Shown piece by piece: positions 1 to 27,765 of a stretch of 27,765 nucleotides of DNA (its first letter is position 1; each line of letters opens with the position of its first letter). Location of the stretch: the IMG/VR virus record IMGVR_UViG_3300008120_000298, positions 1 to 27,765 of that record; one strand, 5' to 3'. Below the pieces are notes generated by a model. The model saw only the letters and a program-made list of their open reading frames with translations, did no database searches and was not told the DNA's origin. The translations under genes were made by a program, and so were the position numbers. This DNA is from a virus.

Positions 1-125
1 TTTTCCAAGGCAATGATTCGGCCTTTAACCTTCGTGAGTTCCTCGTTCATAGACATCCACATTTTGATGATTGACCCAATCAGAGTGATTCCGGTTAAGG
101 CAATCGCGATGATTTCGTAGTTCAC
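1..125 (-). CDS. Small membrane protein with coiled-coil tail (partial, runs off left edge)
   Basis: The gene starts at a GTG (125-123) that overlaps the stop of the upstream gene as GTGA, and is still open at base 1; 41 codons are visible. Residues about 4-23 form one hydrophobic segment (IIAIALTGITLIGSII), followed by a charged stretch (MNEELTKVKGRIIALE) with heptad-like spacing. This layout, one N-terminal membrane helix and a short cytoplasmic coiled coil, is common in small phage proteins near tail-fibre and lysis genes. The precise role is unknown; it could be holin-associated or a membrane accessory. Its position after the fibre genes suggests late expression. Confidence 0.6.
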   Translation of the reverse strand, partial: MNYEIIAIALTGITLIGSIIKMWMSMNEELTKVKGRIIALE

Positions 126-256
126 TTCCCCTGGCCGCGATATGGTTTGACGTAATTCTTGCTGCTCTTCAGTTGCGATTGTTTCGTTTTCGCGTGTACA
201 CCCGGCCGGGATACTTCCCGCTCAATCCGCTGTACGATTTTCTGTGCTTTAGCCAT
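122..256 (-). CDS. Small basic protein of 44 residues
   Basis: It begins at ATG 256-254, overlapping the end of the upstream gene by 8 bases, and ends in a TGA that forms a GTGA overlap with the next start. The product is rich in Lys, Arg and Gln, with no membrane segment, and ends SSKNYVKPYRGQGK. From memory, similar short basic proteins with a C-terminal SKNYxKPYRGQG motif occur near tail genes of Bacteroidetes phages, but I know no function for them. The tight overlaps on both sides make a real gene likely despite its size. Confidence 0.6.
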   Translation of the reverse strand: MAKAQKIVQRIEREVSRPGVHAKTKQSQLKSSKNYVKPYRGQGK

Positions 257-446
257 TGGGGTAGTCAGGTGGGATGCCCGTGATTGGGCGGTAAAAAATA
301 TCCTCGGGTGCCTCGTACCAATCCCCGATGTGAATGTTCATGTCCACGTCTTCCATCACAAGGTCGTGCGGATGTGGGTACGCAGGTGGCTCGTCCGCCA
401 AAATGCGGTCGATGACATAATTGTCTTTGATTACGACGTAAATCAT
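249..446 (-). CDS. Small tail-fibre-associated protein (65 residues)
   Basis: ATG 446-444 shares one base with the TAA of the glycine-rich gene (TAATG), which favours this start over one further upstream. The product starts MIYVVIKDNYVIDRI, has a His/Pro-rich middle (PPAYPHPHDLVMED) and ends in a Trp-containing segment (GDWYEAPEDIFYRP). Short proteins of this form often follow adhesin genes in Bacteroidetes phages, so a chaperone or fibre-tip role is possible. That is inference from position only. Confidence 0.6.
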   Translation of the reverse strand: MIYVVIKDNYVIDRILADEPPAYPHPHDLVMEDVDMNIHIGDWYEAPEDIFYRPITGIPPDYPNG

Positions 447-1405
447 TAGATGGTGTATTCGATTACAAAACAAAGACCTCCGGCCCCACTTCCTCCTGCT
501 CCGCTTGCGTTTCCGTTGCGGGAACCACCTCCTCCGGAACCCGCTCCTCCATACAAACCTCCATTACCTCCGTTGCCCCCTGTGCCAGTAATAGAACTTG
601 CTCCACTTCCTCCGCTTACACCCAACTTGTAACTTGGAGAAAGGGCTGCGATACGGGGAGGCCATACCATGCGGTCTACCGCGTTATTGGTGCCGTTCAA
701 CCCGTTCGCGCCCGCTCCTCCGCCACCCTGAATCCTTGTGGTGGCGGTTCCATTGAACAAGTAAAACTGGTTGCCTTGGTTGCCTGTACCGATGGAGTTT
801 GAGGTAGTGTTGCCACCTCCTGATGGCGCGCCTAACACGTTGACTACTTGGTCTCCGAAGTTGGTTGCTAACGATTGCGATTGACCCGAGGAACCCTGCC
901 CGCCTGCGGCACTCGCGCTCCTTCCCTCTGAACCCGGAAAACCACCCCAGCCATAGGCGGGTGTGTGGCTATTGATTTGACGTTGCCCGCCGCCCAATCG
1001 GTTAGTTGCGCCTAACCCTCCCAACGCCATACAATGCGACCCAAACGACGTGTTGCCGCCTGTGCCTCCATTGTTGCCTACGGTGCTTGCCGTTAACTGC
1101 GGTGTGCCTCCTGTCCCCCCTGCTCCGATAGTTACGGTTTCTGTGGCTCCTAAAGAGGCGGCCATAACTTGCGTCCATGAAATAGACGGTGCGCCTCCGC
1201 CGCCTCCGCCAGGTGCTGCAACGCCACTTCCGAACTGCCCGCCCGATGCGCCTCCGCCGCCTGCGCCTAAACACAGAACCTCGATAAAGACAAGGCCCGA
1301 TGGCTTTGTCCATGTGTCTCCACTTACATACTGCCTCAAGGTTTGAGTTAGCGTTCCGCCTCCCCCGCTTGGGTTGTTTGCAGGCAATGCAAATTCGCCT
1401 ATCAT
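446..1405 (-). CDS. Glycine-rich tail-tip adhesin
   Basis: 319 residues. After a short N-terminal segment comes the sequence WTKPSGLVFIEVLCLGAGGG at about 32-51, a signature of the phage glycine-rich domain family found at fibre tips and in T4 Gp38-like adhesins. The remainder is dominated by runs of Gly broken by Ser, Asn, Ala and Thr (GAGGTGG, GGGGAGANG, GGNGGNGG, GAGSGGGG). In that family such runs pack as polyglycine helices and the variable loops between them bind the host receptor. The start overlaps the stop of the repeat-fibre gene as ATGA, so the two are probably co-translated. This is the best candidate for the receptor-binding protein. The complement is Pro-rich and free of stops over long stretches, purely because of the Gly codons. 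Confidence 0.8.
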   Translation of the reverse strand: MIGEFALPANNPSGGGGTLTQTLRQYVSGDTWTKPSGLVFIEVLCLGAGGGGASGGQFGSGVAAPGGGGGGAPSISWTQVMAASLGATETVTIGAGGTGGTPQLTASTVGNNGGTGGNTSFGSHCMALGGLGATNRLGGGQRQINSHTPAYGWGGFPGSEGRSASAAGGQGSSGQSQSLATNFGDQVVNVLGAPSGGGNTTSNSIGTGNQGNQFYLFNGTATTRIQGGGGAGANGLNGTNNAVDRMVWPPRIAALSPSYKLGVSGGSGASSITGTGGNGGNGGLYGGAGSGGGGSRNGNASGAGGSGAGGLCFVIEYTI

Positions 1406-2745
1406 TGTTTGTAGATGTTAAGTGTGACCGTAATTGTGGCAGCAGGAGCGTTCGTGCTGTAAATCTTCACCGCTCCTGAACTGCTATCTGTTTGAGGCAA
1501 CATCTGCGCTGTGCGAATAGTGGCCGCGCTTGCGTTATCGGGAATGATATTCACAATGCTCGTTGATGTAATCGCCGCGTCAGAAATGCTTGCTTCATAA
1601 ACCCCCGAAACCAAACTCCACGCACCCGTGGCTACCGTCTTTCCTGTTACTTGGGTGATGGATGGAATCGTTGGTTTATTTAGGATTTGGGCATCCCCGC
1701 TGACGGCATTCCAATCAGCGTTGACGTTGACCTCTGCACCCGCCGCGATGCCGTCGAGTTTCGTTTTGTCTGCCGATGACATGGATCCATCCGCCGATGT
1801 GGTTGCGGCCGTGATACTGATTGCTGGCGTAGTGCCTCCGCTGCTTACGATAGGAGCAGTTCCGGTAACGGAGGATACAATAGTCGGTTTGTTGAGGATT
1901 TGCGCATCGCCGCTTACCGCGTTCCAATCCGCGTTCACATTCACCTCTGCACCTGCCGCGATGCCATCTAACTTTGTTTTGTCAGCAGCGGACATAGACC
2001 CTGCCGCGCTTATGGTCGCCGCTGTGATGCTGATGGCCGGGGTAGTTCCCCCACTACTTACAATCGGGGCTGTGCCACTCACCGAGGCAACCGCCGCCCC
2101 TGCCGTTACGCTTGTGAGTTTGGTGCGCTCGGCAGAGGTAAGGAATAAGTTAGTCGTTCCTTGGGTGATGCCATCCGAGGTTCCGGATAAATTACTGGTA
2201 GCCAAAGACCGCCATTCCGAGGTGTGGGTGGCATCGTCGTAAACAGCCACGTTCCCCGTCACCCCCCGCGCTACGGGAAGGGTGTAATCGTTTGAGGTAG
2301 GGCCAACCTTCAAAGCAGGAAACAGCGATTGGCTCGGGCCGATAGTTGCCGCTGTAGATCCGTTGACCGTGAATATCGCTTTCTGATTTGTAGAATCGAT
2401 TTCGAGCTTGTTGCTCGTATCCACCTGCAATCCTGTAACGGTCGCCACGGGGTACTTCAACACGGCCTTGATAGCGTTGATGTTATTCTCCGCAGCCGTC
2501 AAATCCTGGTCAATCGAATCCCCGGTCGTGCCTACCCGCTTAATTTCCGTGCTGTCCAAAGACACCGCGCCCGTTTCCCCGTTGACACTTACCACAGGGG
2601 CTTTGGTCATCAGGTTGGCGACCGTGATTTTCTTGGACGTTCCTGCCGCGCCTCCGCTTGTATCGGATATATCTACCAAATATGCCCAATCCCCGTCGGC
2701 CGGGGTGGTGAGTGTGGTTTGATCTGTGAGTTTACTTTCGGCCAT
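1402..2745 (-). CDS. Tail fibre protein with duplicated 71-residue module
   Basis: 447 residues, low in Cys and rich in Thr, Ser, Ala and Val, as expected for a trimeric fibre. The N-terminal part contains VVSVNGETGAVSL, a motif common in phage fibre shafts. The middle holds two near-identical 71-residue modules, each with GTAPIVSSGGTTPAISITAA followed by DKTKLDGIAAGAEVNVNADW and AVSGDAQILNKPTI; this AGAEVNVNADW/NKPTI type of repeat is widespread in tail fibres. The C-terminus (about 375-447) is a separate beta-rich segment. It lies between the connector gene and the glycine-rich adhesin, so it probably forms the shaft to which the tip attaches. Confidence 0.85.
   Translation of the reverse strand: MAESKLTDQTTLTTPADGDWAYLVDISDTSGGAAGTSKKITVANLMTKAPVVSVNGETGAVSLDSTEIKRVGTTGDSIDQDLTAAENNINAIKAVLKYPVATVTGLQVDTSNKLEIDSTNQKAIFTVNGSTAATIGPSQSLFPALKVGPTSNDYTLPVARGVTGNVAVYDDATHTSEWRSLATSNLSGTSDGITQGTTNLFLTSAERTKLTSVTAGAAVASVSGTAPIVSSGGTTPAISITAATISAAGSMSAADKTKLDGIAAGAEVNVNADWNAVSGDAQILNKPTIVSSVTGTAPIVSSGGTTPAISITAATTSADGSMSSADKTKLDGIAAGAEVNVNADWNAVSGDAQILNKPTIPSITQVTGKTVATGAWSLVSGVYEASISDAAITSTSIVNIIPDNASAATIRTAQMLPQTDSSSGAVKIYSTNAPAATITVTLNIYKQ
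1657..2082 (-). repeat. Direct repeat, 2 x 213 bp, inside the tail fibre gene
   Basis: Two in-frame copies: 2082-1870 and 1869-1657 (period 213 bases, 71 codons). The encoded modules differ at only a few residues, but the DNA differs at many third positions. For example, the aligned stretches beginning at 1683 and 1896 show several synonymous changes. Confidence 0.85.
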
Positions 2746-2747
2746 AA

Positions 2748-3311
2748 TCAGTAGAGTTTGATGTTAGCCCCCAATGCAAACGCTTTGGTTTTGTTGGGCC
2801 ACGGGTACGGAGGATACACGTTGATGCCGCTGAAGTAGTTTCTGACCGTCGGCACGATGTCCGGCCCCGTGTTTGTGTTGTACTCGGGGAACAGGGTCGT
2901 GTTGTACAACAGGTAATCGACCATCTGTTCGCGGTAAAACTCTGCGATATGCGTAGCGGTATCCACTACGGGTTTGATGTCCTCCCGGTTGGCTGGGCTG
3001 CCCTGCTCGCTCGATGGAACGCTTACCGCGTTATTCGAGAATCGTACCCGCAGCACGTAGGCCATCTGCGCAAAGACAAACTGCACCAACGCAGGTTGGA
3101 TGTACTCCACCACGAGCGTTTGGTAGTTGCCCGTGAGCGTGTTGTTTTGGATTTTGGTCTTCAGGGCCGCATCCAACTTCGTTCCTAAATAGGGCAAAAC
3201 CTCTTTGGCTTGCACCATAACAATCACGGGGCGGATGAGGTTCTCATCTACCGCGCTACCCAACAGGGTATCCTTTTTGACCTTTTCGGCCGACACATAT
3301 AGAGTTGCCAT
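2748..3311 (-). CDS. Head-tail connector / head completion protein (DUF6712-like)
   Basis: 187 residues, lying just downstream of the portal and its frameshift extension. The N-terminal half is helical (AEKVKKDTLLGSAVDENLIR; VEYIQPALVQFVFAQMAY). The C-terminal half contains FYREQMVDYLLYNTTLFPEY and ends with a Pro/Tyr-rich tail (NVYPPYPWPNKTKAF). This arrangement matches the DUF6712-type putative adaptor proteins of Bacteroidetes phages, which I recognise by pattern, not by a search. The position directly after the portal supports a role on the head side of the neck. Confidence 0.65.
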   Translation of the reverse strand: MATLYVSAEKVKKDTLLGSAVDENLIRPVIVMVQAKEVLPYLGTKLDAALKTKIQNNTLTGNYQTLVVEYIQPALVQFVFAQMAYVLRVRFSNNAVSVPSSEQGSPANREDIKPVVDTATHIAEFYREQMVDYLLYNTTLFPEYNTNTGPDIVPTVRNYFSGINVYPPYPWPNKTKAFALGANIKLY

Positions 3312-3312
3312 T

Positions 3313-3933
3313 TTATTGCATTTCGATTGGTGCTATACCTTCCACTCCCGGCTGGGGAACATACGGGTTATTGCCCACTAACATCATAACAGAATCCCAT
3401 TCATCCGCAACGGGGATGTCGCCCATCCACGCATCGGCCGCTTCCCCATCCGGGGCGTAGATTTTGCCACCTTTCCACTCAAAAATATCGTACGTGCTTT
3501 CGCCCTTGGCAGCAAATTCTCCGTTGATTCCATCCGCACTCATGTCCGCAATATCCTCGTATCGGTATTGGAAACCTTCCTCGGATAGGCCCACCATATT
3601 GACGCAAAAATCCCGGCTTACACCTGTCTTGCTGACCGTGGTGGAATCGAGTTGGCAGTACGCATAGCGCAGGGCAAAGAAATACCCGTTCGGGCTAATC
3701 ACATCGCCCCAATCGCTGAACTCCGTATGGTTATCATACGAGGCCAACGTGCCTGGCGAATCGCTGAATTTCTGACGTTGGAATATCCTGTGGTCGTGAA
3801 TCGGCTCATCCACCCTTTCGCGGCGAAATAACCTCCATCCTGGGGGTGTGGGCGGTGCCTTATCAGCGAGGAAATTTAGCCACACCTCTGACTGACCAAC
3901 TGAAATTCTTTCGGGCCGTTCACGACCGAAGTT
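3313..3933 (-). CDS. -1 frame extension of the portal (C-terminal domain)
   Basis: This frame is open from the A9 run through 3313. It has no ATG near its beginning; the first candidate start is a GTG at 3885. Read through a -1 slip at the A9 run, the portal would gain 206 residues, for a fusion of about 576. The domain includes WLNFLADKAPPTPPGW, then SRDFCVNMVG with YRYEDIADMS, then YDIFEWKGGKIYAPDGEAAD. The RDFC...EDI...GGK pattern is one I recall from the C-terminal part of portal or minor head proteins in other Bacteroidetes phages. It could instead be translated separately from GTG 3885, which overlaps the portal stop by 10 bases. Confidence 0.65.
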   Translation of the reverse strand, partial: NFGRERPERISVGQSEVWLNFLADKAPPTPPGWRLFRRERVDEPIHDHRIFQRQKFSDSPGTLASYDNHTEFSDWGDVISPNGYFFALRYAYCQLDSTTVSKTGVSRDFCVNMVGLSEEGFQYRYEDIADMSADGINGEFAAKGESTYDIFEWKGGKIYAPDGEAADAWMGDIPVADEWDSVMMLVGNNPYVPQPGVEGIAPIEMQ

Positions 3934-5042
3934 TTTTTTTCCTCGTCCATAAAGGCAGCGGGGACGAGTTTCTTGAACTCCAAAGGCAGCGTGATGTTCG
4001 CAGCGGAAAGTACGGGCCGGATGCCATCGAGCAGGATTTCTTGAAACGGCAGAATCACCGTCTTCAGCATAAGCTCGTACGCATCTTTCATTTCATCGGC
4101 GTTGCTGCCGAATCCCGTATCCCCCCGCAACCCAAACAAAAGTGGCGAGGTGACGCGATGCCCCGACAGAACTTTCAAGCTCACCTCTTTCGATAGGTAA
4201 TCATATAGGCGGTGTGGATCGGGAATGTTGAACGGCTCGACCGTAGGTGCGTTCTCTTTGTCATCGTTGTACACGATGAGCATACGCCCTGCATTTTCCG
4301 CCCCGCTAAATTTCGCGTTGATAGCACGCTCCATTTCCACCCGCTCATCGTCCGTAGGTTGCCCGTTATTGAACGAAATCATCATCGAAGGGAACAGGCC
4401 ATTCTTGATGCTGGCGAGGTGGTATTCGGCGATGTTTTTGTCCAACTCAATATACTTCGTCGAACCCACATAGTCCGGGATGCCGTAGTAAAAATCGATG
4501 GGGCTGTAGACCTTAATGTGAATCAGGTGCGAGGCAGCCGTGCGGTCATCCGTGCTGAAAGCCGGGATGGGTTGTGGCTCGCTGCGGCCCGCGTTTACCT
4601 CTGCCCAGTTTGTCGAGTAGTAAAACGTGGGAACCTCGTCCTGATCATCGGCTTTGCCACAACGCACATAGGAGGCAGGGATGTGGTTCGTCTCTGCGAT
4701 GGTGCTGCGGTCTTGGCTCCAAATCACTTGGAAATAGCAGTTGCCGTACAACTTGAGGTCGTGGGCGGCACGCTTCATACAATCCTTTTTGAAAAGCCCC
4801 TGCAACTTCAGCCACTGATCCACGTGGGCATCTTTGTCAGGGGAATCCAAACCCTCCCCGTAAATCATGTCCCCGATGCCCTTAATGATAGCGGAGTTCA
4901 TCGCGGAATTGATATACAAATCCTCCAAGTAGTAAGGGTAGGCGTTGTCGTCTCCGTAGAACGCCCACTCTTTATTGTTCGTGACGAACGCGCTGCCTAA
5001 CTCCGGCCCGTAATTGAGGACGCTTAATGTAATCTTACTCAT
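3876..5042 (-). CDS. Portal protein (zero-frame product)
   Basis: 388 residues in the zero frame. Portal-like features are the N-terminal helical clip region (YINSAMNSAIIKGIGDMIYG), the central ELDKNIAEYHLASIKNGLFP, and the C-terminal helix SNADEMKDAYELMLKTVILP followed by FQEILLDGIRPVL. In PBSX/HK97-like portals this last helix lines the channel. The zero frame ends 18 residues after an A9 run, in a sequence unlike a portal terminus (EFQLVSQRCG), while the -1 frame continues into a family-like domain. The active portal may therefore be a frameshifted form or a mixture of both. The gene lies unusually far downstream of the terminase and after the capsid gene. Confidence 0.85.
   Translation of the reverse strand: MSKITLSVLNYGPELGSAFVTNNKEWAFYGDDNAYPYYLEDLYINSAMNSAIIKGIGDMIYGEGLDSPDKDAHVDQWLKLQGLFKKDCMKRAAHDLKLYGNCYFQVIWSQDRSTIAETNHIPASYVRCGKADDQDEVPTFYYSTNWAEVNAGRSEPQPIPAFSTDDRTAASHLIHIKVYSPIDFYYGIPDYVGSTKYIELDKNIAEYHLASIKNGLFPSMMISFNNGQPTDDERVEMERAINAKFSGAENAGRMLIVYNDDKENAPTVEPFNIPDPHRLYDYLSKEVSLKVLSGHRVTSPLLFGLRGDTGFGSNADEMKDAYELMLKTVILPFQEILLDGIRPVLSAANITLPLEFKKLVPAAFMDEEKKTSVVNGPKEFQLVSQRCG
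3931..3942 (-). other. Candidate -1 frameshift site (A9 run) in the portal gene
   Basis: On the minus strand GG is followed by nine A and then C. Zero-frame codons read GAA AAA AAA ACT; a -1 slip gives AAC TTC GGT and continues open to 3313. A AAA AAA is a classic slippery heptamer. Ribosomal slippage, polymerase slippage on A9, or a one-base homopolymer undercall in the assembly would each explain the break. Confidence 0.6.
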
Positions 5043-5385
5043 CTACGTACACGTGGTTAGGGCTTTGGGCGGGGTTGTATTCCACAAAGGTACTTTCCGT
5101 TAGGGGTGTTCCGTTGCATACATAGGCCAAATGTCTCTGCAACAATGGCCCTGCTACGGTCTCGTTTACTCCAACAATATACATCCCTTCAGGCAACCCC
5201 TCGAAATCGTAAATGTACTCCGTGGCTCGCTCCGTGACGCTGTTCACATCGATGTCAAAGGTGAACGTCTCTTGAGTTACAAGGTGCTTGAAGTCAAAGA
5301 AATTTCGATCCCCAGGCAACGCTGTAGGATAGTACAAATAGAAGGTTGTATAGTTGTCTTTGCCTTGTGCTGTGATGAGTATCAT
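5035..5385 (-). CDS. Hypothetical beta-rich structural protein
   Basis: 116 residues, unrecognised. It has alternating hydrophobic strands (NYTTFYLYYPTALPG, ETFTFDIDVNS, EYIYDFEGLPEGMYIVGVNE) and the EGLPEGMYIV turn seen in Ig-like or jelly-roll folds, then ends in an acidic tail (HVYVDE). It is the first gene after the terminator at 5399-5427, and its end overlaps the portal start by 8 bases. Its place between tail tube and portal suggests a virion component such as a head decoration or neck protein, but this is inference. Confidence 0.6.
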   Translation of the reverse strand: MILITAQGKDNYTTFYLYYPTALPGDRNFFDFKHLVTQETFTFDIDVNSVTERATEYIYDFEGLPEGMYIVGVNETVAGPLLQRHLAYVCNGTPLTESTFVEYNPAQSPNHVYVDE

Positions 5386-5398
5386 GTCTCAAAGATGC

Positions 5399-5427
5399 AA
5401 AAAAGGGGCAGCACTTTTGCCGCCCCT
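5399..5427 (-). terminator. Rho-independent terminator after the capsid/tail-tube genes
   Basis: On the minus strand a 9-bp stem (AGGGGCGGC / GCTGCCCCT, 6-base loop) is followed by six T. One stem pair is G-T on the minus strand but A-C on the plus strand, so the hairpin is better on the minus strand, as expected for the gene direction. It lies about 20 bases past the tail-tube stop and before the next gene. Confidence 0.8.
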
Positions 5428-5448
5428 TTCCACTTAACCAAACCGAAC

Positions 5449-5994
5449 TTAATCGACCGTAATACCCGTGATGTTATCAAACGGATCTGCCGCTGTTCCG
5501 GCTGCACCATAGTAGCACATCTGACGTTCACGGCCCGTAAACTCCAGCGTGATACCTTTCATATCATTCATCGCAGTTCCTGAAGCAAAGGAACCGCTCG
5601 TCACATCCATCCCGTTACGTGCGCCCAACAGATAGAGTTGGTCATCGTTGTCGAGTACCCAAATGTTAGGGCGGCCATACGTGAGGTTTTGCACCTCCAA
5701 AATGTCCGTTGCGCTTGGATGCTGCAATACAATAGTCAACTTTTGGCTGTAGTAATACGTGCCATTGTTGATGTCCGTGTTGATGCTGATTTCAAAATTG
5801 GACAACTCGGGACGCAAATCGTACTCGTAAACGGTCAGGCCCGTTCCCGAGGTAACGACGGTAATCGTGTTGCCTGTGGCCGCGAATCCTGTCAATGCAG
5901 GAACATCCGCGTAGTTTTGAATGTACACCTTACGGATGCCGCCTAACTGATTCTTACAATCAATCGTGCGGCCCGTGGTAATGTTACAAGGCAT
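5449..5994 (-). CDS. Major tail (tube) protein candidate
   Basis: 181 residues, beginning MPCNITTGRTIDCKNQLGG. The body is beta-rich (VYIQNYADV, FEISINTDINNGTYYYSQ, LTIVLQHPSA) with the segment ILEVQNLTYGRPNIWVLDND and a C-terminal region with MKGITLEFTGRERQ. The size, predicted beta content and closing FTGRER-type segment fit tail-tube or minor structural proteins in Bacteroidetes siphophages. It directly follows the capsid gene, and a strong terminator follows it, consistent with high expression of the capsid-tube block. A head decoration protein is the main alternative. Confidence 0.65.
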   Translation of the reverse strand: MPCNITTGRTIDCKNQLGGIRKVYIQNYADVPALTGFAATGNTITVVTSGTGLTVYEYDLRPELSNFEISINTDINNGTYYYSQKLTIVLQHPSATDILEVQNLTYGRPNIWVLDNDDQLYLLGARNGMDVTSGSFASGTAMNDMKGITLEFTGRERQMCYYGAAGTAADPFDNITGITVD

Positions 5995-6001
5995 CGTTCA
6001 A

Positions 6002-7000
6002 TTACGCTACCCAGGTTGCACCAACAATGGCATCGGCAGCGATACGCGATTGTACGCCCAACGCGAACCGCATCACGATACGGATGTTGTCCGATCCATC
6101 GTATTGGTAGGTCGGAATCCATTGGATGTCGGTTTGGTCGGTTCCTACGTTCGAGCCGTACACGAGGTTTTCCTTGTAGGTCAACACAATCGCATCGTCG
6201 AACATACCTGGGCAGACGTTGATGGGAACACCCATAAAGCCAATGCCGTCGAAGTTCTGCGCGGTTGCGAGGTTGTTGATGCCGAGGTTATTGGCCGTAA
6301 CTCCTGCGCCCAAACCTGCAAGTTGCTGGCAGTATAGAGCGTAGGTCTTTTTGTTCACGTAGAACGCCAAACCCGGCTTGGACAAGATACCCGGCTTATC
6401 GGTTGCGGCCTTCGTGTACACCACGTTGAACTGCGTGATGGCGTTTGCATTCGTGACAGAAGCGATGTCTACGGTCGTGGCTCCTGCCAAACCTGCTGCC
6501 GCCAAACCTGCGGAATCGAAAGTACCATCGTTCGACAGGAACCCTGCACCAAAGACGGTGCCACCCTGCCACAGGTTATTTTCGATGTTTTCAGCGGTCT
6601 TCGCTGCAACCTCGGCCAACGTAAAGTTGACAAACTCCGGGGTCATCACATTCGTGGTAGCCCGTGCAGTTGCTGCTCCGTGCCATCCCGGATAGACGGT
6701 CTTGCGGCAAATTTCCTCATTCACCATGAGGTCTTTCAGCGTCAAAACCTTCTCACCGATGGTCAACGATGCGTTGTCATCAAACGCACACGCTGCTGCT
6801 TGCAGAGTGTCCGTTACTGCAAGCGTAGGAAGTACGGCCTTGTAGTGGATGCCTTCCATCACGGTCACAAATCCTTTGGCGACGGTATCGTTTGATTTCG
6901 TTGCTGCTGCCAAAATGGGGTACTTCAGTTCCCCTGCGTAGGTCGTCGTTCCTGCGTTAATATCGAAATGCCGACGACGGGTGTTAATTCCAAAACTCAT
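6002..7000 (-). CDS. Major capsid protein
   Basis: 332 residues from ATG 7000-6998. I chose this start because it lies 1 base after the TGA of the scaffold gene and begins MSFGINTRRRHFDINAG, a capsid-like N-terminus; an in-frame upstream extension would overlap the scaffold gene and reads like shadow sequence. The protein has LKDLMVNEEICRKTVYPGW, a long helical segment (FTLAEVAAKTAENIENNLWQ) and a C-terminal beta-rich part with MGVPINVCPGMFDD and IVMRFALGVQSR, as in HK97-fold proteins. The position after a scaffold-like gene supports the call. Confidence 0.85.
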   Translation of the reverse strand: MSFGINTRRRHFDINAGTTTYAGELKYPILAAATKSNDTVAKGFVTVMEGIHYKAVLPTLAVTDTLQAAACAFDDNASLTIGEKVLTLKDLMVNEEICRKTVYPGWHGAATARATTNVMTPEFVNFTLAEVAAKTAENIENNLWQGGTVFGAGFLSNDGTFDSAGLAAAGLAGATTVDIASVTNANAITQFNVVYTKAATDKPGILSKPGLAFYVNKKTYALYCQQLAGLGAGVTANNLGINNLATAQNFDGIGFMGVPINVCPGMFDDAIVLTYKENLVYGSNVGTDQTDIQWIPTYQYDGSDNIRIVMRFALGVQSRIAADAIVGATWVA

Positions 7001-7001
7001 A

Positions 7002-7616
7002 TCACAACCAATTTTTAAGTGCTGCAAATACCCGGCTCTTTGCGTCTCCATCCTGCGGAATCGCAACCTGTGCGACACGACCCTGTGGGCGACGAGAAAG
7101 TTTTTGGGCGGCGGGTGCTGCGCCCATCTGTGCGAGTTGCTTACGCAATTCGACAATCGTAGCCCGCTGGCGACGGATCACCTGGGCGGACATATCGGTA
7201 CGGCCTTCCGAGCTGAAGCCACGCTCACGGGTGGGGCGTGCTGCCCGACGTTCGCGGCGTGCCATCAATTCCTCACGGCTGAAATTCCGCTCACGCGATG
7301 CGAGACCTTCCCGACGAAATGAACGCTCACGGGAAGCGTAGAATCCACCTTTCCGGCTCATACGTTGTGCGCGGCGCATCCGCGATGCTTCAGTTTTTTG
7401 GGGTTCTGACGCGCCCCCTGCGTTTACTAAATCTTGTGCCATTTGAAATACGGCTTCTGCTTGGTCGGCGGATAGCCCCATATCCACCAAAAGTTGAACA
7501 AATTGTGACTGGGAATCCGGGGCAGATTCCTCTGTGGTCTCGCTGGTTTCAGCGGTTGCTTCAGGAGCAGTTTCCTCGAAGTTGCGGCGATGCCGCTTAA
7601 AAAGTGTACGTGCCAT
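7002..7616 (-). CDS. Putative scaffolding protein
   Basis: 204 residues from ATG 7616-7614. The N-terminal 40 residues after MARTLFKRHRR are acidic and rich in Thr, Ser and Glu (ETAPEATAETSETTEESAPD). Then comes a short helical domain (QFVQLLVDMGLSADQAEAVF) and a long Arg-rich, repeat-like region (SRERSF, SRERNF, ARRERR, TRERGF), and finally a helix (IRRQRATIVELRKQLAQM). An acidic N-terminus, basic helical C-terminus and location immediately upstream of the capsid gene fit a phage scaffold. The Arg-rich repeats could contact capsid or DNA. No catalytic motif is visible. Confidence 0.7.
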   Translation of the reverse strand: MARTLFKRHRRNFEETAPEATAETSETTEESAPDSQSQFVQLLVDMGLSADQAEAVFQMAQDLVNAGGASEPQKTEASRMRRAQRMSRKGGFYASRERSFRREGLASRERNFSREELMARRERRAARPTRERGFSSEGRTDMSAQVIRRQRATIVELRKQLAQMGAAPAAQKLSRRPQGRVAQVAIPQDGDAKSRVFAALKNWL

Positions 7617-7621
7617 TCTTT

Positions 7622-7650
7622 TAAATATAAGTTCGTTCCTTGGCTTCAAA
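7622..7650 (-). promoter_or_regulatory. Possible promoter before the scaffold/capsid genes
   Basis: On the minus strand TTTG (7650-7647), a 17-base spacer and TATATTTA (7629-7622) resemble the Bacteroidetes -33/-7 pattern with one mismatch in the -7 box. It lies just upstream of ATG 7616. The spacer is on the short side. Confidence 0.35.
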
Positions 7651-7897
7651 AGCGAATCGTCATTTCGCTCGACCAAATATCATAGGCATTTGCCGTTGAA
7701 ATATCTCTCGCCATTGGCGCATATTCGTATGCCACATCAACTATTGCCTCCCAATCGCCTTGAGTAAACCGCTGGTCTCCAAAACTAATTGAATATACAC
7801 CAGGTGATACTTGCACTCCGTAACCTTTTGGCACTTCAATTCCGAGTTCCCGTTCAATCGCATCTACAACGTCTTGAACCTGATTGTCTGTACTCAT
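7646..7897 (-). CDS. Small acidic protein (83 residues)
   Basis: Unrecognised. The N-terminal helix carries DVVDAIERELGIEVPKGYG, the middle is more beta-like (VQVSPGVYSISFGDQRF) and the C-terminal helix is DWEAIVDVAYEYAPMARDIS, ending MTIRF. It is last in the run of small acidic genes between the protease-ArdA gene and the scaffold gene, separated from the previous gene by an AT-rich 38-base spacer. It differs from its neighbours in having a beta-like centre. No membrane segment or metal-binding motif is visible. Confidence 0.6.
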   Translation of the reverse strand: MSTDNQVQDVVDAIERELGIEVPKGYGVQVSPGVYSISFGDQRFTQGDWEAIVDVAYEYAPMARDISTANAYDIWSSEMTIRF

Positions 7898-7935
7898 ATT
7901 TCTATGTTTTATGTTCTTATTATGCGTTTCTAATT

Positions 7936-8217
7936 TTAGTATCCCCTACGTTCTACAACATCTACCGTTGTTAGAATTTCAGATAGCATATTGTCGATAA
8001 TACCTTTTTCCGATCCTCGTGCATCTTGAAATGCTGTCAATCGCCAGTAGCGGATTTCATGTACCCATTCATCATACGTCATTCCGGGATCTTGTGCGGC
8101 CCCCAATAAGGCATCAATCATTTCTTGCAAATTGGGCATATCATCAAGATAAAAACCTTCCCTTATCATCCCATCGAGGTATTCGTTGATTACCTCCTCA
8201 ATAATTGTGTATTTCAT
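7936..8217 (-). CDS. Small acidic helical protein (93 residues, C-terminal RRGY)
   Basis: Unrecognised. I count 19 Asp/Glu against 8 Lys/Arg. The sequence is almost all helix-forming (IIEEVINEYLDGMIREGFYL, NLQEMIDALLGAAQDPG, GIIDNMLSEILTTVDVVE) and ends RRGY. It belongs to a cluster of similarly sized acidic genes here, three of which end in Gly-Tyr. A role in inhibiting a host protein or mimicking DNA is a hypothesis based on charge and on the adjacent ArdA-like domain. Confidence 0.65.
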   Translation of the reverse strand: MKYTIIEEVINEYLDGMIREGFYLDDMPNLQEMIDALLGAAQDPGMTYDEWVHEIRYWRLTAFQDARGSEKGIIDNMLSEILTTVDVVERRGY

Positions 8218-8229
8218 TTCAGTAGCCTT

Positions 8230-8490
8230 TTAATATCCAAATCGCGCTGCGTGTGCATATTGAGCAATTTGATTCTCGATACCTCCTAATGTTTGCGGCA
8301 GCAAATTGTTGCTTGCATCGTATTCATCTAAAAGGTCGAACATCAATTCCGTATCACCTGCTTGCAAGGCATCGTATAAATCCATTACCAAATTTTCTGC
8401 ATCCAATCTTGAATGGCCAAGCCAAAAATCCGTAATGGCAAAAATTGCCCCTTCCAATCGTTGTTTTTCCTCTTTTGCTGAATTATACAT
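8230..8490 (-). CDS. Small acidic helical protein (86 residues, C-terminal RFGY)
   Basis: Unrecognised. About 15 Asp/Glu against 5 Lys/Arg. It contains DALQAGDTELMFDLLDEYDA, which lines up by eye with matching segments in the small proteins at 8492-8755, 11154-11393, 11397-11681 and 27257-27511: an Asp at a helix start followed by hydrophobic residues at 3-4 residue spacing. It ends RFGY. The gene sits one base downstream of the 87-residue gene and so is probably in the same transcript. Confidence 0.65.
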   Translation of the reverse strand: MYNSAKEEKQRLEGAIFAITDFWLGHSRLDAENLVMDLYDALQAGDTELMFDLLDEYDASNNLLPQTLGGIENQIAQYAHAARFGY

Positions 8491-8491
8491 T

Positions 8492-8755
8492 TCAGTATCC
8501 GTTATAGTATTTCACTTCCTCTAACACGCGCAAAAATAAGTCAATGTCATACTCCCTGATGAACCCGAATAGACCTTGGATTTGGGATTCTACCGCAAAC
8601 CAATCCTGCCGAGTGATGGCATCTTGTATGCTGGGCAACTGATTTTGGATGTAGTCATCGAAGTAGTAATCGATGGCAAACTCATCCAACATCATTTGCA
8701 GTTCCTCAAGTGGGCTGTTCGTCCACGTGCGGTAGATGCGATCCCATAAACTCAT
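8492..8755 (-). CDS. Small acidic helical protein (87 residues, C-terminal YYNGY)
   Basis: Unrecognised. Its ATG overlaps the stop of the protease-ArdA gene as ATGA, so the two are translationally coupled. About 16 Asp/Glu against 6 Lys/Arg. The middle carries AITRQDWFAVESQIQGLFGF, the shared helical motif of the cluster, and the protein ends YYNGY. Aromatic content is high (Trp, Tyr and Phe), unlike a simple unstructured acidic linker. Coupling to the ArdA-like gene makes joint function plausible. Confidence 0.65.
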   Translation of the reverse strand: MSLWDRIYRTWTNSPLEELQMMLDEFAIDYYFDDYIQNQLPSIQDAITRQDWFAVESQIQGLFGFIREYDIDLFLRVLEEVKYYNGY

Positions 8756-10398
8756 CGTGCGACGACAACTGCGTTTTCACCCGTGCCGTACGTGCTGTAT
8801 GAATCACGCAAATCCTGGGCAAACATATCCTCATCGAAGTAATTTTTGAGTGCTTCAGCACCCAACTCGCTCGGATTGCCGATGCCCTGCTGATCCATAT
8901 ACCACATAGCAACCTGCTCATTGCTCATGCGATTCACTTCATCGGAAATTTCAGGGTCGCCAATGTCCGCCAACATTTCAGTGATGTCGCCTCCGTGCTT
9001 CAGGTCATTTCCGAATGAAGCGTAATTGAAATACGCATCGTACTGCTCGTCGCTGATGTTGCCTTGGTCAATCAATTCCGCGATGTAATCGCGCATCTGA
9101 CCGTGATACACTACGTTATTCTCCCACCAATTTTTTGCGTCTTGCCAACTTTCACCCGCATCCATCAAAACCTCTTCGACGATTTCGTAATCCAACTTTT
9201 CCTCATCGGCGATTTCCATCACCACCTTGGCCCCCTCCCACTGATCCTCGCTCATGCCATCGAGCATACCCGAATCAACAGAACCTGCCGGGATGTACTC
9301 GTAATCGACCACCTCGCTTTCTTCCACAAGTTCGCCATACTGATTCGACAACTCGTCCCAGCGATCTTGAACGGCCTGTGCGTACTCGTCGTACGAACCA
9401 TACTTGAACGGGTAGAATAGTTGGTCAGGGGCATCCACGCCTAACGGCCGAATCCAAATAATGGCCTTGTCTGCAAGGGCAGCAAATTGTCGGCGGGACA
9501 TCTTCACTTTCTTCATCTGATTGTATCGTTTCTCGAAATACTTTTTCCACAAATCTACTTTCTCGGAGGCAGGTTTTGGTTCCGCTGGCTCGCTTTCAAT
9601 TACCTCCTGCACCTCACCGTCGTAGTCCGTAAGGATGCCATCAAACACCTCAAGCTCAACCCCGGCTTTTGTGGTGTACTTCCCGTTCGACATTGGAACA
9701 GGCATACCCTCGGCATCAAGCGTAAATACCGCTACTCCCGGCTCCAACTTTTCCGCTTCTGTGGCTACCACTTTGCCGTCTGCAAGGGTCGCCTCGGCGT
9801 AGAACTTACGTTGGCGCAGGGTCTTCATCAACCTGGCAAAAAGGTTTTCCTTTTGAGCTTTGAGGATTTTGTCAGCGAAGTATCCCTCAATGCTGAATCC
9901 CCGCAACTCGCCCTCTTTGACCTTCGACCACATATCCTCGTTGGCACAATGCACACGAACCATCCACGTCCCTTCAGGAACGGATAGACCGTAGTGTTTG
10001 GCTTTGTCGAGTTCCGGGTTCACCACGAGCCACGATTCCACCACGGATACCCCGTCGATGGGAACCTGATGTTCAAACGTGTGGCTGTTGGCGCGGTTCT
10101 CTTTCAGGAAAAGTTCGGCGCATTGGCGCACCGTCTCCTTGCTGAAAAAGACATCGTATTCCTCTTCGGATCCCTCATCTAACCGGGGGATATGTTTGTC
10201 AGGAATCAGGGCCGGGCCGATGAGCGTTTGTTTCTCTTCATCGATGGCTGCCAATTGCGTAAGTTGGCTCTTCCCCTGTTTGGAAAAGTAGATGAAATTA
10301 CGCTCGATGGCAGGGTACTTAACGAGCGAAATGGCCTCGACCCCGAATGCCTGTGCTTCAGGATCGATGAGCAGTTCTATGAGTTTGCGTTCTGCCAC
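8752..10398 (-). CDS. XkdF-like head maturation protease fused to an ArdA-like antirestriction domain
   Basis: 548 residues from GTG 10398-10396. Residues about 55-175 match the XkdF-type putative prohead protease: ALIPDKHIPRLDEGSEEEYD, SHTFEHQVPIDGVSVVESW, then GTWMVRVHC and LRGFSIEGYF; H106/H110 and S169 are candidate active-site residues. Residues about 200-262 form a small beta domain with SNGKYTTKAGVELEVFDG, often seen behind this protease. After a charged linker, residues about 310-545 look like ArdA, a DNA mimic that blocks type I restriction enzymes: IIWIRPLGVDAPDQLFYPF, then VVDYEYIP, and at the end VAMWYMDQQG with LKNYFDEDMFAQDLRDSY, closely resembling the ArdA C-terminus (NY.DY..F.RDL). 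The C-terminal half is strongly acidic. Such a fusion is unusual and may be co-packaged in the head. Confidence 0.75.
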   Translation of the reverse strand: MAERKLIELLIDPEAQAFGVEAISLVKYPAIERNFIYFSKQGKSQLTQLAAIDEEKQTLIGPALIPDKHIPRLDEGSEEEYDVFFSKETVRQCAELFLKENRANSHTFEHQVPIDGVSVVESWLVVNPELDKAKHYGLSVPEGTWMVRVHCANEDMWSKVKEGELRGFSIEGYFADKILKAQKENLFARLMKTLRQRKFYAEATLADGKVVATEAEKLEPGVAVFTLDAEGMPVPMSNGKYTTKAGVELEVFDGILTDYDGEVQEVIESEPAEPKPASEKVDLWKKYFEKRYNQMKKVKMSRRQFAALADKAIIWIRPLGVDAPDQLFYPFKYGSYDEYAQAVQDRWDELSNQYGELVEESEVVDYEYIPAGSVDSGMLDGMSEDQWEGAKVVMEIADEEKLDYEIVEEVLMDAGESWQDAKNWWENNVVYHGQMRDYIAELIDQGNISDEQYDAYFNYASFGNDLKHGGDITEMLADIGDPEISDEVNRMSNEQVAMWYMDQQGIGNPSELGAEALKNYFDEDMFAQDLRDSYSTYGTGENAVVVAR

Positions 10399-10400
10399 TT

Positions 10401-10706
10401 CTACAAATAAAGTGTTTCTAACGTGGCTGCTAATTCCTGCGATTCACTTTGGGCTACCTCAACTGCGATGTCTAATGCAGCGTTGATGTCCCATTGGATA
10501 GCCGTGCTGATTTTGCTGACCTGATCGTAGGTCGCATCAGATGAGCTTGTGCGCGGTTCACCAAAGATTTTTGCCAACTCTTTTACCTCGGAATGAGCAT
10601 TATTGAACGTCAGCAAATCGATGACAAAGGCATACAACTCATCAAAGCCAAACCCGCGTGTGGCGCGTTTAGCCATATCAAAGGGGTCGCTGGCGAAATG
10701 TTGCAT
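10401..10706 (-). CDS. Small helical protein (101 residues)
   Basis: Unrecognised. I prefer ATG 10706-10704; a TTG lies one codon upstream, directly after the previous stop. The sequence includes RGFGFDELYAFVIDLLTF, EVKELAKIFGEP and a C-terminal helical part WDINAALDIAVEVAQSESQE ending TLYL. It lies 2 bases upstream of the protease-ArdA GTG start. It belongs to the small-gene cluster by size, helical content and location, but lacks the Gly-Tyr end. Confidence 0.6.
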   Translation of the reverse strand: MQHFASDPFDMAKRATRGFGFDELYAFVIDLLTFNNAHSEVKELAKIFGEPRTSSSDATYDQVSKISTAIQWDINAALDIAVEVAQSESQELAATLETLYL

Positions 10707-10709
10707 CAA

Positions 10710-10898
10710 TCAGAAATTGCCCTCGGCCAAATAACGTGATTCGCGCAACTCCTCCGTGAGTTCCTCCAAGTTGGTCAATGCCACCTCGTACTCTTCCCAC
10801 AGACGTTGATCCATCGAATCGGGGGATTCTTGCAGGTAATCCCAAATACCTTGTGTGCGAATCTGCTTCAGCAACGCTGCAATTTCACGTGGTTCCAT
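10710..10898 (-). CDS. Small acidic helical protein (62 residues)
   Basis: Unrecognised. The sequence begins MEPREIAALLKQIRTQGIWD and continues with an acidic, Glu-rich helix (WEEYEVALTNLEELTEELRE), ending LAEGNF, a Gly-x-aromatic end recalling the Gly-Tyr ends of nearby genes. The stop is 3 bases before the ATG of the next gene. The heptad-like Leu/Glu pattern suggests coiled-coil dimerisation. Confidence 0.6.
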   Translation of the reverse strand: MEPREIAALLKQIRTQGIWDYLQESPDSMDQRLWEEYEVALTNLEELTEELRESRYLAEGNF

Positions 10899-10911
10899 AT
10901 CTATTCAATTA

Positions 10912-11136
10912 TTAGTCCATCATAATGTTGACGGCCTCATCAACGCGCTCAACCGCCTCAAGCAATAAATCTAATGCTTCGTTCCGATAATAAGTTTGCG
11001 GATCAAATTGCGTCTTACGAAAATCATCAAGATGAATCATTGCATTCTGAAGCAATCCTAATGCTTGAACGGCTTTCTCCGTTGCAACTTCCAAATCATT
11101 CTTGTAGAAATTTCTACGTTGTGAGTTGTATTTCAT
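10912..11136 (-). CDS. Small helical protein (74 residues)
   Basis: Unrecognised. A basic N-terminus (MKYNSQRRNFYKND) is followed by two helices, EVATEKAVQALGLLQNAMIH and EALDLLLEAVERVDEAVNIM, ending in MMD. The C-terminal half is acidic and amphipathic. It lies between two other small genes of the cluster with short AT-rich spacers. No known motif. Confidence 0.6.
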   Translation of the reverse strand: MKYNSQRRNFYKNDLEVATEKAVQALGLLQNAMIHLDDFRKTQFDPQTYYRNEALDLLLEAVERVDEAVNIMMD

Positions 11137-11153
11137 CTTTGTGTTTTCCTGTC

Positions 11154-11393
11154 TTAAAATCCGACATCATCGATTGACCCAATCGCCAGGCCGTAGTAAT
11201 CAATTACTTGCCTTACTTGTTTCGCCAAATCGCGTTTATCTAACGCGGAGAAAATTTCAAAAATGTACCCGATTGGGCCCATTTCAGCATTTGTCAACCC
11301 TAATGGCTCCAACTCGATGAGCAAATTTTCAAACTCATAATCCAAAGTTGGATCCCTAAATGGGGTAGTCACAATAACCTCGTATAGTGGCAT
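11154..11393 (-). CDS. Small acidic protein (79 residues, C-terminal DDVGF)
   Basis: Unrecognised. The N-terminal part may be beta (LYEVIVTTPF); the centre is FENLLIELEPLGLTNAEMGP, followed by the cluster motif FSALDKRDLAKQVRQVIDYY, which shares its Asp-helix-Tyr-Tyr-Gly layout with the 94-residue neighbour at 11397-11681. It ends DDVGF, a Gly-aromatic terminus. The ATG follows the neighbour's stop by only 3 bases, so co-expression is likely. Confidence 0.65.
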   Translation of the reverse strand: MPLYEVIVTTPFRDPTLDYEFENLLIELEPLGLTNAEMGPIGYIFEIFSALDKRDLAKQVRQVIDYYGLAIGSIDDVGF

Positions 11394-11396
11394 GGC

Positions 11397-11681
11397 TTAT
11401 CCGTTGATTGCGTCCAAAATAGGATCAACTAAATGGTACGCCCAAGATTCTCGTTCTCGTTCATACATAGTTGGGCCATAGTATTCCCACGCACTTACAA
11501 CTGCATCGGCAATTTCCGAGAAACGATCATAACGAATCGCATCTTCAATCGCCTCAATCGCACGCAAACACTCCGGTGATGGATTCATGCGCATCAACGC
11601 ATCGATGCCACGCTCAACAATGGCCTCCAAACTAAACGCGGAATCCACGTAAACATCGAGGAAATTCCTTTTCTGATACAT
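11397..11681 (-). CDS. Small acidic protein (94 residues), first of the cluster
   Basis: Unrecognised. 18 Asp/Glu against 9 Lys/Arg. It contains AIRYDRFSEIADAVVSAWEY followed by YG, matching by eye the motif in the 79-residue neighbour. It opens the run of small genes behind a promoter-like site (11701-11733) and an A/G-rich leader of about 13 bases. A promoter here would let the small acidic genes and the protease-ArdA gene be expressed apart from the tail genes. Confidence 0.65.
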   Translation of the reverse strand: MYQKRNFLDVYVDSAFSLEAIVERGIDALMRMNPSPECLRAIEAIEDAIRYDRFSEIADAVVSAWEYYGPTMYERERESWAYHLVDPILDAING

Positions 11682-11700
11682 CCCTTTTCCTTTAATGGTT

Positions 11701-11733
11701 CAAATGTATGTTACAACCTGGCCCTTCGCGCAA
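11701..11733 (-). promoter_or_regulatory. Bacteroidetes-type promoter before the small acidic gene cluster
   Basis: On the minus strand TACATTTG (11708-11701) matches TAnnTTTG exactly, with TTG (11733-11731) 22 bases upstream. The expected start of transcription is about 13 bases before ATG 11681. The site overlaps the end of the tape measure gene. Confidence 0.5.
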
Positions 11734-13783
11734 TGCCTGCGGTCATATTTAGTTGCGCTTGCATTTGGCTCTCAACCACGTACGCTTGAACTGGGCCGAT
11801 GTTCAACTGCGGGTTCGCTGCCGGGGCTACGTTGGGGATGAGTGCCTGCTGAATTGGGCGGTTTGCCGTCGGAGGGTCATCGCTCCCTTGGGGTGCGCCG
11901 ATGATTCGTTTGATGCTTCCAAACGTGGCGAGAATAGTTCCCAACATAGACGCAATGTATCCCGCCAACACGAATGGTGCACCCGGCCCGGTTGATGCCG
12001 CTGCCTGCGCTGCTCCCCTTACCGCACTCGCCATCGCTTGCGCTTGGCTCAACAAAACCTCTGCGATTGCCAACTTGCGCTGCCGCTTGCTGCCTTCCTC
12101 ACTCAAATCTGCAAGTTGCCCAAAGATGCCGCTGACCTCGCTGGCAAAACCTTGGATGGCTTGGAATCGTTTGTCCGCGTTTTCTTCTGATTCTCTGACG
12201 GTATCGGCTTCAATTTCCGCAATCCTTTTGGCCTTCCATTCCTCAAGTTTTACGATGTCCAAACCATATTCTGTGGCGACGGCTAACTGCTTTTGATATT
12301 CGGCTTCTACATCGGCCAAACGCTTTTCTTTGTCTGTCAAGAATAAAGCGTTGAACGCATCCGTGGCTTCTTTTTCGGCAGCCAAATCGTCTTGGATATA
12401 CTTGTCCCTTAACCTCGCTAACTCAATCAGGTATTGTTCCTCAATGAGTTTCTTGGCTTCATTGGCTGCCTCTTGGCTCAAACCTAACGTGTCAATGCGA
12501 GCTTTCTGCTCGGCCATTTCAGCCATAATACGCGCCTCTGCTTGCTGACGTTCCGTTTGGAACATTTCGTTTTCACGTTCCATATAGTCCGCCCAAAATG
12601 CGTTGCGCAAATCGGTCTCACGCTGTGCCTCGGATGCATCTTCCTCTGCCCATTTAGCACGCATATCCTGCAACTCCAACCGATACTTTTCCCGGATTTT
12701 GTTGATAGTTGCCTCGCTCGAATTGATGGTTTTGGCTTTCTCAATTTCGTCCGTTAGGGCATACTCTAATTCCTTTTTGGCACGCTCACGGTCATCGGCA
12801 ATTTTGGCGAGTGTGATTTCACGATCCAATTTGCGATTGAGTTCCGCCCTGGCTTTGGCATCTTGGGCGGCCTTGCGTGCTGCTTCATCGGCTTTGCGCT
12901 GGGCTTCCTGTTGTGCCTTTAACGCATCGGCTCGCTCTTGTGCCTCACGCGCCAACTCACCCTCTTGTTGTAGGACACCTCGATTCAAAACTTCCAAACG
13001 CTCCAAAATCATGGTCTCATCCTCCAACGCCTCATTCAGTTTGCCCTGCTCGATGGCACGTGAAAAAATCGCTAACCGCGAATACTCATCGTATGCCTTT
13101 TGTGCATCGCGTTTTTTGGTCTGCGCATCTTCCAACGCTTGTTGCAGGGAACGCATTTCTGCCATCTGACCCTCCAACACCATACGCTCTTTCAGGGCTT
13201 GGGTCAACACCCCCTCCGCTGTGGCTTGTTCCAAAGTCATGCCCTGCAACTCGGGCATCAACTTCTGCAATTCCTTCAGGGCTTGGTTACGTTCATCGAT
13301 GGAAGCGTTGGTGTCCAACAAGGATTGCGCTAAAAACTGGGTGCTATTGGTGAATTGGTTTTCTGCTGACGATGCCTCTTTTGCGGCGGTCTTCATGGCC
13401 TTCATCCCCTCCGTGGTTCCCGTGAGGAAATCAGATACTTTCTCCCAATTGTCAATCAGCCAGCGGAACCCTTCAATGATTAAAAAGATAGGTACGGCTT
13501 TGATTGCAGCCCCGAGAATCTTGAACGATCCGCCCATCCGCCCTACCTGGCGTGAGGTCGATTCAAACCGCCGCTGAAGCATTTGCAGGTTGCGAGGCAG
13601 CAAATCCTTAAACAGGTTCAGACCGTCTTTCCACCCTCCCGTGGCTTTACCCCCGGCTTCAGCACCTTTCCTGCCTGTGTTTTCGAGTTTGGCCTGTGTG
13701 TCTTCTGCTGCCTTTCCGACATCTTCCAACGCGGCAATGGCTTCCGAGGAATCGCCCGTGATTTTAACCTCTGTGTCCTGCAT
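11711..13783 (-). CDS. Tape measure protein
   Basis: 690 residues. The N-terminus (VKITGDSSEAIAALEDVGKA) is typical of tape measures. Residues about 85-120 include a hydrophobic segment (LGAAIKAVPIFLIIEGFRWL). A long Ala/Glu/Lys/Arg-rich coiled coil follows (about 190-560, for example AREAQERADALKAQQEAQRK). The C-terminal part has AIAEVLLSQAQAMASAVRGA and a second hydrophobic segment (FVLAGYIASMLGTILATFG). Tape measures set tail length at roughly 1.5 angstrom per residue, so about 100 nm here. The gene is preceded by a 58-residue gene with which it overlaps by 20 bases. Unusually it lies after, not before, the large tail-tip genes. Confidence 0.85.
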   Translation of the reverse strand: MQDTEVKITGDSSEAIAALEDVGKAAEDTQAKLENTGRKGAEAGGKATGGWKDGLNLFKDLLPRNLQMLQRRFESTSRQVGRMGGSFKILGAAIKAVPIFLIIEGFRWLIDNWEKVSDFLTGTTEGMKAMKTAAKEASSAENQFTNSTQFLAQSLLDTNASIDERNQALKELQKLMPELQGMTLEQATAEGVLTQALKERMVLEGQMAEMRSLQQALEDAQTKKRDAQKAYDEYSRLAIFSRAIEQGKLNEALEDETMILERLEVLNRGVLQQEGELAREAQERADALKAQQEAQRKADEAARKAAQDAKARAELNRKLDREITLAKIADDRERAKKELEYALTDEIEKAKTINSSEATINKIREKYRLELQDMRAKWAEEDASEAQRETDLRNAFWADYMERENEMFQTERQQAEARIMAEMAEQKARIDTLGLSQEAANEAKKLIEEQYLIELARLRDKYIQDDLAAEKEATDAFNALFLTDKEKRLADVEAEYQKQLAVATEYGLDIVKLEEWKAKRIAEIEADTVRESEENADKRFQAIQGFASEVSGIFGQLADLSEEGSKRQRKLAIAEVLLSQAQAMASAVRGAAQAAASTGPGAPFVLAGYIASMLGTILATFGSIKRIIGAPQGSDDPPTANRPIQQALIPNVAPAANPQLNIGPVQAYVVESQMQAQLNMTAGIARRARL

Positions 13784-13940
13784 TGTGCTTTATCATATTC
13801 TTGCGTTCCCGCAAGGATTTGTCCATACTATACAACCCAAAAAATCGGTTCAATATCGGATGCCCGTAGACCTTACGAGCTTGTCCGTATTGCACTATGT
13901 CGGGGATACTATACCCCACTATGTTCAGCCACTCTTTCAT
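13764..13940 (-). CDS. Small protein between tail-tip and tape measure genes (58 residues)
   Basis: A short reading frame whose ATG (13940-13938) overlaps the stop of the 979-residue gene as ATGA and whose TAA lies inside the start of the tape measure gene. The product begins MKEWLNIVGYSIPDIVQYGQ, continues with VYGHPILNRFFGLY and ends in a basic tail (SLRERKNMIKHNAGHRG). The two-sided overlap argues for a real gene filling what would otherwise be a 150-base gap. The role is unknown; a small tail-assembly factor is one possibility. Confidence 0.6.
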   Translation of the reverse strand: MKEWLNIVGYSIPDIVQYGQARKVYGHPILNRFFGLYSMDKSLRERKNMIKHNAGHRG

Positions 13941-16876
13941 TCCCAGTTCATAAACACGCCATCCTCGAACAGGATTTCATCCGAGTTTTCCCACAACGCA
14001 TCGCCCTCATCGGTCACATCCGGAATCATCCGTTTGATGGTGCTAATGCGGTACATAGTTACATCAATAGCCCACATAACATCTACGTTATTGGCCCCTG
14101 AAACAAGAATCCTAAACTCGCTGGGGTAGCCCGAAATGGCCGATAACGTAATTGTCTTTGCTCCGCCCCCCGTACTCTTTACCTCTGCAATCATGTGCTG
14201 CCCTACGATGCGTGCCACATTTTGCACTACCTGTGCTGTTCCAATCCATTCTTGATGGTGGGTGTGGCCTATGGTTCCCGATGTTCCCCCTACCTCCGTA
14301 GCCACGACCGTGATGCGCATCGAGTAGATGCCTTCCTGACCCATATAGATTTTGCCGCTTTTGATTTCTACGGCCTCTGTAGGGGTGGCATTCGTGGTGA
14401 GCGTAGTTAACTGAAACGAGGAAATCGCAATCGGGACATCGCCCGTGGTTCCGGTATGCACGACCGTTTCCTCCCCCTCGAAAGGGTACGGAGGTTCCGT
14501 GCCGGGAATCGGGTTCGTTGGGCCTGTATCCGTAGGCGTGCCAATCGGATCCTCGTTGTCATGCCCCCCTCCCGGAACGCGCCAAAAACATTCGCCGATT
14601 TCGCTGTCCCACAAGTACCCGTACCGCACGCAACACTTCGCAGTGCCAGATGCCGGGTTGCCCTCCGTGTCCGTAAACGTGATAGTGCCGTCGGCCTCAA
14701 AGCGATCGATAATCACATCGCAATCGTACGCCCCTTTTTCCAGCACCTTTTGCAGGGTGACTTTCGCAGGTTTGTCACCGTCGGCGTTCCACCCGCTGAT
14801 GGAAATCACGCGCCAATACGAATCTAAAATCCAAATCGAATCGCTCCATTCGAGGTTGCGGATGTCATCCGTGGTTAGGTACATCGTGCATTCGAGGATA
14901 CGGCAATCCTCGGAATACAATTCGTTGATGTAGGCAGCCCAAAATTTCCTATAACATCCGTAATCCGTGGGTTCCCCAAGTGCCCAAAACTGATACGGAT
15001 GTGGATGCCATGCTAACGACCAACTATCTTCATTTGTTATGTAATCGCTGTAAATCGTAAAATTGGAATGAAACGATGTGTCTACCCCATCAATCCATAA
15101 TTCTTGAGGAATCGATTTGAGACCGTGGTAGAATGCAAGAATCGGCCCACCCGTGGCGGGTTTGTCATCGCCATCCTCGTATTGAAACAAGTGATGCCAC
15201 CTATATTGATAATTGAATTGGCTCGGATTGGTTCGGCGCAGCAAACTCAAGTGGTGAGGCACGTACGTTCCGCCTATGGTTTCCTCATCCGTAGCAAAGG
15301 CATTGGGGTTCTCATATCGGTACGTTCCGTAGACCTCTTTGTTTAACTCTTGGAACTCTTTATTCTTGTAATCGTTGCCTTCAGCATCCGAGAAAATCAG
15401 CACCTTTTTTTGGTCATTGGTAGTGGGCTTCATCACCATCGATGCGTTCCAATCTACCTTGTTTGTCCAATCCTTTGTCTTATCGGACACCGCGACAAAA
15501 TCGGGCCACGGCTCGCATTTGATGAATACACTTTCCTTGGGTGCTGGGGCTACCACGAGGTTGAACTTCGTGATGATACTTTTCATCCACGTATCTACAG
15601 ACATCTTTGGGAAGTTGGCAATCACATCCACGATGCCGACACTACCGCTTTGGTAGTTCACCATTTGCACGTAGGTGTTTTCACCTGCTATAATCGTGGC
15701 ACTTCCTACCCCGTAGACGTTTGTGTAAAACCGCAGTTCTTGACCGACTGCCAACGCTTTCCAAAAGTATCTAAAGTATTGTTCCGTGGTTCCTCTTGAA
15801 TAACTTACTTCATCCGTGAAAACCGTCTGTGGCGTTTCAGCCACCGTCACAAACGAGTACGTCCCGACCCCTGCCGGACTCGTAATTTCCATCGCCCAAA
15901 TGAACTGAAAACTTCCTGTGAAAGGAGCCACAAAAACACCCGAGGCAAAGTGGTTATCAGGATCAAAGTTGGGCGATGCTTCATTGGTAGGCAGAAACTG
16001 ATTTAGAAATCCCTCTTGGGTTATGATTGTTTGATTTGCGGTTAAACCCACCTTTGCCGAATATGTATTGCGGCCTACGACACGCTCCGTTTGCGTGCCT
16101 AAAAACATATAGATTTTCTCGAAATCGGCGGTGTCAAAAAAGTTGCTCTGCACCACGAATCCGCAACGCTTCACGATTTCGTTGAACAGCCATTTCACCT
16201 GAATCGCAGGGCGAAATTGGAAGGGGCGCATCTGACGAATGCCATCGGAAAAAACCGCTGATTGCCCCGACGGCCCACCCGCTCCTGATTGCCCTTGTTC
16301 TCCCCACCATTGGCTTTCTTGGTCTTCGTTGTAAACGTGCAAGGCATTGTCGGTCATAGGATAAACAATGACTCCGGCCCCAACTGCTCCAAGTGTAATG
16401 TCTTGTGACAAATACCAAGAATCAATAATGTTCGCGGCGATGAGTGCGTGATCCAAATCGGTGTACGGGTTGATGTCATCACCCCGAAAAAAGTCAGCCC
16501 AGTTTTTGCCGCGTATCTTTTCAAACAAGGATGCTGTGGATGAGAATACCACACACCTATACATCATCGCTTGGGTATCTACCTCAAGCAGTTGCAGCAC
16601 CCCTTGGAAGATGATTCTGCCATCGTTCAATACCTCGGCCGTAGTTTCAGCGTATGCGCTGAAGGTTCCCGTGGCGATGTTTGCCTCGTAATAATGCCCA
16701 AAAAATTGATTGTTCGTGCGCGTAAACGGCAGTTGGAACGTGTTGGAGTGCGGAGCTTGTACGGCTGTGAGGTCGGAAATATCTTGAATCTGAAAGTTCA
16801 TTTCGACCGATGCGCCCATCAACTCCAACTCAACACCTCCCGATCCCGATTGCCCGTGTGCGTAAATCTGTACCAT
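13937..16876 (-). CDS. Large tail-tip / baseplate protein
   Basis: 979 residues. The N-terminal region includes VEMNFQIQDISDLTAVQAPH followed by NTFQLPFTRTNNQFFGHYYE, a pattern (short strand, then LP-T-NN-FF) typical of tail hub or baseplate proteins in Bacteroidetes phages, then FQGVLQLLEV. The middle contains predominantly beta segments and an asparagine/tryptophan-rich region. A Pro-rich linker at about 790-815 (PTDTGPTNPIPGTEPPYPFE) separates a C-terminal beta domain of about 160 residues (VPIAISSFQLTTL, SGKIYMGQEGIYSMRITVV) with a His-rich loop (GTIGHTHHQEW). The last domain may be an external, surface-binding part. The start shares one base with the previous stop (TAATG). Confidence 0.7.
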   Translation of the reverse strand: MVQIYAHGQSGSGGVELELMGASVEMNFQIQDISDLTAVQAPHSNTFQLPFTRTNNQFFGHYYEANIATGTFSAYAETTAEVLNDGRIIFQGVLQLLEVDTQAMMYRCVVFSSTASLFEKIRGKNWADFFRGDDINPYTDLDHALIAANIIDSWYLSQDITLGAVGAGVIVYPMTDNALHVYNEDQESQWWGEQGQSGAGGPSGQSAVFSDGIRQMRPFQFRPAIQVKWLFNEIVKRCGFVVQSNFFDTADFEKIYMFLGTQTERVVGRNTYSAKVGLTANQTIITQEGFLNQFLPTNEASPNFDPDNHFASGVFVAPFTGSFQFIWAMEITSPAGVGTYSFVTVAETPQTVFTDEVSYSRGTTEQYFRYFWKALAVGQELRFYTNVYGVGSATIIAGENTYVQMVNYQSGSVGIVDVIANFPKMSVDTWMKSIITKFNLVVAPAPKESVFIKCEPWPDFVAVSDKTKDWTNKVDWNASMVMKPTTNDQKKVLIFSDAEGNDYKNKEFQELNKEVYGTYRYENPNAFATDEETIGGTYVPHHLSLLRRTNPSQFNYQYRWHHLFQYEDGDDKPATGGPILAFYHGLKSIPQELWIDGVDTSFHSNFTIYSDYITNEDSWSLAWHPHPYQFWALGEPTDYGCYRKFWAAYINELYSEDCRILECTMYLTTDDIRNLEWSDSIWILDSYWRVISISGWNADGDKPAKVTLQKVLEKGAYDCDVIIDRFEADGTITFTDTEGNPASGTAKCCVRYGYLWDSEIGECFWRVPGGGHDNEDPIGTPTDTGPTNPIPGTEPPYPFEGEETVVHTGTTGDVPIAISSFQLTTLTTNATPTEAVEIKSGKIYMGQEGIYSMRITVVATEVGGTSGTIGHTHHQEWIGTAQVVQNVARIVGQHMIAEVKSTGGGAKTITLSAISGYPSEFRILVSGANNVDVMWAIDVTMYRISTIKRMIPDVTDEGDALWENSDEILFEDGVFMNWE

Positions 16877-18102
16877 TAACGTAGTTGGAAGGTGCGTTTG
16901 CCGTCGCGGATTTCGAGGTCGTACTGAATCAACTTGTCATTCAGTTGCGTTTGGATGTCGAGGTCTTTGGTATTCATCACGGTCGGAATCCAATGACCCA
17001 ACTCGTAACGGAGGATGCGCTGGGACAATAAAAGGTCTTTGAACACCGCGTTATACGATTGCTCATAGAAGCCACTCGAAATGGAGTACGAACTTTCCAT
17101 TTCCGTGTTGACCGTGCGTGTACCTCCATCGCTTGCGATGCGTGCGTATGGAACTCCTGGCCCTGCCTGAAACCAATTTCCCCCAATGGTATCGTAATCC
17201 TGTTTCGACACCTTCACCTTGGGCTTTGTAGCATTCCGAAAGTTGATGTAGTCCCAGCCCCCGAGTGAGTTCCAAAAGGCCAACCTCGTATAGGGATACT
17301 TGCATTCCTCATCAAGGAAGACCGTGTACGTTTGGCTCATCTTGGGGCTGCTGGGAAGCGTTCCCGATTTCAGGACGACGGTGTAATGTGTCCACCCGGC
17401 ATTCGCACTCGGCCGCATCGAGGTGTTGATTGTTTGATCCTGCAAGTTGGCTGGGTAGATGCCGATATATTGCAACTTGTTTGCGGCCGTGCTGGTCGCA
17501 GGGACGGTGAAATGGTGGCTGTTGAGTGCCGTGTTCCCCGAAAAGTATTGGATGTACACGTAGCGGGTTCCCATGTATCCTGCATTCACGAGCGTGACCG
17601 TGCCGTAGTCCTTTACTTGGGCATAGATTTCCGTGGGCAGGATACTCGCAAATTTGCTCGTTGCTCCATCCGGGATGAACGTATCGTTGATGCCTCCATC
17701 GTAGGCGCTGTATACCTGCTCGAATTGCGCGTTGACAAAGATGTCCGTGGTGCTGATTACGTTCAACACTTCTACGGGTTCATCGGTTGCTGTGGCTGCC
17801 GATTCGTATCCAAACTTGATTGTGATTTCCTTGTACGCTTTGGTGAACCCGGTAAACATCGCAGATCCGTGGATGCCCTCATCCTGCTGCACGTAATCGC
17901 TTACGATGCGGTGAATGTCAAACACCCCGGCATCGGCGGAGTTGGGCAGTTGCTTCAACTTCGCAAGTTCTGTTAGTCCATCAAACACTTGGCAGATATA
18001 GCGGAACTTGGGGTCGCTCACATTTGTACCGTCGTACACTACGTACACGGCCAAATCGTTTGCCCCAAGAATCGTGTGCGAAGGTTGATAGTTAATCGTC
18101 AT
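16876..18102 (-). CDS. Tail structural protein
   Basis: 408 residues. The N-terminal beta-rich part has SHTILGANDLAVYVVYDG and FRYICQVFDGLTELAKLKQL. The C-terminal half carries DEECKYPYTRLAFWNSLGGW followed by DYINF, and YELGHWIPTVMNTKDLDIQT. I recognise the CKYPYTRLAFWNSLGGWDYINF type of segment from Bacteroidetes phage tail structural proteins, where it usually sits beside the tail-hub gene, as here. A distal tail or baseplate role is likely. ATGA overlap with the preceding gene supports this start. Confidence 0.65.
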   Translation of the reverse strand: MTINYQPSHTILGANDLAVYVVYDGTNVSDPKFRYICQVFDGLTELAKLKQLPNSADAGVFDIHRIVSDYVQQDEGIHGSAMFTGFTKAYKEITIKFGYESAATATDEPVEVLNVISTTDIFVNAQFEQVYSAYDGGINDTFIPDGATSKFASILPTEIYAQVKDYGTVTLVNAGYMGTRYVYIQYFSGNTALNSHHFTVPATSTAANKLQYIGIYPANLQDQTINTSMRPSANAGWTHYTVVLKSGTLPSSPKMSQTYTVFLDEECKYPYTRLAFWNSLGGWDYINFRNATKPKVKVSKQDYDTIGGNWFQAGPGVPYARIASDGGTRTVNTEMESSYSISSGFYEQSYNAVFKDLLLSQRILRYELGHWIPTVMNTKDLDIQTQLNDKLIQYDLEIRDGKRTFQLR

Positions 18103-18713
18103 CCTATTGATATTGTAAATGATACCGCCATTTCCTCGGGCATATTTTTGGTGAGGAAATCCTCCACATCCAACTTGAATGCCTTTTCCAACTTGGGTAT
18201 CGCTTGAGTGTAAAGCATTGCAAATGGGTCGCTGATAAAGTACGTGGGTTTGATACCATAAAGGTACACGCTCCGTGCGATGCGCTTAACCATTTGCTGC
18301 CGAGGAACAAACCGCCCTCGGGCATCACGTATTTCGGGTAGCCCTTTAGAAATCGTCCATTGGTCAATCGCAGGAATCAGTTTGCCTTTCGGCCCCGTTC
18401 CTGATCCGAACTTAAACGGGCTATTGGGGGCTTTGGCGTTGCTGGCAAAACCCTGCACCCCTTTGTCTACAAAATTCCAATAGGGCGATTTCTTGAATGG
18501 AAAGGTCAGCGTGAACCCTTTGTCGCCCAATGGCATTTCCCACACCACATCCCTATACAGGTTGCCTGTGGCATTCTTGTTTTGATTGTCAAGTGTCTCC
18601 CTGGCTATGGCCGCGATGCGATCGGCCGTGAGTGCCATTTCCGTATAGAGTTGTTTGCAGGTGAACGGCTTCAGCTCACCCTGCCACAACACCTGAAACT
18701 CAATAAAGGGCAT
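18099..18713 (-). CDS. Neck / tail-completion protein
   Basis: 204 residues. It has a long N-terminal helix (TEMALTADRIAAIARETLDN), then SPYWNFVDKGVQGFASNAKA followed by PNSPFKF, a layout of HK97 gp10-like and Mu gpG-like neck proteins that bind the head-tail interface. The C-terminal half is mixed, with RDARGRFVPRQQMVKRIARS. The start overlaps the previous gene by 14 bases; an internal Met at residue 26 is an alternative start. Confidence 0.6.
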   Translation of the reverse strand: MPFIEFQVLWQGELKPFTCKQLYTEMALTADRIAAIARETLDNQNKNATGNLYRDVVWEMPLGDKGFTLTFPFKKSPYWNFVDKGVQGFASNAKAPNSPFKFGSGTGPKGKLIPAIDQWTISKGLPEIRDARGRFVPRQQMVKRIARSVYLYGIKPTYFISDPFAMLYTQAIPKLEKAFKLDVEDFLTKNMPEEMAVSFTISIG

Positions 18714-19164
18714 CGCACAAGTTAATCGGGTTTGGAACGCTGATGTCTACCTCACACCCCCACCCCGTCAAAAGGTTATTGAACCTGGCCGTGAACGGGT
18801 TGAGGTTTAGCGGGAATCCAACTACCCACTTACCCGGCACGAACTGCCCGGAGGTGCTGGCTGCAAGGTTGAACTGCGCAATGATGTCGCGCATGATGAG
18901 GTGCGTTTCGGAATACACCTGAATCAAATCCACCCCCTGCTGCTCCTCAATGACAAGGTCTGCCACCACAAACTCGTATGTGAACGTCTCCGCATTCTCG
19001 CTCGTGCTGATGCGCGTGCATTGCGCATAGAACAGCGGGTACATATCGATTGTGATTTTGTCAATGTCCAACTCATCCAATGCCGTGGTGTAAAACGCCC
19101 GGATTTGGCTGTGGTTCGCGGCGAGGTTGCGCAGGATAGTGTCGATGTCAGATAGGGTTACCAT
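18700..19164 (-). CDS. Tail terminator-like protein
   Basis: 154 residues. It contains a helical N-terminus (TLSDIDTILRNLAANHSQIR), an MYPLFYAQ segment, the strand FTYEFVVADLVIEEQQGVDL and the following helix ETHLIMRDIIAQFNL. The beta-hairpin plus helix with ADLV...VYSETHLIMRDI is a pattern I associate with tail-terminator or minor tail proteins of Bacteroidetes phages. The start overlaps the end of the -1 frame chaperone extension by 17 bases, which supports that extension being translated. Confidence 0.6.
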   Translation of the reverse strand: MVTLSDIDTILRNLAANHSQIRAFYTTALDELDIDKITIDMYPLFYAQCTRISTSENAETFTYEFVVADLVIEEQQGVDLIQVYSETHLIMRDIIAQFNLAASTSGQFVPGKWVVGFPLNLNPFTARFNNLLTGWGCEVDISVPNPINLCDALY

Positions 19165-19378
19165 TGATTGTGTTCTTGCTGGCGTTCAAATCGTTTTCGT
19201 ATGCAAGGTAGGTAAGCACCTCCTCGATGCGCAGGTTAGTCACCGCTTCAAACCGGAGAATATCCCCTTGAGCCAACCCATGAATAACCTGATACCACCC
19301 CCACTTTGCGCCCATCTTGGATTGCTCCCCTGCGAAGATGGCTCCGTACCTCGCCCAAATACCTTCCCTGTATTGTAA
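19148..19378 (-). CDS. -1 frame extension of the tail-assembly chaperone (GT-like product)
   Basis: This frame continues from the T9 slip site to 19148. It reads LQYREGIWARYGAIFAG, then GAKWGWYQVIHGLAQGDILR and FEAVTNLRIEEVLTYLAYEN. The pattern W(G/Q)WY..I..LA.GD...F..V..L..EEVLTYL is one I recall from the T-like part of tail-assembly chaperones in Bacteroidetes phages. With 171 zero-frame codons and 76 codons from this frame, the fusion would be about 247 residues. It has no good own start near its beginning. The zero frame past the slip is low-complexity and unlike a domain, so the extension looks more real than the zero-frame tail. Confidence 0.65.
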   Translation of the reverse strand, partial: LQYREGIWARYGAIFAGEQSKMGAKWGWYQVIHGLAQGDILRFEAVTNLRIEEVLTYLAYENDLNASKNTINGNPI

Positions 19379-19890
19379 AAAAAAACCATCGCCCCGAGTG
19401 CTACGTTCATCGGACACTCCAGCATCTTGTCGCGTTGGCCGGGTGACGGTTTGTAGGGTGCGATTTCATATAGCGGCCCCATCGAGGTCACGATAGGTCG
19501 GTACATAATCGCCAAGATTTCGGGCAGGTGTTCCCACACATCGCCCTTGCACGCTTCCTCAAGATCCACAAACTCACCCAGCGACAACTCACTCCAATCC
19601 GGGACAAACCCGTACTCCACGTTCCCGAGCGTAAACCTTGGAACGAGCGGGTATTCCTCCATCTTGGGTGGCTGAATCAGTTTGCCCATAATGCGAGCGA
19701 TTTTCGCTATGTCTGCGAATGCGATACGCTGCACCATAGGCCGGGGCAACCCGCACAAGATTTCGATACCCAAACGCACGGCCTCCATCCCTTCCTTGGG
19801 TGGGTCGTTGGCTTTCACGAGTTGGATGTATTTGCCGACGGTCACATCGGCCATCGATTCCGGTACTTGGATGCGTTTACGAGTAGACAT
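19240..19890 (-). CDS. Tail-assembly chaperone candidate (G-like, zero-frame product)
   Basis: 216 residues in the zero frame. The N-terminus includes PESMADVTVGKYIQLVKAND and continues with helical segments (IGKLIQPPKME is preceded by FADIAKIARIMG) and DWSELSLGEFVDLEEACKGD. The opening form (short strand, DVTVGKY) is typical of tail chaperones and related small phage proteins. Past the T9 run at residues 168-171 the zero frame becomes SSQGSNPRWAQSGGGIRLFM, a less protein-like tail. The gene follows the large terminase, an unusual place for a tail chaperone, and precedes neck and tail genes. Confidence 0.6.
   Translation of the reverse strand: MSTRKRIQVPESMADVTVGKYIQLVKANDPPKEGMEAVRLGIEILCGLPRPMVQRIAFADIAKIARIMGKLIQPPKMEEYPLVPRFTLGNVEYGFVPDWSELSLGEFVDLEEACKGDVWEHLPEILAIMYRPIVTSMGPLYEIAPYKPSPGQRDKMLECPMNVALGAMVFFYNTGKVFGRGTEPSSQGSNPRWAQSGGGIRLFMGWLKGIFSGLKR
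19377..19386 (-). other. Candidate -1 frameshift site (T9 run) in the chaperone gene
   Basis: On the minus strand G is followed by nine T and then A. Zero-frame codons read GTT TTT TTT TAC; a -1 slip gives TTA CAA TAC and continues open to 19148. This is the position and direction used for the G/GT switch in many tail chaperones. An assembly homopolymer error is the alternative. Confidence 0.6.
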
Positions 19891-21028
19891 AGTGTCCGGA
19901 TTTTTTCATCAACTTATTCAGGCAAATGTACCTAACCGCATCCACGATGTGATTGAACGCATCGACGGGTTGGTTCAATACCTTCCCGTTTTTGTCGGTC
20001 ATCCACTTGTAGTTGCGGAACTCTTTTTGGGCGTTGAGGTCGGTGTCGCGCACGAAGATTCTGCACCTCCGCATATAGTCGATTCCTATCCTAACTGAAT
20101 CCGGACCTTTCTTGGCTGGCTTGATGTTGAACCCCATACGATGCAGTTCCTCGATGGATTTGGGTTCTGCGGAATCGGCTATGATTTCGGCTCTGCGGTC
20201 GATACCCAACCGTCGCAGTTCCTCGGCTATATCGGCATTGGTCATCCGGGTTTGATACAGGATTTCCTCCACGTACAACGCATCCCCAAGTGTGTACACC
20301 CGGACTAACGAGGTAGGGTCATTGGCGTATCCCCAGTCCAGCCCGTATGCTATGGGTTGAGCTTGTGCTGGCAACTCCGTATACAGCGAGTATTGGAAGA
20401 TTGTCTCACGGGATTGCCCGCGCTCACCCAGGCCGTACACCCTCCAATACACCTCGTCGATTTCCCGTAGGCGTTCGATTTCGTTAATCGTGTCCTCGTT
20501 CAGGTGCGGGTTATCGCGGTACGTGGTTTGGAAGAATGTCGCATCCTCACGCGGTATCACTTTGTCGTAGATCCAATGGAACTCATCCGACGGGTTGTAG
20601 TCGATGATGATTTTGTCCGTGGTTCGCAGCACGAGTTGCTGCCAATCCTCGAACGTCAGCTCGTTGGCCTCGTTGATGAAACAGATGTTCCGCTTACGTC
20701 CCCGCACCTTTTGGGGTTGGTCTACGCTGATGAACTCCCACGTGTTGCCAAAGAGGTCGTATAGGTTCTCCGTTTTGTTGTGGCTGCGTTCATCGTACCA
20801 TTCCTCTTTCATCAGGATTTCCGTGAAATCGCGCATCACGGATCCACGCAAGGATGGAAACGTCTTACGCACGACCGTGATAATCCACCCGGCATCTACG
20901 TTGAGTGCGCACCACTCGATGAGTGCCGTGATGATGCTAAACGTCTTCCCCGATCGCGTGCCTCCCTGATGTACTTGGATGCGTGTGTCGCACCCTTTGA
21001 CATCATAGTAGGTCTTCGCTAACTTCAT
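19877..21028 (-). CDS. terL: Terminase large subunit
   Basis: 383 residues. This ATP-driven motor and nuclease packages DNA into the head. The ATPase has a Walker A motif QGGTRSGKT at 21-29, a Walker B motif NICFINEANE at 114-123 and the coupling segment IIIDYNPSDEFHWIYDKV. The nuclease domain has YGLDWGYANDPTSLVRV (D231), EIIADSAEPKSIEEL (D285) and FNHIVDAVRYICLN (D363), the acidic triad of the RNase H-like fold. The motif set fits the PBSX/Terminase_3 family. Length is close to the family norm. It overlaps the small terminase gene by 26 bases. A tail chaperone, not the portal, follows directly. Confidence 0.93.
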   Translation of the reverse strand: MKLAKTYYDVKGCDTRIQVHQGGTRSGKTFSIITALIEWCALNVDAGWIITVVRKTFPSLRGSVMRDFTEILMKEEWYDERSHNKTENLYDLFGNTWEFISVDQPQKVRGRKRNICFINEANELTFEDWQQLVLRTTDKIIIDYNPSDEFHWIYDKVIPREDATFFQTTYRDNPHLNEDTINEIERLREIDEVYWRVYGLGERGQSRETIFQYSLYTELPAQAQPIAYGLDWGYANDPTSLVRVYTLGDALYVEEILYQTRMTNADIAEELRRLGIDRRAEIIADSAEPKSIEELHRMGFNIKPAKKGPDSVRIGIDYMRRCRIFVRDTDLNAQKEFRNYKWMTDKNGKVLNQPVDAFNHIVDAVRYICLNKLMKKSGHYVYS

Positions 21029-21308
21029 TCACGGGCATATCCTTAAACCAACTCGGGGCTTTGTGTGGGCCGCGCAAAGTGATTTCGGTGTGTTCCTGTT
21101 TGGGCATAAAGTAGGGCATCATCTTGCTCAACGCTCCGATGTATTTCTCGGAACTTTCGGCCCGTAGTTCCTCCAACGCGGCCTCGATGTGTTCCACCTG
21201 GCCGTTCATCAACTTCATAAATACGGCCCGTGCTTCAGCCGTGGCTTTGTTGCTGGCTCCTTTGGGTCTCCCACCCGGATTGCCGCTTTGTCCTTTTACG
21301 AATGGCAT
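21003..21308 (-). CDS. Small terminase subunit candidate (DUF5681-like)
   Basis: 101 residues starting MPFVKGQSGNPGGRPKGASN, a GQSGNPGGRPKG motif found in DUF5681-type proteins that commonly lie next to terL. A helical middle (AEARAVFMKLMNGQVEHIEA, ALEELRAESSEKYIGALSKM) and an extended C-terminus follow. The basic Gly/Arg-rich N-terminus is probably the DNA-binding part, as in small terminases that recognise the packaging site. Position immediately before terL supports the role. It overlaps the previous gene by 13 bases. Confidence 0.75.
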   Translation of the reverse strand: MPFVKGQSGNPGGRPKGASNKATAEARAVFMKLMNGQVEHIEAALEELRAESSEKYIGALSKMMPYFMPKQEHTEITLRGPHKAPSWFKDMPVNEVSEDLL

Positions 21309-21658
21309 TTGTTTTCGGTTGTAGTTTGCAGTTGCTTTTCCCGCTGTTCAAAGAATCCCTCACGCTCCCCGGCTTTGACCCATTTCTTGTATCGCTCCAA
21401 CTTGCGTTGAGCTTGGAGCAGTTCTACCTGATTGGGTTCGCTGATGTAGAACCTGTCTTTGTACTGAAAGAGCAGCCCCTCGTCCATCAGGTTGGAAATG
21501 GATGCTGTGAGTGTTTGGTGTTTCATCCCTGTGTACTGGCGCATTTCGTCCAAGTTCATGGATTGCTTTTTGAGGATGACATACACGATTTCTTTGTTCG
21601 TGTGGATCCGGTTGTTGCGGATGTTCTCGAGGAACGATTCGATGCTACGCTGGCTCAT
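21296..21658 (-). CDS. Winged-helix DNA-binding protein candidate
   Basis: 120 residues from ATG 21658-21656, which overlaps the previous stop as ATGA. Residues about 10-75 look like a winged helix: RIHTNKEIVYVILKKQSMNL, DEMRQYTGMKHQTLTASISN as the helix-turn-helix, and LMDEGLLFQYKDRFYISEP as the wing. A basic coiled C-terminus follows (LLQAQRKLERYKKWVKAGER). Location just before the small terminase suggests either a regulator of late genes or an additional packaging-site binder. Confidence 0.65.
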   Translation of the reverse strand: MSQRSIESFLENIRNNRIHTNKEIVYVILKKQSMNLDEMRQYTGMKHQTLTASISNLMDEGLLFQYKDRFYISEPNQVELLQAQRKLERYKKWVKAGEREGFFEQREKQLQTTTENKCHS

Positions 21659-22002
21659 AGTCGGTTTTTGAAGTGTTGAATGATTGCTTCCATCTTTTGG
21701 TTGTACCACGATTCAAACTCTTGCCCTTCCCCTTCCTTTTCCCACACCCTGTATAGGACACCCCGTAGGCGTTGGCTCTTGCTTTTGGGTGCATCGAAAT
21801 CTGTCTTCAGGGATTCGAGGTCACGCAGTTCTTGGGTGCTGTGTTCGTTCTCTTGAAACACGAGGTATCCGTAGGCATCTACCAACTCATCGATGGCTGC
21901 TATTTCCGCCGATGTTTTCTCTTGTGTGATGAATCGTACCGTCACGGATTTGTCTTTGTTCCGACGGTAGCCATCGAGTACGGCCGCAGTTATGAATCGC
22001 AC
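21655..22002 (-). CDS. Conserved small phage protein of unknown function (115 residues)
   Basis: I chose GTG 22002-22000 because it starts just before the previous gene's stop and avoids a 70-base overlap implied by a start further upstream. It begins as VRFITAAVLDGYRRNKDKSV, then EKTSAEIAAIDELVDAYGYL, and ends with SQRLRGVLYRVWEKEG and a YNQKMEAIIQHFKNRL helix. I recall this general form (short beta part, then SQRLR-VLY-W and a final MEKIIDHFK-type helix) from small proteins of gut Bacteroidetes phages. The function is unknown; a role in DNA metabolism is possible from the neighbours. Confidence 0.6.
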   Translation of the reverse strand: MRFITAAVLDGYRRNKDKSVTVRFITQEKTSAEIAAIDELVDAYGYLVFQENEHSTQELRDLESLKTDFDAPKSKSQRLRGVLYRVWEKEGEGQEFESWYNQKMEAIIQHFKNRL

Positions 22003-22361
22003 GATGCCTCGTATGCCCCTTGTAACTCCTGCAACATCGATGCCAGGCAACTCCCGCACCCCTGCACCTTACGTCTACGCTTCAGCACATCGGCGTACAA
22101 ACCCTCCAGCGTTGCGATGTCTGCTCCTTTCATCACTTCGCCCTCTTTGCGTTCTGCGAAGGTGGTTTGCCACAAGGTCTTCTGTACCTCGTTCATCGGT
22201 ACTGCATAGGGGAACGCTACGTTGAGCCAACGCTTGCGTTTGTCGCATCCGCAATCGTCCCCGAGTACGGCCTTGGCGACCTCTGCCACCCCCGTTACCT
22301 CCAACACCTTTTCGACGGTGTCTCCCAACCCTTTGGATCGGCGTGTGTATTTGCGTGCCAT
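21990..22361 (-). CDS. Small Cys-rich protein (123 residues)
   Basis: The N-terminus is basic (MARKYTRRSKGLGDTVEKVL). It contains GDDCGCDKRKRWLNVAFPYA and, near the end, VQGCGSCLASMLQELQGAYE. The CxC and CxxC pairs separated by about 65 residues could bind zinc. Small proteins with a CGC-K-R-WLN-FPY segment occur near replication and packaging genes in Bacteroidetes phages, function unknown as far as I know. It lies between NinG and a small conserved gene. Confidence 0.6.
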   Translation of the reverse strand: MARKYTRRSKGLGDTVEKVLEVTGVAEVAKAVLGDDCGCDKRKRWLNVAFPYAVPMNEVQKTLWQTTFAERKEGEVMKGADIATLEGLYADVLKRRRKVQGCGSCLASMLQELQGAYEASCDS

Positions 22362-22370
22362 AGTGTAAAG

Positions 22371-22763
22371 TTACGAAATTGCTTTGATAAGTTCCTGTAA
22401 TTCCTTGTTGTAATGCTCCACCCATTGTTGGGCATTGTCCTCGCTCATCTTCAGGGCGCGATGGCTTTTAATCATTAACTGCTCCGCTGTGCCTTCCCCG
22501 TAGATGGCATCGAGACGGCAGCCAAAGATGTACTGCTGTCCGTTTCCGTAGAGGTTGCAAGCCGGGCATTGGGGTTTGACGTTCATATCGTCCCAACGTG
22601 TCGCGTACTTCGCTCGTGTCACGAAATGCCCCGCGTGCATCTTCGTCCAATGGTTCTCTTTTCCACAAGTGAAGCACGCAACTATCCCGGCTTGGTTGGC
22701 ATCTTTGATACGGATCCACTTGCTGAATACGGCATCTAACTTTTTGCGTGTGGGTGCTTTCAT
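22371..22763 (-). CDS. ninG: NinG/Rap-family recombination nuclease
   Basis: 130 residues. The family (lambda NinG/Rap) cuts branched DNA during phage recombination. Visible features are LDAVFSKWIRIKDANQAG, CFTCGK (C30, C33), MHAGHFVTRAKYATRW (H43, H46), then PQCPACN (C66, C69) with LYGNGQQYIFG. These Cys and His positions form the likely zinc site. The length is close to a minimal family member. The start overlaps the methyltransferase stop as ATGA. It belongs to the replication/recombination block. Confidence 0.85.
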   Translation of the reverse strand: MKAPTRKKLDAVFSKWIRIKDANQAGIVACFTCGKENHWTKMHAGHFVTRAKYATRWDDMNVKPQCPACNLYGNGQQYIFGCRLDAIYGEGTAEQLMIKSHRALKMSEDNAQQWVEHYNKELQELIKAIS

Positions 22764-23839
22764 GGGTGTGCGAGTTCAATCGCACGAAATAACTGAAAAG
22801 CAAGTTGAGGAACAATAGCATTTCCGTACGCTTTTATGGATTCTGTGCGCCACTTTGAAAAGGTAACTCCGTCCAGTTCGCGGGGAAGCCCATCATCTCC
22901 GCCACAAACCGGGGGTTGAGTTGGGAAGTGCTCCCAGTTCCCAACTTGATGTAATTGGGAAGCTGGGAATCGTGCTTCACCTTGTTTCCATTTTCCCCCC
23001 TCAAATGCTCCAATGAATTGGCCCCCTTGTAATCCCGTGCCGCTGGTGTCGGTAGCATCCCCAGGGATGCCTTTCCGCTCAACATCGATGCTGTCCCGTC
23101 TGCTCTGCGTTGTCCCTTCCAATCCCCCGCAATTGGTGTCGGAAGCATAGCGTTGGCAAACTCCTGCGGGTTCATCGTCCTGCCCTCCGCAAAGCGTTTC
23201 GAGCGTGCCTTGTGTCGTGCCGTTGGTGTCCCCAACATTCCGTACACCACTTGGCTCGTCAGACCGTTGTACTGCGTCCCGTTCTTGTAGCCGTTCCGCT
23301 CCGCTTTGGCTCGCATCTTTTTGGGATCCTCGCATCGTTCGGTAGTGGTCGGGGTGATAAGCAATCCACCATATCCTGTCTCGTCTGTGGGGTGCGCCGA
23401 CACCCGCAGCAGGAAGGATGCCCGTCCAAACCTCGTACCCCAAATACTCCAAGTCAGCGCACACCTCATCGAAGACCACCCCTCCATTCCAATTAAGCAG
23501 GCCGCGTACGTTTTCGCCCACAACGTAGGCCGGGGCAACCTCGAGTATGATGCGACACATTTCGGGCCATAGGTGGCGTTCGTCGTCCTTTCCCAACCGC
23601 TTTCCGGCCGTTGAGTAAGGTTGGCAGGGGAACCCTCCTGTGAGGATGTCCACGTGTCCGCGAAAAGGTCTACCGTCGAATGTTTTGACATCGTTGAATC
23701 CTTGTGAGCTTGGGAAATGGTGTGCCAGGACACGCTGGCAAAAGGGGTCTCTTTCCACGTGGAAGACATTTGTCCACCCCATCCACTCGGCAGCGAGGTC
23801 GAACCCGCCAATCCCCGAGAAAAGAGACCCGTGCCTCAT
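22760..23839 (-). CDS. DNA C5-cytosine methyltransferase
   Basis: 359 residues. It transfers a methyl group from S-adenosylmethionine to cytosine C5, probably to protect phage DNA from host restriction. Motifs: I SLFSGIGGFDLAAE (5-18); IV GGFPCQPYS with catalytic Cys at about 72; VI GENVRGLL (E109); VIII HRRDRIWWIA (151-160); X AYGNAIVPQLAFQL near the end. Between VIII and X is the target-recognition region, about 165 residues, with repeated DTN..GLEG-like units (GDTNGTTQGT, SDTNCGGLEG, TDTSGTGLQG) followed by FPTQPPVCGGDDGLP. The start overlaps the upstream 57-residue gene as ATGA. A second long frame lies inside this gene (22834-23811). Confidence 0.93.
   Translation of the reverse strand: MRHGSLFSGIGGFDLAAEWMGWTNVFHVERDPFCQRVLAHHFPSSQGFNDVKTFDGRPFRGHVDILTGGFPCQPYSTAGKRLGKDDERHLWPEMCRIILEVAPAYVVGENVRGLLNWNGGVVFDEVCADLEYLGYEVWTGILPAAGVGAPHRRDRIWWIAYHPDHYRTMRGSQKDASQSGAERLQERDAVQRSDEPSGVRNVGDTNGTTQGTLETLCGGQDDEPAGVCQRYASDTNCGGLEGTTQSRRDSIDVERKGIPGDATDTSGTGLQGGQFIGAFEGGKWKQGEARFPASQLHQVGNWEHFPTQPPVCGGDDGLPRELDGVTFSKWRTESIKAYGNAIVPQLAFQLFRAIELAHP
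22834..23811 (-). other. Long alternative-frame ORF nested in the methyltransferase gene
   Basis: 325 codons without a stop, in another minus-strand frame of the methyltransferase gene. It contains four spaced units of LPTP-like form (LLITPTT, MLGTPTARH, MLPTPIAGDWKG, MLPTPAARDYKG) and ends in SQLNPRFVAEMMGFPANWTE followed by LPF. I recall this terminal motif from phage proteins annotated as cytosine-methylase-like. If translated it would be an overlapping gene; otherwise it is a by-product of strong codon bias and repeats. Not proven to be expressed. Confidence 0.4.
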
Positions 23840-24009
23840 CGCTTTGTGGCGTAGTATGCCCCGCGTACTTTCTCGCGGATTTGATACTTGAAGTCATCGA
23901 GGATGCGCTCCAACTCGCGCTCGAAGTTCATATCCTCGTGCCACTCGTTGAACGATCCGGGCGAACGGTCGGGTTCGCTCGTGCTGTGTACTTTCAGGTG
24001 GTTAGGCAT
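23836..24009 (-). CDS. Small protein upstream of the methyltransferase (57 residues)
   Basis: ATG 24009-24007 lies 8 bases inside the end of the 84-residue gene, and the TGA (23838-23836) overlaps the methyltransferase start as ATGA. The product begins MPNHLKVHSTSEPDRSPGSF, has an acidic helical middle (FERELERILDDFKYQIREKV) and ends in YYATKR. The overlaps on both sides strongly suggest a true, translationally coupled gene. The function is unknown. Confidence 0.6.
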   Translation of the reverse strand: MPNHLKVHSTSEPDRSPGSFNEWHEDMNFERELERILDDFKYQIREKVRGAYYATKR

Positions 24010-24256
24010 CCTGGGCGTTATTGAAGGTTTGAACGATGTCGTACGCTTTGTCGAAGTTGGCGAGTTCCGCCTCGCTCATCACGTCGAAGTGTCGGCTCCA
24101 TGCACGGAGCATTTCCTTTGCCGTTTCGAGCAGCAGGTGGCTCTGTGCCATCGTGTACGCCTCCCCGTAGGGTAGCGAGGTGGTAGCAATCACCGATTCG
24201 TTTTCGTCGGTGATGTAGTAATACCCTTTGGCTTGGTTCAGAGTTCGCTTGTTCAT
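24002..24256 (-). CDS. Hypothetical small protein (84 residues)
   Basis: The ATG overlaps the previous stop as ATGA. The N-terminal half looks beta-like (AKGYYYITDENESVIATTSL) and the C-terminal half helical (SHLLLETAKEMLRAWSRHFD, ANFDKAYDIVQTFNN). No motif is recognised. It is part of a coupled run of five short genes downstream of the promoter at 24926-24956. Confidence 0.6.
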   Translation of the reverse strand: MNKRTLNQAKGYYYITDENESVIATTSLPYGEAYTMAQSHLLLETAKEMLRAWSRHFDVMSEAELANFDKAYDIVQTFNNAQDA

Positions 24257-24507
24257 AGTTTCTCGATGATGAAGTTGCAGCCACTTACGGCCTCGATTGG
24301 TTTCATGGTCTTGGCAGCGAACTCACGCTCACGGCCGTAGATGTAGTGATCGCAGATACCTACGTACACGAAACCCCGCTCCCGGAGCCATTCGCGTGTC
24401 GATGGCATTTCCCACGTGGCCTCGTTCAGCCACAGGAAGTCGTCGTTCCAATAGAGGTTGCCCGTAGCGTGCGCCGCGCCTACCTCGTGATCATCGTGTC
24501 TTTTCAT
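24253..24507 (-). CDS. Hypothetical small protein (84 residues)
   Basis: I chose ATG 24507-24505, which overlaps the preceding gene by 17 bases. It begins MKRHDDHEVGAAHATGNLYW and contains NDDFLWLNEATWEMPSTREW and LRERGFVYVGICDHYIYGRE, ending SGCNFIIEKL. Aromatic content is high (Trp, Tyr, Phe). Histidine, aspartate and cysteine residues are present but no clear metal site is visible. Function unknown. Confidence 0.6.
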   Translation of the reverse strand: MKRHDDHEVGAAHATGNLYWNDDFLWLNEATWEMPSTREWLRERGFVYVGICDHYIYGREREFAAKTMKPIEAVSGCNFIIEKL

Positions 24508-24703
24508 CTTCGATTGTTGTGTTGACCAGGTTTTCAATCAGTACAGCCATTTCACCCAGCATATCGTCCCACACCACCATCGTGCCCGTGTCCTCATCAG
24601 CCGAAATGGTTTGCTTCAGCACGTTCACGATTTGTTGTGGCGAACGCCCATCCGCATGGAATAGGCGTATCGCACGTTGAACATTCTCGTAGCGCGGAAT
24701 CAT
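24491..24703 (-). CDS. Hypothetical small acidic protein (70 residues)
   Basis: ATG 24703-24701 overlaps the previous stop as ATGA. It begins MIPRYENVQRAIRLFHADGR, then SPQQIVNVLKQTISADEDTG, and ends with an acidic helix (MLGEMAVLIENLVNTTIEDE). The SPQQIVNVL part could be a helix-turn-helix but is too short to be sure. It is coupled to its neighbours in the run behind the promoter at 24926-24956. Confidence 0.6.
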   Translation of the reverse strand: MIPRYENVQRAIRLFHADGRSPQQIVNVLKQTISADEDTGTMVVWDDMLGEMAVLIENLVNTTIEDEKTR

Positions 24704-24906
24704 TGTGCTTTGGATTGTTGGGTGTATGCGGCGGCCGCTTGAGTTCCGTAAGAATCCACCCACACGAAAATCATGTTGCCCTGGGGGTCTTTGAACTCAA
24801 GACCAAGTTTGTGACCCTCAAAAGGATCAGTAAAAATCTCGGTGACGAATCCCCGGCCCTCATAGTAGGCGGCGGCGGCAAGGCAGGTGTCGTAGGTCAG
24901 TTCCAT
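24700..24906 (-). CDS. Hypothetical small protein, first gene behind a strong promoter (68 residues)
   Basis: I chose ATG 24906-24904, which lies about 13 bases past the expected transcription start of the promoter-like site at 24926-24956; an upstream in-frame start would lie upstream of that point. It reads MELTYDTCLAAAAYYEGRGF, then TDPFEGHKLGLEFKDPQGNM and FVWVDSYGTQAAAAY. A beta-hairpin (HKLGLEFKDPQGNMIFVWVD) is likely. Function unknown. Confidence 0.65.
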   Translation of the reverse strand: MELTYDTCLAAAAYYEGRGFVTEIFTDPFEGHKLGLEFKDPQGNMIFVWVDSYGTQAAAAYTQQSKAQ

Positions 24907-24925
24907 TGTTCGTTGTTTGACGCAC

Positions 24926-24956
24926 CAAAGATAGTCATTGTTCCTCAATATCCAAA
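24926..24956 (-). promoter_or_regulatory. Bacteroidetes-type promoter (best match in the window)
   Basis: On the minus strand TTTG (24956-24953), a 19-base spacer and TATCTTTG (24933-24926) match the -33 TTTG and -7 TAnnTTTG consensus exactly. It overlaps the end of the 192-residue gene and would start transcription about 13 bases before ATG 24906. Confidence 0.65.
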
Positions 24957-25513
24957 CTTGGGGTGGGATTTTTTTCCCAATACTGCCTCAAGCGTGTGCC
25001 GCTGCCTACGAAAGGTCGGCGTTCGTCTTTCAGCGTGGCGGCCAACTGCGCCAATCCAAGGGGTTGTAACGGCCCTGTAGATTCATAGACCTCTTTGTGC
25101 TGCGTCTCCAGCAGTTCAGTTCGGATGCTGCCCTCGTACGCACGCAACGCCTCCAAAATTTCCGCTGTCTTCAGACGCTCGTACAACTTGATGAGTTGCC
25201 CCTTGCGGATCATATCGAACGCCACTCGGATTTCCTCCACCTTAATGGCTGGGAACTCGTCCAAGATAGCCCGACACGTGAACACGAAATCGTCGGTAGT
25301 GGTGAGTGTTTTGTTCGCATCCACATCCTTACACAACCTGCCTACTTCAGCCACCAACCATGCCCGCGTAAGATCCGGCATTTCCTTGGCTGCTCGTTGG
25401 AGGTTCGTGCCACCCTTCCACGCGGTTGTGGGGGTGAGCTTGACACTTTCACCCTTCAGCAATGAAGTGGTGGATGCCGTCGGCTGTAACTGAAGGTTGG
25501 TATCCTTTGTCAT
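24935..25513 (-). CDS. Conserved replication-region protein (DUF6633-like)
   Basis: 192 residues. Residues about 30-165 form a helical domain (AAKEMPDLTRAWLVAEVGRL, FVFTCRAILDEFPAIKVEEI, RVAFDMIRKGQLIKLYERLK, TAEILEALRAYEGSIR). The pattern 'IK.EEI..AFD.I..G....LY.RL.T.EIL..L..Y' is one I associate with the DUF6633 family of Bacteroidetes phages. It follows the replication initiator, with which it overlaps by 65 bases. A helicase-loading or accessory role is possible from position, but no ATPase motif is visible. Confidence 0.6.
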   Translation of the reverse strand: MTKDTNLQLQPTASTTSLLKGESVKLTPTTAWKGGTNLQRAAKEMPDLTRAWLVAEVGRLCKDVDANKTLTTTDDFVFTCRAILDEFPAIKVEEIRVAFDMIRKGQLIKLYERLKTAEILEALRAYEGSIRTELLETQHKEVYESTGPLQPLGLAQLAATLKDERRPFVGSGTRLRQYWEKNPTPSLDIEEQ

Positions 25514-26135
25514 GTTTCAGGGGAAAAAATCCTTTCCAAGAGTTAGCCAAAGATTGGTGAATGATTTGAATCGCGACACCCTCGTCGCCCTTTGCAAGGT
25601 TCATAAGCCGGGTGTATGCCGCACGCTCGCCGCGCCCGGTGTATCCTTCCTTTCTTTCTTTCTTGTCTGCAAGCCACTCACCCCACACCTCACTCATCAC
25701 ATCGCTCATCCGAATACTATTCTCCTTTGTTTTCTCAAGTGTATTCTCTATATTGTTTTCTATAGTAGACAATTTGTCTACCCTTGCCTCGACATTTTGT
25801 CTATCCTGCCTCGCCAATTTGTCTACCCCCCTCGACATTTTGTCTACCTCCATAGACATAATGTCTACCCCTTGGGTGGTTAAAACGCGACGGTTCCAAT
25901 CGGCCTGATTGACCAATCGCAACTCTTTCAACTTGGCTACCGCACGGGTAATCGACCGCTCGCTGACCCCAAATTCGTCTGCGACGGTCTTGTTCAACTT
26001 AATCCATCCGCGATTCTCACCCGACACCGAATCGATGTCCGCCCACAGCATTTTGTCGATGGCTGTCAGGGCTGGGTGGTTAATGATTTGTCGGGGTATC
26101 CACACCCCTTTGAACACTTTGAAATCGTTTGACAT
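25449..26135 (-). CDS. Replication initiator (lambda O-like, with iterons in its gene)
   Basis: 228 residues. The N-terminal winged-helix domain (about 12-85) includes IPRQIINHPALTAIDKMLWA, DEFGVSERSITRAVAKLKEL and RLVNQADW, as in replication initiators. Residues 90-124 are encoded by the iteron array and read VDIMSMEVDKMSRG, VDKLARQ and VEARVDKLS. The C-terminal part includes TGRGERAAYTRLMNLAKGDE and IIHQSLANSWKGFFPLK, typical of phage replication proteins that recruit a helicase. The combination of an initiator and iterons in its own gene is the lambda O/ori arrangement. Its start overlaps the HTH gene by 56 bases. Confidence 0.75.
   Translation of the reverse strand: MSNDFKVFKGVWIPRQIINHPALTAIDKMLWADIDSVSGENRGWIKLNKTVADEFGVSERSITRAVAKLKELRLVNQADWNRRVLTTQGVDIMSMEVDKMSRGVDKLARQDRQNVEARVDKLSTIENNIENTLEKTKENSIRMSDVMSEVWGEWLADKKERKEGYTGRGERAAYTRLMNLAKGDEGVAIQIIHQSLANSWKGFFPLKHDKGYQPSVTADGIHHFIAEG
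25710..25764 (-). other. AT-rich stretch next to iterons (candidate origin unwinding region)
   Basis: About 70 percent A+T over 55 bases, with nearly all purines on the minus strand and pyrimidines on the plus strand. It lies directly beside the iteron array inside the replication initiator gene. Such an asymmetric AT-rich segment beside iterons is where DNA melts in lambda-type origins. Confidence 0.5.
25765..25868 (-). repeat. Five iterons in the replication initiator gene (candidate origin)
   Basis: On the minus strand five copies of a GTAGACAAAATGTC-like sequence lie 21-23 bases apart. On the plus strand their TGTCTA(C/T) ends fall at 25781, 25804, 25826, 25847 and 25868. The last repeat is an inverted repeat (25765-25781: 8-base arms, one central base), as is the first (25853-25867). 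Spacing of about two helical turns fits binding of a dimeric initiator. Confidence 0.7.
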
Positions 26136-26382
26136 AGCTCACTTCGTTTGCTGTTTGGAGAATCATGTCCATCACTACGCTCGGGGGCGTATTGGTGGCC
26201 TCGCACAACTCGGGCAGGATAGTCAGAAACTTCCTCGGATCGTGAACGAGCCACCTATTGAAGGTCTTTTCACCTTTGCCAAAGTACGCCTCTGCAATTT
26301 GGATTTCGTTCCAATGCAGTTTCAGCAACCCACGTAGGGTCAGAATGGGGGGTGCTGGGTGGGTGCTTGGTAGGTCTCCCAT
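26080..26382 (-). CDS. Helix-turn-helix DNA-binding protein candidate
   Basis: 100 residues. Residues about 15-75 show a Cro/XRE-like layout: LTLRGLLKLHWNEIQIAEAY, then FGKGEKTFNRWLVHDPRKFL as the recognition part, then TILPELCEATNTPPSVVMDM. It overlaps the preceding gene by 43 bases from ATG 26382; the more likely translated start may be a downstream non-ATG codon (CTG or ATT) around 26338-26343. It sits beside the replication initiator, where phage repressor or Cro-like proteins occur, but no integrase is visible in the window. Confidence 0.55.
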   Translation of the reverse strand: MGDLPSTHPAPPILTLRGLLKLHWNEIQIAEAYFGKGEKTFNRWLVHDPRKFLTILPELCEATNTPPSVVMDMILQTANEVSYVKRFQSVQRGVDTPTNH

Positions 26383-26759
26383 TGGTCACGAATTTTGGTG
26401 AGTTCAATAGCCAGGTTTTTCACGTTGTCGAGCGTGTGCGGCATCGGGCAATAGTCCGGATCGTTATTCTTGAGGAATTGGATGGCCGCGTTAATCGCCC
26501 ATTGGCGTTCAATCACTACCTCACGACCTCCCGATTGCGGACGAGCTTGTTCCGGCCGTTTGACCTTGCCGTGCGGCACTCCGTTGAACTCACGAGTTAC
26601 CTCAATTTCCACCACATCACCCGGCTTGAACGGGCTTTTCGGCTCTTTGTGGTTTGCCACGAGCCACGTGTTATCCTCGAATTGGTACTCGAACTTGTAC
26701 AAAGTTCCGTACTGCGAATCGAAGGTTCCCGCTCCCTGAATCAACTGAATCTTTTTCAT
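26340..26759 (-). CDS. OB-fold-like protein, possible SSB-type protein
   Basis: 139 residues. The N-terminal half is strand-rich (FDSQYGTLYKFEYQFEDNTW, then LVANHKEPKSPFKPGDVVEI and EVTREFNGVPHGKV), consistent with an OB fold. A conserved-looking RQWAINAAIQFLKNNDPDYC helix follows. I recall proteins with an N-terminal 'YKFEYQF...ANHK..PF..GD' region and the RQWAINAA segment from Bacteroidetes phage replication clusters. It is first behind the terminator at 26835-26870 and a weak promoter-like site, so it likely opens the replication transcript. An SSB-like role is inference. Confidence 0.6.
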   Translation of the reverse strand: MKKIQLIQGAGTFDSQYGTLYKFEYQFEDNTWLVANHKEPKSPFKPGDVVEIEVTREFNGVPHGKVKRPEQARPQSGGREVVIERQWAINAAIQFLKNNDPDYCPMPHTLDNVKNLAIELTKIRDQWETYQAPTQHPPF

Positions 26760-26779
26760 TGTTCATTGTTTAACCGCTG

Positions 26780-26812
26780 CAAGTATAGACCATCCGCGTG
26801 GAACTATTCCAA
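26780..26812 (-). promoter_or_regulatory. Possible promoter before the replication genes
   Basis: On the minus strand TATACTTG (26787-26780) is one base from TAnnTTTG, with TTG (26812-26810) 22 bases upstream. It lies between the lysis terminator and ATG 26759, where a promoter is required. The match is weaker than at 24926-24956. Confidence 0.4.
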
Positions 26813-26834
26813 CTTGGGGTCAAATACTTATCAA

Positions 26835-26870
26835 CAAAAAGGGGTGGCCCTCGTTAGGACGCACCCCTGT
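26835..26870 (-). terminator. Rho-independent terminator after the lysis genes
   Basis: On the minus strand AGGGGTG pairs with CACCCCT, with a second inner stem (GTCC/GGGC) separated by one bulged base, followed by TTTTTG. It lies about 20 bases after the stop of the holin-like gene and before the replication genes. Confidence 0.8.
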
Positions 26871-26887
26871 CAAACAACAAATCGGAA

Positions 26888-27103
26888 CTATTCTTCCATA
26901 AAGGAAAGGCACAAAGGGGTCAATCCAACAGCACACATAACCACACCCGGCCAACTGATGCCGTGGGCTACGATGTCATTGCACGCGGTCAGAACCACAA
27001 CACCTCCAATGGTGCGTTTGGCTGACCAACGCTTCAGGTCTCCCTTGGTCTTAAATACCTCTGTGAGGTCTAACTTCGATAGCAGACCCCACAAAGGGTT
27101 CAC
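26888..27103 (-). CDS. Holin-like membrane protein (71 residues)
   Basis: I chose GTG 27103-27101 because it overlaps the previous stop as GTGA. The product begins VNPLWGLLSKLDLTEVFKTK and has two hydrophobic segments (IGGVVVLTACNDIVAHGIS; WPGVVMCAVGLTPLCLSF) separated by a short polar turn, ending FMEE. Two membrane helices with a charged N-terminal part and an acidic tail fit a holin. Its place in the lysis block and before a terminator supports the call. The paired small membrane gene could be a second holin or antiholin. Confidence 0.7.
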   Translation of the reverse strand: MNPLWGLLSKLDLTEVFKTKGDLKRWSAKRTIGGVVVLTACNDIVAHGISWPGVVMCAVGLTPLCLSFMEE

Positions 27104-27255
27104 CGGGATTTGCCCAACAAAATTGCGGATACGATCCGTTTGAGGATGTCCAGGATTTGGTCGTCCTTGGTCGTTTGGGTTAGTGCCGTTACCGTCCCTG
27201 CGAACGCGATTACGGCCAATAAAAGTTCTGCCCAATGTGCGTTGATAAATTCCAT
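27100..27255 (-). CDS. Small holin-like membrane protein (51 residues)
   Basis: I chose ATG 27255-27253, one base after the TAA of the upstream gene. It begins MEFINAHWAELLLAVIAFAG, followed by TVTALTQTTKDDQILDILKR and IVSAILLGKSR. One clear membrane helix at about 8-25, then an amphipathic C-terminal helix with a basic end. This layout fits small phage holins or holin-like proteins (one helix plus amphipathic tail). It is coupled to the following two-helix gene by GTGA. Confidence 0.65.
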   Translation of the reverse strand: MEFINAHWAELLLAVIAFAGTVTALTQTTKDDQILDILKRIVSAILLGKSR

Positions 27256-27256
27256 T

Positions 27257-27511
27257 TTAGTAACCGCTAAAATCCTCAAACCATTGTAACGTGGCCTGGG
27301 CAATCATAATCGCTTCAGGCCCGGATAGCGTAACCATCGATTGCAAATCCTGCAACGCGGAATACGCAAGTTCCATATCCTCTGTCTCCAACCCACGGAT
27401 CACATCAGACCACGTTTCACGCTGCATTTCCGTGATGAAATAGCCAGCGTAATCGTACAGCCCCTCCGTGCCGTTCTTTTCGAGGTCTCGGACAATATCT
27501 TTAATCAGCAT
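27257..27511 (-). CDS. Small acidic helical protein in the lysis block (84 residues, C-terminal DFSGY)
   Basis: Unrecognised. About 16 Asp/Glu against 5 Lys/Arg. It contains IRGLETEDMELAYSALQDLQ, the same helical motif form as the small acidic genes at 8492-8755, 8230-8490, 11154-11393 and 11397-11681, and ends DFSGY. It overlaps the amidase end by 7 bases and precedes the holin-like genes. It is a distant member of the family by motif and C-terminus, 15 kb away from the main cluster. Confidence 0.65.
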   Translation of the reverse strand: MLIKDIVRDLEKNGTEGLYDYAGYFITEMQRETWSDVIRGLETEDMELAYSALQDLQSMVTLSGPEAIMIAQATLQWFEDFSGY

Positions 27512-27765
27512 AATTCAGGGTATTTCTCTTTTACCTTAAAACTGGGACACGCTTTGTTGGCAAACTCGTTGTGTCCGTGCAAGCTCAACGGCCCAAAAAT
27601 AGTACGCAATGCCGCAATGAGGTTGCGAATACTTTTATCTTGTTCGGGGCTGACGGTGTCCGCCGCTTTGCCATCCTTAACTCCCCCGATGTAGCATACA
27701 CCCAGCGAATCGGAATTATGCCCCTGCGTGTGCGATCCAATCATTTCCCACGAACGGCCCATCTG
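27505..27765 (-). CDS. N-acetylmuramoyl-L-alanine amidase, C-terminal part (partial)
   Basis: The window begins inside this gene: 86 residues of an Amidase_2-type endolysin, which cuts the amide bond between muramic acid and the peptide. Visible parts are SHTQGHNSDSLGVCYIGGVK, DTVSPEQDKSIRNLIAALRT and the C-terminal LHGHNEFANKACPSFKVKEK, in which the His and Cys of HGHNEFANKACPSF are zinc-site positions in the family. The N-terminal portion, with another His ligand, lies beyond base 27765. The Met at 27762 is internal. Confidence 0.85.
   Translation of the reverse strand, partial: QMGRSWEMIGSHTQGHNSDSLGVCYIGGVKDGKAADTVSPEQDKSIRNLIAALRTIFGPLSLHGHNEFANKACPSFKVKEKYPELC

Follow-up and report, generated by a model that had tools for sequence, protein, structure and literature searches.

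A head maturation protease fused to an ArdA-like domain among small acidic genes of a viral head module

The fused gene and its two parts

The analysed stretch of viral DNA, hereafter the window, is 27,765 bases long. At 8752-10398 on the minus strand it carries a single uninterrupted ORF of 548 amino acids with a GTG start. Features of this ORF and its surroundings are listed in Table 1; related viral loci are denoted by L numbers.

Table 1. Subdivisions of the fused gene and neighbouring features in the window
Feature	Coordinates	Strand	Basis or remark
Probable major capsid protein	6002..7000	-	phrog_1623 virion structural protein, E 1.9e-7; start at 7000 from homologues
Arg-rich protein, 204 aa, net +13, scaffold position	7002..7616	-	Start at 7616 from relatives; charge
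Small acidic ORF, 83 aa	7646..7897	-	Absent from L002
Small acidic ORF, 93 aa	7936..8217	-	ORF list, charge
Small acidic ORF, 86 aa	8230..8490	-	Absent from L002
87-aa acidic helical protein	8492..8755	-	Most conserved neighbour of protease/ArdA genes; homologues in most array loci
Fused gene: extra C-terminal unit, residues 477-548	8755..8970	-	Part repeats end of ArdA core
Fused gene: ArdA core, residues 311-476, net about -30	8971..9468	-	phrog_2059, Pfam ArdA in relatives, fold, charge
Fused gene: linker and basic helix, residues 266-300	9499..9603	-	Natural protease C-terminus in ArdA-less sisters
Fused gene: small module, residues 191-265	9604..9828	-	43-45% identity to second gene of L005/L006
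Fused gene: XkdF-type (Peptidase_S78_2) head maturation protease domain, residues 1-190	9829..10398	-	PF14550; invariant His110, Ser169
Small acidic ORF, 102 aa as listed	10401..10709	-	TTG start uncertain
Small acidic ORF, 62 aa	10710..10898	-	ORF list, charge
Small ORF, 74 aa, net -4	10912..11136	-	ORF list, charge
Small acidic ORF, 79 aa	11154..11393	-	ORF list, charge
Small acidic ORF, 94 aa	11397..11681	-	ORF list, charge
Probable tape-measure protein, upstream array border	11711..13783	-	Length, composition, position

Residues 51-173 match the Pfam family PF14550 (Peptidase_S78_2/XkdF) with 60.4 bits versus a cut-off of 24 (E 2.3e-16). Within this domain, His110 and Ser169, which we take from the fold in general to be catalytic, are invariant across 14 aligned proteases. 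The counterpart of residues 191-265 opens a separate scaffold-like protein in L005 and L006, two relatives that lack the gene array described below. The proteases of L102-L105, which are 83-84% identical to the window protein over residues 1-299, stop at the junction, terminating in ...LWKRYFEKRYQQLSQSK at the point that matches window residues 266-300, and no ArdA gene follows them; a whole ArdA module has thus joined a whole protease. Judged from its sequence, the stretch from residue 1 to residue 300 is a complete XkdF-type prohead protease, a putative cleaver of head proteins. It shares with other members of PF14550 the domain, the conserved His and Ser and a position before the capsid gene. 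Unlike them, the window protein has, at its C-terminus, a folded domain that belongs to an unrelated family.

Residues 311-548 have a net charge of -41 and contain 23% Asp and Glu. The PHROG family phrog_2059, annotated as 'anti-restriction protein', matches residues 337-475 (E 1.4e-7). The Pfam ArdA profile (PF07275) gives no match to the window protein, and the C-terminal part has no direct match in Pfam or NCBIfam. The ArdA profile does match most sequences in an alignment of this domain and its relatives, 10 of 12 (E up to 1, best 1.3e-14). The fused homologue of L048, which is 45% identical, passes the curated Pfam cut-offs for both domains (protease, 62.2 bits; ArdA, 35.8 bits, against a cut-off of 27). 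In tblastn searches against named phages, the C-terminal part of the window protein returned nothing significant, and the C-terminal domain of a relative returned weak ArdA matches.

Structure prediction points the same way. AlphaFold2, run on an alignment of 17 sequences, modelled the C-terminal 254 residues with a mean pLDDT of 88.4 and a pTM of 0.73, and Foldseek ranked the ArdA structure 2w82 first among solved structures (E 0.039, probability 0.91). A second structure aligner gave 2w82 a Z score of 6.9 across 154 of 163 residues, the next entry reaching 2.8. When predicted viral proteins were compared, the closest (E 2.7e-11) was a protein without a name; several more carry an ArdA or antirestriction annotation, each a weak match by itself. 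ArdA was absent from the results of a profile search of solved structures by sequence, which gave one chance match only. A Z score of 6.9 is modest, values below 8 being weak alone; because the sequence evidence adds to it, membership of the ArdA family is settled for practical purposes. The window domain, whose own sequence falls below the Pfam threshold, is assigned to ArdA through its relatives, the PHROG match and the predicted fold. A likeness produced by chance acidity was considered and is ruled out by the profile matches of the relatives and by the fold.

The window domain has in common with the ArdA of Tn916 (2w82; PF07275) the sequence profile of its relatives, the fold and a strong negative charge. 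It differs from Tn916 ArdA in its length of about 240 residues, which includes an extra unit partly repeating the end of the ArdA core, and in being fused to a head protease and encoded among head genes. The motif YF[ND]xxxF[GA]xDL occurs twice, at the end of the core and in the extra unit (residues 477-548), and hhalign aligned the two units with a score of 35 (E 6e-7), the best of 100 column shuffles scoring 16.8.

The original prediction had read the ORF as an XkdF-type prohead protease fused to an acidic, ArdA-like C-terminal part of 235 residues, and had named structure prediction of that part as a check. Each element is borne out: the protease by its PF14550 score, the C-terminal part by phrog_2059, the Pfam ArdA matches of relatives, the charge of -41 and the ArdA fold obtained, with 2w82 on top, and the fusion itself by an uninterrupted frame that recurs in L001-L003, L048/L050 and L107.

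Recurrence and origin of the fusion

In L001, L002 and L003 the fused frame is the same, and the proteins are 96-99% identical; L003 is a partial contig in which the frame was followed to the contig end. The fused protein of L048/L050 has 544 residues and is 45% identical over its length. L107 represents a third lineage, with a fused protein of 552 residues and a best segment 46% identical. An assembly or frameshift artefact is ruled out because the fused frame recurs on these independent contigs and in distant lineages. The fusion and the ArdA fold are established, and the fusion is conserved in three lineages.

Other arrangements are found elsewhere. In L013, L016 and L017, the protease and ArdA genes are separate and overlap by four bases; in other relatives, at least one small ORF lies between them. 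In the ArdA tree, the window and L107 group together (100/99), while the placement of L048 is unsupported, so that either one or two fusion events are possible. In L077 and L099 the protease reads through into small array ORFs, which indicates that fusions at the protease end arise repeatedly. These read-through proteases lie at L077:10344-11546 and L099:12532-13764; that of L099 has 410 residues, and the spacer is translated in it as LNNEDM.

Read-through of this kind is what would be expected if the ArdA fusion were a neutral accident, in which a stop codon was lost between adjacent genes and a harmless C-terminal extension of the protease was tolerated. We consider this very unlikely. The ArdA fusion is still open between lineages that are 45-46% identical, a pattern that, as far as sequences can tell, points to selection for the joined protein; the ArdA tree is compatible with one origin or with two.

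A further explanation is that translation also begins internally, at Met295 or Met300, and makes free ArdA beside the fusion, which would then matter little. The window (MKKVKMSR) and L107 (MKKIKMAR) do retain two methionines just ahead of the ArdA domain. In L048, however, no ATG occurs from residue 286 to the ArdA domain, and the fusion is retained; we therefore find internal initiation improbable as an account of the fused gene.

The two halves of the gene have changed at different rates. When the window is compared with L002, the codons of residues 1-300 differ by 10 synonymous and 0 nonsynonymous changes. In residues 301-548 there are 17 nonsynonymous changes, of which 11 fall in residues 405-432; synonymous change is elevated there too (dS 0.17 versus 0.05). 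This cluster of amino-acid changes stands out in a protein that is otherwise nearly identical in L002. The pattern fits, as expected, that of a conserved enzyme joined to what may be a fast-changing antagonist of host defence. The elevated synonymous change makes recombination an alternative to diversifying selection.

Small acidic genes around the fusion

Eight or nine small ORFs, mostly with a net charge of -9 to -11, flank the fused gene on both sides and form an array bounded by the probable tape-measure gene and the gene of the Arg-rich protein. A PHROG search gave no match for the product of the probable tape-measure gene. The 87-aa neighbour of the fused gene is modelled as five helices (pLDDT 88), and a fold search with this model found no solved structure with E below 0.8.

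Comparable arrays are seen in L004, L009-L021, L029 and L102-L112, as in the window (7646-8755 and 10401-11681), and their content varies by phage. In relatives, as many as about twelve ORFs, each of roughly 50-110 residues, occupy the equivalent interval. Across 19 loci and the window, 155 array ORFs fall into 71 families. Their mean net charge per 80 residues is -11.2, versus +5.0 for the other small ORFs of the same loci, a contrast that is approximate because the other small ORFs include some that are no true genes. The last residue of array proteins is aromatic in 35% of cases against 13.5% expected from composition, a weak trend. In many relatives, ArdA-like genes sit between the protease gene and the scaffold or capsid genes. 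A protein of 259-278 residues (MAFKYYSAL...LPxPMxLHN), possibly a head decoration protein, was also observed within the array ORFs (L013:8958-9770 region, L016:8958-9770, L020:4323-5159, L029:5729-6535 and L004:70-849).

Many relatives have an identical 11-base spacer between neighbouring array ORFs, which reads from stop to start TAA[AC]CAACAGAGATATG. Up to eight copies occur per phage, one-base variants included; L009 has six exact copies, and 0 were found in 200 shuffles. The window itself lacks the spacer. When 2.9 million viral contigs were scanned, 70 stretches were returned, those from the same contig being counted separately. Genes of this group (tape-measure, protease, ArdA, scaffold-position or capsid) are present in 54 of them, and each of the remaining 16 has one copy. 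Array proteins of two phages can be much more similar than their proteases (92% versus 54%). In five pairs inspected, the DNA match comprises the ORF and about 12-17 bases upstream and ends at most about 30 bases downstream, with little other match in the 400-base flanks. As the matches end at or near the spacer, array ORFs appear to move as cassettes, and the boundaries agree with those predicted for spacer-bounded exchange. The spacer probably serves translation initiation as well. In L004 and L010, a recurrent TTATATATATA stretch directly precedes the starts of several genes, namely scaffold-position and following ones, and may be a late promoter or an initiation signal.

Homologues of the capsid protein are present in all syntenic loci. 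Every array locus that extends as far as the capsid gene encodes, immediately ahead of it, a protein in which 10-18% of residues are Arg. This Arg-rich protein is absent from the array-less relatives examined, which have an acidic scaffold-like protein at that position or pass from the protease directly to the capsid gene. The C-terminal ends of the scaffold-position proteins of the two groups match weakly (profile comparison, probability 33%). The co-occurrence of protein and array suggests a possible role of the Arg-rich protein in retaining acidic cargo inside the prohead. It is a correlation and not a test, since the array phages may form a single clade.

The same comparison bears on another reading, in which the ArdA-like domain on the protease has been turned to head assembly, where it acts as an acidic scaffold or a placeholder and no longer inhibits restriction. 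The array-less relatives do have an acidic scaffold-like region in the protease or the next protein, which array phages lack, and the window domain has diverged below the Pfam threshold. Against such a role, L102-L105 and many array phages build heads without any ArdA, and stand-alone ArdA relatives retain Pfam-level similarity. We think it highly improbable that the domain has been converted in this way.

Elsewhere in the window, a DNA methyltransferase gene lies at 22760-23839 on the minus strand (phrog_363, E 2.9e-70) and, from its sequence match, is a possible second antirestriction function in the same genome. The family phrog_1530 and record annotations offered an apparent precedent for a protease fused to a DNA methyltransferase. 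The protein of Rhizobium phage RHph_TM16 has only 210 residues, and that of Lactococcus phage 28201 has 349 and is encoded between capsid genes; neither was counted.

Possible delivery of ArdA with the genome

We propose that the fused gene merges two neighbours of an antirestriction island of the head module into one protein. Residues 311-548 would be a DNA mimic of the ArdA type, with type I restriction enzymes as its expected binding partners. Since entry into the prohead is obligatory for the protease, the ArdA domain would be taken inside through the fusion. There the domain (about 27 kDa) could be released by self-cleavage in the linker or could stay attached; it would remain with the DNA and would probably be injected with it, and could then act ahead of any phage gene expression. 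The protease is probably a low-copy protein, in which case few copies of ArdA would be delivered. The original prediction had suggested a route of this kind. Indirect support for it comes from the ArdA-like genes located between protease and scaffold or capsid genes in many relatives, and from a prohead protease, gp245 (below), that cuts off its own C-terminal part. For the full sequence of packaging, possible cleavage, injection and inhibition of restriction, read from the genes and the predicted fold, we see the chances as about even.

Alternatively, ArdA may act in the infected cell, where it would be made late with the head genes and would guard progeny DNA or counter restriction in subsequent infections, with or without attachment to the protease. 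Relatives mostly carry their ArdA-like gene separately, which makes the fusion unnecessary for function. Nor was a capsid-targeting signal found among the array proteins: within their first 30 residues, no tetrapeptide is shared by more than two of the 71 families, in a search by sequence that would miss a signal formed by tertiary structure. From its position, we infer that the array is expressed late. ArdA-type inhibitors serve to protect incoming DNA, and late synthesis would leave incoming DNA unprotected; moreover, three lineages have kept the two parts in one frame. Action confined to the infected cell thus seems to us rather unlikely.

Delivery with the genome may extend to the array as a whole. 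The exchangeable acidic genes could be cassettes, each bounded by the stop-spacer-start sequence and swapped as a unit. Their products, loaded into the prohead by the Arg-rich protein or through fusion to the protease, would be injected and form a variable set of DNA mimics against host defences, the fused ArdA being one welded member. We put this broader reading forward tentatively and hold it to be doubtful.

The fused gene and the array lie in a variable locus with head genes, a feature expected of packaged antirestriction proteins such as T4 Ip and P1 Dar. The T4 proteins Ip1-Ip3 are packaged antirestriction proteins, directed into the head by a common N-terminal leader (PMC12373910). Like them, the array encodes small, diverse proteins, in our case candidate antirestriction proteins, at a variable locus, and we propose the same logic of packaging and injection. 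The array differs in that no shared leader was found, its ORFs are set apart by a DNA spacer, and ArdA forms one polypeptide with the protease. In P1, the Dar antirestriction proteins are virion components with a link to head assembly (PMC9024508). The likeness lies in antirestriction tied to head genes, virion carriage being proposed here from the genes. Unlike the window fusion, the Dar proteins are encoded by separate genes, none described as fused to a protease, and no similarity to Dar was found.

The polyvalent proteins of phages and plasmids combine processing domains with anti-host domains in one multi-domain chain, which in some cases includes ArdA. In the parts of the survey considered here, ArdA occurs mainly in polyvalent proteins of Firmicutes together with ArdC-N, and no fusion of ArdA to a prohead protease was found (PMC5512222). 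The window protein resembles them in combining two domains, known from sequence, in one polypeptide, and differs in that the partner is the phage's own head protease. The prohead protease gp245 of Salmonella phage SPN3US also bears an additional C-terminal part, a propeptide of 64 residues that it removes itself, and propeptides cut in proheads usually exit the head (PMC10052503). Self-cleavage is known for gp245 and is only proposed for the window protein. Moreover, gp245 sheds a propeptide and not an antirestriction domain, and it belongs to a different protease subfamily, not compared here. The original prediction knew of no described example of an ArdA-protease fusion, and we found none in the open-access literature; an earlier description may exist beyond open access.

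If this proposal is correct, counter-defence would be tied to the one enzyme that is obligatory inside every immature head, a simple route for packaging antirestriction cargo without a leader peptide. The array of acidic cassettes, with its DNA boundary recognisable in many relatives, could then be searched for uncharacterised candidate inhibitors, both of restriction and of other DNA-targeting defences.
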